A stretch of DNA of 64,000 nt from Streptomyces sp. NBC_01478 (GTDB lineage: Bacteria; Actinomycetota; Actinomycetes; Streptomycetales; Streptomycetaceae). A program made the translations under genes and the position numbers. The notes under the pieces were generated by a model that saw nothing but the letters and a program-made list of their open reading frames with translations, searched no databases and was not told the origin of the DNA. The stretch is taken from contig NZ_CP109444.1 in assembly GCF_036227225.1 (NCBI RefSeq), positions 2,957,501 to 3,021,500 on the forward strand, written 5' to 3'. Positions 1 to 64,000 of the stretch are shown piece by piece; the first letter of the stretch is position 1; each line of letters begins with the position of its first letter.

Positions 1-34
1 AGTGGGCGAGAACGGCACGGACATGCGCGTTTGA
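1..34 (+). CDS. Possible 3' end of an unidentified gene (partial)
   Basis: Reading from base 2, the last ten codons of a frame (ending Asn-Gly-Thr-Asp-Met-Arg-Val) close with TGA at 32-34, and nearly all third positions are G or C. A strong hairpin follows about 65 bases later. This fits the tail of a + strand gene entering from the left, but ten codons are too few to name it and chance is possible. Confidence 0.25.
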   Translation, partial: VGENGTDMRV

Positions 35-99
35 CTGCCCGTTCGGATCATTGGGGCGACAAGCCGACCAGGTGACCAAGTGACCGGGTGACGAGCAGA

Positions 100-131
100 C
101 CGGCCTCCCAGGCGGTGTCCTGGGAGGCCGG
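100..131. terminator. Bidirectional terminator-like hairpin left of chpE
   Basis: A perfect 13-bp stem (100-112 with 119-131) closes a six-base CGGTGT loop. It lies just beyond the chpE stop on the minus strand and after the possible gene end on the plus strand, so it probably insulates both. There is no clear T tract, which is common in Streptomyces terminators. Confidence 0.65.
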
Positions 132-161
132 AGGCCGGTCACAGTCGCGCGGCGACCTGCT

Positions 162-401
162 TCAGCGGTTGAGGCCCAGGTTGCCGAAGGCCGGGTTCAG
201 CACGCCGATGACGTTCACGCTGTTGCCGACCGCGTTGACCGGGACGTGCACCGGGACCTGGACGACGTTGCCCGAGCCGACGCCGGGCGAGCCGATGGCC
301 TGGCCGTTCGCCAGGCCGTCGGCGGAGGCCAGCCCGGCACCGGCGGCGACCAGCCCGCCGGCCACCATCGTCACGGCCGCTGCCTTCTTCAGGTTCTTCA
401 C
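162..401 (-). CDS. chpE: Short chaplin, ChpE type
   Basis: Encodes a 79-residue secreted chaplin, a hydrophobic surface protein that self-assembles into amyloid-like fibrils on aerial hyphae and spores and lowers surface tension. The first ~27 residues are a Sec signal peptide (KNLKK basic start, Ala/Gly-rich core, ending near ASA). The remainder is a single chaplin domain with the family segments VPVNAVGNSVNVIGVLNPAFGN. It has no cysteine, which separates the ChpE type from cysteine-containing short chaplins such as ChpF-H. The start is GTG at 401, nine bases after AGGAGG. ChpE is known as one of the few chaplins essential in S. coelicolor. It lies beside a two-component system transcribed the same way. 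Confidence 0.93.
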   Translation of the reverse strand: MKNLKKAAAVTMVAGGLVAAGAGLASADGLANGQAIGSPGVGSGNVVQVPVHVPVNAVGNSVNVIGVLNPAFGNLGLNR

Positions 402-519
402 TTCTGAGCCCTCCTAGCGATCACCGCGGCAGGCGCCGCGGCACGCACTGGAGAACGGTGGAGATCCACAAAGGATGCGCCATTCGAGGGACATTCCCAC
501 GACGGTATGAATCTCAGCC

Positions 520-536
520 CGGAACGGGACGTTCCG
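520..536. promoter_or_regulatory. Inverted repeat upstream of chpE (candidate operator)
   Basis: CGGAACG-GGA-CGTTCCG is a perfect seven-base inverted repeat with a three-base spacer. It sits 119-135 bases upstream of the chpE start and just after the stop of the response regulator gene. It could be an operator for a chpE regulator or a weak terminator for the two-component operon. No T tract follows on the minus strand, which slightly favours an operator. Confidence 0.4.
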
Positions 537-567
537 TGTTGCCGTCACGTGCCCCCTGCGCCGCCGC

Positions 568-1209
568 TCACCTGGTCAGACCGTGGCGTACGGCGAACAG
601 GGCGGCCTGCGTGCGGTCCGCCAGGTCGAGCTTCATCAGGATGTTCGAGACGTGGGTCTTGACCGTCTTCTCGGAGAGCACCAGGGCGCGGGCTATCTCG
701 CGGTTGGAGCGGCCGTCGGCGATCAGGCCGAGCACCTCGCGCTCCCGCTCCGTGAGGGAACCGCCTCTCCCCTGACCCGAGTTGGACTCCTCCTGGGACA
801 ACAGGACGCCGGCGACCTCGGGTTGGAGCAGGATGTGGCCCGCGTGGACGGAACGGATGGCACCGGCCAGGGCGTCCGGGTCCACGTCCTTGTAGACGTA
901 ACCGGCGGCGCCCGCGCGCAGGGCCGGTATCACCGTGCGCTGTTCGGTGAAGCTCGTGACGATCAACACGCGCGCGGGGTGGTCGAGTTCGCGGAGTCTG
1001 CGCAGCGCGTCGATGCCGTCCATGCCCGGCATCTTGACGTCCATGAGGACGACGTCGGGCTTCAACTCCTCGGTGCGGGCGACTCCTTCGGCGCCGTCGG
1101 CCGCCTCGCCGACGACCTCGATGTCGTCCTGCACCTCCAGGAAGGTGCGCAGGCCCCGGCGGACGACCTGGTGGTCGTCGACGATCAGCACCTTGATTGG
1201 GTCAGCCAC
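568..1209 (-). CDS. NarL/FixJ-family two-component response regulator
   Basis: A 213-residue regulator with an N-terminal receiver domain (about 5-120) and a C-terminal LuxR-type helix-turn-helix (about 148-208). The acidic pair D11/D12, the phospho-acceptor D57 (in VVLMDVKMPG) and the switch lysine (YVYKDVD) are all present. The HTH shows the usual LTEREREVLGLIADG and SNREIA...LSEKTVKTHVSNI segments. The start ATG overlaps the end of the upstream histidine kinase gene by eight bases, so the two are co-translated and form a cognate pair. The target genes are not shown by the sequence; chpE is immediately downstream on the same strand. Confidence 0.93.
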   Translation of the reverse strand: MADPIKVLIVDDHQVVRRGLRTFLEVQDDIEVVGEAADGAEGVARTEELKPDVVLMDVKMPGMDGIDALRRLRELDHPARVLIVTSFTEQRTVIPALRAGAAGYVYKDVDPDALAGAIRSVHAGHILLQPEVAGVLLSQEESNSGQGRGGSLTEREREVLGLIADGRSNREIARALVLSEKTVKTHVSNILMKLDLADRTQAALFAVRHGLTR

Positions 1210-2347
1210 CGGGGACCTCCATCTCGATCGTGGTGCCCTTTCCGGGCGCCGATTCCACGGTCAGCGTGCCGCCGACGCCGTTCGTCCGGTCCCGCATGGA
1301 GACCAGGCCCAGGTGGCGTCCGGCGCGGCGGATCGACTGGGGTTCGAAGCCGCTGCCGTCGTCGGTGATCCGCAGGACCGCCCCGCAGCCGCTTCGCTCC
1401 AGGGTCACGGTGACGTGGTCCGCGCCGGAGTGCCGCAGCGCGTTGTGCAGGGCCTCCTGGGCGACGCGCAGCATGGCTTCCTCCTGGGCGGCGGGCAGGG
1501 CGCGGAAGCCTCGGCCGGTGAAGGTCACGCGTGCGGTGTGGGCGCGGTCGAGGACCTGGATCTGGGTGCGCAGGGTGGCGCTCAGTCCGTCCTCGTCGAG
1601 GGCGGCGGGGCGCAACTCGACGACTGCGGCGCGCAGTTCGTCGGCGGCCTCGGCGGCGAGCGCGGCCACCTGCTGGAGTTCGCCCTTGGCACGGGAGGGA
1701 TCGCGGTCGACGAGGGTGGCGGCGGCCTGTGCGGTGAGGCGGAGGGAGAACAGTTTCTGGGCCACCGCGTCGTGCAGCTCGTGGGCCAGGCGGGAGCGCT
1801 CCTCGACGATGGTCAGCTCGCGGCTGCGCTCGTAGAGGCGGGCGTTGGTGAGGGCGATGGCCGCGTGCTGGGCGAGGATGGAGAGGAGTTCCTCGTCCTC
1901 CTCGGTGAAGCCGCAACTGCCGTCCCGCTTGGGGCAGTTCTTGTTCGCGAGGAACAACGCGCCGATGATCTCGTCGTCGTCGCGGATGGGCAGGCCCAGG
2001 AAGTCGGACATGTCGGGGTGGGCCGAGGGCCAGCCCTCGAAGCGGGGGTCCTTGCGTACGTCCGCGAGGCGCTCGGCCTTGGCCTGGTGCAGCATCGCGG
2101 CGAGGATGCCGTGCTGGCGCGGGAGCGGGCCGATGGCCTTCCACTGGGCGTCGCTGACGCCGTCGACCACGAACTGGGCGAAGCCGCCGTGGTCGTCGGG
2201 GACGCCGAGGGCGGCGTACTGCGCGTCGAGCAGCTCGCGGGCCGAGGCGACGATCGTCTTGAGGACGTCGCGCACCTCGAGATGCCTGCTCATGGCCAGC
2301 AGCGCGGAACTCACCGCCGCGAGGCCGGACCGTGGACCTTGACTCAT
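1202..2347 (-). CDS. GAF-domain sensor histidine kinase (HisKA_3 type)
   Basis: A 381-residue cytoplasmic sensor kinase. An N-terminal GAF domain (about 20-170) is followed by a HisKA_3 dimerisation helix with H192 in the motif HELHDAVAQ, and a C-terminal HATPase domain with an N-box (ALHNALRHSG), DDGSGF and GLVSMRDR. No membrane segment is present, so it should sense a soluble signal or redox/ligand state through GAF; the signal is unknown. The ATG at 2347 was chosen because longer frames upstream run through the divergent SDR promoter and lose coding character. It overlaps the response regulator by eight bases. Confidence 0.9.
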   Translation of the reverse strand: MSQGPRSGLAAVSSALLAMSRHLEVRDVLKTIVASARELLDAQYAALGVPDDHGGFAQFVVDGVSDAQWKAIGPLPRQHGILAAMLHQAKAERLADVRKDPRFEGWPSAHPDMSDFLGLPIRDDDEIIGALFLANKNCPKRDGSCGFTEEDEELLSILAQHAAIALTNARLYERSRELTIVEERSRLAHELHDAVAQKLFSLRLTAQAAATLVDRDPSRAKGELQQVAALAAEAADELRAAVVELRPAALDEDGLSATLRTQIQVLDRAHTARVTFTGRGFRALPAAQEEAMLRVAQEALHNALRHSGADHVTVTLERSGCGAVLRITDDGSGFEPQSIRRAGRHLGLVSMRDRTNGVGGTLTVESAPGKGTTIEMEVPGG

Positions 2348-2530
2348 GTCCTCACGGTACCGGCGGGGTGTGACACCGCGGATCGGGCTGGTGGCCGCCG
2401 TCGTCTGGTCCGGAAGGCCTAGGGCGAAGGGCCCCGGTGGACTGCGGCCGGCGTCCGACGCGGCGGGGGCTGTCCCGTTCCTACGTTGGGGGCACGCCGA
2501 TGGCGGCGTAGTGACGAGGGGACGTGTGTC

Positions 2531-3226
2531 ATGTCGGTAGCGATCATCACGGGGGCGTCCAAGGGACTGGGGCGTGCCCTCGCCGAGGCCCTGGCCGCGC
2601 GGGGCTGGGACCTGGTGCTCGACGCCAGGACCGAGGGGGTGCTGACGGAGGCCGCGGTGTCCGTCGCCGCGTACGGCACGCGCGTGGAGGCTCTTCCCGG
2701 GGATGTCACGGACGCCGCGCACCGGGCCGAGCTGGTGGCCGCGGCGGAGAAGCTGGGCGGTGTCGACCTGGTCGTGAGCAACGCGAGCGCGCTGGGCGCC
2801 GAGCCGCTCGTACGCCTGGAGGAGCTGGCCCTGGACGGGCTGCGGCGGGCGCTGGAGGTGAACGTGGTGGCCGCGCTGGGGCTGGTCCAGGAGGCGCTGC
2901 CGCTGCTGCGGGCCGCACGGGCGGGCGCGGTGATCGCGGTCAGCTCGGACGCCGCGGCCGAGGCGCACGAGACGTGGGGCGGCTACGGAGCGTCCAAGGC
3001 GGCCCTCGACCATCTCGCGGCCGTGCTCGGCGTGGAGGAACCGGGGCTGCGGGTGTGGGCTGTCGACCCCGGGGACATGGGCACGGACCTGTACGCGGCG
3101 GCCGTACCGGACGACGACGATCCGCGGCCGTCGCCGGCCGGGGTGGTGCCGGCCTTCCTGCGGCTGCTGGACGAGCGGCCAGCGAGCGGTCGTTACGGCG
3201 CCCCGGCCCTGCTGGAGCAGCGATGA
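2531..3226 (+). CDS. Short-chain dehydrogenase/reductase (SDR)
   Basis: A 231-residue classical SDR oxidoreductase. The Rossmann glycine motif TGASKGLG is at about residue 8, an NAS motif at about 82, and the catalytic Ser (VSSDA) and Tyr-x3-Lys (YGASK) follow in order. It should use NAD(P)H on an unknown carbonyl or alcohol. ATG at 2531 gives the proper N-terminus (SVAIITGAS). Its TGA overlaps the ATG of the next gene (ATGA), so it is translationally coupled to the QueA-like protein. It is divergent from the two-component pair. The substrate cannot be told from sequence. Confidence 0.88.
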   Translation: MSVAIITGASKGLGRALAEALAARGWDLVLDARTEGVLTEAAVSVAAYGTRVEALPGDVTDAAHRAELVAAAEKLGGVDLVVSNASALGAEPLVRLEELALDGLRRALEVNVVAALGLVQEALPLLRAARAGAVIAVSSDAAAEAHETWGGYGASKAALDHLAAVLGVEEPGLRVWAVDPGDMGTDLYAAAVPDDDDPRPSPAGVVPAFLRLLDERPASGRYGAPALLEQR

Positions 3227-4308
3227 CAGTGGCCGTGCGAGTTCCGGAGGAGCTCTCCGCGCGCGTGCCCGCCGAGCAGCGCGGGCCGGGGCTCGACCGG
3301 GATGCCGTACGACTGCTGGTGTCGCGGGGTACCGAGGTGGCGCATCACGTGTTCGCGGAGTTGCCGCGGCTGCTGCGGGCCGGGGATCTGCTGATCGTGA
3401 ACACGTCGCCGACGCTCGCCGCGGCGGTGGACGGGTGGATCGGGCACGCACGCGTGGTGGTGCATTTCTCCACGCGGGGCGATGACGGGCAGTGGGCGGT
3501 CGAGCTGCGGGAGCCGGACGGGAAGGGCACCACACGCGCGCGTGCGGGCGGCCCGGAGGGGGTGGAGGTGCGGCTGACCGGGGACGCGCGGCTGACCCTG
3601 GAGGAGCCGCTGAGCGGGCGGGGGGAGCGGTTGTGGTGGGCGCGGGTGTCCGGTGCGGGGGTGGCGAAGCTGTTGCGCGAGCACGGGCGGCCCATCCGTT
3701 ACTCCTATACGGAGCGGGATCAGCCCCTCTCCGTCTATCAGACCGTGTTCTCGTTGCCGGCCGAGGACGGGGCCGGCAGTGCGGAGATGCCCAGCGCCGC
3801 GCGGCCCTTCACCGCGCGGCTCGTGGCGGAGCTGGTGAGTCGGGGGGTGCAGTTCGCGCCGATCACCTTGCACACGGGGGTGGCGTCGGCCGAGGTGCAC
3901 GAGCCGCCGTATCCGGAGCGGTTCGCGGTGTCGGAGGTGTCGGCCCGGTTGATCAACGCCGCCCGCGCGGGGGACGGGCGGGTGATCGCGGTGGGGACCA
4001 CTGCCGTGCGGGCGGTGGAGTCCGCCGCCGGGGACGACGGTGTCGTACGCGCGCGTGCCGGGTGGACGGATCTCGTCGTCACGCCGGAGCGGGGGGTGCG
4101 GGTGGTGGACGGGCTGGTGACGGGGCTGCACGAGCCGGAGGCCTCGCATCTGCTGATGCTGGAGGCGGTCGCCGGGCGGGCCGCCGTCGATCGCAGTTAT
4201 GAGGAGGCCTTGCGGGGGCTCTACCTGTGGCACGAGTTCGGGGACGTGCATCTCATCCTCCCGGAGGAGGATCCTCACACGGTGCGTTGCTCCCGCAACT
4301 GCGGGTGA
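3223..4308 (+). CDS. QueA-like S-adenosylmethionine:tRNA ribosyltransferase-isomerase family protein
   Basis: A 361-residue protein with the overall QueA fold signature: LLIVNTSPTLAA near residue 62, YQTVFSLP near 172, ITLHTGVAS near 216, AVGTTAVRAVES near 262 and a closing LLMLEAVAG. QueA transfers and isomerises the ribosyl group of SAM onto preQ1-modified tRNA in queuosine synthesis. Core blocks are diverged here: the canonical segment GSVAAPTAGLHFT reads GSAEMPSAARPFT, and the THAxxH-type region after TLH is replaced. No tgt or preQ1 gene is nearby; the partner is an SDR overlapping by four bases. Family membership is clear, but activity as a true QueA is uncertain. Confidence 0.8.
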   Translation: MTVAVRVPEELSARVPAEQRGPGLDRDAVRLLVSRGTEVAHHVFAELPRLLRAGDLLIVNTSPTLAAAVDGWIGHARVVVHFSTRGDDGQWAVELREPDGKGTTRARAGGPEGVEVRLTGDARLTLEEPLSGRGERLWWARVSGAGVAKLLREHGRPIRYSYTERDQPLSVYQTVFSLPAEDGAGSAEMPSAARPFTARLVAELVSRGVQFAPITLHTGVASAEVHEPPYPERFAVSEVSARLINAARAGDGRVIAVGTTAVRAVESAAGDDGVVRARAGWTDLVVTPERGVRVVDGLVTGLHEPEASHLLMLEAVAGRAAVDRSYEEALRGLYLWHEFGDVHLILPEEDPHTVRCSRNCG

Positions 4309-4393
4309 GGTCAGGGCGCGCTCGGTGTGAGCCCGCGCATAGGGCACAGATCACGTACTAGCGGACATAGGAGATATGGGCGCCCCGCCTGAG

Positions 4394-4419
4394 CGGGACA
4401 GACGGCCCTGTCTGTCCCG
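4394..4419 (+). terminator. Intrinsic terminator after the QueA-like gene
   Basis: A perfect 10-bp stem (4394-4403 with 4410-4419) with a GGCCCT loop is followed directly by TTTTG. It lies about 85 bases after the QueA-like stop and ahead of the transglycosylase promoter. This is one of the few hairpins in the window with a real T tract. Confidence 0.75.
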
Positions 4420-4464
4420 TTTTGCCCTTCCCTGCTCCACTACCCGGGATCGTACGTCACACCT

Positions 4465-4494
4465 TTGCCAGGGGTTTTTGCGGCCGCTAAGAAT
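4465..4494 (+). promoter_or_regulatory. Predicted vegetative-type promoter of the transglycosylase gene
   Basis: TTGCCA (4465-4470) and TAAGAA/T (4488-4494) are separated by 17 bases, close to the HrdB-type consensus. The predicted transcription start near 4500 coincides with the first base of the closing helix of the structured leader, which supports the call. No experimental evidence is available here. Confidence 0.5.
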
Positions 4495-4499
4495 TGCAG

Positions 4500-4606
4500 C
4501 CGTCGCTCAGCGCCGCGGATCCCGTCCGCGGCGTTTGTGCCGGAAGCACCCGCGTCCCCGCCGGACGGTGAGCGACCTCCGCGCCATTCGAAGAGGTCCA
4601 CCCGCC
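4500..4606 (+). ncRNA. Structured 5' leader with a ribosome-site-occluding hairpin (candidate cis-regulatory RNA)
   Basis: Helix A (4502-4509 with 4569-4576, GTCGCTCA/TGAGCGAC) encloses three perfect hairpins: 4511-4519/4525-4533 (9 bp), 4537-4540/4546-4549 (4 bp) and 4553-4557/4563-4567 (5 bp). A second helix B (GACCTC 4574-4579 with GAGGTC 4593-4598) buries the AGAGG ribosome site ten bases before the ATG at 4607. Helices A and B share bases 4574-4576, so full formation of both is exclusive. This looks like a riboswitch or thermosensor-type switch. It lacks the sequence blocks I know for the ydaO c-di-AMP riboswitch found at other Streptomyces hydrolase genes. The ligand is unknown. Confidence 0.5.
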
Positions 4607-5371
4607 ATGCCCAAGAACATGAACACTCCTGGTCATAGTCGTCTGACCAAGCTGAACAAGCTGACGAAGCAGCACAAGATCGCGCTCGCCGGTGTCGCCA
4701 CGCTCGGCGCCGCCGCCCTCGCCTTCTCCGCGGTGCCCGGCGACGCGGGGACGACCACCAACGACGCCGCGTCCACGGCGAAGGTGGCCTACAGCACGGA
4801 GCCCATCAAGGGCGTCAAGGCCAGCGTCACCGACCAGCTCGCCGGTGCCAGCGTGAAGACCGAGGCGATCCAGGCGAAGGCCGACGCGAAGGCGAAGGCG
4901 GCGAAGGCCAAGGCGGACGCCGCCGCGAAGAAGAAGGCCGCCGCCGAAGCCGCCGCCAAGAAGAAGGCGGAGGCCGCGCGCAAGGCCAAGAAGGCCGCGA
5001 GCCGCTCCAGCCAGCGCGTCAAGATCCAGCCCGTCGCGGCGACGACGTACGCCGACAACCTCAACGGCTGGATCAACCACGCCCTGGCGATCATGAAGCA
5101 GAAGGGCATCCCGGGCTCGTACAACGGCCTGTACAAGAACATCATGCGGGAGTCCTCGGGCAACCCGAGCGCCGTCAACGGCTGGGACGTCAACGCGGTC
5201 AACGGCACCCCGTCGATCGGTCTGCTCCAGGTCATCCAGCCGACGTTCAACGCGTACCACGTCTCCGGTACCTCGACGAGCATCTACGACCCGGTCGCCA
5301 ACATCACCGCCGCGGCGAACTACGCGGCCGACCGCTACGGCTCGATCGACAACGTCAACAGCGCGTACTGA
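4607..5371 (+). CDS. Secreted lytic transglycosylase (SLT domain) with an Ala/Lys-rich linker
   Basis: A 254-residue exported peptidoglycan hydrolase. A basic N-region and hydrophobic stretch (about 25-45, ALAGVATLGAAALAF) form a signal peptide. A highly charged Ala/Lys-rich helix (about 90-132) follows and may thread through or bind the wall. The C-terminal SLT domain (about 145-254) holds the catalytic Glu182 in MRESSGNP, then GLLQVIQPTF and AANYAADRYG. It should cleave MurNAc-GlcNAc bonds during growth or spore germination. The ATG at 4607 is chosen because it follows AGAGG and begins the signal peptide. Expression is probably controlled by the structured leader just upstream. Confidence 0.9.
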   Translation: MPKNMNTPGHSRLTKLNKLTKQHKIALAGVATLGAAALAFSAVPGDAGTTTNDAASTAKVAYSTEPIKGVKASVTDQLAGASVKTEAIQAKADAKAKAAKAKADAAAKKKAAAEAAAKKKAEAARKAKKAASRSSQRVKIQPVAATTYADNLNGWINHALAIMKQKGIPGSYNGLYKNIMRESSGNPSAVNGWDVNAVNGTPSIGLLQVIQPTFNAYHVSGTSTSIYDPVANITAAANYAADRYGSIDNVNSAY

Positions 5372-5414
5372 GACGCGTACCGAGGCCTCCGGCGGACCTC
5401 TGGGTCTCGGTATC

Positions 5415-5462
5415 GACGCCGAAAGGGCGGCACCCGTGTGAGGGGTGCCGCCCTTCGGTGTC
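5415..5462. terminator. Long bidirectional terminator
   Basis: About 20 base pairs (5415-5423 with 5454-5462, and 5425-5435 with 5443-5453) with one bulged A and a seven-base loop. It sits between the convergent ends of the transglycosylase gene and the FHA-ABC gene and should terminate both. It is the strongest hairpin in the first 10 kb. Confidence 0.85.
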
Positions 5463-5474
5463 GTACGGGAACTG

Positions 5475-7985
5475 CTACTTGCGCATGACCTCGGGCTCGT
5501 GGCGGCGCAGGAAGCGGGCCACGAAGAAGCCGCAGATGATGCCGAGGGCGATCAGGGCGGCCATGTCCAGGCCCCAGGCGCCGACGGTGTGCTCCCAGAG
5601 CGGGTCCGTGCTGTCGCCGGGCTTGGGCGGGCTGATCTTGTTGAAGTCGAGCGTGGCGCCCGCGGCGCCGACCGCCCAGCGCGACGGCATCAGGTACGAG
5701 AACTGGTTGACGCCGATCGAGCCGTTCAGGGTGAACAGGCAGCCGGTGAACACGACCTGGATGATCGCGAACATGACCAGCAGCGGCATGGTCTTCTCGG
5801 CCGTCTTCACCAGCGAGGAGATGATCAGGCCGAACATCATCGCGGTGAAGCCGAGACCCATGATCGGGATGCAGAGTTCGAGCATGGTCTGACTGCCGAG
5901 GACCAGGCCCTGCTTGGGGATCTCCCGGCTGGAGAAGCCGATGACGCCGACCATCAGGCCCTGCAGCGCGGTGATCACACCGAGCACGAACACCTTGGAC
6001 ATCAGATACGCGGAACGGGACAGCCCGGTCGCGCGCTCCCGTTCGTAGATGACCCGTTCCTTGATCAGCTCACGGACGGAGTTGGCCGCGCCGGCGAAGC
6101 AGGCGCCGACCGCGAGGATCAGCAGGACCGTGGTGGCCGTGCCGTTCGGGATGACGGTGCCGTTCGCCCTGGGCGGGTTGGGCAGCAGGCTGTTGCCCGA
6201 GTCGATGAGCAGGCTCACCGCGCCCAGGACGCCCGGCAGGATCACCATCAGCGCCAGGAAGCCCTTGTCGGAGGCGATCACCCCGACGTAGCGGCGCACC
6301 AGCGTGACGAACTGCGACATCCAGCCCTGCGGCTTCGGCGGTTTCATGGCCTGCATCGGCGGCATCTGTACGGACTGCGGAGCTATCGCGTCGATGTCCG
6401 CGGCGTACATCTGGTAGTGCTGCGAGCCCTTCCAGCGCCCGGCCCAGTCGTAGTCGCGGTAGTTCTCGAAGGCGGAGAAGACATCGGCCCAGGTGTCGTA
6501 GCCGAAGAAGTTCAGCGCCTCCTCCGGCGGGCCGAAGTAGGCGACCGCGCCGCCCGGCGCCATCACCAACAGCTTGTCGCAGATCGCCAGTTCGGCCACG
6601 GAGTGGGTGACGACGAGGACCGTGCGGCCGTCGTCGGCGAGGCCGCGCAGCAACTGCATGACATCGCGGTCCATGCCCGGGTCGAGGCCCGAGGTGGGCT
6701 CGTCCAGGAAGATCAGCGAGGGCTTGGTGAGGAGTTCCAGCGCGACCGAGACGCGCTTGCGCTGGCCGCCGGAGAGGGAGGTGATCTTCTTCTCTTTGTG
6801 GATGTCGAGCTTCAGCTCGCGCAGCACCTCGTCGATGCGGGCCTCGCGCTCGTCGCCGGTGGTGTCGGCGGGGAAGCGCAGCTTGGCCGCGTACTTGAGC
6901 GCCTTCTTGACGGTCAGTTCCTTGTGCAGGATGTCGTCCTGCGGGACCAGACCGATGCGCTGGCGCAGTTCGGCGAACTGCTTGTAGAGGTTCCGGTTGT
7001 CGTAGAGGACGTCGCCCTGGTTGGCGGGCCGGTAGCCGGTGAGCGCCTTGAGCAGGGTCGACTTGCCGGATCCCGACGGGCCGATGACCGCGATCAGCGA
7101 CTTCTCCGGTACGCCGAAGGAGACGTCCTTGAGGATCTGCTTGCCGCCGTCGACCTCGACGGTCAAGTGCCGTGCGGAGAAGGAGACTTCACCGGTGTCG
7201 ACGAACTCTTCGAGCCGGTCCCCGACCAGCCGGAACGTGGAGTGGCCGACGCCGACGATGTCGTTCGGGCCGAGCAGCGCCGAGCCGCCCTTGGCGATCG
7301 GCTGGCCGTTGACGTACGTGCCGTTGTGCGAGCCGAGGTCACGGATCTCGAAGCGGCCGTCGAGCGTCGCGTGGAACTCGGCGTGGTGGCGCGAGACTTG
7401 GAGGTCGGAGACCACCAACTCGTTCTCCAGCGCACGGCCGATGTGCATCACGCGGTCCAGCGAGAACTGGTGGAACGTGGTCGGGCTGCGGTCGCCGTAG
7501 ACCGGCGGCGCCCCCGCGCCGACGCCGGACCCCTGCTGCGGCGGAATGTTCGCGGCGGCCGGCGGCTGGTAACGCTGCTGCTCGGGCGTCTGCTGCGGGG
7601 CTGCCTGCTGTGCCCAGCCGGGGCCCGCTCCCTGTGCCGCGTACGGCTGTTGCTGCGGCTGCGGAGTGGCGACCGGGGCCGCGGCGCCGGACAGGCTCAG
7701 GCGCGGGCCGTCGGTCGCGTTGCCCAGGTGCACGGACGAGCCGGGGCCGATCTCCATCTGATGGATGCGCTGCCCCTGCACGAACGTGCCGTTGGTGCTG
7801 CCGTGGTCGTCGATGACCCAACTCCGGCCGCCCCAACTGATCGTGGCGTGCCGCCAGGAAACCCTGGCGTCGTCGACCACGATGTCCCCCTGCGGATCAC
7901 GTCCGAGGGTGTAGGGCCTGGACGCGTCGAGCGTCCAGGTCCGTCCATTCAATTCCAGTACGAGTTCCGGCACTCCATGCCCCAC
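5475..7985 (-). CDS. Double-FHA ABC transporter (ATPase plus membrane domain in one chain)
   Basis: An 836-residue half-transporter. Two FHA phosphothreonine-binding domains lie at about 8-98 (GRDPQGD, RVSWRHATI) and 172-256 (IGRALENEL, VSRHHAEF, SHNGTYVNG), joined by a Gln/Pro-rich linker. The ABC domain (about 272-500) has Walker A GPSGSGKST (302-310), signature LSGGQ (404-408) and Walker B LIFLDEP (424-430). An ABC2-type membrane domain with six helices (about 560-830) closes the chain. Order and size resemble mycobacterial Rv1747, which is regulated by Ser/Thr kinases through FHA binding. The substrate is unknown; control by a PknB-type kinase is inference. It is transcribed alone, divergent from the streptophobe gene. 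Confidence 0.92.
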   Translation of the reverse strand: MGHGVPELVLELNGRTWTLDASRPYTLGRDPQGDIVVDDARVSWRHATISWGGRSWVIDDHGSTNGTFVQGQRIHQMEIGPGSSVHLGNATDGPRLSLSGAAAPVATPQPQQQPYAAQGAGPGWAQQAAPQQTPEQQRYQPPAAANIPPQQGSGVGAGAPPVYGDRSPTTFHQFSLDRVMHIGRALENELVVSDLQVSRHHAEFHATLDGRFEIRDLGSHNGTYVNGQPIAKGGSALLGPNDIVGVGHSTFRLVGDRLEEFVDTGEVSFSARHLTVEVDGGKQILKDVSFGVPEKSLIAVIGPSGSGKSTLLKALTGYRPANQGDVLYDNRNLYKQFAELRQRIGLVPQDDILHKELTVKKALKYAAKLRFPADTTGDEREARIDEVLRELKLDIHKEKKITSLSGGQRKRVSVALELLTKPSLIFLDEPTSGLDPGMDRDVMQLLRGLADDGRTVLVVTHSVAELAICDKLLVMAPGGAVAYFGPPEEALNFFGYDTWADVFSAFENYRDYDWAGRWKGSQHYQMYAADIDAIAPQSVQMPPMQAMKPPKPQGWMSQFVTLVRRYVGVIASDKGFLALMVILPGVLGAVSLLIDSGNSLLPNPPRANGTVIPNGTATTVLLILAVGACFAGAANSVRELIKERVIYERERATGLSRSAYLMSKVFVLGVITALQGLMVGVIGFSSREIPKQGLVLGSQTMLELCIPIMGLGFTAMMFGLIISSLVKTAEKTMPLLVMFAIIQVVFTGCLFTLNGSIGVNQFSYLMPSRWAVGAAGATLDFNKISPPKPGDSTDPLWEHTVGAWGLDMAALIALGIICGFFVARFLRRHEPEVMRK

Positions 7986-8215
7986 TGAGTAGTCCCCCGA
8001 GTTACCCCCATCACAGAGGGAGTCTAGGGATGGCGAACATCGTCGGGAACTATTTCAGGCTGCACCCCCTGACCGAAAGTCGGACCTTGTGAAGACCACG
8101 TCCGCACGCTTCCGCCGGTTCCGTTGACGGGGTTGAAACCGACCCGGAGAGTGGTAATCCACGCGAGGGGGACATGCGTGGTGTCCGCACCGTGCCGCGG
8201 ATCGGGGGGTCTGCC

Positions 8216-11056
8216 ATGAGCTCAGCAACGAGTGTCAGGACGGCGAGCTACGACACGAGGGTGCCCTGGGGTGACGTCCTGCTGTCCGCGATCGCCGCGG
8301 TGAGCTGGGCGTTGATAGGTATGGCGGGCACGGCCGCGCTCGGCCTGCACCTGCTGGGCGCCGACACGGCGGGCTCGCTCGGCCCGATGACCGCGGCGGT
8401 GGTGGCCCTCGGCGCGGGCGGTTCGGTCACCCCGACCGGCGACGTCTCCGCCTTCGGCCTGACCGGCGCCCAGGCCACCACGGCCGTCACGATCACCCCG
8501 TTGGGCGTGAGCCTGGTGGGAGCACTCCTGCTGTCGTATTTCTTCCTACGGTCCCTGCGGGCGGCCGGAGTTGTGATCGCCCCGGCCGAACTCCTCGCGC
8601 GCGCGGGCTCGGTGATCGTCCTCTTCGTGGCGATGCTGGGTGGACTGGCCTGGGCCGGGCACGACGTCATCACGATCGACGGCAGCAAGCTGGGCCTGGA
8701 CAAGCTGACGGGCGGCGGTGGAAGCGGCGGCGGGGTGAACATCCCCGGGATCGGCGACATCGGTGACATCGGCGGCCTGTTGCCGGGCAAGATCAGCGAC
8801 CTGGTCAAGGCGAAGGCGGCGGTCGGCTTCACGGTGGACACGGCGCCGACCCTGCTGGGCGGCCTCGGCTGGTCGGCCGGCATCCTGCTCATCGCCCTGC
8901 TGGCATCCCGCCGCACTCCCCTCCCCCGCGGCTGGGAGGCCGTCCACCGCGTCGTACGGCCGGCCGCGTCCGCGCTCGTCGCGGTGCTGCTGGTCGCGGT
9001 CGCGGCGGGGCTCGCGGCGGCGGCGTACGCGACGATCGGCGACGACCACCCGAAGCGCATCGCGGGCGCCGCGCTGCTCGGCGCCCCCAACGGAGTCTGG
9101 CTCGGCATCCCGATCGGCCTCTTCGTCCCCTGGGACGGCAAGGCGACGGGCGAACTGGCGAAGCTGCTCCCCCATCCCCTCGACGACCTCCTGAGCGCGA
9201 AGTCCGACCAGCCGGTGACGTTGGGACGGCTGGCCGAACTGGACGGTCGGGTGTGGCTGTTGGGGGTTGCCGCGGGGCTGATGATGCTGCTGGCGGGGGT
9301 GTTGACGGCGGTGCGGACGCCGTTGGGGGCAAGTGCGGTGCGCGGGACGGGGGTTGGGGCGGTTGAGGCGGGCGCCCGATGGGATTCGGGTGCCGGGGCG
9401 AGTGGCGGGAAGCGCGGGAGCACGGGCGCGGGGAATCCGGGAGCTCTGGGGTTCGCCGGGCGGTGTGCCCTACGGCTCGGGGTCGTGACCGCGCTGGCCC
9501 TGCCGTTGTTGGCCTGGCTGACGGATGTGTCGGTGGACGCGTCGCTGTCGGTACTGGGGTTCGACGCGTTCGGTGCGGGGATCGAGTTGCACGGGCATCT
9601 GGGCATGGCGTTGGTGCTCGGCGCGGTGTGGGGGGCCGGGGCGGGCGGTGTCGGGGGGCTGCTCGCGTACGCGACCGGGTCGGCGGGACGACAGGCTTCG
9701 CGGCTGGCACTGGGTGACTTGGGGGCGACGGTTGCGGTTCCGGGGGCGGGGTCGGGTTCGGGTTCGGGGTCGGATGGCTGGGCTCCGGGGCAGCCGGGAT
9801 ATCCGGAACATGCGCAGCCTGCAGGGGGTGCGGGACACGCGGGGCATCCGGAGAACGCCGGGGAGCCCGGGCCCTACGTGCCGAGTTCCCCTTACCGCGC
9901 ACCGAACCCTGCGACCAACCCGTATCTGCAACTGCCCGACGAGCTACGGCAACCGGAGGACGGTGGGGCGGCGCCGCCTCGTGGAACAGGTTGGCCTGGC
10001 GGGAAGCCTCCTGGGCCGGGGGGTGGGGCGGCGCCTCGGGGGGCGGGAGCTGGGGGCGCGGGGTCCGGGGCTGCGGGAGCGGGGGGTGCGGCGCCTGGCG
10101 GTGCAGGGCCTGGCGGTGGGGCTCGGGGCCGTGGAGCAGGGTGGCCGCCGGACGCGGCCTCGCCTCAGGAAGGTGCCTGGCCGCCCGGTGCGCGGTCGCC
10201 GCAGGAAGGTGACCGACCGCCTGGTGGAGGTCTACGGGACTCAGGTGCCGCGCAGCCACCAGGTGGTGCCGGCCCGGGTGGTGGGGCCCTGCCTCGTGGA
10301 GCAGGGTGGCCGCCCGGAACGAAGGCACCGCAGGAGGGCGACCGGCCGGCCTACGGAGGTCCGCAGGCCCCAAGTACCGCCCAGCCTCCGGGAGACGCAG
10401 GGCCAGGTGGTGGGCCCCGATCCCGTGGACCAGCCTGGCCACCGAACGCGGGGTCGGCTCAGGAAGGTGCCTGGCCTCCGGGCGCTCGGTCACCGCAGGC
10501 GGACGGTCGGTCGCCCGGCGGCGCGGTGCCTCCCTCCGGTGCCTCGCGATCGCCGGAAGACGCGGGCCCGGGCGGCAGGAACCGACCCCGCGGACCAGTC
10601 AGGCCACCGGACGCCGGTTCACCGACGGAAGGTGTCTGGCCGCCGGGTGCGCGGGCGCCTCAAGAAGGCGGTCGGCCGCCGACCCGAGGCCCACGGCCCT
10701 CCGGTGCCCCTCAACCGCCGGGAAACGCGGGGCAGTTCGGGGCCGGGCCGGCGCCCGGAGCCGTAGGGCCGGGTGGGGTCGGGTCGTATCCCGGAAGTTC
10801 GCCGTCGGCCGACGGCGCTCGTGCGGGCGACGAGTCGCCGTCGCCCGGTACCCCTCCGCCGCCCGTCGACATGTACGGCGCTCCGACCATGGCCCAGTCC
10901 TACGAGCCGCCGTCCCGGTCGCCCCGGCGTCCACCCGGGGCACGTTCACGGGACTGGCCGGAGGACGACTCGGACGGTGGGCAGCAGCCTCCCTCTCCGC
11001 CTCCGCCCCCGCCACCGCCGCCGCCCCCGCCGAGGAGGCCCAAGGGACGCCGGTGA
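8216..11056 (+). CDS. Streptophobe-family large membrane protein with a repetitive Pro/Gly tail
   Basis: About 946 residues. The first half carries seven or eight hydrophobic helices (for example WALIGMAGTAALGLHLLG and LVGALLLSYFFL) with a Gly-rich extracytoplasmic loop (GGGGSGGG). It matches what I know as the streptophobe family, whose function is unknown. From about residue 520 the chain turns into a low-complexity Pro/Gly/Ala tail with degenerate repeats around WPPGARSPQEG, then a run of more than ten prolines and a basic end RRPKGRR. ATG at 8216 follows GGGGGG by seven bases; an in-frame ATG at 8174 with its GAGGGG too close is less likely. The tail is probably cytoplasmic or wall-spanning and disordered. 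Confidence 0.8.
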   Translation: MSSATSVRTASYDTRVPWGDVLLSAIAAVSWALIGMAGTAALGLHLLGADTAGSLGPMTAAVVALGAGGSVTPTGDVSAFGLTGAQATTAVTITPLGVSLVGALLLSYFFLRSLRAAGVVIAPAELLARAGSVIVLFVAMLGGLAWAGHDVITIDGSKLGLDKLTGGGGSGGGVNIPGIGDIGDIGGLLPGKISDLVKAKAAVGFTVDTAPTLLGGLGWSAGILLIALLASRRTPLPRGWEAVHRVVRPAASALVAVLLVAVAAGLAAAAYATIGDDHPKRIAGAALLGAPNGVWLGIPIGLFVPWDGKATGELAKLLPHPLDDLLSAKSDQPVTLGRLAELDGRVWLLGVAAGLMMLLAGVLTAVRTPLGASAVRGTGVGAVEAGARWDSGAGASGGKRGSTGAGNPGALGFAGRCALRLGVVTALALPLLAWLTDVSVDASLSVLGFDAFGAGIELHGHLGMALVLGAVWGAGAGGVGGLLAYATGSAGRQASRLALGDLGATVAVPGAGSGSGSGSDGWAPGQPGYPEHAQPAGGAGHAGHPENAGEPGPYVPSSPYRAPNPATNPYLQLPDELRQPEDGGAAPPRGTGWPGGKPPGPGGGAAPRGAGAGGAGSGAAGAGGAAPGGAGPGGGARGRGAGWPPDAASPQEGAWPPGARSPQEGDRPPGGGLRDSGAAQPPGGAGPGGGALPRGAGWPPGTKAPQEGDRPAYGGPQAPSTAQPPGDAGPGGGPRSRGPAWPPNAGSAQEGAWPPGARSPQADGRSPGGAVPPSGASRSPEDAGPGGRNRPRGPVRPPDAGSPTEGVWPPGARAPQEGGRPPTRGPRPSGAPQPPGNAGQFGAGPAPGAVGPGGVGSYPGSSPSADGARAGDESPSPGTPPPPVDMYGAPTMAQSYEPPSRSPRRPPGARSRDWPEDDSDGGQQPPSPPPPPPPPPPPPRRPKGRR
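10090..10735 (+). repeat. Degenerate tandem repeat inside the streptophobe-like gene
   Basis: Units of roughly 150-165 bases recur around the text CAGGAAGGTGCCTGGCC and CCGCAGGAAGG, encoding WPP-(x)-(S/A)PQEG-(x)-RPPGG blocks. At least four copies can be aligned by eye, with substitutions concentrated at third positions. Such repeats allow length change by slippage, so tail length probably varies between strains. Confidence 0.65.
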
Positions 11057-11184
11057 CCCACGTAAGGGTCGGGTGAGCCGTGGTGATGGTGGTGTCGGAC
11101 AACGTGCGGAGGGCGGGGCGGCGGCATTCCCGTGGCCTGACAACCGAACGGCCGGCCACCCGGTGACCCGACAACCCGGTGGCC

Positions 11185-11469
11185 CTACGGCCCAACCACA
11201 CCGCCGCCCCACCCGTCCGGCCGTATCCCCAAACCCAGCGCCCTACCCATCACCCCCTGCGCACCCTCCGGCCGACTCACGATCCGCACCGCGTCGCACC
11301 CCGATCGCCTCAACGCGCCCGCTGACCGCGTCTCAGCCATCTCACGACCGTCCTCAGCCCACTTCTGACCGCCGCCACGTGCCTCCGTGATCACCCCGTA
11401 AGGTTCGCGCCACCGACTCGACACCCACTGTTCCGTGTCCGCTAGGCGGACCTCTGCGGCATAAGGCAC
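11185..11469 (-). CDS. Small hypothetical protein (94 aa)
   Basis: A 94-residue frame starting ATG at 11469, divergent from serB, with only 26 bases between the starts. Its composition is ordinary for a soluble protein (WVSSRWREPYGVITEA, GGGQKWAED) and third positions are mostly G/C, unlike the shadow frames around it. The C-terminus becomes Gly-rich. I do not recognise a family. It could be a real small gene or a spurious frame in a 440-base gap; coding character and the clean start favour a gene slightly. Confidence 0.5.
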   Translation of the reverse strand: MPYAAEVRLADTEQWVSSRWREPYGVITEARGGGQKWAEDGREMAETRSAGALRRSGCDAVRIVSRPEGAQGVMGRALGLGIRPDGWGGGVVGP

Positions 11470-11495
11470 TCCGTGCCGGATACGGTGGGTACATC

Positions 11496-12704
11496 ATGAG
11501 CGCTTCGCAGACCTCTGACGTCCCCACTCTCCTCGTCAAGATCTTCGGCAAGGACAGGCCGGGCATCACGGCCGGACTCTTCGACACCCTCGCCGCCTAC
11601 TCCGTCGACGTGGTCGACATCGAGCAGGTCGTCACGCGGGGCCGGATGGTGTTGTGCGCACTCGTGACCCCGCCGCCCGCCGGGCTCGAAGGGGGTCTGC
11701 GGGCCACCGTGCATAGCTGGGCCGAGTCGATGAAGATGCAGGCCGAGATCATCTCCGGCCTCGGCGACAACCGGCCGCGCGGGCTCGGGCGTTCGCTGGT
11801 GACCGTGCTCGGCCACCCCCTCACCGCGGAGTCCACCGCCGCGATCGCCGCCCGCATCACCAAGGCCGGCGGCAACATCGACCGTATCTTCCGGCTCGCC
11901 AAGTACCCCGTGACAGCGGTCGAGTTCGCGGTGTCCGGGGTGGAGACCGAGCCCCTGCGCACCGCCCTCGTCACCCACGCGGCGACGTTCGGCGTCGACA
12001 TCGCCGTCGTCGCGGCGGGGCTGCACCGGCGGGCCCAGCGGCTGGTCGTCATGGACGTCGACTCCACGCTCATCCAGGACGAGGTCATCGAACTCTTCGC
12101 CGCGCACGCCGGCTGCGAGGCCGAGGTCGCCGAGGTGACCGCCGCGGCGATGCGCGGGGAACTGGACTTCGAGCAGTCGCTGCACGCGCGCGTGGAGTTG
12201 CTGGCGGGGCTGGACGCCTCGGTCGTCGACAAGGTGCGCAGCGAGGTGCGGCTGACGCCGGGGGCCCGGACGCTGATCCGTACGCTCAAGCGGCTCGGCT
12301 ATCAAGTCGGCGTCGTATCAGGCGGGTTCACCCAGGTCACCGACGACCTCAAGGACCGGCTCGGGCTCGACTTCGCCCAGGCCAACACGCTGGAGATCGT
12401 CGACGGGAAGCTGACCGGCAAGGTCACCGGCGAGATCGTCGACCGTGCCGGCAAGGCGCGGCTCCTGCGCCGCTTCGCCGCCGAGGCGGGCGTACCACTC
12501 GCGCAGACCGTGGCGATCGGCGACGGCGCCAACGACCTGGACATGCTCAACGCGGCCGGTCTCGGCGTCGCCTTCAACGCGAAGCCGGTCGTACGGGAGG
12601 CCGCGCACACCGCGGTGAACGTGCCGTTCCTCGACACCGTGCTGTATCTGCTGGGCGTCACCCGCGAAGAGGTCGAGGCCGCGGACACGCACGACGAGGA
12701 CTGA
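11496..12704 (+). CDS. serB: Phosphoserine phosphatase SerB
   Basis: A 402-residue enzyme catalysing the last step of serine synthesis, phosphoserine to serine. Two ACT-like domains fill the first ~175 residues (VKIFGKDRPGITAGLFDTL begins the first). The HAD catalytic domain follows, with D187 and D189 in VMDVDST, the Ser/Gly motif VSGGF, and the acidic loop GDGANDLDML. The length and twin ACT arrangement match actinobacterial SerB, in which serine or other amino acids may bind the ACT domains. It is followed by its own terminator and is not in an operon with other serine genes. Confidence 0.96.
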   Translation: MSASQTSDVPTLLVKIFGKDRPGITAGLFDTLAAYSVDVVDIEQVVTRGRMVLCALVTPPPAGLEGGLRATVHSWAESMKMQAEIISGLGDNRPRGLGRSLVTVLGHPLTAESTAAIAARITKAGGNIDRIFRLAKYPVTAVEFAVSGVETEPLRTALVTHAATFGVDIAVVAAGLHRRAQRLVVMDVDSTLIQDEVIELFAAHAGCEAEVAEVTAAAMRGELDFEQSLHARVELLAGLDASVVDKVRSEVRLTPGARTLIRTLKRLGYQVGVVSGGFTQVTDDLKDRLGLDFAQANTLEIVDGKLTGKVTGEIVDRAGKARLLRRFAAEAGVPLAQTVAIGDGANDLDMLNAAGLGVAFNAKPVVREAAHTAVNVPFLDTVLYLLGVTREEVEAADTHDED

Positions 12705-12733
12705 TCGCGGGCCCGTAGACCCGTACAGCCTTC

Positions 12734-12764
12734 GGGCCCGGCACCGCAGCATGGTGCCGGGCCC
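12734..12764. terminator. Terminator hairpin after serB
   Basis: GGGCCCGGCACC (12734-12745) pairs perfectly with GGTGCCGGGCCC (12753-12764) around a seven-base loop and is followed by CTTGTCG. It separates convergent serB and the phosphatase gene. Confidence 0.8.
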
Positions 12765-12803
12765 CTTGTCGTGTTGTGCGGGCCTACGTTCTCGGCTTGC
12801 CGT

Positions 12804-12885
12804 GCGGTCCGCAGGTCTGCCGGTCCGCAGGCCTACCGGTCCGCAGGCCGCCGGTCCGCCGGCCTAACCGCCGGTCCGCCGGTCT
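12804..12885. repeat. Short tandem repeat CGGTCCGCAGG(C/T)CT
   Basis: Five imperfect copies of a 15-18 base unit built on CGGTCCGC(A/C)GG run from 12804 to 12885 and end at the stop codon of the phosphatase gene. The last two copies carry CCGG in place of CAGG. No gene product is predicted from them. They may reflect slippage or act as a protein-binding array. Confidence 0.7.
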
Positions 12886-13402
12886 ATTCGGACGGCGCCC
12901 AGTAGTCGTCCAGCGTGGCCACGCCCGGCTCCAGTGCCTTCCAGGAACCGGTGAACGACAGGACGGCGAAGCCGGCGGCCGCGAAGCCGCGCTGGTTCAG
13001 CCGCTCACGGGCCTCGCCGGAGCCCGCGCCGGGGAGGATCTCGGCCAGGCCCTGCACGCTCGGGTTGTGGCCGACCAGGATCACGTTCCGCGCGTCGTCC
13101 GGCGTCTCGTTCAGTACCGCGATCAGCTCGCCGGGCGAGGCCTCGTAGAGCCGCTCCTCGTAGACGGTTTTCGGCCGGTGCGCGAGCTCGTGGACGGCGA
13201 GCTTCCAGGTCTCCCGGGTCCGGACCGCGGTGGAGCAGAGGGCCAGATCGAAGGGGATGCCGGTGTCGGCCAGCCTGCTTCCGGCGGTGGCCGCGTCCAG
13301 GCGGCCCCGCTCAGCGAGCGGCCGCTCGTGATCGGTCACCTGGGGCCAGTCGGCTTTCGCATGCCGGAAGAGGACAATCCTGCGGGATTCTGCGACGCTC
13401 AT
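12884..13402 (-). CDS. Histidine phosphatase (SixA-like)
   Basis: A 172-residue enzyme of the phosphoglycerate mutase/histidine phosphatase superfamily. The catalytic RHG-type motif reads FRHAKAD at about residue 12, giving the phospho-accepting His14, and the second histidine is in ILVGHNPSVQ near 117. Short length and lack of a mutase insertion place it with SixA-type phosphohistidine phosphatases. It is convergent with serB and separated by a terminator and a tandem repeat. The substrate is not known. Confidence 0.88.
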   Translation of the reverse strand: MSVAESRRIVLFRHAKADWPQVTDHERPLAERGRLDAATAGSRLADTGIPFDLALCSTAVRTRETWKLAVHELAHRPKTVYEERLYEASPGELIAVLNETPDDARNVILVGHNPSVQGLAEILPGAGSGEARERLNQRGFAAAGFAVLSFTGSWKALEPGVATLDDYWAPSE

Positions 13403-13490
13403 GGGATCCAGCTTCGCATGAAACAGGCCATGGGGCGCAGGGAGTTGACGGGGCGGCTCCGCAAGTGCTCCGCAGGTGCTCAGCCGGTGC

Positions 13491-13697
13491 TCAGCGGGCT
13501 ATGAGCTGCTGCACGCGCTCGAACAAATGGGTGATCACCGGGTCCGAAGCCGCCGCTTGCGCGTCCGTCGGGTTGAGCATCATCACGAGCAGAACGACGA
13601 ACGCGAGGGCCGGCAGGGCGAGGGCCCACCACGGCAGCCTGATGTCGACGCCGCCCGTGGTCGCCGGGTGGGGCCGGGTGTGCGTAGGGGCCGACAT
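13491..13697 (-). CDS. Small single-pass membrane protein
   Basis: A 68-residue protein with one strong membrane helix (WWALALPALAFVVLLVMML, about 26-44), preceded by a polar N-tail and followed by an amphipathic segment (DPVITHLFERVQQLIA). The ATG at 13697 is chosen because GGAGG lies six bases upstream; a longer frame lacks a site. Function is unknown. It stands alone between the phosphatase and the MFS cluster, all on the minus strand. Confidence 0.7.
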   Translation of the reverse strand: MSAPTHTRPHPATTGGVDIRLPWWALALPALAFVVLLVMMLNPTDAQAAASDPVITHLFERVQQLIAR

Positions 13698-13826
13698 GAG
13701 TGCCTCCGCAGGTCTCCGAGTGGTCCGCGATCCGCTTCTCGCGGTCACAACTCGAAGTTACGGAACGCGCGGCCCCCAACCCATCCGGAGATCCACCCAC
13801 TTGACCCTGAGCCTCACCCCCTAGGG

Positions 13827-13850
13827 GATGGTGGGGACAACCCCACCATC
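13827..13850 (-). terminator. Hairpin after the MFS/SGM_5486 pair
   Basis: GATGGTGGGG (13827-13836) and CCCCACCATC (13841-13850) form a perfect 10-bp stem around ACAA, 35 bases beyond the stop of the 38-aa gene. There is no T tract on the minus strand, so termination is inferred from position. Confidence 0.55.
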
Positions 13851-13884
13851 GGCCTACGAGGGCGCGTTCACAGGGACGGGAGCG

Positions 13885-14001
13885 TCACGGGGAGGCGATC
13901 GTCGCGATGATGGCGATGACGATGAAGATGGCGAAGAACGAACCGAAGACCATGAGCATCTTCCGCTGGCCGTTCTGGGGGTTCGGGTCGAGCACTGGCA
14001 T
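13885..14001 (-). CDS. SGM_5486-type transporter-associated small membrane protein (38 aa)
   Basis: A 38-codon gene starting ATG at 14001 and ending TGA at 13885. The N-terminus is polar (MPVLDPNPQNGQRK) and the rest is one membrane helix (FFAIFIVIAIIATIA). It lies 48 bases downstream of the MFS transporter on the same strand. From memory this is the conserved actinomycete family named SGM_5486 transporter-associated protein, found next to CynX/NimT permeases. It probably stabilises or modulates the transporter; that role is inferred from position only. Confidence 0.82.
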   Translation of the reverse strand: MPVLDPNPQNGQRKMLMVFGSFFAIFIVIAIIATIASP

Positions 14002-14049
14002 ACGGCCAGTCTCGCACCCGCCGTCCGGGCCGCGTCCGCCGGGGCGGGT

Positions 14050-15363
14050 TCAGCGGGCCGCCTCGTCCTCCACCGTACGGTTGCGGCCCGCGAGGACGCC
14101 CACGGCCATCTGCGGGACCATCAGGCCGGCCATGAGGGCGATCGGCAGTCCCCAGCCGCCGCTGTGCTGGTAGAGCACTCCGACCAGGAGCGGCCCCGGG
14201 ATGGAGATCAGATACCCGGTGCTCTGCGCGAAGGCCGACAACTGGGCGACGCCCGCGCCGGTCCTGGCCCGCATGCCGACCATCGTCAGGGCCAGCGGGA
14301 ACGAGCAGTTGGCGATGCCGAGCAGCACGGCCCAGGCCCAGGCGCCGCCGGCCGGCGCGAGGTACAGGCCCGTGTATCCGGCGAGGCCGCAGACGCCGAG
14401 CGTGATCACGATCGGGCCCTGCCGGGGCAGCCGGGTGGCCAGGCGCGGGATGACGAAGGCCAGCGGCACGCCCATCACCATGGTGACGGCCAGCAGCAGC
14501 CCGGCGGTGCCCGCGGAGACGCCCGCGTCCCGGAAGATCTGCGCCATCCAGCCCATCGTGATGTACGCGGCGGTGGCCTGGAGCCCGAAGAACACGGCGA
14601 GCGCCCACGCGGTACGGCTGCGGGTGATCCGCAGCACCGGCCGCGCCTGCTCGGCCTCCCGCGCGCGGGAGGGCCGTCCCCCGGGTGCCTCCGGCCCGGA
14701 GGGCGCCTCCCGGTGTCGTACGAGAGCGGTCCACGGCAGTACGGCCGCTGCGGCCAGCGCTGCCCAGACGGCCAGGCCGGAGCGCCAACTGCCGCCCAGG
14801 GCATCGGTCATGGGCACGGTGACCGCGGCGGCGGAGGCCGTGCCGAGGGCCAGGGCCATCGAGTAGAGGCCGGTCATGGAGCCGACCCGGTCCGGGAACC
14901 AGCGCTTGACGATCACCGGCATCAGGACGTTGCTGACCGCGATGCCCATGAGCGCGAGGGCACTGCCGGCCAGGAAGCCGGCCGTGCCGCCTATGTAGGG
15001 CCGTACGAGCAGGCCCGTGGTGATGAGGACCATGCCCGCGCAGACCACCGCGGCGGGGCCGAAGCGGCGGGCGAGGCGCGGGGCCATGACGCCGAAGACG
15101 GCGAAGCACAGCGGGGGTACGGAGGTGAGCAGTCCGGCGACACTGCCGCTCATGCCGAGCCCGTCGCGGACCTCTTCGAGGAGCGCGCCGAGGCTGGTGA
15201 TGGCGGGGCGGAGGTTCAGCGCGGACAGCACGATGCCGGCGACGAGCAGACGCGTCGTCCACGCGCGCGTGGGCGCTTTTCCGGTCGGTGCCGGGGAGTC
15301 GCCCGCGGCCGGGTCGCCGATGTCGGTCGTGGACTTCAGTGTCCGGGTTTCCTCGCTCGCCAT
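14050..15363 (-). CDS. CynX/NimT-family MFS transporter
   Basis: A 437-residue permease with about twelve hydrophobic helices. It carries the family text NLRPAITSLGALLEEV near residue 50, PRLARRFGP in the loop after helix 2, and IVKRWFPDRVGSMTGLYSMALALG in helix 5. CynX handles cyanate and NimT 2-nitroimidazole; the substrate here is unknown. Three in-frame ATGs (15363, 15372, 15375) lie inside a palindromic operator candidate, and none has a clear ribosome site, so translation may be leaderless. It is divergent from a FadR-type regulator 83 bases away, which probably controls it. Confidence 0.9.
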   Translation of the reverse strand: MASEETRTLKSTTDIGDPAAGDSPAPTGKAPTRAWTTRLLVAGIVLSALNLRPAITSLGALLEEVRDGLGMSGSVAGLLTSVPPLCFAVFGVMAPRLARRFGPAAVVCAGMVLITTGLLVRPYIGGTAGFLAGSALALMGIAVSNVLMPVIVKRWFPDRVGSMTGLYSMALALGTASAAAVTVPMTDALGGSWRSGLAVWAALAAAAVLPWTALVRHREAPSGPEAPGGRPSRAREAEQARPVLRITRSRTAWALAVFFGLQATAAYITMGWMAQIFRDAGVSAGTAGLLLAVTMVMGVPLAFVIPRLATRLPRQGPIVITLGVCGLAGYTGLYLAPAGGAWAWAVLLGIANCSFPLALTMVGMRARTGAGVAQLSAFAQSTGYLISIPGPLLVGVLYQHSGGWGLPIALMAGLMVPQMAVGVLAGRNRTVEDEAAR

Positions 15364-15369
15364 GCGGCC

Positions 15370-15384
15370 CATCATAGAATGATG
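15370..15384. promoter_or_regulatory. Candidate operator between the MFS transporter and FadR-type regulator
   Basis: CATCAT-AGA-ATGATG is a perfect six-base inverted repeat with a three-base spacer, and a further ATGAT copy follows at 15387-15391. It overlaps the possible start codons of the transporter and lies about 60 bases upstream of the divergent regulator. It is AT-rich for this genome. A GntR/FadR dimer would be expected to bind a palindrome of this size; binding is inferred. Confidence 0.5.
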
Positions 15385-15445
15385 GGATGATTGGTTGTCC
15401 ATCCCCGGGTGGCCCGCTCCCGCCCCGCGCATGCGAAGGTGTCCC

Positions 15446-16174
15446 ATGCCCCTGAGCCACCCCCGCCGTTCGGCGCTGTCCGAGCAGGTCATCGCCTCGC
15501 TGCGGAACCAGATCACCTCGGGCGAGTGGCCGGTCGGCTCCCGGATCCCGACCGAGCCGGAGCTGGTCGAGCAGCTCGGGGTCGCCCGCAACACGGTCCG
15601 CGAGGCCGTCCGGGCGCTCGCGCACAACGGTCTGCTGGACATCCGCCAGGGCTCGGGCACGTACGTCGTGGCGACGAGCGAGCTGGCCGGCGTGATGCAC
15701 CGCCGTTTCGCGGACGCCGACCCCCGGCACATCGCCGAACTGCGCTCCACGCTGGAGTCGTCGGCGGCGCAGCTCGCGGCGGAGCGGCGCACCGAGAAGG
15801 ACCTCAAGCAGTTGGACGCCCTCCTCGTACGGCGTGAGGAGGCCTGGGCCTCGGGCGACACGGAGGCCTTCGTGACGGCCGACGCGACCCTGCACATGGC
15901 CGTGGTGGCGGCCTCGCACAACGACGTCATGACGGCGATGTACGCCGACCTGGGCGAGGTGCTGCGGGAGTGGCTGCGCGCGGACGTCGGCGAGGAGCTG
16001 ACTCCGGAGACGTACATGGACCACACGCGGCTGGTGGACGCGATCCGCGCGGGTGACGCGCGGGCGGCCGCCGAGGAGGCCGCGGGCTATCCGCTCGTGT
16101 GCCGCGCGGGACGGTTCGACCCGCCCGCCCAGGACGCTTCGGAGGGGCTCAACCCGCCCGCTTCTGGTGGCTGA
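15446..16174 (+). CDS. FadR-subfamily GntR transcriptional regulator
   Basis: A 242-residue regulator. The N-terminal winged HTH (about 8-75) shows SEQVIASLRNQI, GSRIPTEPELVEQLGVARNTVREAVRAL and IRQGSGTYV. The C-terminal FCD ligand domain (about 88-225) has the metal/ligand residues D and H in TLHMAVVAASHN and DHTRLVDAI. The ATG at 15446 follows GAAGGT. It is divergent from the CynX-type transporter and likely represses it until a small carboxylate-type ligand binds; the ligand is not known. Its 3' end overlaps the convergent secreted-protein gene by 26 bases. Confidence 0.92.
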   Translation: MPLSHPRRSALSEQVIASLRNQITSGEWPVGSRIPTEPELVEQLGVARNTVREAVRALAHNGLLDIRQGSGTYVVATSELAGVMHRRFADADPRHIAELRSTLESSAAQLAAERRTEKDLKQLDALLVRREEAWASGDTEAFVTADATLHMAVVAASHNDVMTAMYADLGEVLREWLRADVGEELTPETYMDHTRLVDAIRAGDARAAAEEAAGYPLVCRAGRFDPPAQDASEGLNPPASGG

Positions 16175-16502
16175 CCCACACCGCGCGGACGTCCTCCCAG
16201 CAGCGGCCGGTGAGCCGTACGGTCTGCGCCGGGCCGGCGTCGGTCGCGATGCCGTCGCTGTCGATGTCCCACCAGCGGTCGCACTCGATGTGGAGGCTGA
16301 CGCGGTCGGTCCGGGGGTACGGGTTGTGGCAGTACGCGATCACGTGCGAGCCGTGGACGGTGGTGCGGCAGTCGGCGCCGAACAACTGGGGTGCGGCCGG
16401 TTTTCGGGGCTCCACGCGTGCGTGGGGCATCGCCTCGTACGCCAGGGAGATGACGAGCGCGATGGCGACGGTCACTGAGGCCAGGCTGCGGGACAGGCGC
16501 AC
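16149..16502 (-). CDS. Small secreted protein
   Basis: A 117-residue protein with an N-terminal signal peptide (basic start RLSRS, hydrophobic VTVAIALVISLAY, about 5-22). The mature part has four cysteines (C45, C58, C74, C101 by count) and many Trp/Tyr/His, suggesting a disulfide-bonded beta domain, for example DCRTTVHG, YCHNPYP and IECDRWWDIDSDG. I do not recognise the family. It ends inside the FadR-type gene on the opposite strand. The function is unknown. Confidence 0.72.
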   Translation of the reverse strand: MRLSRSLASVTVAIALVISLAYEAMPHARVEPRKPAAPQLFGADCRTTVHGSHVIAYCHNPYPRTDRVSLHIECDRWWDIDSDGIATDAGPAQTVRLTGRCWEDVRAVWVSHQKRAG

Positions 16503-16609
16503 AAGGGGAACCTCCTCGGCGGTGCTGGGGAGGAAAACGCGTGGTGAACGCGTACTCCAGGGTGCGCGGGTGTCCCTCGTCCCCGCCCGACCGGAGGGGC
16601 CGAACGGGT

Positions 16610-16648
16610 GACGCCCCGCTCCCCGCGCGGTGCGGGAAACGGGGCGTC
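16610..16648 (-). terminator. Hairpin after fabI
   Basis: GACGCCCCG (16610-16618) pairs with CGGGGCGTC (16640-16648), with an inner CCCCGC/GCGGG stem. It sits 28 bases beyond the fabI stop codon and is the natural end of the fabG-fabI transcript. Confidence 0.6.
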
Positions 16649-16676
16649 GACGCCGTAGGAGAGGCGGGCCGGGAGG

Positions 16677-17444
16677 TCAGGCTCCGATGGCGTGCAGGCC
16701 GCCGTCCACGTGGACGATCTCGCCGGTGGTCTTCGGGAACCAGTCGCTCAGCAGGGCGACGATGGCCTTGCCGGCCGGCTCCGGGTCGTTGAGGTCCCAC
16801 TCCAGGGGGGAGCGGTTGTCCCACACGGAGGCCAGCTCGCTGAAGCCCGGGATGGACTTGGCGGCCATCGAGCCGAGCGGGCCGGCGGAGACGAGGTTGC
16901 AGCGGATGTTCTGCTTGCCCAGGTCGCGGGCGAGGTAGCGGCTGGTGGCCTCCAGGGCGGCCTTGGCCGGGCCCATCCAGTCGTACTGCGGCCACGCGAA
17001 GGACGCGTCGAAGGTGAGGCCGACGACCGAGCCGCCGTTCTGCATCAGCGGCAGGCAGGCCATGGTCAGCGACTTCAGGGAGAACGCCGAGACGTGCATG
17101 GCCGTGGCGACCGACTCGAACGGCGTGTTGAGGAAGTTGCCGCCGAGCGCGTCCGGCGGCGCGAACCCGATGGAGTGCACGACGCCGTCGAGGCCGCCCA
17201 GTTCCTCGCCCACGACGTCGGCGAGACGCGCGAGGTGCTCGTTGTTCGTCACGTCGAGCTCGATGACCTTGGTGGGCTTGGGGAGCTTCTTGGCGATGCG
17301 CTCGGTCAGCGTGGGCCGCGGGAACGCGGTCAGGATGATCTCGGCGCCCTGCTCCTGGGCCTGCTTGGCGGCGTGGAAGGCGATGGAGGACTCCAGCAGC
17401 ACACCGCTGATCAGGACGCGCTTGCCCTCGAGAATTCCGCTCAT
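16677..17444 (-). CDS. fabI: Enoyl-[acyl-carrier-protein] reductase, FabI/InhA type
   Basis: A 255-residue NADH-dependent enoyl-ACP reductase, the last reduction in each fatty acid elongation cycle. It has the atypical SDR features of this family: the glycine stretch SGVLLESSIAFHAAK instead of TGxxxGIG, and the Tyr-x6-Lys active site in YDWMGPAKAALEA, as in InhA. The C-terminus (GEIVHVDGGLHAIGA) is typical. It starts five bases after the fabG stop, so the two form an operon. This pair matches the known actinomycete fabG-fabI arrangement; the type is the target class of isoniazid and triclosan. Confidence 0.96.
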   Translation of the reverse strand: MSGILEGKRVLISGVLLESSIAFHAAKQAQEQGAEIILTAFPRPTLTERIAKKLPKPTKVIELDVTNNEHLARLADVVGEELGGLDGVVHSIGFAPPDALGGNFLNTPFESVATAMHVSAFSLKSLTMACLPLMQNGGSVVGLTFDASFAWPQYDWMGPAKAALEATSRYLARDLGKQNIRCNLVSAGPLGSMAAKSIPGFSELASVWDNRSPLEWDLNDPEPAGKAIVALLSDWFPKTTGEIVHVDGGLHAIGA

Positions 17445-17449
17445 GGTGA

Positions 17450-18154
17450 TCAGTGACCCATTCCCAGTCCGCCGTCTACGGGGATGACGGCTCCAGTGAT
17501 GTACGAGGCGTCGTCCGAGGCGAGGAACCGCACCGTCGCGGCGACCTCCTCGGGCTGCGCGTACCGGCCGAGCGGCACCTGCTTCATGATGGCCTCGCGC
17601 TGCTCGTCGGTGAGCGCCTTGGTCATGTCGGTGTCGACGAAGCCGGGCGCGACGACGTTGAAGGTGATGTTGCGCGAGCCCAGTTCACGGGCGAGGGAGC
17701 GCGCGAAACCGACCAGGGCGGCCTTGGAGGCGGCGTAGTTCGACTGGCCGGGGCCGCCCATCAGGCCGACGACCGACGAGATGAGGACGACACGGCCCTT
17801 CTTGGCGCGCAGCATGGCGCGGTTGGCGCGCTTGACGACGCGGAAGGTGCCCGTGAGGTTGGTGTCGATGACCGAGGTGAAGTCCTCCTCGGTCATGCGC
17901 ATGAGGAGCTGGTCCTTGGTGACGCCGGCGTTGGCGATCAGGACCTCGACCGGGCCGTGCTCGGCCTCGATCTCCTTGTAGGCCTGCTCCACCTGCTCGG
18001 GGTCGGTGATGTCGCACTTGACGGCCAGGAAGCCGGCCGGCGGCTCACCCGAGCGGTATGTGATGGCGACCTTGTCGCCGGCATCGGCGAACGCGCGGGC
18101 GATGGCGAGGCCGATGCCCCGGTTGCCTCCGGTGACGAGAACCGAGCGGCTCAA
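17450..18154 (-). CDS. fabG: 3-oxoacyl-[acyl-carrier-protein] reductase FabG
   Basis: A 234-residue NADPH-dependent beta-ketoacyl-ACP reductase. The motifs are TGGNRGIG (8-15), NAG (near 82), the catalytic Ser of ISSVVG and Tyr-x3-Lys of YAASK, and VDTDMTK after the PG motif. The start is placed at a TTG (18154) because AAGGG lies seven bases upstream and the N-terminus SRSVLVTGG aligns with FabG proteins; longer in-frame starts give no homologous sequence. It is the first gene of the fabG-fabI operon and divergent from tldD. A second set of elongation enzymes is elsewhere in Streptomyces, so this pair may act with dedicated partners. Confidence 0.94.
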   Translation of the reverse strand: MSRSVLVTGGNRGIGLAIARAFADAGDKVAITYRSGEPPAGFLAVKCDITDPEQVEQAYKEIEAEHGPVEVLIANAGVTKDQLLMRMTEEDFTSVIDTNLTGTFRVVKRANRAMLRAKKGRVVLISSVVGLMGGPGQSNYAASKAALVGFARSLARELGSRNITFNVVAPGFVDTDMTKALTDEQREAIMKQVPLGRYAQPEEVAATVRFLASDDASYITGAVIPVDGGLGMGH

Positions 18155-18394
18155 CGGATCACCCTTTCGATAGCGGTTCTGCACGCCTGCCCGATACACC
18201 TGGTTGACAGGCGGCTTTATCGAAAATCTATCGGTCCGCCCGGTCCGGCGGACAATCGGGCACCGACAGTGGCTTACGGAACTCGCTGTCGGGTCCCTAC
18301 AGAAAGTGCCGACGCAGCGCGGAAACGTGTGGTCCCCGCACCCGCTCGCGCGACATGATCGGACCCGACAGGCCACGACAGCAGGGAGACCTCC

Positions 18395-19918
18395 GTGCCT
18401 CATTCCATCGACGAAGCCTTCACGGCACTTCCGCTACGCGCCCTGGCCGACGCCGCGCTGGCACGCGCGCGTGCGCTCGGCGCCGAGCACGCGGACTTCC
18501 GGTTCGAGCGGGTGCGCAGCGCGTCCTGGCGGCTGCGGGACGCCCGGCCCGCCGGTACGTCGGACACCACCGACCTCGGGTACGCGGTACGGGTCGTGCA
18601 CGGCGGCACCTGGGGGTTCGCCTCGGGTGTGGACCTGAGCCTGGACGCCGCCGCCAAGGTCGCCTCGCAGGCGGTGGCGATGGCGAAGCTCTCCGCCCAG
18701 GTGATCAAGGCGGCCGGATCGGACGAGCGCGTCGAGCTGGCCGCCGAGCCCGTGCACGAGGAGCGGACGTGGATCTCGTCGTACGAGATCGATCCGTTCT
18801 CGGTGCCCGACGAGGAGAAGGCGGGGCTCCTGGCGGACTGGAGCGCCCGGCTGCTGGCGGCGGACGGCGTCAACCACGTGGACGCGTCGCTGCTCACCGT
18901 GCACGAGAACAAGTTCTACGCCGACACCGCCGGGACGGTGACCACGCAGCAACGGGTCCGGCTGCACCCGCAGTTGAACGCGGTGTCGGTCGACGAGTCG
19001 AGCGGTGAGTTCGACTCCATGCGCACCATCGCGCCGCCCGTGGGCCGCGGCTGGGAGTACCTGACGGGCACCGGCTGGGACTGGGACGAGGAGCTGGCCC
19101 GGATCCCCGAGCTGCTCGCGGAGAAGATGCGGGCGCCGAGCGTCGAGGCGGGCCTGTACGACCTCGTCGTGGACCCGTCCAACCTCTGGCTGACGATCCA
19201 CGAGTCCATCGGCCACGCCACCGAACTGGACCGCGCGCTCGGCTACGAGGCCGCCTACGCCGGCACCTCCTTCGCCACCTTCGACAAGCTCGGCAAGCTC
19301 AAGTACGGCTCCGAGCGGATGAACGTCACCGGGGACCGCACCGCCGAACACGGCCTCGCGACCATCGGCTACGACGACGAGGGCGTCGAGGGCCAGTCCT
19401 GGGACCTGGTCAAGGACGGCACCCTGGTCGGCTACCAACTCGACCGCCGCATCGCGAAGTTGACCGGCTTCGATCGCTCGAACGGCTGCGCGTACGCCGA
19501 CTCCCCCGGCCATGTGCCGGTGCAGCGCATGGCCAACGTGTCACTCCAGCCGGACCCTGCGGGGCTCTCCACGGAGGACCTGATCGGCGGGGTCGACCGC
19601 GGGATCTACGTGGTCGGCGACCGGTCGTGGTCGATCGACATGCAGCGCTACAACTTCCAGTTCACGGGGCAACGGTTCTTCAAGATCGAGAACGGGCGGA
19701 TCACCGGCCAACTGCGGGACGTCGCGTACCAGGCGACGACCACCGATTTCTGGGGGTCCATGGCGGCCGTCGGCGGTCCGCAGACATACGTCCTGGGCGG
19801 CGCCTTCAACTGCGGCAAGGCCCAGCCGGGCCAGGTCGCCGCGGTCTCGCACGGCTGCCCGTCGGCCCTCTTCACGGGAGTCAACATCCTCAACACCACG
19901 CAGGAGGCCGGTCGATGA
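18395..19918 (+). CDS. tldD: TldD-family zinc metallopeptidase
   Basis: A 507-residue protein of the TldD/PmbA family. The zinc-binding HExxxH motif reads HESIGH at residues 269-274, identifying this as the catalytic TldD subunit. TldD/TldE heterodimers degrade unfolded peptides, and in known systems process microcin B17 and CcdA. The GTG start at 18395 follows GGGAGACCTCC. The stop overlaps the ATG of tldE (ATGA), fitting a 1:1 complex. No RiPP precursor or cyclodehydratase gene is nearby, so a general proteolytic role is more likely. Confidence 0.93.
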   Translation: MPHSIDEAFTALPLRALADAALARARALGAEHADFRFERVRSASWRLRDARPAGTSDTTDLGYAVRVVHGGTWGFASGVDLSLDAAAKVASQAVAMAKLSAQVIKAAGSDERVELAAEPVHEERTWISSYEIDPFSVPDEEKAGLLADWSARLLAADGVNHVDASLLTVHENKFYADTAGTVTTQQRVRLHPQLNAVSVDESSGEFDSMRTIAPPVGRGWEYLTGTGWDWDEELARIPELLAEKMRAPSVEAGLYDLVVDPSNLWLTIHESIGHATELDRALGYEAAYAGTSFATFDKLGKLKYGSERMNVTGDRTAEHGLATIGYDDEGVEGQSWDLVKDGTLVGYQLDRRIAKLTGFDRSNGCAYADSPGHVPVQRMANVSLQPDPAGLSTEDLIGGVDRGIYVVGDRSWSIDMQRYNFQFTGQRFFKIENGRITGQLRDVAYQATTTDFWGSMAAVGGPQTYVLGGAFNCGKAQPGQVAAVSHGCPSALFTGVNILNTTQEAGR

Positions 19919-21309
19919 GTCTTCGTACGAACAAGCCGCACGAGATCGTCGAGCGCGCCCTCGAACTGTCGCGGGCCGACGGCTGTGTCGTCATCGCCGA
20001 CGAGCAGTCGACCGCGAACCTCCGCTGGGCGGGCAACGCGCTGACCACGAACGGTGTCACGCGCGGGCGCACGCTCACCGTCATCGCGACCGTCGACGGC
20101 AAGGAGGGCACGGCCTCGGGGGTCGTGTCCCGGTCGGCCGTCACCCCGGAGGAGCTGGAGCCGCTGGTGCGGGCCGCCGAGGCCGCCGCGCGCGGTGCCG
20201 CGCCCGCCGAGGACGCGCAGCCGCTCGTCACCGGCGTACCGGAGTCGCCCGACTTCACGGACGCGCCCGGCGAGACCTCGTCGACCGTGTTCACCGACTT
20301 CGCGCCGGCGCTCGGCGAATCGTTCGCACGCGCGCGTGCGGGCGGTCGCGAGCTGTACGGCTTCGCCAACCACGAGCTGGTCACCAGCTACCTGGGTACG
20401 TCGACGGGCCTGCGCCTGCGCCACGACCAGCCCAACGGGACGCTGGAGTTGAACGCCAAGTCCCCGGACCGTACGCGCTCGGCCTGGGCCGGCCGCTCGA
20501 CCCGGGACTTCAAGGACGTCGACCCGGCGGCCCTGGACGCCGAGTTGGCCGTACGACTGGGCTGGGCGGAGCGGAAGATCCAGTTGCCCGCGGGCCGGTA
20601 CGAGACGCTGCTGCCGCCGACCGCGGTCGCGGACCTGCTGATCTACCAGATGTGGTCGGCGTCGGGGCGGGACGCGGTCGAGGGGCGCACGGTGTTCTCC
20701 AAGCCCGGCGGCGGCACCCGTGTCGGCGAGAAGCTCACCGAGCTGCCGTTGACGCTGCGCAGCGACCCGAACGAACCGGGCCTGGAGTCCGCCCCGTTCG
20801 TGCTCGCGCACACCTCCGGGGGCGACCAGTCGGTGTTCGACAACGGGCTGCCGCTGACGGCGACCGACTGGGTGCGCGAGGGCGAGTTGCAGCACCTGCT
20901 GACCAGCCGGCACAGCGCGGGCCTGACCGGGCTGCCGGTGGCGCCGTCGATCGACAACCTGATCCTGAGCGGGGGCGAGGACCGCTCCCTGGAGGAGATG
21001 GTCGCGAACACCGAGCGCGGGCTGCTGCTGACCTGCCTCTGGTACATCCGCGAGGTCGACCCGGCGACGCTGCTGCTCACCGGGCTGACCCGGGACGGCG
21101 TCTACCTCGTCGAGAACGGCGAGGTGGCGGGCGAGGTGAACAACTTCCGGTTCAACGAGTCGCCGGTGGATCTGCTGGGGCGGGCGACCGAGGCGGGGCG
21201 GACGGAAAAGACGCTGCCGAGGGAATGGAGCGACTGGTTCACTAGGGCCGCGATGCCCGCGCTGCGGGTGCCGGACTTCAATATGAGCTCTGTCAGTCAG
21301 GGCGTATAA
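19915..21309 (+). CDS. TldE/PmbA-family partner subunit
   Basis: A 464-residue TldD/PmbA-family protein without the HExxxH zinc motif, as expected for TldE. Family blocks are present: STANLRWAGNALTTNG near residue 28, LVTSYLGTSTGLRL near 158, and the C-terminal EVNNFRFNESPVDLL. In known complexes this subunit helps form the substrate cavity while TldD cuts. It begins inside the last codon of tldD (ATGA overlap) and is followed after 45 bases by tyrS. Confidence 0.92.
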   Translation: MSLRTNKPHEIVERALELSRADGCVVIADEQSTANLRWAGNALTTNGVTRGRTLTVIATVDGKEGTASGVVSRSAVTPEELEPLVRAAEAAARGAAPAEDAQPLVTGVPESPDFTDAPGETSSTVFTDFAPALGESFARARAGGRELYGFANHELVTSYLGTSTGLRLRHDQPNGTLELNAKSPDRTRSAWAGRSTRDFKDVDPAALDAELAVRLGWAERKIQLPAGRYETLLPPTAVADLLIYQMWSASGRDAVEGRTVFSKPGGGTRVGEKLTELPLTLRSDPNEPGLESAPFVLAHTSGGDQSVFDNGLPLTATDWVREGELQHLLTSRHSAGLTGLPVAPSIDNLILSGGEDRSLEEMVANTERGLLLTCLWYIREVDPATLLLTGLTRDGVYLVENGEVAGEVNNFRFNESPVDLLGRATEAGRTEKTLPREWSDWFTRAAMPALRVPDFNMSSVSQGV

Positions 21310-21354
21310 CCTCGTACCTGATTCACGAGACCATCCCAAGGAGATACGAGAACC

Positions 21355-22623
21355 GTGACGGACATCGTCGACGAACTGCAGTGGCGCGGGCTGATCGCCC
21401 TCTCCACTGACGAGGACGCATTGCGCAAGGCGTTCGCGGACGGTCCCGTCACGTTCTATTGCGGTTTCGACCCGACCGCGCCCAGCCTGCACCTCGGCAA
21501 CCTGGTGCAGATCCTGACGATGCGCCGGATCCAGCAGGCGGGCAACCGCCCGCTGGGCCTGGTCGGCGGCGCCACGGGCCTGATCGGTGACCCGAAGCCG
21601 AACGCGGAGCGGACGCTCAACGCGCCCGACGTCGTGGCCCAGTGGGTCGAGCGGCTGCGCGCGCAGATCGCCCCGCTGCTGGACTTCGAGGGCCCGCACG
21701 CCGCGATCATGGTCAACAACCTGGACTGGACCCAGGGCCTGTCGGCCATCGAGTTCCTGCGGGACATCGGCAAGCACTTCCGGGTCAACAAGATGATCGC
21801 CAAGGAGGCCGTCTCCCGGCGGCTCAACTCCGACGCGGGCATCAGCTACACCGAGTTCAGCTACCAGATCCTCCAGGGGATGGACTTCCTGGAGCTGTAC
21901 CGCAGGCACAACTGCACGCTCCAGACCGGCGGCAGCGACCAGTGGGGCAACCTCACCTCGGGCACCGACCTGATCCACCGGGCCGAGCCGGAGGCGGTGG
22001 TGCACGCGCTGGGCACCCCGCTGATCACCAAGGCCGACGGCACCAAGTTCGGCAAGACGGAGTCCGGCACGGTCTGGCTCGACCCGGAGATGACCACGCC
22101 GTACGCCTTCTACCAGTTCTGGCTGAACGCGGACGACCGGGACGTCTCCAAGTTCCTGCGCATCTTCAGCTTCCGGTCCCACGAGGAGATCGAGGAGCTG
22201 GAGCGGCAGACCGAGGAGCGTCCCCAGGCGCGTGCCGCGCAGCGTGCGCTGGCCGAGGAGCTGACGACGCTGGTGCACGGCGCCGAGCAGACGGCCGCCG
22301 TGACCGCCGCGTCCAAGGCCCTCTTCGGGCAGGGCGAGCTGGCGGAGCTGGACGAGAAGACGCTGACCGCGTCCCTCTCCGAGGTGCCGCACGTCCAGGT
22401 CGCCGAACTCGGCCCGGTCGTCGACCTGTTCGCCGAGGTCGGCCTGGTGGCGAGCAAGTCCGCCGCGCGGCGGACCGTGAAGGAGGGCGGGGCCTACGTG
22501 AACAACGTGAAGGTCGCCGCGGAGGATGCCGTGCCGGCGAAGGAAGATCTGCTGCACGGACGGTGGCTGGTGCTTCGGCGGGGCAAGAAGAATCTTGCCG
22601 CCGTCGAGGTGACCGGAGCGTAA
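21355..22623 (+). CDS. tyrS: Tyrosyl-tRNA synthetase
   Basis: A 422-residue class I synthetase that charges tRNA-Tyr. The HIGH-type motif reads HLGN at 46-49, the KMSKS-type loop reads KFGKT ([12 protein letters not shown]), and a C-terminal S4 RNA-binding domain (about 355-420) holds [17 protein letters not shown]. The GTG at 21355 follows AAGGAGATACGAGAACC. No T-box leader is seen in the 45 bases upstream, as expected for Streptomyces. Confidence 0.97.
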
Positions 22624-22631
22624 GCGCCGTA

Positions 22632-22728
22632 GGGGTGCGGAGAGTGCGCGGTCTGCCGGTTCGTCGTGGCTGGTCGCGCCCACGCGGCGGAGCCGCAAAT
22701 CGATACAGCCCCGCACCCCTCACGGGGC
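22632..22728. repeat. Dispersed Streptomyces intergenic repeat with terminator hairpin
   Basis: The block has an outer stem GGGGTGCGG (22632-22640) with CCGCACCCC (22711-22719), an internal GCGGC-GGA-GCCGC hairpin (22684-22696) and a final GCCCCG...CGGGGC hairpin (22708-22728). The text GTGGCTGGTCGCGCCCACG and ATCGATACAGCCCCGC is, from memory, common between genes in many Streptomyces genomes. It sits between the convergent ends of tyrS and the GlsB-type gene and probably terminates both. Confidence 0.6.
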
Positions 22729-22735
22729 GCTGTTC

Positions 22736-23014
22736 TCAGGCTCGTTGTTTGTTCTTGCCGATTGTCGCCATGTACGCCATGTCGACGACGAAGACGATGA
22801 TGATCGCGGCGATGAGCTGGAACGCGTGGCGGCTCCAGTCGATGCCGCTGGTCGCGTCGACGCCGGCCGCTCGGGCGATCGCGTTGCCGACGATGGCGCC
22901 GAGAATGCCGCAGATGGTGGTCAGCCAGAGCGGACTGTGCTGCTTGCCCGGGATGATCGCCTTCGCGATCAGGCCCAGCACGAATCCCACGATGATCGCC
23001 CACAACCAGCCCAT
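22736..23014 (-). CDS. GlsB/YeaQ/YmgE-family stress-response membrane protein
   Basis: A 92-residue membrane protein with three helices: WLWAIIVGFVLGLIAKAII, LTTICGILGAIVGNAIA and AFQLIAAIIIVFVVDMAYMA. The Gly-rich helix pattern and size match the transglycosylase-associated (Transgly_assoc) family, which is induced by general stress in many bacteria. The gene is monocistronic and divergent from the DUF3099 gene. Its biochemical role is not established. Confidence 0.88.
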   Translation of the reverse strand: MGWLWAIIVGFVLGLIAKAIIPGKQHSPLWLTTICGILGAIVGNAIARAAGVDATSGIDWSRHAFQLIAAIIIVFVVDMAYMATIGKNKQRA

Positions 23015-23267
23015 GGCTGCCTCCTAGTACGGCTCGACGTTCGACGTGAGCATTACGCCAAGTGTCGGTGCGGTCGCCGTACGGCGCATGTCGGGTACGG
23101 CCGTACGTGCGACGGCGCAGATCGTTCGCCCAGGCCCGATGCGCCCCGGTCTCGAAGGCGACGGAGGCGCGGCGTAACGTAGGACGTGTCGGGGCCCGGT
23201 TCCCGGATCGGGTGCGAACCGGGGTGCGGGCCGGGGAGAGTCCGATCCGGGCGGATGGTGGAATGTG

Positions 23268-23666
23268 ATGCGGAAGCTGCACGGCGAAGGCAACGCCCAG
23301 GTGTTCCGGATCACCGGAGCCCGGACGGGACTCGCGGAGGACATTCGCGGACGGCAGCGCCGCTATGTCATCTCGATGTCGATCCGTACGGTGTCGGTGA
23401 TCCTCGCCTGCGCGCTGTGGAACGTCGAACGGCACGTCGCGATCGTCGCGTTGGTGCTCGGTGTATTGCTCCCCTATGTCGCCGTCGTGATCGCGAACGC
23501 CGGGCGGGAGAACGCGCCGGGGCTTCCGTCCACGTTCGTCACCACGCCGCTGCGGCCGATGATCACACCGCCGCGCTCCGACGAGGCGTTCACGGAACCC
23601 GTCCCGGAAGGCGTCGTGCCCGAGCCGGCACCCCGGGTCGGAGGCGAACCGTACGACCGGTCGTGA
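23268..23666 (+). CDS. DUF3099 membrane protein
   Basis: A 132-residue protein. The N-terminal part (FRITGARTGLAEDIRGRQRRYVISMSIRTV) is the DUF3099 signature, followed by two close membrane helices (about 42-58 and 62-80) and a Pro-rich cytoplasmic tail. A GTG at 23265 directly precedes the ATG and is an equal start. The function is unknown. It is divergent from the GlsB-type gene and followed by a strong terminator. Confidence 0.82.
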   Translation: MRKLHGEGNAQVFRITGARTGLAEDIRGRQRRYVISMSIRTVSVILACALWNVERHVAIVALVLGVLLPYVAVVIANAGRENAPGLPSTFVTTPLRPMITPPRSDEAFTEPVPEGVVPEPAPRVGGEPYDRS

Positions 23667-23811
23667 CCATGGCGAACGCGTCACAAGCGGAAGTCGGCTC
23701 CGCACCAAGCTCAAGAAAAGCTCAGATCAATCATGTTGTTCCGGTGCCGGGCGACCGGCTCCCCGTGACATACTTCGTACGCGCTCCGCATCCCCCGTCG
23801 GAGCGACGGAC

Positions 23812-23849
23812 CGACGCCGGGCAGCTCCCCCCGTGGCTGCTCGGCGTCG
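23812..23849 (+). terminator. Terminator after the DUF3099 gene
   Basis: CGACGCCGGGCAGC (23812-23825) pairs with GCTGCTCGGCGTCG (23836-23849) with one mismatch and a ten-base loop. It is followed by CCTTTTC, giving a short T tract. Confidence 0.75.
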
Positions 23850-23890
23850 CCTTTTCAGCGCATCTGTGAGACGAAATTCCGTGAGTTCCC

Positions 23891-24115
23891 GTGAGTGACG
23901 AGACACCGATCTGCTCCGCGAAGGGCTGCCGCGCCGACGCCGTGTGGGTCCTCGCGTGGAACAACCCGAAGATCCATACGCCGGAGCGCCGCAAGACGTG
24001 GCTCGCGTGCGAGGAGCATCGCGAGCATCTGTCGCAGTTCCTCGGGGTGCGGGGGTTCTTGAAGGATGTTGTCGCGTTCGCGGACTGGGAAGAGCCCGAG
24101 GCTTCGGCTTCGTAG
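23891..24115 (+). CDS. Small zinc-ribbon-like protein
   Basis: A 74-residue protein with CSAKGC at 8-13 and CEEHREH near 39, four likely metal ligands in a compact treble-clef pattern. The middle (AVWVLAWNNPKIHTPERRKTW) and end (FLGVRGFLKDV) are, from memory, strongly conserved in actinomycetes. Databases sometimes call such proteins acetone carboxylase, which the size rules out. The start is GTG at 23891. The role is unknown; nucleic-acid or protein binding is possible. Confidence 0.78.
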   Translation: MSDETPICSAKGCRADAVWVLAWNNPKIHTPERRKTWLACEEHREHLSQFLGVRGFLKDVVAFADWEEPEASAS

Positions 24116-24143
24116 GGGCTGCGGGCCGCATGGCGGCTACTGG

Positions 24144-24172
24144 TCCTCGTAGGGGCAACCGGCCTACGAGGA
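24144..24172. terminator. Bidirectional terminator between the zinc-ribbon gene and moaA
   Basis: TCCTCGTAGG (24144-24153) pairs perfectly with CCTACGAGGA (24163-24172) around a nine-base loop. It lies five bases beyond the moaA stop and about 30 beyond the zinc-ribbon stop, serving both convergent genes. Confidence 0.75.
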
Positions 24173-24176
24173 GTGC

Positions 24177-25166
24177 TCAGCCGCCGATCGCCGACATCGG
24201 CCGGTCCGGCTGGAGGAACGACGGGTCGTCCAGGCCCGAGCCCGCCTTCTTGCCCCACATCGCCTGGCGCCAGACGCGGGCGATCTCCTCGTCGGGGGCG
24301 TCGGAGCGGAGCGCGGCGCGGAGGTCGGTCTCCTCGCGGGCGAACAGGCAGTTGCGTATCTGGCCGTCGGCGGTGAGGCGGGTGCGGTCGCAGGCTCCGC
24401 AGAACGGGCGGGTGACCGAGGCGATGACGCCCACCCGGTGCGGGCCGCCGTCCACGACCCAGCGCTCGGCCGGGGCCGAGCCGCGCTCGTCGGAGCCTTC
24501 GGGGGCCAGCTCGAAGCGGGTGCGGAGGGAGGCGAGTATGTCGCCCGCCGTGACCATGCCGTCGCGTGTCCAGCCGTGCTGGGCGTCCAGGGGCATCTGC
24601 TCGATGAAGCGCAGTTCGTAGTCGTGCGCCACGGCCCAGGCCAGCAGGTCCGGGGCCTCGTCGGCGTTGAGTTCCGGCATCAGCACCGAGTTGATCTTCA
24701 CCGGGGTCAGGCCCGCTTCGTGGGCGGCTTCCAGGCCCGCGAGGACGTCCTTGAGGCGGTCGCGGCGGGTGAGGGTCTTGAAGACGTCGGGGCGCAGGGT
24801 GTCCAGGGAGACGTTGACCCGGTCCAGGCCCGCCTTCTTCAGGGCGGTCGCCGTGCGCTTGAGGCCGATGCCGTTGGTCGTGAGGGACATCCGGGGGCGG
24901 GGCTCCAGGGCCGCGACCCGCTCGACGATGCCGACCAGGCCGGGGCGCAGCAGGGGCTCGCCGCCGGTGAAGCGGACCTCCTCGATACCCAGGGAGGTGA
25001 CCGCGATGTCGATCAGGCGGACGATCTCGTCGTCCGTGAGGAGGTCGGGCTTGGCCAGCCACTGCAGGCCCTCCTCGGGCATGCAGTACGTACACCGGAG
25101 GTTGCACCGGTCTGTCAGCGAAACCCGCAGGTCGGTGGCTACTCGGCCATAGGTGTCGATGAGCAT
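24177..25166 (-). CDS. moaA: GTP 3',8-cyclase MoaA
   Basis: A 329-residue radical-SAM enzyme that, with MoaC, makes cyclic pyranopterin monophosphate for molybdenum cofactor. The N-terminal [4Fe-4S] motif is C21-x3-C25-x2-C28 in CNLRCTYC. A second cluster site is formed by FCGACDRTRL and RNCLF. The chain ends in the conserved Gly-Gly (SAIGG) needed for activity. The ATG at 25166 follows GAGGGAGGGGG; a longer in-frame start lacks homology. It is not adjacent to other moa genes here. Confidence 0.95.
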   Translation of the reverse strand: MLIDTYGRVATDLRVSLTDRCNLRCTYCMPEEGLQWLAKPDLLTDDEIVRLIDIAVTSLGIEEVRFTGGEPLLRPGLVGIVERVAALEPRPRMSLTTNGIGLKRTATALKKAGLDRVNVSLDTLRPDVFKTLTRRDRLKDVLAGLEAAHEAGLTPVKINSVLMPELNADEAPDLLAWAVAHDYELRFIEQMPLDAQHGWTRDGMVTAGDILASLRTRFELAPEGSDERGSAPAERWVVDGGPHRVGVIASVTRPFCGACDRTRLTADGQIRNCLFAREETDLRAALRSDAPDEEIARVWRQAMWGKKAGSGLDDPSFLQPDRPMSAIGG

Positions 25167-25267
25167 GTGGGCCCCCTCCCTCGATTCGGATCGCATATTT
25201 TCCGACACCTGCGAGCCTACGCGACGCCTCTGACAACACGAGCGGCCCGATCCCACGAGGTACGACA

Positions 25268-25299
25268 CGGCCGCGTCGTAGGGATCTACGACGCGGCCG
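25268..25299 (-). terminator. Terminator after the sodium symporter gene
   Basis: CGGCCGCGTCGTAG (25268-25281) and CTACGACGCGGCCG (25286-25299) form a perfect 14-bp stem with a GGAT loop. It lies 40 bases beyond the symporter stop and upstream of moaA. Confidence 0.8.
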
Positions 25300-25338
25300 T
25301 CGACGTGGGGGGATGGGGTGGGGGGACCGGATCGGGGT

Positions 25339-26958
25339 TCAGTGGGCTCCGGTGCCGGTCAGGGACCGTACCTCCAGCTCCGCGTACTTGCCGGTGTCCG
25401 GCTCCTCCTTGGAGAGGATCGTGCCGAGCCAGCCCAGCAGGAAGCCGACGGGGATGGAGATGATGCCGGGGTTCTCCAGGGGGAACCAGTGGAAGTCGAC
25501 GTCGGGGAACATCGACGTGGGCTTGCCCGAGACCACCGGCGAGAACAGGACCAGGCCGACCGCGGCGACGAGGCCGCCGTAGATCGACCACAGTGCTCCG
25601 GACGTGGTGAAGCGCTTCCAGAAGAGGCTGTAGAGGATCGTCGGGAGGTTGGCGGAGGCGGCGACCGCGAAGGCGAGGGCGACCAGGCCGGCGACGTTCA
25701 GGTCGCGGGCGAGGGCGCCGAGGACGATGGAGACGGCGCCGATGCCGACCGTGGCGTACCGGGCGGCGGCCATCTCCTGCTTCTCGGTCGCCTGGCCGCG
25801 CTTGATGACGTTCGCGTAGATGTCGTGGGCGAACGAGGAGGACGAGGCCAGGGTCAGGCCGGCGACGACCGCGAGGATCGTGGCGAAGGCGACCGCGGAG
25901 ATGGTGGCCAGGAGGATGGCGCCCCAGTTGGAGTCGACTCCGCCCAGATGCAGCGCCAGGAGGGGGGCCGCGGTGTTGCCCGCCTTGTTGGAGGCGATGA
26001 TCTCGTCGGGTTTGATCAGTGCCGCCGCGCCGAACCCGAGGGCCAGGGTCATCAGGTAGAAGGCGCCGATCAGGCCGATGGCCCAGATGACCGACTTACG
26101 GGCGGCCTTGGCGGTGGGCACCGTGTAGAAGCGGATCAGGATGTGCGGCAGGCCGGCGGTGCCGAGGACCAGGGCGATGCCCAGGGAGATGAAGTCCAGT
26201 TTGGTGGTGCCGGTGGCGCCGTACTTGAGGCCGGGGTTCAGGAAGGCGGAGCCCTTGCCGCTGTTGTCGGCGGCCTTGCCGAGCAGGTCGGAGATGTTGA
26301 AGTCGAACTTCAGCAGGACCAGGAAGGTCAGCAGCAGGGCGCCGGCGATGAGCAGGCAGGCCTTGACCATCTGGACCCAGGTGGTGCCCTTCATGCCGCC
26401 AATGGTGACGTACACGATCATCAGGACGCCGACCAGGGCGACGATGCCGATCTTGCCCGCGTCGGTGGTGATGCCGAGGAGCAGGGAGACCAGGACGCCC
26501 GCGCCGGCCATCTGGGCCAGCAGGTAGAAGATCGACACCACGATGGTGGAGGTGCCTGCCGCGGTACGGACCGGGCGCTGGCGCATGCGGTACGCGAGGA
26601 CGTCGCCCATGGTGTAGCGGCCCGAGTTGCGCAGCGGTTCGGCCACCAGGAGCAGGGCGACCAGCCAGGCCACCAGGAAGCCGATGGAGTACAGGAAGCC
26701 GTCGTAGCCGAAGAGGGCGATGGCGCCCGCGATGCCGAGGAAGGACGCGGCGGACATGTAGTCGCCGGAGACGGCGAGGCCGTTCTGGAAGGCGGTGAAC
26801 TGGCGGCCGCCCGCGTAGAAGTCGGCGGCGCTCTTCGTCTGACGGCCTGCCCATACGGTGATGACGAGCGTCGCGGCGACGAAGATCGCGAACAGGGTGA
26901 TGATCAGCGGGCGGTGCTGGCTCGCCTCGCCTGCGGCCAGGGTGATCGTGGGGCTCAT
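25339..26958 (-). CDS. Solute:sodium symporter (acetate/monocarboxylate ActP-like)
   Basis: A 539-residue permease of the SSS family with about 13 helices. Key family text includes DFYAGGRQFTAFQNGLAVSGDYMSAASFLG near residue 45, VGGFSSxxG-type replacement GGMKGTTWVQMVKA near 185, and GTAGLPHILIRFYTVPTAKAARKS near 265. The GDYMSAASFLG block and the DUF485 partner indicate an ActP-like monocarboxylate/acetate transporter. Its ATG overlaps the stop of the DUF485 gene (ATGA), so the two are coupled. Substrate assignment is inference. Confidence 0.92.
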   Translation of the reverse strand: MSPTITLAAGEASQHRPLIITLFAIFVAATLVITVWAGRQTKSAADFYAGGRQFTAFQNGLAVSGDYMSAASFLGIAGAIALFGYDGFLYSIGFLVAWLVALLLVAEPLRNSGRYTMGDVLAYRMRQRPVRTAAGTSTIVVSIFYLLAQMAGAGVLVSLLLGITTDAGKIGIVALVGVLMIVYVTIGGMKGTTWVQMVKACLLIAGALLLTFLVLLKFDFNISDLLGKAADNSGKGSAFLNPGLKYGATGTTKLDFISLGIALVLGTAGLPHILIRFYTVPTAKAARKSVIWAIGLIGAFYLMTLALGFGAAALIKPDEIIASNKAGNTAAPLLALHLGGVDSNWGAILLATISAVAFATILAVVAGLTLASSSSFAHDIYANVIKRGQATEKQEMAAARYATVGIGAVSIVLGALARDLNVAGLVALAFAVAASANLPTILYSLFWKRFTTSGALWSIYGGLVAAVGLVLFSPVVSGKPTSMFPDVDFHWFPLENPGIISIPVGFLLGWLGTILSKEEPDTGKYAELEVRSLTGTGAH

Positions 26959-27311
26959 GCGCCGCCCTCCATCCGGGACTTGATCGCCGCGCCCTTGGGG
27001 TCGAGCTTCGCGGCGGAGTAGCGCGCGTACCACCAGGCGATGAGGAACGTGGTGAGGAACTGGGCGAGACCCAGCACCAGGGCGACGTTGATGTTGCCGA
27101 CGACCTTGGTGTCCATGAAGTCGTCCGCGTAGTTGCAGAGCAGCACGTACAGCAGGTACCAGACGATGAAGGCGACGGTCACCGGGAAGGCGAAGGAGCG
27201 GTGGGCGCGGCGCAGTTCGGCGAACTCCGCGCTCTCCTGGACCTGTTCGAACTCCTCGGTACTGGGGAGTTGGCTTTCGGCTTTCGAGGGGGGTGGTGTC
27301 TCGGTGGCCAC
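26955..27311 (-). CDS. DUF485 membrane protein, symporter partner
   Basis: A 118-residue protein with a polar N-terminus and two helices (VAFIVWYLLYVLLCNYA and VALVLGLAQFLTTFLIAWWYARYS). The FxxLRRAHRSFAFPVTVAF and AWWYARYSAAKLDP segments are the DUF485 (YjcH) signature, always next to acetate symporters. The GTG at 27311 is chosen because AGGAG lies five bases upstream; an upstream ATG extends the frame into noncoding sequence. It is the first gene of the pair. Confidence 0.9.
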   Translation of the reverse strand: MATETPPPSKAESQLPSTEEFEQVQESAEFAELRRAHRSFAFPVTVAFIVWYLLYVLLCNYADDFMDTKVVGNINVALVLGLAQFLTTFLIAWWYARYSAAKLDPKGAAIKSRMEGGA

Positions 27312-27553
27312 GGTGTCTCCTCGCGTTACGGACCTGCGGGTTCTGGTCTGGCTTGGCGCTTCCTGCCCAAGGGCACGGCGCCGCACGTCGACCGGTTCAA
27401 CTCCTTTGACTTCTTTCGGTAGTCGTCTTTGGGAAATCATTGCTGGCCAGCCACCGCGGAAGATAACTTCAGCTCTGCACCACTAGTCATGTACCTGCCC
27501 GGACGCGCCACCACGTCTCGGGCCGTTTCGTTTTCGGATGATGTGGAGACCCC

Positions 27554-29086
27554 ATGGCTCATCTGCGCCCCAGACGCCGGCTCGCCCTGGCCGTACCGGT
27601 CGTGCTGTCACTGACCGCCTCGCTCGGCTTCCTCCCGTCGGCGGCCTCGGCGGTCCCGAGCACGGAGACCACCGCGCAGACCGCTGACGCGCCCAACCTT
27701 GCGTATGTGGTCAACACCCGGCTGGATCACTGGACGATCAACTCGGTCAAGAAGGCGATCAATGCGGCCGGCGGCACCATCGTGGTGACGTACGAGAAGA
27801 TCGGTGTGATCGTCGTCCACTCGGCGAACCCCGACTTCGGGCCGATCATCCGCAAGGTGCCCGGTGTGCAGTCGGCGGGTGCCACGCGTACGGCGCCGCT
27901 GAGCCTCGCCTCGACGACCGACGAGGGCGCGGTGCAGTACCTCTCCAAGGACCAGGCCGCGGAGACGGCGAAGGCCTCCGCCGCCGCGGGTGACAGCGAG
28001 CCCCTCGAAGCCGACCAGTGGGATCTGCCCGCGATCGGCGCCGACAAGGCCGCGAAGATCAACCCGGGCAGCAAGAGCGTGACGGTCGCCGTCATCGACG
28101 TCGGCGTCGACGACACCCACCCGGACATCGCCCCGAACTTCTCCGCCTCCCAGTCCGCCAACTGCGTGGGCGGCAAGGCCGACACGACGTACGGCTCCTG
28201 GCGTCCCGTGGACTCCGCGCACTACCACGGCACGCATGTCGCGGGTGAGATCGCCGCCGCCCGCAACGGCATCGGTGTGGCGGGCGTCGCCCCGGGTGTG
28301 AAGGTCGCCGGGATCACGGTGGCCGAGCCGGACTCGACCCAGCTCTTCTACCCGGAGAGCGTGGTCTGCGCGTTCGTGTTCGCCGCGGATCACGGCGTGG
28401 AGATCACCAACAACAGCTACTACGTCGATCCATGGCTGTACAACTGCCTGGACGACCCCGATCAACGTGCCATCGTCGATGCGGTCAACAGGGCCCAGTT
28501 GTACGCGCAGCACAAGGGCACGCTCAATGTCGCGGCGGCCGGCAACTCCAACGACGACCTCGACTCCGACGCCCTGGTCGACGCCTCCAGCCCCGACGAC
28601 TCGACCGCGACGACCCGTACGGTCGACCCGCACGAGTGCTTCGACGTGCCGACCCAGTTGCCGGGTGTCGTCACGGTGAGCTCGGTCGGCGTCACCAAGG
28701 CCAAGTCGTACTTCTCCAGCTACGGCCAGGGCGTGATCGACGTGGCGGCGCCGGGCGGGGACGCCCGGCAGATCCCGGACACCCCGTCGAAGAACGGCCG
28801 CATCCTGTCCACGCTGCCGAACAACACGTACGGCTACCTCCAGGGCACCTCGATGGCGACCCCGCACGTGGCCGCCGTGGCCGCGCTGCTCAAGTCCACG
28901 CACCCGCACGCCACTCCGGCCCAGTTGCAGCGCCTGCTGAAGGCCGAGGCGGACAACCCGGGCTGCCCGACCGACCCGTACGACACCAACGGTGACGGCA
29001 TCGCGGACGCGACCTGCGTGGGCGGCAAGAGGGTCAACGGCTTCTACGGGTTCGGCATCGTCAACGCGCTGCGCGCGGTGAAGTAG
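27554..29086 (+). CDS. Secreted subtilisin-like serine protease (S8)
   Basis: A 510-residue exported protease. A signal peptide (RPRRRLALAVPVVLSLTASLGFL, cut near ASA at ~35) and an inhibitor-like propeptide (about 45-115) precede the S8 domain. The catalytic triad is Asp182 (VIDVGVDDTHPD), His225 (HGTHVAG) and Ser433 (GTSMATPH), with the oxyanion Asn in ITNNSYY or AAAGNSND. A small insertion with cysteines (YNCLDD, HECFD, PGCP, ATCVGG) suggests disulfides. The C-terminus has a calcium-type loop DTNGDGIAD. It is monocistronic with its own terminator. Confidence 0.95.
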   Translation: MAHLRPRRRLALAVPVVLSLTASLGFLPSAASAVPSTETTAQTADAPNLAYVVNTRLDHWTINSVKKAINAAGGTIVVTYEKIGVIVVHSANPDFGPIIRKVPGVQSAGATRTAPLSLASTTDEGAVQYLSKDQAAETAKASAAAGDSEPLEADQWDLPAIGADKAAKINPGSKSVTVAVIDVGVDDTHPDIAPNFSASQSANCVGGKADTTYGSWRPVDSAHYHGTHVAGEIAAARNGIGVAGVAPGVKVAGITVAEPDSTQLFYPESVVCAFVFAADHGVEITNNSYYVDPWLYNCLDDPDQRAIVDAVNRAQLYAQHKGTLNVAAAGNSNDDLDSDALVDASSPDDSTATTRTVDPHECFDVPTQLPGVVTVSSVGVTKAKSYFSSYGQGVIDVAAPGGDARQIPDTPSKNGRILSTLPNNTYGYLQGTSMATPHVAAVAALLKSTHPHATPAQLQRLLKAEADNPGCPTDPYDTNGDGIADATCVGGKRVNGFYGFGIVNALRAVK

Positions 29087-29101
29087 CCAGTACCCGTCAA
29101 C

Positions 29102-29127
29102 GGGCCGGGCGGATCTCCGCCCGGCCC
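29102..29127 (+). terminator. Terminator after the S8 protease
   Basis: GGGCCGGGCGGA (29102-29113) pairs with TCCGCCCGGCCC (29116-29127), followed by TTTCGTGT. The very tight loop is probably opened by one or two pairs in vivo. Confidence 0.8.
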
Positions 29128-29169
29128 TTTCGTGTGTTGACGCGCGCGTATGCAGCCGTCGCTATCGAT

Positions 29170-29184
29170 ATTGATCGAATCAAT
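29170..29184. promoter_or_regulatory. AT-rich palindrome upstream of the CoA transferase gene
   Basis: ATTGAT-CGA-ATCAAT is a perfect six-base inverted repeat with a three-base spacer, 17 bases before the ATG at 29201. It stands in an unusually AT-rich stretch (29160-29215). The position over the promoter or leader suggests a repressor operator; no regulator gene is adjacent. Confidence 0.5.
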
Positions 29185-29200
29185 ACTGCATAGTTCAATC

Positions 29201-30604
29201 ATGACTGCTATCAATGTGGCATGGGCCGCCATGGGCGGCGATCCCGCCCTGGTCTCGCGTGTCTCGACCGTGGCGCGCCAGGGGGCGCTCGAAGCGCGGC
29301 TTCCCGTACGGGAGTTGGCGCGGGCCTGTGTGGGAGCGTGCGCGCTGGCCGCCGCCGAGTTGGGGGCGCGACGGGCCGGGCTCGCCGAGGTGCCCGGGGT
29401 GCGGGTGGACGACGGGGCCGTCGCGACGGCGTTCGTCAGTGAGCGTCATCTGTTGATCGACGGGCGGGCGCCGGTCACCTTCGCGCCCCTGTCACGGTTC
29501 TGGCGGACGGCCGACGGCTGGGTCCGCACCCACGCGAACTATCCGCACCACCGGGCGCGGTTGCTGGACGCGTTGAAGCTGCCGGGGGGCGCGTCCGTGG
29601 ACGCCGTGGCCGAGGTGCTCGCCGAGCGGTCCGCGCGGGAGGTGGAGGAGACCGTCTACGCCGCCGGAGGCCTCGCGGTCGCGCTGCGGACGGCGGAGGA
29701 GTGGGCCGCGCACGCGCAGGGGGCCGCCGTCGCAGGGCGGCCGCTCGTCGAACGCGAGCGGCTCGGCACCGCACGCGCGCGTGCGCTCCGGCCGCTCGAC
29801 GGCGACCCGTTGCTGCCCGCCGCCGGGCTGCGGGTGCTCGACCTGACCCGGGTCATCGCGGGCCCGGTCGCCACCCGCACGCTCGCGTTGCTGGGCGCGG
29901 ACGTACTGCGCGTGGACGCCCCGCAGTTGCCCGAGGATCCCGACGCGCACGCGGACACCGGTCTCGGGAAGCGGTCGACCCGGCTGGACCTCCGGCTGCC
30001 GGCCGACCGGGAGACCTTCGAGGAGTTGCTCGCGCGTGCGGACGTGGTCGTCACCGGGTACCGGCCGGGTGCCCTGGACCGGTTCGGGCTCTCCCCCGAG
30101 GCGCTGGTCGACCGTGGGCCCGGGCTGATCGTGGCGCAGTTGTCGGCTTGGGGCGCGTACGGGCCCTGGGGTGATCGACGCGGGTTCGACAGTCTGGTGC
30201 AGGTCGCCACCGGCATCGCGACGATCGAGGGGTCACCGGAGCGGCCCGGCGCGCTGCCGGCACAGGCCCTCGACCACGGGACCGGGTATCTGCTGGCGGG
30301 CGCGGTGCTGCGAGCACTGACGGAACAGTCGGAGCACGGCTGCGGCATCGCCCTGCGGTTGGCGCTCGCACGGACCGCGGCCTGGTTGACGGCAGACGGG
30401 GGCGAGCAGGGAGGGCCGGTGACCGGAACGGCGTACGGAACGAGCGGCTCGGCGTACAACCGGCCCGACGCCTGGCTGGTCGAGACGGACAGCGGGATCG
30501 GACGGCTGCGGCACACCCTGTCGCCGGTCTCGTTCGTCGGTGGGCCCTCGAACTGGGCGCGTCCGCCGGGTCGTTGGGGCACGGACCCGGCTTGCTGGGC
30601 TTGA
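29201..30604 (+). CDS. CaiB/BaiF-type (family III) CoA transferase
   Basis: A 467-residue protein. The second half begins with the family III signature LRVLDLTRVIAGPVATRTLALLGADVLRV (near 210) and continues with VVVTGYRPGALDRFGL and the Asp-containing RRGFDSLVQVATG where the catalytic aspartate is expected. The first ~200 residues are a degenerate copy of the same fold (FAPLSRFWRTADGWVRTH), giving a two-part architecture. It would move CoA between carboxylic acids; the substrate is unknown. ATG at 29201 is preferred because it follows the palindrome and starts coding composition. The gene stands alone. Confidence 0.85.
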   Translation: MTAINVAWAAMGGDPALVSRVSTVARQGALEARLPVRELARACVGACALAAAELGARRAGLAEVPGVRVDDGAVATAFVSERHLLIDGRAPVTFAPLSRFWRTADGWVRTHANYPHHRARLLDALKLPGGASVDAVAEVLAERSAREVEETVYAAGGLAVALRTAEEWAAHAQGAAVAGRPLVERERLGTARARALRPLDGDPLLPAAGLRVLDLTRVIAGPVATRTLALLGADVLRVDAPQLPEDPDAHADTGLGKRSTRLDLRLPADRETFEELLARADVVVTGYRPGALDRFGLSPEALVDRGPGLIVAQLSAWGAYGPWGDRRGFDSLVQVATGIATIEGSPERPGALPAQALDHGTGYLLAGAVLRALTEQSEHGCGIALRLALARTAAWLTADGGEQGGPVTGTAYGTSGSAYNRPDAWLVETDSGIGRLRHTLSPVSFVGGPSNWARPPGRWGTDPACWA

Positions 30605-30704
30605 TACGGAAGTCGACCGTAAAGGTACCTATGCACGGAATGACGTTCCACCGGCCGTTTGGTTGCACTTGCCCGGTTCTGTGGCGGCTGGTGAAGATCT
30701 TGGG

Positions 30705-31715
30705 GTGACCCTGATACGACCGACCGTCGAAGCGGCCGGCGCGAGCGGCTCCGGGCGACGTGCCGGTACGCGTCGGACCGTCGCCGTACTGGCCCTGGTG
30801 GTGCTCGCCGCGCTGATCCCGCTGCTCGGGCCGTCCGCCGTGCTGCACGGCACCGGGGAGGCCGCCTCACCCGGCACAGGAGGTATCGCGCTGCTGCGGG
30901 CGGTGCTGTTCGGTGCCTTGTGCGTCCCCCTGGGGGAGCTGTTCGTGAACCGGCTCGCGCGTACCGTGCCCGGCACTCCCCCGAACGGCCCCCGGAGTTG
31001 GGCCCCGTACGCGGCCGGTGCCGGTTTCGTCGCCGTGCTGGGGCTCGCGTCGGTCGTGGCGACGGGCAGCCTGGTGCCGAGCAGCCTCGCCCAGATCGAC
31101 ATCGGCGGCCTCTACCAGTCCCGCGACGGCAAGCTCGCGCTCCTGGAGGTCAACGCGTTCGCCCTGGCCGCTCTGTGCGCCCGGTCGCGTCGGCCCGGTC
31201 TCCAGGTGTGGCCCCTTGCCGGCCTGATCGTCGCGGAGGCCCTGCGCGTGCACCCGGCGAGCGAGCACAGCCCTCTGGTCGGCTTCGAACTGACCCTGGC
31301 GCACCTGACGTGCGCGGCCCTGTGGGTGGGCGGTCTGCTGCACGCGCTGCGCACGTTGCGGCAGTGGCGCGGTGCCGAGGCGGGGGCCGCGCTGTTGGGG
31401 CTCTACGCGCGCGTGGCGGTCGTACTGCTCGCCGCGATCACCGCGACGGGCGTGTGGAGTTCGCTGCGCCGGATGCCGGCGGGCACGATCCTGGACCAAC
31501 TGACGACGACGGCGTACGGGCGCACTCTGCTCGCGAAGGTGCTCCTCGTCGCCGCCGTCGCCGTACTCGCGTTGTGGGCGCGGTACCGGCTGCGGCGGGC
31601 CTCCGATCCGGTGGCCGCCTGCTCACCCGCGCGGGCGGAGGTCGTCGCCCTGGGGGTGGTGGTCATGGTCTCCGGACTGTTGACGGCGTTGCCGGTGCCG
31701 ATCCGCTGGCATTGA
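30705..31715 (+). CDS. CopD-like multipass membrane protein
   Basis: A 336-residue protein with about eight membrane helices. The region LTLAHLTCAALWVGGLLHAL with the later TATGVWSSLRRMPAGTILDQLTTTAYGRTLLAKVLLV is the CopD/CutD domain, linked to copper resistance and sometimes to cytochrome assembly. It lacks an N-terminal CopC domain. The GTG at 30705 gives a basic N-terminus before helix 1, but the ribosome site is weak and the true start could be a little downstream. Copper handling is inferred from the family, and no CopC or copper chaperone gene is nearby. Confidence 0.78.
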   Translation: MTLIRPTVEAAGASGSGRRAGTRRTVAVLALVVLAALIPLLGPSAVLHGTGEAASPGTGGIALLRAVLFGALCVPLGELFVNRLARTVPGTPPNGPRSWAPYAAGAGFVAVLGLASVVATGSLVPSSLAQIDIGGLYQSRDGKLALLEVNAFALAALCARSRRPGLQVWPLAGLIVAEALRVHPASEHSPLVGFELTLAHLTCAALWVGGLLHALRTLRQWRGAEAGAALLGLYARVAVVLLAAITATGVWSSLRRMPAGTILDQLTTTAYGRTLLAKVLLVAAVAVLALWARYRLRRASDPVAACSPARAEVVALGVVVMVSGLLTALPVPIRWH

Positions 31716-31747
31716 TCGACTCCAGTGTTGACCGACTCCGGCATTGA

Positions 31748-32794
31748 TCAACTGTTGACGACCAGGACCTTCAGGGCGGTGCGCTCGTCCATCGCCTTGT
31801 AGCCGTCGGGCACGCCCTCCAGGCCGACCGTCAGGTCGAAGACGGGTGACGGGTCGATGGCGCCGTCCAGGATGTCGGGCAGCAGCTCCGGGATGTACGC
31901 GCGGACCGGTGCGACGCCGCCGCGCAGCGCGATGTTCCGGTCGAACATGACCCCGAGGTCGAGGCCGGTGCCGCTGCCGTGCGGGACGCCGACGAAGCCG
32001 ATCGCGCCGCCGTCGCGCGTGATGTCGACGGCCGTCCGCATGGACTGCTGGGTGCCGACGGCCTCGACGACGGCGTGTGCGCCCTGGCCGCGGGTGAGTT
32101 CGCGCACGGCCTCGACGGCGGCCTCGCCGCGTTCGGCGACGACGTCGGTGGCGCCGAAGGTCCGGGCGATGTCCGTGCGGGTCTTGTGGCGGCCGAGCGC
32201 GATGATCCGCTCTGCCCCGAGCCGCTTGGCGGCGAGCACGGCGCACAGGCCGACCGCTCCGTCTCCCACGACGGCGACGGTGGCGCCCTTGCGTACGCCC
32301 GCGCCGAGGGCCGCGTGGTGGCCGGTGCCCATGACGTCCGACAGGGTCAGCAGCGCGGACAGCAGGCGCTCGTCGGAGACCGCCTCCTTGGGCAGCCGTA
32401 CGAGGGTGCCGTCGGCGAAGGGCACGCGTACCGCCTCGCCCTGGCCGCCGTCGTAGCCCACGGCACCCCAGAAACCGCCGTGCACGCAGGAGGTGGTGAG
32501 GCCCTCACGGCAGAAGTCGCAGACGCCGTCGGACCACATGAAGGGCGCGACCACGAGGTCACCGGTCCTGACGCCGCTCACCTCGGAGCCGGTCTCCTCC
32601 ACGATCCCGAGGAACTCGTGCCCGATCCGCTGCCCCGGCTGCCGGGCCGACTCGCCGCGGTACGCCCACAGGTCGCTGCCGCAGATACAGGCGCGCACCA
32701 CCCGGACCAGGGCATCGGTGGGCAACTGCACCAGGGGCTCGGGCACGTCCTCCACGCGCATGTCGAACGGGGCGTGGATGGTGGTGGCGCGCAT
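31748..32794 (-). CDS. Zinc-dependent medium-chain alcohol dehydrogenase
   Basis: A 348-residue MDR oxidoreductase. Catalytic zinc ligands are Cys38 (CICGSD) and His59-Glu60 (GHEF). The structural zinc lobe has Cys92, Cys95 and Cys103, but the first ligand position is Asp89 (SDGVCDFC), a variant seen in some members. The nucleotide-binding motif is VVGDGAVGLCAV near 178. Electron transfer uses NAD(P); the alcohol is unknown. It is convergent with the CopD-like gene and followed upstream on the same strand by the YhhN gene. Confidence 0.9.
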   Translation of the reverse strand: MRATTIHAPFDMRVEDVPEPLVQLPTDALVRVVRACICGSDLWAYRGESARQPGQRIGHEFLGIVEETGSEVSGVRTGDLVVAPFMWSDGVCDFCREGLTTSCVHGGFWGAVGYDGGQGEAVRVPFADGTLVRLPKEAVSDERLLSALLTLSDVMGTGHHAALGAGVRKGATVAVVGDGAVGLCAVLAAKRLGAERIIALGRHKTRTDIARTFGATDVVAERGEAAVEAVRELTRGQGAHAVVEAVGTQQSMRTAVDITRDGGAIGFVGVPHGSGTGLDLGVMFDRNIALRGGVAPVRAYIPELLPDILDGAIDPSPVFDLTVGLEGVPDGYKAMDERTALKVLVVNS

Positions 32795-32836
32795 GGCGAG
32801 GGTCCTTCTCGTCGCGGGTGTGCTGGTGCGATGCGC

Positions 32837-33511
32837 TCAGGGGGTGGTCGAGCGCACTTCACGGTACGCCGCCGCCGGTGCGCGGCGCTCGGCGAGGGTG
32901 CCGAGCACGCCCTGGACCAGCAGGAACTGCGCGGCGACGTACGTCAGCATGATCCAGAAGTCCGGCCCGGGCGGCTGCGGCCAGTCGGCGACACCGGTCG
33001 CGATGAGGGTGTCGGAGACCGTGAAGAGCGCCCCGCCGAACCCGGCGACCGGGCCGAGCCTGGTGCCCGCGGTGTACGCCATCGCGGTCAGGAGGGTGCT
33101 GTAGCCGGCGACGGGGACACGGAGGCCGGCCGGCAGGCCGGGCCACAGCAGGACGACCAGGGTGACGAGGGCGACGGCGTAGCCGACGGCGAGCAGACCC
33201 GCACGCGCGTGTGGCGGACCTTGGCGCCGGAACAGGACGAGGTAGCAGACGTGACCGACGGCGAAGGAAGCCATCCCCGCCATGAAGGCGGGGTCGCTGT
33301 CGGAGAGAAGCAGGACGTCGCCGCCCCAGCCGCACAGCAGGGCGGCGACCAGGAGCCGAGGGCCGCCCGCGCGGGCGGCGAACGCGGCGAGCAACGGCAT
33401 GAGCAGCGGCTTGACGACCAGATGGCCGGCGCGGAAGCCCACGACGAGGGAGACGAGGTCGAGGACTGCGGCGAAGACGAAGGCACCCAGCAGCGCCCGG
33501 GACACCCTCAC
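32837..33511 (-). CDS. YhhN-family membrane protein (putative lysoplasmalogenase)
   Basis: A 224-residue protein with about eight helices. Family text includes KPLLMPLLAAF near 40, ALLCGWGGDVLLL near 62, and GALFTVSDTLIA near 165 with the conserved acidic residues in GDVLL and SDTL. YhhN/TMEM86 proteins hydrolyse the vinyl-ether bond of lysoplasmalogen. Start GTG at 33511 overlaps the TGA of the sterol desaturase gene (GTGA), so it is coupled to a lipid hydroxylase-type enzyme. The pair suggests an ether or modified lipid pathway; that is inference. Confidence 0.85.
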   Translation of the reverse strand: MRVSRALLGAFVFAAVLDLVSLVVGFRAGHLVVKPLLMPLLAAFAARAGGPRLLVAALLCGWGGDVLLLSDSDPAFMAGMASFAVGHVCYLVLFRRQGPPHARAGLLAVGYAVALVTLVVLLWPGLPAGLRVPVAGYSTLLTAMAYTAGTRLGPVAGFGGALFTVSDTLIATGVADWPQPPGPDFWIMLTYVAAQFLLVQGVLGTLAERRAPAAAYREVRSTTP

Positions 33512-34374
33512 GCGGCCACGGACTCCTCGGTCTGTTCCACCGCGGCCGCCGGCTGCCAGCCCGGTCCCCGGAACACGCGCCCCGCGCGCTCGCGCCAACT
33601 GGTCGCCGCTTTCAGGTCCTTGGCGATGGCGACGTACTCATGGGTGGCGACCTTGATCGGGTTGAACGTGTTGATGTTCTTGGTCAACCCATAGACGGGC
33701 CGCTCAACCTCCGGCACGAAGGACCCGAAGAGCCGGTCCCAGACGATGAGGATGCCGCCGAAGTTGCGGTCCAGATAGCCGCCCTGGGAGGCGTGGTGGA
33801 CCCGGTGGTGGGACGGCGTGTTGAAGACGAACTCAAACCAGCGGGGCATCCTGTCGATCCGCTCGGTGTGGATCCAGAACTGGTAGACGAGGTTGGCCGA
33901 GGAGCAGAACGCCAGCGCGGCGGGGTGCACGCCCAGGGCGATGAGCGGGACGTAGAACGGCCACACCGTGAGGGTCGTCCAGGGCTGGCGCAGGGCCGTG
34001 GTGAGGTTGAACCTGCGGCTGGAGTGGTGGACGACGTGACAGGCCCACAGGATGCGGATGACGTGGTGACCGCGGTGGGACCAGTAGTAGAAGAAGTCCT
34101 GCCCCAGGAGCATCAGCGGGATCGTCCACCACAGGACGGGCACGCGCAGCGGGGTGAGTTCGTAGATCGCCGTGTAGATCGCGACGATCGGGATCTTCCA
34201 GAGGAAGTCGAAGACGAGGCTCCCGAGCCCCATGCCGACGCTTGTGGCGGCGTCCTTGGCCTCGTAGCCCGCCGCGTCCTCGTCGGGGTGGACGCGCACG
34301 CTGATCATCTCGATCACGGTGAGCAGCACGAAGGCGGGTATCGACCAGAGCACGGCATCGGGCAGATTCGGCAT
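33508..34374 (-). CDS. Sterol desaturase/fatty acid hydroxylase family protein
   Basis: A 288-residue integral membrane di-iron enzyme. The eight-histidine ligand set is visible as HRGHH (near 100), HVVHHSSRRFN (near 113) and HHRVHH (near 189), between four or more hydrophobic helices. The family hydroxylates or desaturates lipids such as sterols, carotenoids and fatty acids using O2. It is translationally coupled to the YhhN protein. The substrate cannot be deduced; an ether-lipid or fatty-chain substrate is plausible given the partner. Confidence 0.92.
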   Translation of the reverse strand: MPNLPDAVLWSIPAFVLLTVIEMISVRVHPDEDAAGYEAKDAATSVGMGLGSLVFDFLWKIPIVAIYTAIYELTPLRVPVLWWTIPLMLLGQDFFYYWSHRGHHVIRILWACHVVHHSSRRFNLTTALRQPWTTLTVWPFYVPLIALGVHPAALAFCSSANLVYQFWIHTERIDRMPRWFEFVFNTPSHHRVHHASQGGYLDRNFGGILIVWDRLFGSFVPEVERPVYGLTKNINTFNPIKVATHEYVAIAKDLKAATSWRERAGRVFRGPGWQPAAAVEQTEESVAA

Positions 34375-34474
34375 GGGTGAACCGTAGGACCGTAAATCGA
34401 CCGCGCCTAGACGTTGTTACCCACAAGTATTACCTGGGGTACGCGCTTGCTTGTTGGTGATCTCCACCAACCGG

Positions 34475-35185
34475 TCACACCCCTGCCGCCCCCAGCAACG
34501 CCCCCGCCGCATAGGTGACCCCCATCGCCAGTGCCCCGCCCGCCACGTTCCGCAGCATCGCCGGCCGCGTGTCCGCCGTGCCCAGCCGTGCGCTGCTCCA
34601 GCCCGTCAGGACCAGTGCGGCCAGCGATGACACCACGGTGACACCGAGGCGCCAGCCGGCCGGTGGCAGGACGATCGCCAGCAGCGGGAGCAGCGCGCCG
34701 ACGGTGAAGGACAGGAAGCTCGCCCAGGCTGCGTGCCAGGGGTTGGTCAGGTCGTCGGGGTTGATGCCGAGCTCCACGCTCGCGTGGGCGCGTAGGGCGT
34801 CCCGTTCCGTGAGCTGGACCGCCGCCTCCACGGCCACGTCCCGGGAGAGGCCGCGCTCCTCCAACAGCTCGGTCAGTTCCTCCAGTTCGGCCTCCGGCTG
34901 CTCCTTCAGCTCGCGCTTCTCCAGGGTCAGGGCGGCCTTTTCCGAGTCGCGCTGGGTGGAGACGGACACGTACTCCCCCGCCGCCATCGACATGGAACCG
35001 GCGAGCAGACCCGCGAGGCCGGCCGTCAGCAGCGCCGAGCGGTCGTCCGTGGCGCCGGCCACGCCGACGACGAGCCCCGCGGTGGACACGATGCCGTCGT
35101 TCGCTCCCAGTACCGCCGCCCGCAGCCAGTTCAGCCGCGAGCCCAGTGTGCCGCCGTGGGCCTCGTCATTGGTCGGTTCCGTCAC
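34475..35185 (-). CDS. VIT1/CCC1-family metal transporter
   Basis: A 236-residue membrane protein with the family start RAAVLGANDGIVSTAGLVVGVAGA, where the Asp and Gly residues shape the pore, then SMAAGEYVSVSTQRDSEKAAL. A charged cytoplasmic domain (about 85-130, Glu-rich) that binds metal in plant VIT1 comes before three C-terminal helices. It should export Fe2+ or Mn2+. It ends close to the amidohydrolase operon on the same strand and starts a separate transcript or readthrough. Confidence 0.9.
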   Translation of the reverse strand: MTEPTNDEAHGGTLGSRLNWLRAAVLGANDGIVSTAGLVVGVAGATDDRSALLTAGLAGLLAGSMSMAAGEYVSVSTQRDSEKAALTLEKRELKEQPEAELEELTELLEERGLSRDVAVEAAVQLTERDALRAHASVELGINPDDLTNPWHAAWASFLSFTVGALLPLLAIVLPPAGWRLGVTVVSSLAALVLTGWSSARLGTADTRPAMLRNVAGGALAMGVTYAAGALLGAAGV

Positions 35186-35210
35186 ACCCTGGAGGATCCC
35201 ACCCCCGGCG

Positions 35211-36467
35211 TCACCACACCCGTACCGACGCCCCTCGTGCGAACACCGGGCTCGTCGCCGCCGCCGGCGGTTCGGCCAGCGGCTCCGCGATCTCGCTCAC
35301 CGTAGGGCCGACCTTCGCCGCGATCGGGTCCAGGACGTCGAGGTCGAAGCCGTAGACGCGGGCCGCGTTGCCGCCGACCATCGCGGCGACCTCGTCGCGC
35401 GGCACACGCGCGTAGGCGAAGCGCAGGCCCTCCCTGGAGTACGGGTACGTGCCCTCGTCGTGCGGGTAGTCACTCCCCCACATGATCTTCTCGATGCCGA
35501 TGCGGTCACGCAGGGGCACCTCGTGCGGGCGCATGAAACTGGCGCCTACGAAGCAGTTGTCGCGCCATACCTCAGAAGGACCCTTGCCCATCGAAGTGGC
35601 GAGCCCCGCGCCGAACTTGGACTCCGCGGTCGATGCCCTCGACGCCTTCGCGGCCGACGCGACCAGGCGCCCGTGGTAGTAGTCCAGCATGTCGAGCACC
35701 CCGGGTATCCAGCCGGAGCCCTGCTCGGTCAGCACCAGCTTCAGATCCGGGTGGCGGCGGAAGGCACCGCCGAAGATCAGGTGCCACAGGGCGCGGTGCG
35801 AGAACCACGTCGTCTCGACCATGTACACCGCGCGGGCGGCCGGTTCGTCACCGAGGGGCGGGGACGCCGAGCCCGCGTGATGGTTGACGGGGACGCCGAG
35901 TTCCGCGCACACGGCCCAGATCGGGTCGTACGTCGACGAGTACAGCTCCGGCAGCCCCGAGCCGGGTGGGGTGCCGGGGAGCAACAGGCCGCCCCTGAGG
36001 CCGGCCTCGACCGCCCGGCGGATCTCCTGGACGGCCTCCTGGACGTCGTTGAGGAGGATCTGGAAGACGCCCGCCCGTCGGCCCGGCGCGGCCCCGCAGA
36101 AGTCCGCCAGCCAGCGGTTGTGGGCGCGCAGGCCGGCCCAACGCCGCTGGAACTCCTCGGCGTTGGGCGCCGGCGCCATCAGGGAGCCGGACGGGAAGAA
36201 CGGCGGGATGGTGTTCGGGAAGACGACCTCGGCGACGATGCCGTCCTGCTCCAGCTCCGCGATCCGCCGCTCGGAGTTCCAGTTCCGGTCGGCCGTGTCG
36301 GCGACCAGGTCCTCGTACGGGTTGACGTACGTGGCCGCCCACGCGTCGAACTCGTCGTGGTACCGCTTCTCCAAGTAGGGCCGGTAGTCCAGGAGATCGG
36401 CGCCCGCGTGGCAGTCGGCCGAGACGACCGTGTACCGGTCCTCGCTCGTGGCACCCGTGGTGCTCAT
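35211..36467 (-). CDS. Amidohydrolase-2 family protein (second of a tandem pair)
   Basis: A 418-residue TIM-barrel hydrolase/decarboxylase of the ACMSD-like family. Metal-binding motifs are SADCHAG (near 17), a VNHHAGSA block (near 195), the acidic EQGSGW (near 262) and the final GSDYPHDEGTYPYSR (near 330). Proteins of this class hydrolyse or decarboxylate ring compounds. ATG at 36467 overlaps the stop of the upstream paralogue (ATGA). About half the positions match that neighbour by eye, so they arose by tandem duplication. Confidence 0.85.
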   Translation of the reverse strand: MSTTGATSEDRYTVVSADCHAGADLLDYRPYLEKRYHDEFDAWAATYVNPYEDLVADTADRNWNSERRIAELEQDGIVAEVVFPNTIPPFFPSGSLMAPAPNAEEFQRRWAGLRAHNRWLADFCGAAPGRRAGVFQILLNDVQEAVQEIRRAVEAGLRGGLLLPGTPPGSGLPELYSSTYDPIWAVCAELGVPVNHHAGSASPPLGDEPAARAVYMVETTWFSHRALWHLIFGGAFRRHPDLKLVLTEQGSGWIPGVLDMLDYYHGRLVASAAKASRASTAESKFGAGLATSMGKGPSEVWRDNCFVGASFMRPHEVPLRDRIGIEKIMWGSDYPHDEGTYPYSREGLRFAYARVPRDEVAAMVGGNAARVYGFDLDVLDPIAAKVGPTVSEIAEPLAEPPAAATSPVFARGASVRVW

Positions 36468-37747
36468 GGGGTCACCCCCAGCACGGGGAAGTCGTGGTCG
36501 GTCAGCCAGTGCCGGCCGACCTCGCGGGAGCGCGCCCAGGACGCCGTCACGGCCGCCTGGTCGTCCTGCTGGCCCAGTTCGGCGGGGGTGGGACCGATCC
36601 GGCGGGCCAGCGGCTCCAGGGCCGCCACGTCGAAGCCGAAGGCGTCGGCCGCCGCCAGGCCCAGCATGCGGCGGGTCTCGTCGACCGGGATGTCGTGGAA
36701 CGTGCGCTTCAGCCACGCGCGCGTGTCGGGCCAGGTGCCCTCGGGGTGCGGAAAGTCGCTGCCCCAGAGGATGTTGTCGACGCCGATCTCGTACCGCTGG
36801 GCCAGTTCGCGGCGCTTGGTGTTGGTGGCGCAGATGAAGACCTGCCGGTCGAGGTACTCGCTCGGCGGCCGTTTCAGCTCGGCGAAGGGCGAGAGCTTCT
36901 TGCCGCCGTGGGCGCCCAGGTAGAGGCGGTCCATGAACCAGAGCTGGTTCGGCAGCCACCAGCAACCCGACTCCGCGACACCGAACTTGAGGCCCGGGTG
37001 GCGTTCGAAGACCCCGGACCAGAGCAGGAACCACAGCGGCCGGGCGGGCCACCAGGTCACCTCGCTCACGAAGATGCCCAGATGGTCGCCGTACTCGTGG
37101 CGGGGCGCGGCCCCGGAGTGCGTGAGTACCGGCGTCCCGCACTCGGCGGCGGCCGCCCACACGGGGTCGTAACGGGGGTCGTGGTAGGGCTCCTTGTCGA
37201 CCCACATGGAGGGGATCATCAGGGCGCCGAGGCCGGACTCCCTGGCGCGGTGGATCTCCGCGACGACCTTCTCCGTGGGGGCCGTCACCGGCAACAGGGC
37301 GACTCCGCAGTGCCGTTCGGGGTTCTCGGAGACGAAGTCGGCGAGCCAGCGGTTGTGCGCCTGCGCGCCGGCCATGCCCAACTCGGGGTCCAGGTCCCCG
37401 GAGAGGCCGAGACCGACGCCGAACGGCGCGGCCGTCTGGCTGTCCACGGCGTCGGCGTCCGGGAAGACCACCTCGGCGGCCACCCCGTCCCCGTCCAGCT
37501 CCTTGAGGCGCTGCGCGGTGTCCCAACCCCCGCGCAGGCCCTCCTCGTTGTCGTGGAACCACTTGGCCGCGAACGCCTCGTTGCGGATGCCGAGCCGGGT
37601 CATCTCCTCGCGGCGCCGGTCGCGTCCGGCGAGGAACTCGTCGAAGTCCCGGTGGAACCGGGCGTCCAGATAGGGCCGGTACTCCTCGGTCGGCAGCCCG
37701 GCGTGGCAGTCGGAGGAGATGATCAGGTACGGCTCCTGGTCGGTCAC
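36464..37747 (-). CDS. Amidohydrolase-2 family protein (first of a tandem pair)
   Basis: A 427-residue paralogue of the next gene. Shared motifs are ISSDCHAGLPTEEYRPYLDARFHRDFDEF at the N-terminus, VLTHSGAA near 200, VAESGCWWLP near 267 and WGSDFPHPEGTWPDT near 338. The start is a GTG at 37747 (VTDQEPYLI) because this aligns with the partner; in-frame codons further up read into the SDR gene. The stop overlaps the next ATG. With an SDR and an acetoacetate-decarboxylase-like gene upstream, it probably belongs to a small catabolic pathway of unknown substrate. Confidence 0.85.
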   Translation of the reverse strand: MTDQEPYLIISSDCHAGLPTEEYRPYLDARFHRDFDEFLAGRDRRREEMTRLGIRNEAFAAKWFHDNEEGLRGGWDTAQRLKELDGDGVAAEVVFPDADAVDSQTAAPFGVGLGLSGDLDPELGMAGAQAHNRWLADFVSENPERHCGVALLPVTAPTEKVVAEIHRARESGLGALMIPSMWVDKEPYHDPRYDPVWAAAAECGTPVLTHSGAAPRHEYGDHLGIFVSEVTWWPARPLWFLLWSGVFERHPGLKFGVAESGCWWLPNQLWFMDRLYLGAHGGKKLSPFAELKRPPSEYLDRQVFICATNTKRRELAQRYEIGVDNILWGSDFPHPEGTWPDTRAWLKRTFHDIPVDETRRMLGLAAADAFGFDVAALEPLARRIGPTPAELGQQDDQAAVTASWARSREVGRHWLTDHDFPVLGVTP

Positions 37748-37761
37748 AACAACCCCCTCGG

Positions 37762-38646
37762 TCAGTCCAGGATGAAGCTCTCCAGGTACGACGGGTTCGC
37801 GCGGTCGAGCATCGAACGCGCGCGTGCCCTGATCTGGTCGTCGCTGTGCTCGCTCTCGGGCAGCAGCCAGAAGCGGTCCGCGCGGATGCCGTCCACGACG
37901 AGGTCCGCGACCTCCTCGACGGGCGTGAAGGCGACCTCCCTGCCCGCCTCCTTCATCGCGGTCTCCCACTGGTCGAGGCTGCGGTAAGGAGTCCTGCGGG
38001 GGCGCTCTTTCGCGTACCGGTCGGGCCGGTTGCGGTGCGACTCCCACAGTCCCGTGCGCAGCATGTGCGGCCCCGGGAAGAGCACCGAGGCGCCCACGCG
38101 CGCGTGCTCCGCCTTCAAGTGGGCGTACAGGGACTCGGTCATCGTCACGACGGCCGCCTTGGTGACGGCGTACACGGAGGCGGTGGGCAGCGGGGCGATA
38201 CCGCCGTCCCCGGAGGACGTGTTGACGACATGACCGGGTTGACCCGACTTGATCATCCTCGGCACGAACGCCTGGATGCCGTGGAAGACGCCCCACACGT
38301 TGACGGCGAACGCCCACTGCCAGTCGTTCGGTTCGTGCTCCCACATCCGGCCCTCGGCACCCGAGCCGACGCCCGCGTTGTTGCACAGGACGTGGACGGC
38401 GCCGTACGTGTCGTACGCCGACTCGGCGAGATCCAGGACCTGTTGGCGTACTCCGACGTCAACTACGCGCGCGTGCACGTCGGCACCGTCGGCGCGCAGG
38501 TCGGAGGCGGCCTTGTCGAGGGCTCCCTCCTCGACGTCGGCGAGGACCACCTTGAGCCCGTCGGCCGCGAACCGCCGTGCCATCGCGAGCCCGATCCCGC
38601 TCGCCGCCCCGGTGACGACGGCGACCTGACCCTCCGTCAACTCCAT
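37762..38646 (-). CDS. SDR oxidoreductase of the amidohydrolase operon
   Basis: A 294-residue classical SDR. Motifs are TGAASGIG (12-19), CNNAGVG near 88, TSSGDGG and Tyr-x3-Lys in YAVTKAAV. The C-terminal extension (ADRFWLLPESEHSDDQIRARARSML) is longer than in FabG-type enzymes and is shared by SDRs of steroid and terpenoid-like catabolism. It starts one base from the acetoacetate-decarboxylase-like stop and ends 14 bases before the amidohydrolase pair. The substrate is unknown. Confidence 0.88.
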   Translation of the reverse strand: MELTEGQVAVVTGAASGIGLAMARRFAADGLKVVLADVEEGALDKAASDLRADGADVHARVVDVGVRQQVLDLAESAYDTYGAVHVLCNNAGVGSGAEGRMWEHEPNDWQWAFAVNVWGVFHGIQAFVPRMIKSGQPGHVVNTSSGDGGIAPLPTASVYAVTKAAVVTMTESLYAHLKAEHARVGASVLFPGPHMLRTGLWESHRNRPDRYAKERPRRTPYRSLDQWETAMKEAGREVAFTPVEEVADLVVDGIRADRFWLLPESEHSDDQIRARARSMLDRANPSYLESFILD

Positions 38647-39443
38647 CAGACGCTCCCCTCAGGGGGACCGTCATGGACCTGTTGCGGATCGTCGTAGCGC
38701 TGGTGGATGTACGGCAACAGGGCCCGCGCGTCGACCCGTTCGACGACCTTGCCGCGCTGGTCGCTGGTCTTCTCGCCGATCGTGATGTCGACGAGGGTGC
38801 GCACGGGGAGGTCGGCCACCGGGTCGTACATGGACTCGCGCAGGACGACGTCCCCGGTGACGCGTTCGAGGCGGCGCACCTTCTCGTTGCGCAGGCAGTG
38901 CACGAGGACGGGGTCGGCGTCGAAGCCCGAACCGTCCACCGCGGGAAGGAACTTGAAGTAGAAGTCGGTCTTCTGCGTCGGCCCGGGGAGGGGCAGTTCC
39001 TCGCTGACCGCGCCGCGGATCTCGACGAAGGCGATGCCGTGCCGGGCGAGGACGGCGTGCACGACGAGGCCCACGCGCTCGACGGTCACCTCGCCGAGTT
39101 TCTTGGGCTCTCCGAAGACCTCACGGCCGCCGGTGAGGGCCCGTTCGTGGGTCATCGGCATCACCAGCGGGTACCAGCCCTCGACGCCGTCGTGCGCGGC
39201 GGCGACCGCGAACGAGCCCGCGCCCAGGGGATATCCGGTCAGCTCGACCTTGCTGATGTTCACCCGGACCAGGGGCCTCCCGGTGGGCTTGAGGGGCGGC
39301 GGCAGGACCGCCGCGACCGCGTCCGGGTCGCTCTCCCAGACGGCCACCACACCGGTGGACCAGATGTCGGGGAGCTTTGCGCTCGCTGTGCGTGCGGCGG
39401 CGATCTCCGCCTCGGTCCGTGCGCCGTACCGTACGCGTGCCAT
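38646..39443 (-). CDS. Acetoacetate decarboxylase family protein
   Basis: A 265-residue member of the ADC superfamily. The catalytic lysine motif is EVFGEPKKLGEV (near 140), where a Lys forms a Schiff base with a keto substrate in ADC; substrate-cap residues lie around VNISKVELTGYPLG. Not every homologue decarboxylates; some act as aldolase-dehydratases. ATG at 39443 is preferred to upstream ATGs because coding composition starts there. It is the first gene of a four-gene operon (ADC-like, SDR, two amidohydrolases) and divergent from the exonuclease. Confidence 0.83.
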   Translation of the reverse strand: MARVRYGARTEAEIAAARTASAKLPDIWSTGVVAVWESDPDAVAAVLPPPLKPTGRPLVRVNISKVELTGYPLGAGSFAVAAAHDGVEGWYPLVMPMTHERALTGGREVFGEPKKLGEVTVERVGLVVHAVLARHGIAFVEIRGAVSEELPLPGPTQKTDFYFKFLPAVDGSGFDADPVLVHCLRNEKVRRLERVTGDVVLRESMYDPVADLPVRTLVDITIGEKTSDQRGKVVERVDARALLPYIHQRYDDPQQVHDGPPEGSV

Positions 39444-39615
39444 ACGCCGTACCGCCCTTCGTAGGCCGTCATCCGTCAGGCGGGCAGCACGCTTGCACCG
39501 GGCGGGCAAAAGGTCCATAGCCACGCGCGCGTGCGTTCGTCGGAGTCGAACGGGCGGGCGGGACAGGGCACCTGAGGGACGGGGCTGTCAGTGACGGCCC
39601 GTATCCTCAGTGACC

Positions 39616-40605
39616 ATGCTCGAAGACCACTCGCCCGCCGTGTCCGCAGCCGCTCCGTGGCCGGCCGCGTATCCCCAGGGATACGCGGTAGTTGACGTGG
39701 AGACCACCGGCCTGGCCCGGGACGACCGGATAATCTCCGCGGCCGTCTACCGTCTGGACGCGCTCGGCGAGGTCGAGGACCACTGGTACACGATGGTCAA
39801 CCCGGAGCGCGATCCGGGCCCCGTGTGGATCCACGGTCTGACGAGTGACGTCCTGGAGGGCGCGCCCCTCTTCAAGGACATCGCCGACGAGTTCGCGACC
39901 CGCCTGGAGGGCCGGGTGCTGGTCGCGCACAACGCGGTCTTCGACTGGCAGATGATCGCGCGGGAGTACGCGCGCGTGCAGATCGAGCCCCCGGTCCGGC
40001 AGCGGCTGTGCACCATCGCGCTGTCGAAGGAGCTGAGCCTGCCGCTGCCCAACCACAAACTGGAGTCCCTGGCGGCGCACTTCGGTGTCGTCCAGCAGCG
40101 CGCGCACCACGCGCTGGACGACGCGCGCGTGCTCGCCGAGGCGTTCCGGCCGAGCCTGCGCGCGGCGGCCCGGAGCGGCGTGCGGCTGCCGCTGCACGAG
40201 TGCCGGCCGCTGACCGAGTGGACCGCCGACCGGCCCGCGCCCCGGATCGGCCAGCAGTCCGGGGGCTACAGCGGCTACGGGGCGGGCAGTTGGCGTCCCG
40301 CGCGCAAGCGGCCCGCGTGCCCCTACCCCAACCCGGGGCGGTTCGAGGACGGCAAGCCGCTCAAGCAGGGCATGCGGATCGCGTTCTCCGGAGACACCTC
40401 CATCGAGCGCGAGCTCTTGGAGGACCGTGCCGTGGAGGCCGGGCTGCATGTCGCGACGAGCCTGTCCCGGCTGACCAGTCTGCTCGTCACGAACGACCCG
40501 GACTCGGGCACCTCCAAGGTGGTCAAGGCACGGCAGTTCGGCACACCTGTGGTGGACGAGGCCGCGTTCGGACAACTCCTCCGGGACGTCGAGCAGGCGG
40601 ACTGA
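39616..40605 (+). CDS. DEDDh 3'-5' exonuclease with C-terminal BRCT-like domain
   Basis: A 329-residue exonuclease related to DNA polymerase III epsilon. The DEDDh residues are in VVDVETTGL (Asp, Glu), VAHNAVFDWQM (Asp) and HHALDDARV (His, Asp). The C-terminal ~90 residues (GMRIAFSGDTSIERELLEDRAVEAGLHV, TSLLVTNDPDSGTSKVVKARQFG) form a BRCT-like domain, as in DinG/ligase-type partners. A GTG at 39610 is an equally placed start. It is likely a DNA repair nuclease in the cytoplasm. Confidence 0.9.
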   Translation: MLEDHSPAVSAAAPWPAAYPQGYAVVDVETTGLARDDRIISAAVYRLDALGEVEDHWYTMVNPERDPGPVWIHGLTSDVLEGAPLFKDIADEFATRLEGRVLVAHNAVFDWQMIAREYARVQIEPPVRQRLCTIALSKELSLPLPNHKLESLAAHFGVVQQRAHHALDDARVLAEAFRPSLRAAARSGVRLPLHECRPLTEWTADRPAPRIGQQSGGYSGYGAGSWRPARKRPACPYPNPGRFEDGKPLKQGMRIAFSGDTSIERELLEDRAVEAGLHVATSLSRLTSLLVTNDPDSGTSKVVKARQFGTPVVDEAAFGQLLRDVEQAD

Positions 40606-40699
40606 GCGCGCCACGGGGAGCCGTACGGACGGGTGATTGCCGCGCGACTCGCCCCGCGCCCGCTCGCCCGTTCCGAGCGGACGGCCCACCCTGTGGCGC

Positions 40700-40933
40700 A
40701 TGGCGAGATGTGAAGTTTGCGGCAATGACTACGGAATGAGCTTCGAAGTGCACGCGCAGGGCGCGGTGCATGTCTTCGACTGCTTCTCCTGCGCGATCCA
40801 CCGTATGGCCCCGATCTGCGAGCACTGCCGGGTGCAGATCATCGGCCAGGGCGTCGAGGTGGAGGGCCAATGGTTCTGCGGCGGCCACTGCGCGCGGGCG
40901 GAGGGGATGGTGGGGATCGTCGACAAGGTCTGA
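40700..40933 (+). CDS. Small zinc-finger protein (metallothionein/LIM-like)
   Basis: A 77-residue protein with two Cys pairs and further ligands: CEVCGND, FDCFSCAIH, CEHCRV and CGGHC. The spacing resembles LIM or prokaryotic metallothionein-type treble clefs. The start ATG at 40700 begins the first zinc knuckle. It lies between the exonuclease and the SURF1 gene on the same strand. Its role is unknown; protein or nucleic-acid binding is more likely than metal storage. Confidence 0.78.
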   Translation: MARCEVCGNDYGMSFEVHAQGAVHVFDCFSCAIHRMAPICEHCRVQIIGQGVEVEGQWFCGGHCARAEGMVGIVDKV

Positions 40934-40982
40934 GGACAGACCCCCCTCAATGCGCCCCACGGCCGAGTTGTACGGTCGTGGG

Positions 40983-41777
40983 GTGTACCGCTTCCTGATG
41001 TCCCGGCAGTGGGTGATCCTCGCGTTGATCACCCTCCTCCTGATCCCCACGATGATCAGACTGGGCATCTGGCAGATGCACCGCTACGAGATGCGCAGCG
41101 CCCGGAACCAGTTGGTCGCGGACGCGCTGCACGCCAAGCCGGTCCCCGTGGAGACGATCAGCACCCCCGGGCACGCGGTGACCCGTACCGAGAAGTACCG
41201 CACCGTCACCGCGACGGGCACCTTCGAGACCTCCAAGGAAGTCGTCGTCCGGCGTCGTACGAATGACGACGACGAGGTCGGCTTCCATGTACTCACCCCG
41301 TTCGTGTTGACGGACGGCAAGGTGGTGTTGATCAACCGTGGATGGATCCCGGCGAACGGCGCGCAGACGGCGTTCCCGAAGATCCCCGCACCGCCGAGCG
41401 GCAGGACCACCGTCACCGGGCGTCTGATGGCCGACGAGACGACCGCGGCCAGCGGCATCAAGGACCTCAAGGGCCTGCCCGACCGCCAGATCATGTTGAT
41501 CAACAGTGAAGAGCAGGCGAAGCGGCTCAACGCCCAGGTGCTCGGCGGCTATGTCGAGCAGACGGCGCCCGAGGCGAAGGGCGGCACCCCGGAGCAGATC
41601 TCCGACCCGGGCAAGGAAGACGCCCCGCTGAACTACGCGTACATGATCCAGTGGTGGCTGTTCGCGGCGGCCGTCCCGGTCGGCTACGTCGTCCTGGCGC
41701 GGCGCGAGGCCCGGGACCGCCGGGAGGCGGCGGCGAAGGCCGCGGAGCCGGCGGAGGCCGAGCCCGCGGCGGTGTGA
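40983..41777 (+). CDS. SURF1-family cytochrome oxidase assembly protein
   Basis: A 264-residue inner-membrane protein with two helices (WVILALITLLLIPTMIRLGIWQ at 9-30 and YMIQWWLFAAAVPVGYVVLA near 230) around a large periplasmic loop, the SURF1 topology. Typical text is LGIWQMHR, VLINRGWIP and NYAYMIQWW. It helps insert heme a into cytochrome c oxidase. The GTG at 40983 gives the usual short N-terminus; an in-frame ATG at 40950 adds eleven residues without a ribosome site. Confidence 0.9.
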   Translation: MYRFLMSRQWVILALITLLLIPTMIRLGIWQMHRYEMRSARNQLVADALHAKPVPVETISTPGHAVTRTEKYRTVTATGTFETSKEVVVRRRTNDDDEVGFHVLTPFVLTDGKVVLINRGWIPANGAQTAFPKIPAPPSGRTTVTGRLMADETTAASGIKDLKGLPDRQIMLINSEEQAKRLNAQVLGGYVEQTAPEAKGGTPEQISDPGKEDAPLNYAYMIQWWLFAAAVPVGYVVLARREARDRREAAAKAAEPAEAEPAAV

Positions 41778-41848
41778 GCCCTCCCGCACTTCACCCGCCC
41801 GGCCCCGAACCTTGATTGCCCCGCCGGTAGGGAGGGAACCCGCACCCC

Positions 41849-43636
41849 GTGCACCCACGTATCGAGGACTACGCCCTCATCGGCGACGAACAGACCGCGG
41901 CCCTGGTCGGCATGGACGGCTCGGTCGACTGGCTGTGCCTGCCCCGCTTCGACTCGGCCGCCTGCTTCGCCCGACTGCTCGGCGACGAGGACAACGGCCA
42001 CTGGCGCATCGCCCCCGAGGGCGCCGACCGTTGCACCCGCCGCGCCTACCGCCCCGACACCCTGGTCCTGGACACGGAGTGGGAGACCGACGAGGGCACG
42101 GTACGCGTCACCGACCTGATGCCCCAGCGCCACCGCGCCCCCGACGTCGTACGCGTCGTGGAGGGCCTGAGCGGCAAGGTCACCGTCCGCAGCACGCTCC
42201 GCCTGCGCTTCGACTACGGCTCGGTCGTGCCGTGGGTGCGCAGGTCCGACGGGCACCGGGTGGCCGTCGCGGGCCCCGACTCGGTGTGGCTGCGCAGCGA
42301 GCCCGAGGTGCGCACCTGGGGCGAGGACTTCAGCACCCTCTCGGAGTTCACCGTCGAGGCCGGCGAGAAGGTCGCCTTCGTCCTCACCTGGCATCCCTCG
42401 CACGAGCCCCGTCCGGCGCTCGTCGACCCGTACAAGTCGCTGCGCACCAGCGTCGCGGACTGGGAGCGCTGGGCGGCCCGCTGCCGCTACGACGGCCCCT
42501 ACAGGGACGCGGTCGTGCGCTCCCTGATCACCCTCAAGGCCCTCACCTACCGGCCGACCGGTGGCATCGTCGCCGCGGCCACCACCTCGCTGCCCGAGGA
42601 GATGGGCGGTGTCCGCAACTGGGACTACCGCTACTGCTGGCTGCGCGACTCGAGCCTCACCCTGGGCGCTCTGGTCTCCGCGGGCTACCACAAGGAGGCC
42701 GAGGCCTGGCGCGACTGGCTGCTGCGCGCGGTCGCGGGCGATCCGGCGGACCTGCAGATCATGTACGGCGTGGCGGGCGAGCGGCGGCTGCCCGAGTTCG
42801 AACTGCCGCACCTCTCCGGCTTCGCCGGTTCGGCCCCCGTACGGATCGGCAACGGCGCCGTCAACCAGCTCCAACTCGACGTCTACGGGGAGGTCATGGA
42901 CTCCCTGTGGCTGGCCCGCCGCGCGGGACTGTCCCCCAAGCCGCACATGTGGTCGCTCCAGGCCGTCCTCCTGGAGTGGCTGCGCGCGCGGTGGGAGCAG
43001 CCGGACGAGGGCCTGTGGGAGGTGCGCGGCGGGCGCCGGCACTTCGTGCACTCCAAGGTCATGGTGTGGGTGGCCGCCGACCGGGCCGTACGCACTTTGG
43101 AGGAGTACGCCGACCTCCCCGGGGACCTGTCGGGCTGGCGCGAGCTGCGGGACGCGGTGCACAAGGACGTGTGCGAGAAGGGCTACGACCCGGAACGCAA
43201 CACGTTCACGCAGTACTACGGCTCGCAGGAACTCGACGCGGCCCTGCTGCTCATCCCCCGCTTCGGTTTCCTGCCTGCCGACGATCCGCGGGTCGTCGGC
43301 ACGGTCGACGCGGTCCAGGCGGCGCTCGGCCACGACGGCTTCGTACGCCGCTACGACACCGCGGCCGACACCCCCGTAGACGGGCTGCCCGGCGCCGAGG
43401 GCACCTTCCTGGCGTGCTCCTTCTGGCTCGTGGACGCCCTGCACCTGACGGGCCGCAAGAAGGACGCGCGCGTGCTGTTCGAGCGGCTGGTCGGGCTCGC
43501 GAACGACGTGGGGCTCCTCGCGGAGGAGTACGACCCGGTGGCCGGCCGTCAGCTCGGCAACTTCCCGCAGGCGTTCAGCCACATCGGCCTGGTGAACAGC
43601 GCCCTCGCCCTGTTCGGGGACGAGGAGGCAGGATAG
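41849..43636 (+). CDS. Glycoside hydrolase family 15 protein (glucoamylase/trehalase type)
   Basis: A 595-residue cytoplasmic enzyme without a signal peptide. The N-terminal beta domain (IEDYALIGDEQTAALVGMDGSVDWLCLPRFDS) and the (alpha/alpha)6 barrel with RNWDYRYCWLRDSS are diagnostic. General acid and base glutamates are in PDEGLWEVRGG (near 387) and LLAEEYDP (near 558). Actinobacterial members of this subgroup include trehalases as well as glucoamylases, so the sugar is uncertain. The GTG at 41849 is used. An SDR starts five bases downstream. Confidence 0.93.
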   Translation: MHPRIEDYALIGDEQTAALVGMDGSVDWLCLPRFDSAACFARLLGDEDNGHWRIAPEGADRCTRRAYRPDTLVLDTEWETDEGTVRVTDLMPQRHRAPDVVRVVEGLSGKVTVRSTLRLRFDYGSVVPWVRRSDGHRVAVAGPDSVWLRSEPEVRTWGEDFSTLSEFTVEAGEKVAFVLTWHPSHEPRPALVDPYKSLRTSVADWERWAARCRYDGPYRDAVVRSLITLKALTYRPTGGIVAAATTSLPEEMGGVRNWDYRYCWLRDSSLTLGALVSAGYHKEAEAWRDWLLRAVAGDPADLQIMYGVAGERRLPEFELPHLSGFAGSAPVRIGNGAVNQLQLDVYGEVMDSLWLARRAGLSPKPHMWSLQAVLLEWLRARWEQPDEGLWEVRGGRRHFVHSKVMVWVAADRAVRTLEEYADLPGDLSGWRELRDAVHKDVCEKGYDPERNTFTQYYGSQELDAALLLIPRFGFLPADDPRVVGTVDAVQAALGHDGFVRRYDTAADTPVDGLPGAEGTFLACSFWLVDALHLTGRKKDARVLFERLVGLANDVGLLAEEYDPVAGRQLGNFPQAFSHIGLVNSALALFGDEEAG

Positions 43637-43641
43637 GGGCC

Positions 43642-44397
43642 ATGGATCTTGGACTGAAGGACCGGGTGTACGTCGTCACCGGGGCCACCCGCGGGCTGGG
43701 CAACGCCTCCGCGCGCGAGCTGGTGGCCGACGGCGCGAAGGTGGTCGTCACCGGGCGGGACGAGAAGCGTGCCGCCGACGCGGCGGCCGAGCTGGGGCCG
43801 AACGCGATCGGCGTGGCCGTCGACAACGCCGACGCGGACGCGCCGGACCGGCTGATCGCCGCCGCGCGTGACCACTTCGGGCGCTTCGACGGCATCCTCG
43901 TGAGCGTCGGCGGGCCGCCGCCCGGGTTCGTCGCCGACAGCACCGACGAGCAGTGGCAGGCGTCGTTCGAGTCGGTGTTCCTGGGCGCGGTGCGGCTCGC
44001 CCGCGCGGCGGCCGCGGAGTTGGCGGCGGGCGGTGTCATCGGGTTCGTGCTGTCGGGGTCGGTGCACGAGCCGATCCCGGGGCTGACGATCTCGAACGCG
44101 CTGCGGCCCGGTCTGGCCGGTTTCGCCAAGTCCCTCGCGGACGAGCTGGGGCCGCGCGGCATCCGGGTCGTGGGGCTGCTGCCGGCCCGCATCGACACGG
44201 ACCGCGTGCGCGAGCTGGACGGGCTGTCCGCGGACCCGGAGGCCACGCGTGCGGCCAACGAGTCGCGGATTCCGCTGCGGCGGTACGGGACGTCGGACGA
44301 GTTCGGGCGGGTGGCCGCGTTCCTGTTGTCGCCGGCCGCGTCCTACCTGACGGGGATCATGGTGCCCGTCGACGGCGGGATGCGGCACGGGTTCTGA
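43642..44397 (+). CDS. SDR-family protein lacking the usual Tyr-Lys pair
   Basis: A 251-residue Rossmann protein with TGATRGLG at about 13 and the typical C-terminal YLTGIMVPVDGG. The catalytic region reads SGSVHEPIPGLTISNALR, so the Tyr-x3-Lys positions are replaced by an SNALR motif. This agrees with what I recall of the BKR-like SDR subgroup with an imperfect catalytic tetrad. It may act by another residue, or bind a nucleotide without reduction. It is co-directional with the GH15 gene, five bases apart. Confidence 0.85.
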   Translation: MDLGLKDRVYVVTGATRGLGNASARELVADGAKVVVTGRDEKRAADAAAELGPNAIGVAVDNADADAPDRLIAAARDHFGRFDGILVSVGGPPPGFVADSTDEQWQASFESVFLGAVRLARAAAAELAAGGVIGFVLSGSVHEPIPGLTISNALRPGLAGFAKSLADELGPRGIRVVGLLPARIDTDRVRELDGLSADPEATRAANESRIPLRRYGTSDEFGRVAAFLLSPAASYLTGIMVPVDGGMRHGF

Positions 44398-44430
44398 CGA
44401 CCCATCAACTCCACCCGCCCGCTCAACCCG

Positions 44431-45018
44431 TCAACTCACCCTCTCCGCGCGGTGCTTGACGCCCGTCAGCCGTACCTCTGTCGGCAGTGCCTCCAGGCCC
44501 GCCGAATCGCGGGCGTGGACCAGGGCGTTGGCCGTCAGGTGGTCGAGGGCCACTCCGGGGTCCACGTGGGGTTCCAGGCTGAGCCGGACGCGGGCCTCGG
44601 GTGCCGTGCGGGTGCCGGCGAGCCGCACGTGCGCGTGGGCCACGCCTTCCAGTGCGCTCGCGTCGGTGGCGAGGACGCCCTCCAGGGCCCGGCCCCGCAG
44701 CAGCGCGCCCTCTCCGTCGCCGGTGCTGACGGCGACCTCGGCGAGCCGGCGCCGCCGTAGCACCGCGACGAGCCACCACAGGGCCAGCAGGGCGACGACG
44801 GCGAGCGTGGCGAGGACCGTGGGCCACCACCAGCCGTCGGCCCGCCAGCGGGTCCGCTGAGCGTCGCTCAGCAGGACGTCGTGACGGCCGTCGTGGATCC
44901 ACCACGACGGTGGCTTCACGCCGAGCCCGACGGCCAGCACGGACCCGCCGAGCACGACCAGCACGAGACCCACGACACCGATCACCACACGGTTGACGAC
45001 CCTGAGCACCGACCTCAC
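44431..45018 (-). CDS. AmaP-like alkaline-shock membrane anchor protein
   Basis: A 195-residue protein with two N-terminal helices (VVIGVVGLVLVVLGGSVLAVGL and WWPTVLATLAVVALLALWWLV) and a soluble domain with Asp23-like pattern (HAHVRLAGTRTAPEARVRLSLEP). In Gram-positives AmaP anchors Asp23 to the membrane. It is the last gene of the minus-strand cluster, starting by ATGA overlap from the DUF6286 gene. Function in Streptomyces is inferred. Confidence 0.75.
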   Translation of the reverse strand: MRSVLRVVNRVVIGVVGLVLVVLGGSVLAVGLGVKPPSWWIHDGRHDVLLSDAQRTRWRADGWWWPTVLATLAVVALLALWWLVAVLRRRRLAEVAVSTGDGEGALLRGRALEGVLATDASALEGVAHAHVRLAGTRTAPEARVRLSLEPHVDPGVALDHLTANALVHARDSAGLEALPTEVRLTGVKHRAERVS

Positions 45019-45686
45019 CCTTTCCGTCCGGAACGGCCGACGCGCACCGACAGCGCGGGCGGCCTGGCCAGCCCGAGCCCGGTGATCGCGTCGGTGAGCA
45101 CGGCGTCCAAGTCGGCCCGTACATCGTCGAGTTCACGGAAATGCGACACCGCGCGGACGTCGGCCTTCGTCCGGCCCGTCCGTACGCGTACCGACTGCAC
45201 GCCCGAGACCTCCATGGCCCGGTCGCGCAGCACCATCGCGGCGGCGGTGCGCTGCAGACCGGCCCGGATGTCGGTGTGGGTGCGGCGCATCGGCAGCACC
45301 TGGCGCAGGCCGGGCGTGAGGGCGAGCACGATCAGCCAGAGGCCCAGGGCGGCGGCGATGCCGGCGCCGACGAGCACCCAGGTGTCGTCCAGGGGGCGTT
45401 CGGCGAGTTGCCGGGCGAGTTCGCGGCGCCAGTGCGCGGCGGGCCGTTCGGCGCGCACGGCGGTGACGTCGTAGAGCAGGGCGCCCGCGCCGGCGAGCAC
45501 CAGGACGGCGACGACGGCCGCGGGGACACGGCGCGCCGACCAGAAGCGGCCGTCCTTCCCGTTCCCCACCACGGGTACGGGATCATGGTCCGCCGCCGGG
45601 ACGTACCCGTCCCGCCCTTGATCGGCCCCCTTCTCGATGACCGGTAGTCGTTGGGTCATGCCTTCAGAGCCTTGGGGCTCGCTCAT
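45015..45686 (-). CDS. DUF6286-type membrane protein of the Asp23 cluster
   Basis: A 223-residue protein with a polar N-terminus, two helices (VPAAVVAVLVLAGAGALLYDV and WVLVGAGIAAALGLWLIVLAL) and a C-terminal domain rich in RVRTGRTKADVRAVS. From memory such proteins are DUF6286 and always travel with Asp23 genes. Start ATG at 45686 overlaps the Asp23 stop; an internal ATG at 45659 is possible. It probably forms part of a membrane-bound envelope-stress complex. Confidence 0.75.
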   Translation of the reverse strand: MSEPQGSEGMTQRLPVIEKGADQGRDGYVPAADHDPVPVVGNGKDGRFWSARRVPAAVVAVLVLAGAGALLYDVTAVRAERPAAHWRRELARQLAERPLDDTWVLVGAGIAAALGLWLIVLALTPGLRQVLPMRRTHTDIRAGLQRTAAAMVLRDRAMEVSGVQSVRVRTGRTKADVRAVSHFRELDDVRADLDAVLTDAITGLGLARPPALSVRVGRSGRKG

Positions 45687-46075
45687 AGCGTCCTCCCCTG
45701 TGCCGCACGGTGCGACTGTGCCGGATGGAGCCGTTCCACGTGGACGGCGACCTCGGGCACCTCCATGCCCACCAACGCGCGTACCCGCTGAACCACCTGT
45801 CGACGCACCCGAGAACAGCGGTCGCCGATGTCGCAGGGATAGTCGAGTTCGAGGTGCACGCGCACGCGTACCGCCTCGTGGTGTACGACGACGGTGGCAT
45901 GCGGCGGTGCGGCCTCCGGGGGCAGTGGTCCGAGTGCCTCACGCGCGGCCTGCGCGGCGATCTTCGCGACGACCCGGTCGGCGATCCGGGTGGCGCCCCG
46001 CTCGCCGGGCGCCACGACCACCGCGGTTCTGCCGCGCTCGTCGACCGCGCCGTCCCCGCCGCTCATGGACGTCAT
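45683..46075 (-). CDS. Asp23/Gls24-family envelope stress protein (short copy)
   Basis: A 130-residue soluble protein. The Asp23 fold is shown by TRIADRVVAKIAAQAAREALGPL and the amphipathic repeats VRVRVHLELDYPCDIGD and VRRQVVQRVRALVGMEVPEVAVHVERL. Asp23 forms a cytoplasmic layer under the membrane and is induced by alkaline or cell-wall stress. Its start overlaps the DUF2273-like stop and its stop overlaps the next start, so four genes are chained by ATGA overlaps. Confidence 0.85.
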   Translation of the reverse strand: MTSMSGGDGAVDERGRTAVVVAPGERGATRIADRVVAKIAAQAAREALGPLPPEAAPPHATVVVHHEAVRVRVHLELDYPCDIGDRCSRVRRQVVQRVRALVGMEVPEVAVHVERLHPAQSHRAAQGRTL

Positions 46076-46257
46076 CGCCGCCGGTCGTCACGCGAGCGGA
46101 AGAAGTCGCCGAGTTCCAGGTCCCCCTCGAGGAACCGGCCGACGACGAACCCGATGGCGCCCAGGGCCGCCACCAGCAGGAAGGCACCGAACCCGCCGAA
46201 GTATCCGGCGAAGCCCAGTGCCATTCCGGCGATCATGCCGACCACGGCCCTGCTCAT
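46072..46257 (-). CDS. DUF2273-type small membrane protein
   Basis: A 61-residue protein with two tightly spaced helices (VVGMIAGMALGFAGYF and AFLLVAALGAIGFVVGRFLEG) and a basic tail. The GFGAFLLVAALGAIGFVVGRFLEG segment is the DUF2273 pattern seen in Gls24 operons. It lies 68 bases downstream of the longer Asp23 gene and overlaps the shorter one. It probably anchors Asp23-type proteins. Confidence 0.8.
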   Translation of the reverse strand: MSRAVVGMIAGMALGFAGYFGGFGAFLLVAALGAIGFVVGRFLEGDLELGDFFRSRDDRRR

Positions 46258-46324
46258 CCTGCGCTCCTCAGCTCGTTCGTCGGCCCGCTCATCGATCGGC
46301 CCGCCGGTTCGTTCGTCGGCCCGG

Positions 46325-46810
46325 TCACTGGAGTCGGGGCTCCGGTTCCTCGTCCTCTTCGTCCGGGAGCTTGACGTCGCTCACCGCGATGTTGACCTCG
46401 ACGACTTCGAGGCCGGTCATCCGTTCCACGGCCGCGATGACGTTCTCCCGTACGGCCCGGGCGACGTCCGCGATCGACACCCCGTAGTCGACGACGATCT
46501 CCAGGTCGAGCGCGGTCTGTACTTCGCCGACCTCGGCCTTCACACCCCGGGACACCGACTTCGTACCGCCGGGGACCCGGTCGCGCACGGCCCCGAAGGT
46601 GCGGGACAGCCCGCTGCCCATGGCGTGCACACCCAGCACGTCCCGGGCGGCCAGCCCGGCGATCTTCTCCACGACCCCGTCGGCGATGGTGGTCCGCCCT
46701 CGGGACGCGGGGTCGCCGCCGCCGCGTTTGGTGGGGGGTTTGCGGGTCTGTACGGGCTCCCGCTCGCCGTCGGGGTCCTGGGTCCGGTTCCGTTCCGTCA
46801 TGTCGGTCAT
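46325..46810 (-). CDS. Asp23/Gls24-family envelope stress protein (long copy)
   Basis: A 161-residue protein. A charged N-terminus (about 1-45) leads into the Asp23 domain: TTIADGVVEKIAGLAARDVLGVHAMG, then GVKAEVGEVQTALDLEIVVDYGVSI and AVERMTGLEVVEVNIAVSDV. The acidic C-tail (PDEEDEEPEPRLQ) is typical. It is the first gene of the minus-strand cluster. The ATG at 46810 follows AAAGGGA; an in-frame ATG at 46801 is close. It should respond to envelope stress. Confidence 0.88.
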   Translation of the reverse strand: MTDMTERNRTQDPDGEREPVQTRKPPTKRGGGDPASRGRTTIADGVVEKIAGLAARDVLGVHAMGSGLSRTFGAVRDRVPGGTKSVSRGVKAEVGEVQTALDLEIVVDYGVSIADVARAVRENVIAAVERMTGLEVVEVNIAVSDVKLPDEEDEEPEPRLQ

Positions 46811-46897
46811 CGCCGTACGTCCCTTTCGGTCGTCGTCCTTCGACCACGGTAAGTGCGGTTGCTCGGTCTCGCGCTGGACATGCGGCAGGCTGGAGAC

Positions 46898-47650
46898 ATG
46901 ACGGCGGACGCATGGACACGAGCGGTACGGCATCAACTGCGGCTCGGCAGGCTGCTGCCCCTGGGTGACCGGCGTGACGGCGCGTGGATCGCGGAGCGGG
47001 CGGCCGAGGCCGTGCTCCGGGACGTGGCGCAGCACGTGCGGGGCGTACGGCTGGGCGCGCTGCGCATCGCGCTCGCGGATCCGGAGGACGCGCACGAGCC
47101 CGCCGTACCGCCACCGCCGGGTGCCCTGCCGCCCGGTCCGCTGCGGATCACGGCCGACTTCGCGGCCGCGGCGACCGAGCCCCTGCCGGCCACGGCGTCC
47201 CGGCTGCGCACGGCCCTGGCGACGGCCGCGGCGGAGCGGCTCGGGCTGGTCGTGGCGGAGGTTGATCTACAGGTGACGGCCTTGCTGGACCATATGGACG
47301 ATGTTGACCGTGTGGACGATACGGATCACTCCGTCGCCGACATTGACCACGTTGATGACATTGACCTGATGGTCAATGTTGATGACGGCGGCGAGTCCCG
47401 GATCATCGCCGCCGTGCTGGCCGTCCCGGGCGTGGCCCGGCTGACCGGCACGCTGGGCGGGCTGGGGCGGGCGGTGCACATCGAGGAGCGGCAGGGCGAA
47501 GGCGCGCCGACACGCCTCCACGCGCGCGTGGAGGTCGCCGTACGCGCGGACCACCGGGCCCTGGAGGTGGCCCGGGAAGTCCGCGCGAGGGTCGGCGAGG
47601 TGCTGCCGGATCACCCGACGGTGGCGGTGCTCATCACCAGGATCGGCTGA
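46898..47650 (+). CDS. Asp23-related two-domain protein with Asp/Val-rich linker
   Basis: A 250-residue protein divergent from the Asp23 cluster. Two Asp23-like halves (about 18-115 and 165-250, the second with VPGVARLTGTLGGLGR and LHARVEVAVRADHRALEVAREVRARVGEVLP) flank an acidic linker made of repeated DDVDRVDD, ADIDHVDDIDLM and VNVDD blocks. From memory similar proteins are labelled nucleopolyhedrovirus P10 family, which says nothing about function. The start is ATG 46898 after GGAG, though the spacing is short; a GTG at 46853 is an alternative. It probably binds the Asp23 layer. Confidence 0.65.
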   Translation: MTADAWTRAVRHQLRLGRLLPLGDRRDGAWIAERAAEAVLRDVAQHVRGVRLGALRIALADPEDAHEPAVPPPPGALPPGPLRITADFAAAATEPLPATASRLRTALATAAAERLGLVVAEVDLQVTALLDHMDDVDRVDDTDHSVADIDHVDDIDLMVNVDDGGESRIIAAVLAVPGVARLTGTLGGLGRAVHIEERQGEGAPTRLHARVEVAVRADHRALEVAREVRARVGEVLPDHPTVAVLITRIG

Positions 47651-47683
47651 ACCACGACCGACTGAACCACGATCGGCTGACGC

Positions 47684-48496
47684 CTATTCTCCGACGCCGG
47701 CCAGGTCCCGCAGTCGTCGCGCCTGTGCGGCGCGCTCGGCGGCGCGCTGATCGTCGTACGCACGGCCCTGGACGCCCTGGAGGAGCGCCTTGGTCTCGAT
47801 GACGGCGTCGCGCGGTGCGGCCAGCAGCGCGGACGTGAGGTCGCGTACGGAGTCCTCGAGCTGGTCGACGGGCACGGCGATGTTCGCGAGGCCGGTGCTG
47901 ACGGCCTCCTCGGCCAGGACGGAGCGCCCGGTCGCGCAGATCTCCAGCGCACGGGCGTAGCCGACGAGGCCCACCAGGGGATGCGTGCCGGTGAGGTCGG
48001 GCACCAGTCCGAGGCTGGTCTCGCGCATGGCGAACTGCACATCGTCGGCGACGACGCGCAGGTCACAGGCGAGGGCGAGTTGGAACCCGGCCCCGATGGC
48101 GTGCCCCTGTACGGCGGCGATGGACACGATGTCGCTGCGTCGCCACCAGGTGAAGCCCGCCTGGTACTCGGCGATGGTCCCGTCCAGCACGGCGTCACTG
48201 CTGTGCGCGAGGTCGATGAACGACGGTTCGCCGTCGAAGCCCTCGGGCGTGAACGCCTGCCGGTCGAGTCCGGCCGAGAAGGACTTGCCCTCGGCACGCA
48301 GTACGACGACGCGGACGGTGCCCGGCAACAACCGCCCGGCCTCCGCCAACGCCCGCCAGAGAGCAGGACTTTGAGCGTTGCGCTTGGCCGGGTTGGTCAG
48401 CGTCACCGTGGCGATCGCGTCGTCGACGGTGAGCCGTACGCCGTCCTTGTCGAGTACGGGACCGAGGTCCTTGTCGTCCTGTTCGGGCGAAGCCAT
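47684..48496 (-). CDS. Enoyl-CoA hydratase/isomerase family protein
   Basis: A 270-residue crotonase. The oxyanion-hole regions are EGKSFSAGLDRQAF (near 70) and GHAIGAGFQLALACDLRVV (near 130), and MRETSLGLVPDLTGTHPLV holds the acid/base positions. It would hydrate or isomerise an enoyl-CoA in fatty acid or related catabolism. A 60-residue C-terminal helical part completes the fold. It is convergent with the Asp23-related gene and transcribed alone. Confidence 0.92.
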   Translation of the reverse strand: MASPEQDDKDLGPVLDKDGVRLTVDDAIATVTLTNPAKRNAQSPALWRALAEAGRLLPGTVRVVVLRAEGKSFSAGLDRQAFTPEGFDGEPSFIDLAHSSDAVLDGTIAEYQAGFTWWRRSDIVSIAAVQGHAIGAGFQLALACDLRVVADDVQFAMRETSLGLVPDLTGTHPLVGLVGYARALEICATGRSVLAEEAVSTGLANIAVPVDQLEDSVRDLTSALLAAPRDAVIETKALLQGVQGRAYDDQRAAERAAQARRLRDLAGVGE

Positions 48497-48613
48497 GGGG
48501 CGCCTCCGATGTGTGCGGTCAGCAGAGCAGAGCTAAGTGACTGCACAGTAACCACCCGGCCGGTCAGTCGTCCGACCGGGTGGCCACCATCGAAACCGAT
48601 GGGCCGCCCGGGG

Positions 48614-48832
48614 TCAGGCCGAAGCCTTCTTGCCCCGGGTCGCCCCGCCACGCCCACGGAGCGTGACGCCCGACTCACTGAGCATCCGGTGGACGAAGCC
48701 ATACGAGCGGCCGGTCTCCTCGGCCAGCGCTCGGATGCTCGCACCGGAGTCGTACTTCTTCTTCAGGTCTGCCGCGAGCTTGTCGCGCGCGGCGCCGGTT
48801 ACCCGGCTGCCCTTCTTCAGAGTCTCGGCCAC
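48614..48832 (-). CDS. gbn: GATC-binding nucleoid-associated protein Gbn
   Basis: A 72-residue basic DNA-binding protein. It has a helix-turn-helix segment (LKKKYDSGASIRALAEETGRSYGFVHRMLSESG, about 25-57) and a basic tail GRGGATRGKK. The sequence corresponds to S. coelicolor SCO1839, described as Gbn, an actinomycete-specific small nucleoid protein that binds GATC sites and affects development. ATG is at 48832. It follows enoyl-CoA hydratase on the same strand after 117 bases. A GATC lies 41-44 bases upstream and a cluster lies within 360 bases, so autoregulation is possible. Confidence 0.92.
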   Translation of the reverse strand: MAETLKKGSRVTGAARDKLAADLKKKYDSGASIRALAEETGRSYGFVHRMLSESGVTLRGRGGATRGKKASA

Positions 48833-48956
48833 CCGTGCCTCCTCATGGGAAGTGCGCTCTTGGTCTCCTCATGATCACCCCTCCAAGCGTTCATGGCCAC
48901 CCATTCGGCAAGGTCCGTAAGACAAGGTTTTGACGACAGGAGCGCGTCCCCACAAG

Positions 48957-49067
48957 TGGAATGTGGAATTCCATACGGTCGCGTCCGTACGGCCGAACGA
49001 GTTGTTCCGCGAAACACCTGGTCAGAGACGCAGGACGGCCGAGCCCTTGTCGATAAAGGACTCGGCC
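48957..49067. other. Hairpin-rich intergenic stretch between gbn and the ABC-F gene
   Basis: Three stems line up: TGGAAT/ATTCCA (48957-48962, 48968-48973), CCATACGG/CCGTACGG with one mismatch (48971-48978, 48985-48992), and GGCCGAG/CTCGGCC extended by CCTT/AAGG (49037-49048, 49056-49067, loop GTCGATA). The 360-base gap is AT-richer than the genes around it and its frames lack coding bias. A small RNA or a long gbn leader is possible; the last hairpin may terminate the ABC-F transcript. Confidence 0.4.
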
Positions 49068-49102
49068 GGGAAATCGGTGTACGACACACCTCGGTACGAG
49101 GA

Positions 49103-49184
49103 GATCTCACACAGATGGTGGATCACCGGTAGGCCGAATGATCCATACGCCGTTGATCAAGCATTCGATCACGGTCTTTCGATC
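49103..49184. repeat. Cluster of six GATC sites upstream of gbn
   Basis: GATC occurs at 49103, 49121, 49140, 49155, 49167 and 49181, six times in 82 bases, when about 0.2 would be expected at 72% GC. Several are flanked by A/T (TTGATCAA, TGATCCAT, TCGATCA). A further site is at 48873 near the gbn start. This is where a GATC-binding protein would be expected to load. Confidence 0.6.
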
Positions 49185-49195
49185 AGGGCTCACGG

Positions 49196-50794
49196 TCACG
49201 CCAGGGCGACGAGATCCGCGTAGTCCGCGCCCCACAGGTCCTCGACGCCGTCCGGCAGCAGGATGATGCGCTCCGGCTGGAGAGCCTCCACGGCACCCTC
49301 GTCGTGGGTGACGAGGACGACGGCGCCCTTGTAGGTGCGCAGTGCGCCGAGGATCTCCTCGCGGCTGGCCGGGTCGAGGTTGTTCGTCGGCTCGTCCAGG
49401 AGGAGGACGTTCGCGGACGACACCACCAGGGTGGCGAGCGCGAGGCGGGTCTTCTCGCCGCCGGAGAGGACCCCGGCCGGCTTGTCGACGTCGTCTCCGG
49501 AGAACAGGAACGAGCCGAGCGTCTTGCGGACCTCCACGAGGTCCAGGTCGGGGGCTGCGGAGCGCATGTTCTCCAGGACCGTGCGCTCCGGGTCGAGGGT
49601 CTCGTGCTCCTGCGCGTAGTAACCGAGCTTCAGGCCGTGGCCCTCGATGACCTCGCCGGTGTCCGGCTTCTCGGCGCCGCCGAGGAGCTTCAGGAGGGTC
49701 GTCTTGCCGGCGCCGTTCAGACCGAGGATGACGACGCGCGAACCCTTGTCGATGGCCAGGTCGACGTCGGTGAAGATCTCCAGGGAGCCGTACGACTTCG
49801 ACAGGCCCTCCGCCATGAGCGGGGTCTTGCCGCAGGGCGAGGGCTCCGGGAAGCGCAGCTTGGCGACCTTGTCGGAGACGCGCACCGCGTCGAGCCCGGC
49901 GAGCAGTCGGTCGGCCCGCTTGGCCATGTTCTGCGCGGCGACCGTCTTGGTGGCCTTGGCGCGCATCTTGTCGGCCTGCGAGTGCAGGGCGGCGGCCTTC
50001 TTCTCGGCGTTCTGCCGCTCGCGCTTGCGGCGCTTCTCGTCGGCCTCGCGCTGCTGCTGGTAGAGCTTCCAGCCCATGTTGTAGTAGTCGATCTGGGCGC
50101 GGTTGGCGTCCAGATAGAACACCTTGTTGACGACGGTCTCGACGAGGTCGGTGTCGTGGGAGATCACGATGAAGCCGCCGCGGTACGTCTTCAGGTAGTC
50201 GCGCAGCCAGACGATGGAGTCGGCGTCGAGGTGGTTCGTGGGCTCGTCGAGGAGCAGCGTGTCCGCGTCGGAGAACAGGATGCGGGCCAGCTCGATACGG
50301 CGGCGCTGACCGCCGGAGAGCGTATGGAGCGGCTGGCCGAGCACGCGGTCCGGGAGGTTCAGCGCGGCGGCGATGGTGGCCGCCTCGGCCTCGGCGGAGT
50401 AGCCCCCCTTGGTGAGGAACTCCGTCTCCTGGCGCTCGTACTGGCGCATGGCCTTCTCACGCGTGGCGCCGCTGCCGTTGGCGATGCGCTGTTCGTTCTC
50501 GCGCATCTTGCGGATCAGGGTGTCCAGGCCGCGCGCGGAGAGGATGCGGTCGCTGGCGAGCACGTCCAGGTCGCCGGTGCGGGGGTCCTGCGGGAGGTAG
50601 CCGACCTCGCCGGAGCGGGTGACGGTGCCGCCGGCGGGCTGGCCCTCGCCGGCCAGGACCTTGGTCAGGGTGGTCTTGCCGGCGCCGTTGCGCCCGACGA
50701 GACCGATGCGGTCGCCCTTGGCGACACGGAAGGTTGCGGACTCGATGAGGACGCGGGCACCGGCGCGCAGCTCGATACCGGAGGCGGAGATCAC
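49196..50794 (-). CDS. ABC-F ATPase (ribosome-associated translation factor or resistance type)
   Basis: A 532-residue protein with two ABC domains and no membrane helices. Domain 1 has Walker A GRNGAGKTT (near 35), signature LSGGQRRR and DEPTNHLD; domain 2 has GLNGAGKTT (near 340), LSGGEKTR and DEPTNNLD. The linker between (about 235-310, KRRKRERQNAEKKAAALHSQADKMRAKATKT) is the P-site tRNA interaction motif region. Length matches housekeeping ABC-F proteins more than drug-resistance ones. The GTG at 50794 follows TGGAG by eight bases. Confidence 0.93.
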   Translation of the reverse strand: MISASGIELRAGARVLIESATFRVAKGDRIGLVGRNGAGKTTLTKVLAGEGQPAGGTVTRSGEVGYLPQDPRTGDLDVLASDRILSARGLDTLIRKMRENEQRIANGSGATREKAMRQYERQETEFLTKGGYSAEAEAATIAAALNLPDRVLGQPLHTLSGGQRRRIELARILFSDADTLLLDEPTNHLDADSIVWLRDYLKTYRGGFIVISHDTDLVETVVNKVFYLDANRAQIDYYNMGWKLYQQQREADEKRRKRERQNAEKKAAALHSQADKMRAKATKTVAAQNMAKRADRLLAGLDAVRVSDKVAKLRFPEPSPCGKTPLMAEGLSKSYGSLEIFTDVDLAIDKGSRVVILGLNGAGKTTLLKLLGGAEKPDTGEVIEGHGLKLGYYAQEHETLDPERTVLENMRSAAPDLDLVEVRKTLGSFLFSGDDVDKPAGVLSGGEKTRLALATLVVSSANVLLLDEPTNNLDPASREEILGALRTYKGAVVLVTHDEGAVEALQPERIILLPDGVEDLWGADYADLVALA

Positions 50795-51161
50795 GGTCAG
50801 ACTCCAGAGCGGGGTCGTAGGCGGAAGGGGCGGCTGAGGACGTTCCCGCCGTCTAATGCGCGAGGAGAATGGCCATAGGCCAAGTCTAACGGGGTCGTGC
50901 AAGCGCTTTTCCTGTGTGCGGCGGGTCATCGCCGTGGTGCGAGCGGCCCGGGGTGACCCGGCCGGGGCCGTCCACGGCGATGAGCTGCGCGGTACGGGTC
51001 CGGGGCGGGGAGACGAGTGGCGCCGCACCGTGACGTACGGCACGCGCGCGTGGAGGCTCGGTGGCCCTCGGGGGGAGGTCGGCTACCTCCCGTTGGGGGG
51101 GCGTCCCCCGTTCGGCCCCTTGTCCGGCGCCCCGGCGGGAGCCGCGGGCGAGGATGACGCC
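50795..51161. other. Intergenic region before the zinc metallopeptidase
   Basis: No gene is supported in these 367 bases. They hold one copy of the ACGCGCGCGT palindrome (51042-51051) and two close hairpins, GGGAGGT/ACCTCCC (51073-51091) and GGGGG/CCCCC (about 51096-51109), in the leader of the metallopeptidase gene. The hairpins could attenuate or stabilise its message. The promoters of both divergent genes must lie here. Confidence 0.5.
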
Positions 51162-52052
51162 ATGCAGTTCGACGACGACGCGAATCTGGACACCTCCGAG
51201 GTGCAGGACGTGCGCGGCAGCCGGATTCCCGGTGGCCGGGCGACCGTGGGCGGTGGTCTCGCGGGGCTGATCGCGCTGCTGCTCGGGCTCTTCTTCGGGG
51301 TCGGTCCCGACAACCTGGGGTTGTCGTCGGGCAGCGACTCACCGGCGGCCACCGCGTCCTCGCTGGCCCAGGTGCAGTCGTCCTGCCGTACCGGGCAGGA
51401 CGCGAACACCAAGGAGGACTGCCGCATCGTGGCGGTGGTCAACAGCGTGCAGGACTTCTGGACGCAGGAGTTCCAGCGGCGCAGCGCCACGTACACGCGG
51501 TCGCCGACCGTCTTCTTCAGCGGGCAGGTCGCCACCGCGTGCGGGACGGCGACCTCCGCGGTGGGGCCGTTCTACTGCCCCGGCGACCGGAAGGTCTATC
51601 TGGACCTGGGGTTCTTCGACGAGCTGCGGACGAAGTTCGGCTCCAGTGGCGGGCCGTTCGCGCAGGCGTACGTCGTGGCGCACGAGTACGGGCACCATGT
51701 GCAGGACCTGATGGGCACGCTCGGCAGGTCGCAGGACGGGCGGACCGGCGCGAACAGCAACGCGGTGCGGGTGGAACTGCAGGCGGACTGCTACGCGGGG
51801 GTCTGGGCGCATCACGCGACCACCACGAAGGACGAGTCGACCGGGCGGCCGTTGATCACCAGCCTCACGGACGCCGACATCCGGGACGGGCTGGACGCGG
51901 CGGCGGCCGTGGGCGACGACCGGATCCAGGAGCGGTTCCAGGGCCGGGTGACGCCGGAGACCTGGACGCACGGGTCGGCGGCGCAGCGGCAGCAGTGGTT
52001 CCACCAGGGCTATCGCACCGGGGACATGGCGCAGTGCAACACCTTCCGCTGA
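51162..52052 (+). CDS. KPN_02809-type neutral zinc metallopeptidase
   Basis: A 296-residue membrane-anchored protease. One helix ([19 protein letters not shown], about 29-47) follows a short cytoplasmic tail. The zinc motif is H174-E175-YGH178 in AHEYGHHVQ, and the third ligand region is [14 protein letters not shown]. Cysteines (C75, C87, C127, C139, and ones near the end) suggest disulfides outside the cell. The family name comes from Klebsiella KPN_02809; the substrate is unknown. ATG at 51162 is at the end of GGCGAGGATGACGCC. Confidence 0.9.
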
Positions 52053-52165
52053 CGGGCCGCAGTGCGCTGTCGGAGCCGTTGTCAGTGGCAGGTGCAAGAC
52101 TCGTCGAAACCGCCCAAAGCGGCGGGAAAGAGCAGAAGCACCCGATACACAAGGAAGTGATCGGC

Positions 52166-52603
52166 ATGGCAGGCGAGGACAGCGGGCGTTCCGGCATCCA
52201 CCCGTCCATCTACCCGTCGCTGCTGTACGCGGACGCGAAGGCGGCGATCCGGCAGCTCACGGAGGCCTTCGGCTTCACCGAGCTGGTGGTGTACGAGGGT
52301 GAGGACGGCTCGGTGATGCACGCCGAGCTGGTGCAGGGCGACGGCGCGGTGATGCTCGGCTCCAAGGGCCGCGGCGGCCGTTTCGACGAGGCGATGAAGA
52401 GCGCGGGGCCCGCCGGGGTGTACATCGTCGTGGACGACGTCGACGCCCATCACCGGCGGGCCGTGGAGCACGGCGCGGAGATCCTGATGCCCCCGACGGA
52501 CCAGGACTACGGATCACGGGACTACATGGCCCGGGACATCGAGGGCAACATCTGGAGCTTCGGTACGTACGCCCCGGAGATACCGGGGACGCCAGGTGCC
52601 TGA
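52166..52603 (+). CDS. VOC-family protein (glyoxalase/bleomycin-resistance fold)
   Basis: A 145-residue single-domain VOC protein. Motifs are SIYPSLLYADAKAAIRQLTEAFGF at the N-terminus, the metal His of VMHAELVQGDG, and ARDIEGNIWSFGTY at the C-terminus with the second ligand Glu. Two copies of the beta-alpha-beta-beta-beta unit are present. It may be a dioxygenase, lyase or drug-binding protein; no partner gene indicates which. ATG at 52166 follows AAGGAAG. Confidence 0.88.
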   Translation: MAGEDSGRSGIHPSIYPSLLYADAKAAIRQLTEAFGFTELVVYEGEDGSVMHAELVQGDGAVMLGSKGRGGRFDEAMKSAGPAGVYIVVDDVDAHHRRAVEHGAEILMPPTDQDYGSRDYMARDIEGNIWSFGTYAPEIPGTPGA

Positions 52604-52609
52604 CCCCGC

Positions 52610-54019
52610 CTAGCTGCCCCCCGTGTGCACCTGGAAGGCCGCCCGGCGTACGGCCTTGGCGAGGGCCGGGTCGGGGTGGGCGGCGGCGAGCGCGACGAGG
52701 ACCTGCACGGTGCGGGGATGGCCGACGGCACGCACCTCGTCGAGGAGCATCGGGACGGTCGGCTGGATGGCGGACTCCAGGTGGCGCACGAGCAGCGGGG
52801 CCTCACCGTGGTCGGCGACGGCGGCGGCGCTGTCGACCCACAGCCAGGTGGCCTCTTCGCGGGTGAGGACCTCGTGGGCGTCCTCCGGGTCGATCCCGTC
52901 GTGCTCGGCGAGCCACAGCAGGGCGTACGGCCGCAGCGTGGCCTCGTCGGCGACGGCGCGGACGTCGGGCTCGGCGGGGGCGCCGACGACGCGCAGCGCC
53001 TCGAAGGCGAGGCCGCGCAGCAGGGCGTCCTCGCCCCGGGCGGCGTCGATCAACTGGCCGACCGCGGTGCCCACGGTGCGGGCGGCGAGCCAGGCGCGGT
53101 ACTCGGCGCGGGCGGCGTTCGGGCGGAGCTGGGAGCAGCCGCGGAGCATGTCCTCGGCGGGCTGCTCGATGTTCCCTGCGGGGCTCTGCGCGGCCACGCA
53201 GATCTGCTCCAGCTTGACCCAGACCGCCCAACTGCCGAGCGGGGTGAGGGTGGCCTGGGCGTCGCCGTAGGTGAGGGCGCCGACGGAGGCGAGGGCGTGC
53301 AGGGCCCAGTCGAGGAGGGGGTCGAGGGGAGTGTCGGGCGTGTCGGCGGCCGGGGGCTGCTGGACGGGTTCGGGCTGGGGGCCGAAGGGGATCTCGCAGC
53401 GCTCGGTGCGCAGCTCGGTGACCCGTTGGCCGAGGAGGTCGAGGAGCTGTTCGACGGGGACGGGCCCGGCGGACAACTGGAGGAAGGAGAGCACCTGAGG
53501 CATGGCCGAGACGACCTCGGCGACGGCTGAGGGCTCGTGCTCCCGGGGTTCCGGGTGGGCGAGCGACCAGGCGTCGAAGAGGGCGACCCAGCCGCGCAGT
53601 ACGGCGCTGTCGTCGCGGTCCCAGGCGCGCAACCGCCAGCCCGGGCGGGCGCTGTCACCGTGCACCTCGACGAGACCGGCGAGGCGGGCGGTGTCCCAGT
53701 CGGCGCGGACCTGAGCCGGGGTCAGGCCCAGCTCCTCGGCCGCGAGTTCGGCGGTCGAGTCGGAGAGGGTGCCCTTGCCGTCGGGGCTCGCGCTGTCACT
53801 GCCGGGGCGTAGTGCGGCGTCGGCCCAGTGGGCGACGCGGGCCGCTCCGGCCAGGCCGGAGCGTGCCATTCTGGCCAGTTCCGCGGGGGCCGGTGTGCCC
53901 TCCGGAGGGCGGGGTGCGGGGCGGCGCGAGCGCCGCTGGTTCATCGCTCGGGGGGCGGCGGCCAGGGGTCGCGGGCGGACGAGTCGAAGCCTGGAGTCGC
54001 GCGGGATACGGGACGTCAC
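52610..54019 (-). CDS. Uncharacterised 469-aa protein
   Basis: A 469-residue soluble protein with a basic N-terminus and a helical body: LGLTPAQVRADWDTARLAGLVEV near 100 looks like a winged-helix unit, LTPLGSWAVWVKLE near 275 like a second, and HPDPALAKAVRRAAFQVHTG ends the chain with a HEAT-like helix. I do not recognise the family. The GTG at 54019 is used because GGAAG lies eight bases upstream; an in-frame ATG downstream would lose the basic tail. It is convergent with the VOC gene, six bases apart. Confidence 0.72.
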   Translation of the reverse strand: MTSRIPRDSRLRLVRPRPLAAAPRAMNQRRSRRPAPRPPEGTPAPAELARMARSGLAGAARVAHWADAALRPGSDSASPDGKGTLSDSTAELAAEELGLTPAQVRADWDTARLAGLVEVHGDSARPGWRLRAWDRDDSAVLRGWVALFDAWSLAHPEPREHEPSAVAEVVSAMPQVLSFLQLSAGPVPVEQLLDLLGQRVTELRTERCEIPFGPQPEPVQQPPAADTPDTPLDPLLDWALHALASVGALTYGDAQATLTPLGSWAVWVKLEQICVAAQSPAGNIEQPAEDMLRGCSQLRPNAARAEYRAWLAARTVGTAVGQLIDAARGEDALLRGLAFEALRVVGAPAEPDVRAVADEATLRPYALLWLAEHDGIDPEDAHEVLTREEATWLWVDSAAAVADHGEAPLLVRHLESAIQPTVPMLLDEVRAVGHPRTVQVLVALAAAHPDPALAKAVRRAAFQVHTGGS

Positions 54020-54249
54020 GGGTGCAGTCTTCCGGTTGACGGTCCGAAAACCCAAACGGAATGTCACGGCGGGCGATGGGGAGGGCCAAGGCACGGGGTC
54101 TCGCGGGCTGCTGGGGACCGGGATCAGGCCAGTGGTACAGGGGTAAACGGAACGGTCGGCGGGGTGCGGCGGGGGTGGGAGGCGATGCCGGTGGAGGGCG
54201 GGACGGGGGTGCGCAGGGACGGGGCCGAGGTGGGGGCTCAGTGCGAGTG

Positions 54250-54665
54250 AGGAGGAGTCGCTCGGTGCGGGTTAGGGATGGCGGCTCGGCGTGAGTGAGG
54301 GCGGGGATGCGAGTGGCAGCCCGGCGCGGGTCGAGGGCGGGGGATGCGGATGGCGGCCCGGCGCGGGTGAAAAGTGGTGGCGGCGCAGGCGAAAGGTGGC
54401 AGCCCGGCGCGAGCCAAGGACGCCGGATGCGGGCGGCAACCCGGCCCGGGCGAAGAGCGGCGGCTCGGCGCAGGCGCAAGGCGGCCGGCTCGGCGCAGGC
54501 CAAGGACGCCGGATGCGGGCGCCCGACACGGGCGGCAACCCGGCGCGCGCCAAGGTGGCGGCCCGGCGCCGGTGAGAAAGGGCGGCTCGACACCAGAGAA
54601 AGGCGGCAGCCCACCGCAGGCGAGAGGGGGGCGGTCCGGCGCCAGTGAAAAGTGGCTGGCCCGAT
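54250..54665 (+). repeat. Degenerate minisatellite array downstream of the alpha/beta hydrolase
   Basis: About fifteen imperfect units of 20-37 bases built on GGCGGC-CCGGCGC-(G/A)GG-(C/T)GAAAG run through the 666-base gap. Frequent variants are GGATGCGGGCGGCAACCCGG and CAAGGACGCCGGATGCGGG, some duplicated exactly. The repeats are G-rich on the + strand and no spacer regularity as in CRISPR is seen. They follow a C-rich purine/pyrimidine-skewed stretch and hold no supported gene. Confidence 0.65.
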
Positions 54666-54685
54666 ACCCGATCAGTGGCCCGGGG

Positions 54686-55813
54686 TCACATCAGCGGCGT
54701 CAGGAAGCGGCGCAGGATCTCCTCGTAGGCGGCCGGGTCGGCGTTCCACATCGCGCTGTGCGGGGCGTGGGCCACCGGCTGGAGGGTGATCAGGTCGGGG
54801 CGGTGGGCGGCGAAGCGGCGGGAGAGGGTCCAGGGGGCCACCGAGTCGTCCGGGCCGTGGAAGATCAGGGTCGGGACCCTGAGCCGGGTGGGGTCGGCGG
54901 CCTCGGCGATGCGGTCGCCGTGCAGATCGGTGCGGCCCTGGGCGGCGCGGACCGCCAGCGGCAGCAGCGCGCCCGGGGTGTGCCGGGCCGTGGCGAGGGC
55001 GCGCAGCGTCGTCTCCCAGTCCAGCACCGGCGAGTCCAGCACCAGGCCGGAGACGCGGTCGCGCATCGCGGAGTGGGCGGCGGCCCGCAACGCCATGGTG
55101 GCGCCGGTGGACCAGCCGTACAGGACGACGTGCTCGGCGCCGTACCGCACGGCGTAGCGGATCGCCGCGTCCAGGTCGCGCCACTCGGTCTCGCCGAGGT
55201 GGTTGAGGCCGTCGGGGTTGCGGGGTGCGCCGAGGTCGCCGCGGTAGGCGAGGGCGAGGACGGGGAAGCGGTTGCGGTGCAGGAACTCCATGACGTTCAT
55301 GGAGAGTTCGCGGGTCGCGGCCAGTCCGTGCACCGCGATCACCCAGGTGCTCCGCGCCCCGGGCACGAACCAGGCGGGCAGGGAGCCGAGTTCGCCGGGG
55401 AGGTCGATGTCGGCGTGGTCCAGGCCCAGGGCGGCGCTCGGGTTGCCGATGTGCACGTTCGGGGTGAGCCACACCTTGGCGCCGGGGCGCAGGGTGCCGT
55501 GGGTGACGCGTTCCAGGCGGCGTACGACGGCGTCGGCGGAGGGGGACGCCGTGTCGACGACGGGGCCGACGACCGCGTGGGAGCCGTCGCCGGCGAGGCC
55601 GTAGGTGCCGGGGCGCAGGGAGGCCAGGTCCCGGGTGAGCGTGATCTGTCCGGCAGCGGTGGAATGCACCGTGAGCCGGGGTTCGGTCGGCAGGGGGCGG
55701 CCGGGCGGCGCCTTCAGCGCGGCGTCACTGGCGTACCGGCCGACGGCGACGCCTGCCGCACCGGCCGCGAGGGCCACGGAGACGGCCGCGGCCGTCGCTT
55801 TGACTGTGCGCAC
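54686..55813 (-). CDS. Secreted or membrane-anchored alpha/beta hydrolase
   Basis: A 375-residue hydrolase. The N-terminal helix (VKATAAAVSVALAAGAAGVAVG, about 3-25) is a signal or anchor. The nucleophile elbow is GWSTGA (near 228), and the catalytic Asp and His are in FHGPDDSVAPW and VAHAPHSAMWN. The first ~120 residues are a beta-rich N-terminal domain, as in prolyl-oligopeptidase-like or BAAT-type enzymes. The GTG at 55813 starts the hydrophobic segment. It is followed by a G-quadruplex motif 62 bases upstream and a repeat array downstream. The substrate is unknown. Confidence 0.85.
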   Translation of the reverse strand: MRTVKATAAAVSVALAAGAAGVAVGRYASDAALKAPPGRPLPTEPRLTVHSTAAGQITLTRDLASLRPGTYGLAGDGSHAVVGPVVDTASPSADAVVRRLERVTHGTLRPGAKVWLTPNVHIGNPSAALGLDHADIDLPGELGSLPAWFVPGARSTWVIAVHGLAATRELSMNVMEFLHRNRFPVLALAYRGDLGAPRNPDGLNHLGETEWRDLDAAIRYAVRYGAEHVVLYGWSTGATMALRAAAHSAMRDRVSGLVLDSPVLDWETTLRALATARHTPGALLPLAVRAAQGRTDLHGDRIAEAADPTRLRVPTLIFHGPDDSVAPWTLSRRFAAHRPDLITLQPVAHAPHSAMWNADPAAYEEILRRFLTPLM

Positions 55814-55874
55814 GGGTCCAGTGTCCCGGGGGACCCGGTAACCGGCCAGCCGGAGAACGCGTGGGGTGATGAGT

Positions 55875-55907
55875 GGGGGTGTTTCGGGGGGAGGGGTGTT
55901 TCGGGGG
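55875..55907 (+). other. G-quadruplex-forming motif upstream of the alpha/beta hydrolase gene
   Basis: GGGGG-TGTTTC-GGGGGG-A-GGGG-TGTTTC-GGGGG gives four G runs with loops of six, one and six bases, a standard quadruplex pattern, on the + strand. This is the template strand for the hydrolase. More G runs (GGGGTGGGG) follow at 55915. It may affect transcription of the hydrolase. Confidence 0.6.
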
Positions 55908-56019
55908 TGGTGGCGGGGTGGGGCGACGGTGCGGGGCATGCGGGCGAGACGGCGAGGCGTGGCGGTGGCACAAGGCCGTGCGGGTGACTGCGGGTGCCCC
56001 CGGAGCGTTCGGTGTCAGC

Positions 56020-56113
56020 CGCCCAAGCCGTTCAACTCCCCTAGCCCAGTCACCCCGCCACCCGAGCCGATCAACTCCCTCACCCCCGCCCCCTCAAATC
56101 CCCCCAACTCCCC
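56020..56113 (+). repeat. Cytosine-rich polypyrimidine tract
   Basis: CAACTCCC appears three times within a stretch that is almost only C and T with few purines. It overlaps the end of the class II aldolase gene. Together with the nearby G-rich motif it forms a strong strand-asymmetric region. Confidence 0.55.
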
Positions 56114-56845
56114 TCACCCCCGCTGCCCATACCCCCGCAACCGCTCCCCCGCCTCAGCCACCTGCTCCCCCGACAACAACGTCGGCGACAGGCCGGGCAC
56201 CGACGACGCCGTCAGCCACAACCGGCACATCCACTCCAACTGGGCCGTGCGATCGAAGGCCTGGTCCAGGGAGGCGCCGTAGGCGATCGTGCCGTGGTTC
56301 TGGAGCAGGCAGGCAGAGCGGTCGGCGAGGGCGTGGAGCATGTTCTCGGCCAGCTCCTCGGTGCCGTAGGTCGCATACGGGGCAACCCGGACCGGGCCGC
56401 CGAGGGCGCCGGACATGTAGTGGACCGAGGGGAGTTCGGGGACGAGGGTCGAGACGGCGGTCGCGTGGACGGCGTGGGTGTGGACGACGGCGCGGGCGTC
56501 GGTGCTGCGGTAGACGGCGAGATGCATGGGCAGTTCGCTCGTCGGGAGCAGGGTGCCGAGCACCTGCCGGCCGTCGAGGTCGACACCGACCGCGTCGGCG
56601 GGCGTCAGGCGGTCGTAAGGGACGCCCGACGGTGTGACCAGGACGGTGTCGCCGACGCGCGCCGAGACGTTCCCGGAGGTGCCGACGACCAGACCGTCGG
56701 AGACCGTCCGGCGCGCGGTAGCGACGAGCGCGCCCCACGCGTCCGCTTCCTCGGCCCGCACACTCCGCCGCCGCGACTCCGCCACAGTCCCCGCACTCTC
56801 CCGGGCGTCCCGCCCGTCCCGCTGGTCCCGCCGTTGCTCAGCCAT
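56114..56845 (-). CDS. Class II aldolase/adducin family protein
   Basis: A 243-residue zinc enzyme of the fuculose-phosphate aldolase family. Zinc histidines are in VHTHAVHATAVS (near 122) and LQNHGTIAYG (near 185); the N-terminal NVSAR loop binds the phosphate (GTSGNVSAR near 55). It would cleave or form a C-C bond in a sugar phosphate, or act in methylthioribulose salvage. A 30-residue charged N-terminus is extra; the start could be later. It stands alone. Confidence 0.88.
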   Translation of the reverse strand: MAEQRRDQRDGRDARESAGTVAESRRRSVRAEEADAWGALVATARRTVSDGLVVGTSGNVSARVGDTVLVTPSGVPYDRLTPADAVGVDLDGRQVLGTLLPTSELPMHLAVYRSTDARAVVHTHAVHATAVSTLVPELPSVHYMSGALGGPVRVAPYATYGTEELAENMLHALADRSACLLQNHGTIAYGASLDQAFDRTAQLEWMCRLWLTASSVPGLSPTLLSGEQVAEAGERLRGYGQRG

Positions 56846-57041
56846 GCCGCGATCCTGTCAGGCGGTGCCCCAACGCACGTTCGGGCGAAGGCACTTTAGG
56901 CCGGAAGGCGCGCATCCGAAAGATCACATATGGGTGCCAACCACCCGCTCCGGCCGCCCGGCCGGAGACCGACCGGCATCGACAGATCTCCCCATAGCCT
57001 CCGGGGGATTCGTCGCGCACGCCGCCATCCCCGGGGGAACC

Positions 57042-57794
57042 ATGGCCCGCGACCGCAAACCGCCCCTGCCCCGCACCCGCCTCGCCGCACTCACCGTCAC
57101 CGCGACCACGACCGCACTCGCGCTCGCACTCACCGCACCCCCGGCCATCGCCGCGACCCCCGCAAAGGGCCACGACGTCTCCTCGCACCAGAAGAACGTC
57201 GACTGGCCGAGCGCGAAGGCGAAGGGCGCCACGTTCACCTACGTCAAGGCGACCGAGTCGACCACCTACCGGAACCCCTCCTTCAGCCGGCAGTACGACG
57301 GCGCCCGCGCGGCGGGCATCATCCGCGGCGCGTACCACTTCGCACTGCCGGACAGGTCGTCCGGCGCGACCCAGGCCGCCTACTTCGTGGCGCACGGCGG
57401 CGACTGGAAGGCGGACGGCTGGACGCTGCCGCCCGCGCTGGACATCGAATACAACCCGTACGACAGGAAGCACGGCTGCTACGGCCTGAGCAAAGCCGGG
57501 ACGGTCAACTGGATCAAGGCCTTCAGCGCCGAGGTGAAGCGGGAGACCGGCCGCCGCCCGGTGATCTACACGACCGCGCGATGGTGGAACACCTGCACGG
57601 GCGACAACACCACCCTGGCCTCGACACACGCGCTGTGGATCGCCCACCACAAGTCGGCGGACGCGGGCCCGCTGCCCGCCGGATGGTCGTACTGGACCTT
57701 CTGGCAGTACGACAACGGCGGGAGCCTGCCGGGTGACCAGAATCTCTTCAACGGGACGGTGGACCAACTGCGGAGGTTCGCCCGGAATTACTAG
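57042..57794 (+). CDS. Secreted GH25 lysozyme
   Basis: A 250-residue muramidase. A signal peptide (TRLAALTVTATTTALALAL, cut near AIA-ATP at ~38) leads into the GH25 barrel. Catalytic acids are Asp45 (GHDVSSHQ) and Asp134/Glu136 (PALDIEYN). The end (GWSYWTFWQYDNGG, QLRRFA) is typical. It cleaves peptidoglycan between MurNAc and GlcNAc outside the cell. ATG at 57042 follows GGGGGAACC. No wall-binding domain is present. Confidence 0.93.
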   Translation: MARDRKPPLPRTRLAALTVTATTTALALALTAPPAIAATPAKGHDVSSHQKNVDWPSAKAKGATFTYVKATESTTYRNPSFSRQYDGARAAGIIRGAYHFALPDRSSGATQAAYFVAHGGDWKADGWTLPPALDIEYNPYDRKHGCYGLSKAGTVNWIKAFSAEVKRETGRRPVIYTTARWWNTCTGDNTTLASTHALWIAHHKSADAGPLPAGWSYWTFWQYDNGGSLPGDQNLFNGTVDQLRRFARNY

Positions 57795-57823
57795 GCAGTA
57801 CGGACACCGCAGGGACCCCCTCA

Positions 57824-57845
57824 GTTCATCTTCCGTTCATTCAGG
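57824..57845 (+). promoter_or_regulatory. PHO box (PhoP binding site) upstream of pitH2
   Basis: Two 11-base direct repeats, GTTCATCTTCC and GTTCATTCAGG, match the GTTCA-type PHO box bound by PhoP in Streptomyces. They lie 48-69 bases before the pitH2 start. This agrees with published PhoP control of pitH2 in S. coelicolor. Confidence 0.8.
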
Positions 57846-57892
57846 TTGCCTACGGTCAACGCGCCAATGACTTCGAACGATTGCCTGGGTAA

Positions 57893-59152
57893 ATGGAAAG
57901 CTTCTCGCTGATCCTCGCGATTGTGGTGGTCACCGCACTCGCGTTCGATTTCACGAACGGTTTCCACGACACCGCCAACGCGATGGCCACCACCATCTCG
58001 ACCGGTGCGCTCAAGCCCAAGGTCGCGGTGGCCATGTCGGCCACCCTCAACCTGGTGGGCGCTTTTCTCTCCGTGGAGGTCGCCAACACGATCTCCAAGG
58101 GTCTCGTCGATGAGAGCGGCATCCGTCCCGAGGTCATTTTCGCCGCCCTGGTCGGCGCGATCCTCTGGAACCTGGTGACCTGGCTCGTCGGCCTGCCGTC
58201 CAGTTCCTCGCACGCCCTGATGGGCGGTCTGATCGGCGCCACCATCGCCTCGGCCGGCACCGGCGCGGTCCACGGCGACGTCCTGGTCACCAAGGTGCTG
58301 CTGCCTGCGGTCGCGGCCCCGATCGTCGCGGGCGTCGCGGCGATGCTCGCCACCCGCTTCTCCTACGCCCTGAGCCGCAACGCGAACGGCAAGGCCGCCG
58401 ACAAGGGCTTCCGCGTCGGCCAGATCGCCTCCGCCGGGCTGGTCTCGCTGGCCCACGGCACGAACGACGCGCAGAAGACGATGGGCATCATCACGCTGGC
58501 CCTGATCGCCGGCGGCTCCATCGCCCCCGACTCGGACCCGCCCACCTGGGTCATCCTCTCCGCGGGCCTCGCCATCGCGATGGGCACCTACATCGGCGGC
58601 TGGCGCATCATCCGCACGATGGGCAAGGGCCTGACCGACCTCCGGCCGCAGCAGGGCTTCGCCGCCCAGACCAGCGCCGCCGCGGTCATCCTGGCCTCCT
58701 CGCACATCGGCTTCTCCCTCTCCACCACGCACGCCGTCTCCGGTTCGGTGATGGGCGCGGGTCTCGGCCGCAAGGGTGGTGTCGTCCGCTGGTCGACCGC
58801 CACCCGGATGTTCGTCGCCTGGGGTCTGACACTGCCGGCCGCCGCACTGGTCGGCGCGCTCGCCGAGTCCGTCACCGACCTCGGCGACTGGGGCACCGCA
58901 CTGGTGGCCGTCTTCCTGGTCGCCTCCAGCACCGCCATCTGGCTGCTCTCCCGCCGCCAGGTCGTCGACGCCTCGAACGTCAACGAGATCGACGAACCGG
59001 CCGGCGTGGTGACCACCGCGATCGCCGCCGTGACCCCGCCGCCCCCGTCGGTAGCCCTCTCCGAGGGCCTCACGGCGACGATCCTCTCGCCGCCCACCGT
59101 CGCCACGCCCGACCCGGCCACTCCGGCGACCCCGCCGGCCGCCGCCGTCTGA
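57893..59152 (+). CDS. pitH2: Low-affinity inorganic phosphate transporter PitH2
   Basis: A 419-residue PiT-family transporter with about ten helices and the repeated PD001131-type motifs: FTNGFHDTANAMAT near 20 and LAHGTNDAQKTMG near 205. A cytoplasmic loop separates the two halves and the C-tail is Pro/Thr/Ala-rich. It imports metal-phosphate with protons and is the main uptake route when phosphate is ample. A 73-residue membrane protein lies 35 bases downstream in the same transcript. ATG at 57893 is preceded by a PHO box. Confidence 0.95.
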   Translation: MESFSLILAIVVVTALAFDFTNGFHDTANAMATTISTGALKPKVAVAMSATLNLVGAFLSVEVANTISKGLVDESGIRPEVIFAALVGAILWNLVTWLVGLPSSSSHALMGGLIGATIASAGTGAVHGDVLVTKVLLPAVAAPIVAGVAAMLATRFSYALSRNANGKAADKGFRVGQIASAGLVSLAHGTNDAQKTMGIITLALIAGGSIAPDSDPPTWVILSAGLAIAMGTYIGGWRIIRTMGKGLTDLRPQQGFAAQTSAAAVILASSHIGFSLSTTHAVSGSVMGAGLGRKGGVVRWSTATRMFVAWGLTLPAAALVGALAESVTDLGDWGTALVAVFLVASSTAIWLLSRRQVVDASNVNEIDEPAGVVTTAIAAVTPPPPSVALSEGLTATILSPPTVATPDPATPATPPAAAV

Positions 59153-59187
59153 GCCCGCGCCCCAGACACGAGAAGGAACGAATCAGC

Positions 59188-59409
59188 ATGCACATCGACT
59201 GGGCAGCCCTCGGCTCCGTCTTCGGCGTCAGCCTCGTGGCGACCGTGGCCCTCGTGGCCGTCTTCACCCTCGGCATCACCGCCCTCTCCCACCGCGAACG
59301 CGCCACCGCTCAGGGCGACTCGGCGACGCTCGCCCTGAGCGGCGCGTACGTGTGCTTCGCGGCGTGCGCGGCGGCGGTGGCGTACGGGATCTATCTGATC
59401 GTGGCCTGA
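59188..59409 (+). CDS. Small membrane protein in the pitH2 operon
   Basis: A 73-residue protein with two helices (VFGVSLVATVALVAVFTLGI and ALSGAYVCFAACAAAVAYGIYLIV) and a short polar loop. It lies 35 bases after pitH2 behind AAGGAACGAATC. It is, from memory, conserved beside pitH2 in streptomycetes. It may modulate the transporter. The operon ends with a strong terminator. Confidence 0.78.
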   Translation: MHIDWAALGSVFGVSLVATVALVAVFTLGITALSHRERATAQGDSATLALSGAYVCFAACAAAVAYGIYLIVA

Positions 59410-59445
59410 CCCGACAGGCACATCACCGCACCACAACCGTCCCGC

Positions 59446-59481
59446 GGGGCGGGGAAGCAGTTCTCCATGCTTCCCCGCCCC
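59446..59481 (+). terminator. Terminator of the pitH2 operon
   Basis: GGGGCGGGGAAGCA (59446-59459) pairs perfectly with TGCTTCCCCGCCCC (59468-59481) around GTTCTCCA. It is followed by GTCGCATTTG. Confidence 0.85.
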
Positions 59482-59681
59482 GTCGCATTTGACCGCCCGA
59501 TCAGACCACATCGAAGCGACACACGTCGTTTGGACTATTCTTCTCTTCAGGCTTCATGACATATGGCGAAGAGAGCACAGCGTCCAGCCACACAGCAAAG
59601 TGATAGTGTCGACCCGCGCACGGCTGACCGCCAGTTTCCAGTCCCTTCGCAACCACCCCGACGGACGAAAGCAGGAGCACG

Positions 59682-60536
59682 ATGCCGCAGCGAATGGATC
59701 CGAGCCTGATGCGCCGGAGACTGCGTATCGAGCTGCGCAAGGCACGCGAGAAGGCCGAGCTCACCCAACGCGACGCGGCCGAGGCCCTGGAGTGGTCACT
59801 CTCGAAGATCATCCGTATCGAGGCCGGAACGGTCAGTCTCTCGGTCACCGATCTACGGGCGTTGCTCCAGGAGTACGGCGTGACGGACTCCCAACTGGTC
59901 GCCGAGCTCGAAGAAGCCGCCCGGGGCTCCAAGGGGCAGAGTTGGTGGACGGACTTCAGCGATGTGCTCACTCCGTCGTTCACGCAGTACCTGGGGTATG
60001 AAAGTGCCGCGAGCTCGGTGCGTACGTACCACCCAATCATCTTCCCCGGCTTCCTTCAGACGGAGGACTACGCGGAGGCACTGCTCGCCCCGCTCGCGTC
60101 CCCGGAACGGGCCCGGCGCGTGGTCGAGCTGCGCAGTGCGCGCCAAGAGCGGCTTTTCGAAGGGGACAACAGCCCGGAGATGACCTTCGTGGTCGACGAG
60201 GCCGCGTTGCGTCGCCGGATCGGCGAACCCGCCGTCATGCGGCATCAGCTGCAACACATCAAGACGATCATGGAACTCCCCGCAGTGACGCTGCAGGTCC
60301 TGCCGTTCGGAGCCGGTGCCCACTACAGCACGCTGGGCAGCTTCGTCCTGCTGGGCTTCAAGGACGACGACGACCTGCTCTGGGTGGACGGAGCTGGACA
60401 GCTCGCCATCCGGGACGACCACGAACTGATCGCGCGGTACCAAGAATGCTTCGCCACGCTGACCGACATCGCACTCGGGGATGACGCCGCCGTCGCCCTG
60501 ATCGACGAGGCAGCGCGGGACTTCGTCACCAGTTAG
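59682..60536 (+). CDS. Scr1-type XRE regulator with DUF5753 domain
   Basis: A 284-residue DNA-binding protein. The N-terminal XRE HTH (about 10-75) has LRIELRKAREKAELTQRDAAEALEWSLSKIIRIEAG. The C-terminal DUF5753 domain (about 100-280) shows YHPIIFPGFLQTEDYAEALL, ELRSARQERLFEG, FVVDEAALRRRIGEP and STLGSFVLLGF. Proteins of this Scr1 family act with DUF397 proteins, often in antibiotic or developmental control. The next gene on the strand starts three bases after the stop. The region is lower in GC than its neighbours. Confidence 0.9.
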   Translation: MPQRMDPSLMRRRLRIELRKAREKAELTQRDAAEALEWSLSKIIRIEAGTVSLSVTDLRALLQEYGVTDSQLVAELEEAARGSKGQSWWTDFSDVLTPSFTQYLGYESAASSVRTYHPIIFPGFLQTEDYAEALLAPLASPERARRVVELRSARQERLFEGDNSPEMTFVVDEAALRRRIGEPAVMRHQLQHIKTIMELPAVTLQVLPFGAGAHYSTLGSFVLLGFKDDDDLLWVDGAGQLAIRDDHELIARYQECFATLTDIALGDDAAVALIDEAARDFVTS

Positions 60537-60539
60537 ACC

Positions 60540-61013
60540 ATGAGCCCTACAGGAGGGGCGATGGGGCGGCTCACCGAGCGATGCACTGCGGCGTTGCGGA
60601 GGGCTCGCGACCGCTTCGGTGTGACGGATGAGGCCAGTAGGCCTCCTGAGAAGCAGAACGACTCTGATCCCCTGTCGGACAACGAACTACTCGACCGGCT
60701 CACCGACAAGCCGGCCAAGACCAAGCGATTCATAGAGATCCGGGACGCCGAGAGCAAACGACGTATCGATGAGGACGCCGCGTTCTCCAAAAGCGCGGTC
60801 CGGCGGATCCTGATCGCCACGTCATGCATAGTCGCGGTGATCCTCGCCCTGGGATTCCTTTGCTACGCGGCCCGTGGCATCCGTCTCCCGCACATACCCA
60901 GGCCCGTCTGGGCCGCGCTGAGCGTAGCCCTCGCGACCGCGGTCAGCGCGGTCGGCGTCGCTCTGGGCCGGTTTGTCCGTGGACCCCGTGGCGGCCGGGA
61001 CGATGAAGACTGA
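60540..61013 (+). CDS. Membrane protein coupled to the Scr1-type regulator
   Basis: A 157-residue protein. The first half is charged and soluble (DPLSDNELLDRLTDKPAKTKRF); two helices follow (ILIATSCIVAVILALGFLCYAA and VWAALSVALATAVSAVGVALG). ATG at 60540 is three bases after the regulator stop, so they are co-transcribed. The 3' end overlaps the convergent membrane-protein gene by 70 bases. I do not know the family; it could be the effector or the anchor of this small module. Confidence 0.72.
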   Translation: MSPTGGAMGRLTERCTAALRRARDRFGVTDEASRPPEKQNDSDPLSDNELLDRLTDKPAKTKRFIEIRDAESKRRIDEDAAFSKSAVRRILIATSCIVAVILALGFLCYAARGIRLPHIPRPVWAALSVALATAVSAVGVALGRFVRGPRGGRDDED

Positions 61014-61242
61014 GCGAGACGACCCGACGAACCGCGTCAGGGCTGTACCCCCACCAGGTACCACCTGCGAGGGCAACCGTCACCGCCACCAGGCCCCAGA
61101 CGATCAGCTTGTCCCGTGTGCCGTTCGCCAACAAGGAGCTTGCCGCCCCCACCACGCTCGCCACCAGGCCGCACACCACGCAGTAGCCCGCGAGAACAAG
61201 GCCGTCAGCGTGCCGCCCACCATTGTCAGCGCCGCTCCCCAT
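60943..61242 (-). CDS. Small membrane protein convergent with the Scr1 operon
   Basis: A 99-residue protein with two helices (LVLAGYCVVCGLVASVVGAASSLLA and LIVWGLVAVTVALAGGTWWGY) and a basic C-terminal tail. The ATG at 61242 is preceded by a strong GGGGAGGGGGAG ribosome site, and third positions are mostly G/C in the helix region. Its end overlaps the opposite gene by 70 bases. It is downstream of the DUF397 gene on the same strand, 29 bases away. Confidence 0.65.
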   Translation of the reverse strand: MGSGADNGGRHADGLVLAGYCVVCGLVASVVGAASSLLANGTRDKLIVWGLVAVTVALAGGTWWGYSPDAVRRVVSLSLHRPGRHGVHGQTGPERRRPR

Positions 61243-61271
61243 CCGACTCCCCCTCCCCAGGTCAGTCACGT

Positions 61272-61484
61272 TCACCACGTGTTGCTGAAACCATGAGGTC
61301 CGAGTTCCGTGAGGAACAAGCGCCATGGGTCACGCGCGACGCGGACGAGCGGTCCCTCCTCGATGTTCTTGGAATCACGGATCAACACCCCCTGCGCGAC
61401 CACGGCGACCGAGACACAAGCCTCCCCGGTCAACGAATAGCTACTCGTGCGCCACGCTTGTGCGGACGGGCCCTCGTCGACCAC
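61272..61484 (-). CDS. DUF397-domain protein
   Basis: A 70-residue protein. The domain text WRTSSYSLTGEACVSVAV, IRDSKN and VARDPWRLFLTEL is the DUF397 signature. In typical loci DUF397 sits next to an Scr1/DUF5753 regulator, and the two form a regulatory pair. Here the regulator is about 1 kb away on the opposite strand. GTG at 61484 follows AGGAGG by six bases. Confidence 0.9.
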   Translation of the reverse strand: MVDEGPSAQAWRTSSYSLTGEACVSVAVVAQGVLIRDSKNIEEGPLVRVARDPWRLFLTELGPHGFSNTW

Positions 61485-61739
61485 GCAGACCTCCTGGACT
61501 CAAGAGTTGGCGTCCTCGAAGGTGTCCATCGCGCCCGAAAACCGTAGCGTCGCCGATGCCGGCCGCGCAGGTCCCCCCGAAGAATGGGCTTCGAAAGCCG
61601 CTACCACTCGACCTACCGCTCCCTGGATTCTCCTTTCCAGTCTAGAGAGGCCTGATTCGGTCGACCAGAGTCAAACAAGCCCGGCATGTGGGCCTCAGCA
61701 CACTCCTCCGTCCCAGGTCAACAGCAAGTTGACGCCCCT

Positions 61740-61860
61740 TCCAACAGCATGGTGGACTGCCGGAGCCATATACGGCGGCAGGAGAGGAAGCCGGTGCGAA
61801 TCCGGCGCGGTCCCGCCACTGTCACCGGGGTAGGTAGCCCCGGGAGCCAGGAACTCTCAC
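61740..61860 (+). promoter_or_regulatory. Cobalamin (B12) riboswitch upstream of cobD
   Basis: The B12 box GCCACTG is at 61815-61821, preceded by GGAAGCCGGTGCGAATCCGGC (61787-61805 region) and followed by the CGGGGTAGGTAGCCCCGGG paired region and GCCAGGAACTC. These are core features of the adenosylcobalamin aptamer. Binding should reduce cobD-cobQ expression when cobalamin is plentiful. The ends are approximate. Confidence 0.93.
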
Positions 61861-61976
61861 CGCCGGTCTCGTCGAACCAGGGCGTGGACACCCTGAGTGA
61901 GGACATATCGCCATGCTCGGCTGCCGTTCGAGGTCCCGTACCAGCGCAGTGCCCGACCCAGCGATCGGCTGAGCCG

Positions 61977-62918
61977 ATGCGTGCCGATCGCGTCTTCGCG
62001 TACGGCGCCGCCGCCGGCCTTCTCGGCGACCACCTGCTCGGCGATCCTCGCCGCGGGCATCCGGTCGCCGCGTTCGGCCGCGTTGCCGGTGCCGTGGAAC
62101 GGCTGCTGTGGCGCGACCACCGAGGCTGGGGCGCCCTGCACACCGCCGTGTGCGTGGGCGGCGCCGTCTCCCTCGCCGCCGCGGCCACTTCGGCCCTACG
62201 GTCTTCCCGTACCGCCTCTGCCGCCCTCACCGCCGCCGCCACCTGGGCCGTCGTCGGCGGGACCTCGCTCGCGCGCGAAGCCGGGGTCATCGGGCGGGCG
62301 CTGGAGGCCGGGGACATCGACGGTGCGCGGGCACGGCTCCCCCACCTCTGCGGACGGGACCCCCAAGCCCTCGACGCCGACGGGATCGCCCGGGCCGTCG
62401 TCGAGTCCGTCGCCGAGAACACCTCCGACGCGGTGGTGGGCGCCCTGGTCTGGGGCGGCATCGCGGGCGTCCCGGGCCTGCTCGGCTTCCGCGCCGTGAA
62501 CACCCTCGACGCCATGGTCGGCCACAAGTCGGCCAAGTACCGCCGCTACGGCTGGGCTTCGGCCCGTCTCGACGACGTCGCCGGCTGGCCGGGCGCCCGC
62601 CTCACCGCCGTCCTCGCCACCGTCGCCGGCGGCGACCCGCGCGGAGCGGTCCGCGCCTGGCGCACCGACGCCCCCAAGCACCCGAGCCCCAACGCCGGTC
62701 CCGTGGAGGCCTCCTTCGCGGGAGCCCTCGGCGTGCGCCTCGGCGGGACGCTCTCCTACGGCGGCCGGGTCGAGCACCGGCCCGTGCTCAACGGCGACGG
62801 GCGCGCCGTCGCCGTGGCGGACATCGATCGAGCCGTACGACTGTCCCGGCGCGTCGGACTGCTCGCGCTCGGGGTCAGTGTGGCCGGGCGGCTCCTCGTG
62901 AAGGGACGCACGTCATGA
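61977..62918 (+). CDS. cobD: Cobalamin biosynthesis protein CobD/CbiB
   Basis: A 313-residue membrane protein that joins cobyric acid with aminopropanol (or its phosphate) to make cobinamide. Family text includes [21 protein letters not shown] near 12, [23 protein letters not shown] near 145 and [15 protein letters not shown] near 190. About five helices are present. ATG at 61977 begins the conserved N-terminus; the frame is open further but noncoding. Its stop overlaps cobQ (ATGA). It is under riboswitch control. Confidence 0.94.
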
Positions 62919-64000
62919 GCGGCGGCGGGCTGTTGGTCGCGGGCACCACCTCGGACGCCGGGAAGAGTGTCGTCACCGCCGGGATTTGCCGGTGGCTGGT
63001 GCGGCAGGGCGTGAAGGTCGCGCCGTTCAAGGCGCAGAACATGTCCCTCAACTCGTTTGTCACGCGCGAGGGCGCCGAGATCGGGCGGGCGCAGGCCATG
63101 CAGGCGCAGGCCTGTCGCATCGAGCCGACGGCGCTGATGAACCCCGTACTGCTGAAGCCGGGCAGCGACCGGAGCAGTCAAGTCGTACTGATGGGCAAGC
63201 CTGTTGGCGAGATGAGTGCCCGTGGCTATCACGGCGGGCGGCAAGAGGCCCTGCTCGGGACCGTGTTGGACTGTCTCGCCGAGTTGCGGGGCACGTATGA
63301 CGCGGTGATCTGCGAGGGGGCCGGCAGTCCCGCCGAGATCAATCTGCGGCGGACCGACATCGTGAACATGGGCATCGCGCGCAATGCCCAACTGCCCGTT
63401 CTCGTCGTCGGGGACATCGACCGCGGGGGCGTCTTCGCCTCCTTCTTCGGGACCGTCGCGCTCCTGAGCCCCGAGGACCAGGCGTTCGTCGCCGGGTTCC
63501 TCGTCAACAAGTTCCGGGGCGATGTGTCGCTGCTGGAACCGGGGTTGGAAATGCTGCTCGGCCTCACCGGGCGGCGGACCTACGGCGTGCTGCCGTTCCG
63601 GCACGGGCTCGGGATCGACGAGGAGGACGGGCTGCGGATCTCACTGCGCGGGACCGTGCGCGAGTCCAACACCGCGGCGCCGGTCGGCGAGGACGTACTG
63701 CGGGTCGCCGTCTGCGCGATCCCCCTCATGTCCAACTTCACCGACGTGGACGCGTTGGCCGCCGAACCGGGCGTCGTGGTGCGGTTCGTGGACCGGCCTG
63801 AGGAACTGGCCGACGCCGACCTCGTCGTCATCCCCGGCACCCGGGGGACGGTGAAGGCGCTGGAGTGGCTGCGCGAGCGCGGCCTCGCGGACGCGATCGT
63901 CCGCCGGGCCGCCGAACAGCGCCCCGTCCTCGGCATCTGCGGCGGCTTCCAGATCCTCGGCGAGCACATCGACGACGAGGTCGAGAGCCGCCAGGGGGCG
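62915..64000 (+). CDS. cobQ: Cobyric acid synthase CobQ/CbiP (partial, runs off the window)
   Basis: 362 codons are present with no stop. It is the ATP-dependent glutamine amidotransferase that amidates the side chains b, d, e and g of adenosylcobyrinic diamide. The N-terminal ATPase part has [11 protein letters not shown] (about 10-20) and KAQNMSLNS; the glutaminase part begins near 245 and has the nucleophile Cys342 in [10 protein letters not shown]. The start ATG overlaps the cobD stop, so translation is coupled. The C-terminal His and Glu of the glutaminase lie beyond the window. Confidence 0.95.

Follow-up and report, generated by a model that had tools for sequence, protein, structure and literature searches.

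The SLT transglycosylase gene in the window (the whole 64,000-nucleotide stretch of Streptomyces DNA that was analysed) is preceded by a leader RNA of an unlisted family. This conclusion is well supported: no Rfam family matches the leader, its helices P1 and P2 covary, and a covariance model finds matches beyond its training set. An unlisted structured leader class is what the original prediction had proposed; its interpretation as a whole is partly supported. As to function, the reading that we put first, tentatively and with doubt slightly outweighing belief, is that of a cis-acting RNA family of Streptomycetaceae SLT genes in which the closing helix, P1, serves chiefly to shield the 5' end of the transcript and to insulate the start site. 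The position of the element relative to the promoter, its conservation, its covariation and its linkage to SLT genes are observed; the transcription start is predicted, and a stability effect and insulation are what we infer.

Promoter, predicted transcript and fold

The gene (4607..5371, + strand, ATG at 4607) encodes a 254-amino acid protein with an SLT transglycosylase domain (PF01464, E 1e-10), probably secreted, judging by its N-terminus. Its neighbours are a QueA-like gene (PF02547) upstream and a convergent FHA/ABC-2 transporter gene. A strong hairpin, CGGGACAGAC..GTCTGTCCCG, followed by TTTT, lies 3' of the QueA-like gene at ~4393-4424 and probably is that gene's terminator, although it was not among the sites called by the scan. 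At 4338-4372, CATAGGGCACAGATCACGTACTAGCGGACATAGG resembles ATAGGGCGCAGGTCACATACTAAGCCGCTTAGTG, found 5' of an SLT gene in a different genus (L255, with a similar sequence at L257), and might be a common SLT-gene operator. Elsewhere in the window (61736-61878, strand +) there is a cobalamin riboswitch of 48.7 bits.

The promoter occupies a conserved block (CGTACGTCACACC, 4452..4494, + strand) that is marked out by promoter scanning and by pattern conservation. The predicted pair, a -35 element TTGCCA (4465-4470) and, after 17 nt, a -10 element TAAGAA (4488-4493, or TAAGAAT to 4494), can be read directly from the sequence; a scan of 4200-5500 finds the same site, as TTGCCA-N18-AAGAAT at 9/12, and it is the only promoter-like site in that interval (0.1 expected). 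With at most one mismatch the promoter pattern TTTTGCNNNCGCTAASAATKGC is present in 317 of 392 Streptomyces genomes, and at two mismatches in 44 of the 150 genomes of a family-wide draw that includes Streptomyces; in that draw the reversed control pattern, at two mismatches, matched three genomes, and four pattern matches were later dropped as unrelated. The window's own genome holds a single copy of a near-identical pattern, and the upstream half, TCGTACGTCACACCTTTGCCA, is unique in it. Among 192 upstream regions, 181 have TTGCC and 179 have CGTACGTCAC (at most two mismatches). The CGTACGTCACACCTTTGCC block, which is window 4452-4470, was found at none of 24 loci of SLT homologues in two other genera when up to five mismatches were allowed. 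The accessible part of the MtrA paper (PMC13189361), consulted with a regulator in mind, gave no sequence that could be matched.

In S. lividans the spacing from the -10 element to the start is 4-9 nt, with a mean of 6.3, according to the accessible text of PMC8079986. Applied here, this rule predicts a transcription start at 4500..4501 (+ strand; about 4498-4504 permitted); the window leader is ~105 nt long. The 5' G of P1 sits 7-8 nt past the last T of the -10 element in 189 of 191 leaders, and P1 should therefore begin at about nucleotide +2 or +3, within a few nucleotides of the 5' end as reckoned from the predicted start.

The leader (4496-4612) folds better than dinucleotide shuffles of itself (z -2.6; 3/200 as good). 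A scan found no terminator-like site or attenuator in it, and a role of that kind was dropped. The helices lie where they had been predicted, on the + strand. P1 joins GTCGCTCA (4502..4509) to TGAGCGAC (4569..4576) by eight Watson-Crick pairs and, when P1 is forced, three hairpins form inside it: P2 at 4510..4534 (4510-4520/4524-4534, with a G-U pair at either end); GTGC-CGGAA-GCAC, the P3 of the window subgroup defined below, at 4537..4549 (4537-4540/4546-4549; 1.28 bits per column in the subgroup); and P4, CGTCC-ccgcc-GGACG, at 4553..4567 (4553-4557/4563-4567), a stretch that is variable in relatives (columns 66-90 of the subgroup alignment, 0.81 bits).

With the 5' end set at 4496, 4498 or 4500 the predicted optimum lacks P1, whose pair probabilities do not exceed 0.06; it is thus from comparison, not from folding energies, that P1 draws its support. 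Setting the 5' end at 4502 brings its inner pairs to probabilities of 0.49-0.75. Folding energy taken by itself yields a mean best-pair probability for P1 of 0.55 within the subgroup and 0.39 outside it. A different 5' pairing, preferred by the energy model for the window, was rejected: all six of its pairs are kept in only 41 of 103 subgroup sequences, with no covariation excess.

Comparative evidence for the closing helix

Leaders were taken from orthologues (80 of 84 loci retained), from the window's genome and from further genomes, those from the 392-genome Streptomyces search coming from part of the genomes, among the matches listed. Of the 212 extracted, 192 are distinct and counts refer to these; some genomes are of the same strain. 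The set excludes L114-L117 (promoter-pattern matches at two mismatches that were judged not to be SLT leaders) and, for want of a recognised ribosome site or because a contig end cuts them, L075, L080, L200, L201, L218, L225, L235 and L237. (L200, L201 and L225 are additional copies of SLT leaders, located at contig ends in two genomes, and may be repeats that broke the assembly.) The window subgroup, 105 distinct leaders, was delimited by the presence of GTCGCTC in the 5' strand; the invariance of P1 within it is accordingly in part a matter of selection. Its alignment holds 103 sequences (L004 and L100 omitted). The wide alignment holds 44 of 50 diverse leaders (L261, L119, L120, L121, L125 and L226 omitted), paralogues with another promoter included. 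Both were built without structure, and the columns tested were picked after inspecting them. The protein tree covers 111 of the 192 leaders, the loci containing the whole gene.

In 191 of 192 leaders the first bases can be paired, as a helix, with a segment that precedes the ribosome site. This is a best fit for which three core pairs suffice; its register is probably wrong in some leaders with a partner far from the ribosome site, and the fitted P1 has four base pairs or fewer in 27 of the 191. The search being so permissive, each leader's own strands were compared with swapped ones: for 53 distinct types the best-helix score is 957 with own strands and 839 +/- 21 with swapped (maximum 913 in 2000 swaps), own strands beating the swapped mean in 38 types only. 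The strands are GTCGCTC/GAGCGAC in the window subgroup and elsewhere GTCC/GGAC, AGTCGC/GCGACT, CGTCGC/GCGACG, CCGTCGC/GCGACGG, GTCGCA/TGCGGC, GTCGCAG/CTGCGAC or GAGCCGCAG/CTGCGGCTC.

In the 44 diverse leaders P1 and P2 together show 54 double-change cells against 24.7 +/- 3.7 in shuffled alignments and a covariation score of 0.230 against 0.117 (neither reached in 500 shuffles, and every slide at or below 0.067), and 87.0% of their cells are paired against 78.6%, which no shuffle reaches. The remaining two of the five measures do not exceed the shuffled values: double-change pairs (7 against 5.8; 78/500 reach) and pair types (15 against 13.9; 182/500). Within the subgroup (103 sequences) P1 hardly varies, and the nine double-change cells (1.9 in shuffles; 0/500) are all in P2; the score is 0.064 against 0.051, with one slide (+2) reaching 0.056. 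On the protein tree P1 has 11 pair-keeping double changes over six positions (4, 1, 2, 1, 2 and 1 at positions -1, 0, 1, 3, 5 and 6). Changes that break or restore pairs are commoner at the outer positions -1, 5 and 6 (24, 20 and 20); positions 1-3 are blind to breaks, since the register was chosen to pair there. Independent compensatory events in P1 are thus real but few.

These changes bear on a reading in which the conserved block is promoter or operator DNA only and the RNA fold incidental. The promoter half is indeed very conserved and single-copy in the window's genome, but compensation between separated strands, and the retention of P1 and P2 by paralogues with a different promoter, leave this already disfavoured reading with little probability.

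What is constant in these leaders is chiefly the placing of P1. Its partner strand lies 13-18 nt 5' of AGAGG in 166 of 191 leaders, and the span that it encloses runs, in the fit, from 3 to 78 nt. A scan finds a hairpin of at least 5 bp after P1 in 103 of the 105 subgroup leaders and in 38 of 86 others, leaving 48 of those 86 with none of that length. Four leaders of 55-59 nt (L085, L056, L060 and L089) consist, by eye, of a P1 hairpin and the ribosome site. Across the wide set, stems carry 1.47 bits and the interior 0.75 bits, and the invariant columns fall in stems, ribosome site and start codon. A third stem is visible by eye in several groups; the consensus fold has P1 and part of P2. Within the subgroup J2/3 (1.49 bits) and the linker before AGAGG (1.62 bits) are also conserved. 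J2/3 is conserved there only, one paralogue group having similar loops by eye.

Protection of the 5' end together with a defined approach to the ribosome site fits best because the stem is near the 5' end, its place is constant while its content changes, and a single gene family is concerned. P1 would be the core of the element, its 5' strand starting around predicted nucleotide two or three, its 3' strand usually ending at the distance from the ribosome site just given, with a variable set of hairpins, sometimes none, between them. Most likely it pairs off the 5' terminus and hinders 5'-end-dependent decay, by an RppH-like pyrophosphohydrolase, RNase J and RNase E, and it would hold the bases immediately 5' of the ribosome site in a set structure; in the window subgroup initiation may be lowered by an additional local helix. 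Secondary structure at the 5' end stabilises mRNA in E. coli, and the Bacillus RppH requires at least two unpaired 5' nucleotides, as stated in the accessible portion of PMC3997798; S. coelicolor possesses RNase J, with a preference for 5'-monophosphate, by the corresponding portion of PMC10126417.

The same stems, or the linker before the ribosome site, might instead serve a regulatory protein or a small RNA as binding site. P1 does keep particular pairs (C, G and C of the 5' strand and C and G of the 3' strand are the invariant columns of P1 in the wide alignment), and the linker is conserved in the subgroup, but in the wider set its conservation falls to 0.63 bits over 5 counted columns, and we regard such a site as doubtful.

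The ribosome site and a possible switch

The ribosome-binding site AGAGGTC (4592..4598, + strand) has 1.90 bits in the subgroup alignment. As predicted, GACCTC (4574..4579, + strand) can form six pairs with GAGGTC (4593-4598), covering AGAGG (4592-4596), and all six are intact in 91 of 103 subgroup sequences. The original prediction saw in this helix and P1, which share 4574-4576, the two competing states of a translational riboswitch. The shared bases are there; the competition is not borne out. With the 5' end at 4500 and the 3' end at 4606, full P1 gives -47.3 kcal/mol and the inner five pairs of P1 combined with the full ribosome-site helix -48.2 kcal/mol; with the same 5' end an alternative that has the ribosome-site helix and lacks P1 gives -49.5 kcal/mol, and the differences among the three folds are small. 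Three common bases do not make the helices exclusive, because a shortened P1 together with the ribosome-site helix is energetically equal to full P1.

The covariation that had been expected in orthologues, present for P1 (counted with P2), is lacking for the ribosome-site helix: in the 103 subgroup sequences no pair has a double change and no measure is above shuffles, and its score of 0.057 is exceeded by one slide (+1, 0.074). Openness of the site was taken as the mean unpaired probability of AGAGG and compared with 12 shuffles of each upstream sequence. It is 0.25 against 0.34 in the window subgroup, with 89 of 105 leaders below the shuffle mean, and 0.33 against 0.33 in the other 87, 46 of them below. 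Closure of the ribosome site, if selected at all, is therefore a trait of the subgroup, and in view of the null covariation and the lack of closure outside the subgroup the anti-ribosome-site helix was rejected as a family-wide feature. Two mutually exclusive structures, each with evolutionary support, as a translational riboswitch would have, are thus not found here, the ribosome-site helix being without covariation and able to coexist with P1.

To a translational switch as originally proposed, where a ligand or protein would act by stabilising the P1/P2/P3 junction or by making the ribosome site accessible, we give a real but minor share of probability. It would account for the P1, P2 and, often, by eye, third stem that the window gene has in common with SLT paralogues, also in other genera, for the largely intact GACCTC/GAGGTC pairing and slightly more closed ribosome site of the subgroup, and for the linkage to a single gene family. 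It is at odds with the results just given for the ribosome-site helix, with the four leaders in which the interior is almost gone and P1 is retained, with invariant columns confined to stems, ribosome site and start codon, and with a consensus fold that has no third stem. In the subgroup J2/3 and the linker are more conserved than a plain stabiliser would require; since this counts against such a stabiliser, a responsive switch stays the main rival. More speculatively, and in our estimate rather unlikely, the leader may be an orphan class of riboswitch or protein-responsive RNA confined to SLT transglycosylases, whose P1-closed junction would read a wall-derived or stress signal and which some lineages would have reduced to a bare P1.

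Known RNA families, distribution and parallels

At the window leader a search of Rfam 15 with E up to 5 returns nothing but MIR7510, whose two matches score 18.9 and 16.2 bits where the cut-off is 93, and in 20 diverse loci (E up to 0.5) no match falls on any leader. On these covariance-model searches ydaO and all other Rfam families were rejected. That ydaO is absent had been predicted and is upheld: RF00379 has no match at the leader with E up to 5, though in other parts of the same genome it scores above cut-off at seven sites. A diverged ydaO (c-di-AMP) riboswitch, for which one could cite its place ahead of Streptomyces wall-hydrolase genes (accessible text of PMC8079986) and directly before the second SLT gene of the window's genome (L082:1969-2156, strand -), is on this evidence most improbable.

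Seventeen loci lack the window promoter or have a diverged one. Six have ydaO, seven have a CCGCAG/CTGCGG leader, full or shortened, behind a different promoter, and four have another, longer leader. (A third SLT paralogue group, L062, L063, L069 and L074, combines a longer leader with a CGTCAC..TTGC promoter; by eye, there may be a 5' stem of GTCGT/ACGAC type.) The CCGCAG form or a remnant of it occurs in three loci of another genus, L254, L256 and L261; among the SLT homologues of two other genera that lack the CGTACGTCACACCTTTGCC block, L254 and L256 carry the CCGCAG/CTGCGG leader and others are almost leaderless.

The covariance model, built from the 44 diverse leaders, has one strong site in the window's genome (5.6e-17; next best 0.10). 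In a family draw it matches 23 of 61 genomes and 10 of 17 genera (21 and 8 minus two presumed chance matches), and in an order draw of mostly Streptomyces 76 of 99 genomes; it misses some genomes that bear the promoter, e.g., G056 with its GTCC-type leader. Among the best 38 model loci, 35 have an SLT gene downstream (33 by C-terminal motif, 2 by Pfam); of the remaining three, one runs into a contig end and the other two are weak and lack an SLT gene. Several of the 38 were in the training set; second copies in other genera (for example L282, L284, L297 and L302) were not. Weak matches in the window's genome (E 0.10, 0.18 and 0.66) and at L294 and L295 (E 0.001 and 0.003) have no SLT motif nearby and are taken as chance. 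Outside the family there are four weak-to-moderate matches (G525, G526, G537 and G538), the best at 1.8e-6.

None of the literature titles listed concerns the leader of this SLT gene; because the search did not extend to supplementary files or to most subscription papers, this speaks only weakly for its absence from print. In the accessible text of PMC11109978, in which S. avermitilis is examined, a transglycosylase is mentioned for a yjbJ motif. The c-di-AMP switch of Streptomyces wall hydrolases is known; here sister SLT genes have a different conserved leader, in the same genome as an SLT paralogue that bears ydaO. The leader provides an RNA element with which the restraint of wall-cutting enzymes can be put to the test, and the natural series of full junction, single hairpin and bare stem allows the stem to be separated from the interior.

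Stabilising stem-loops at the 5' terminus are known from E. coli ompA and papA and from B. subtilis aprE. Like them, the SLT leader has a stem at or near the transcript start (here a predicted start); unlike them, its stem shows covariation at the scale of a bacterial family and goes with a single gene family, and stabilisation would be a role assigned by analogy. The dauA and asfR motifs of Streptomyces, as described in the accessible text of PMC11109978, are likewise three-stem junctions 5' of genes, and dauA takes in the ribosome site; they belong to other genes, the comparison with the SLT leader being by description, not alignment. With ydaO/yuaA (RF00379) the leader shares its setting, the 5' leader of wall-hydrolase genes in Streptomyces (again by the accessible text of PMC8079986) and, within this genome, of one SLT paralogue; it differs in that the ydaO model fails on it, in its length of ~105 nt and in having its closing stem at the predicted 5' end.
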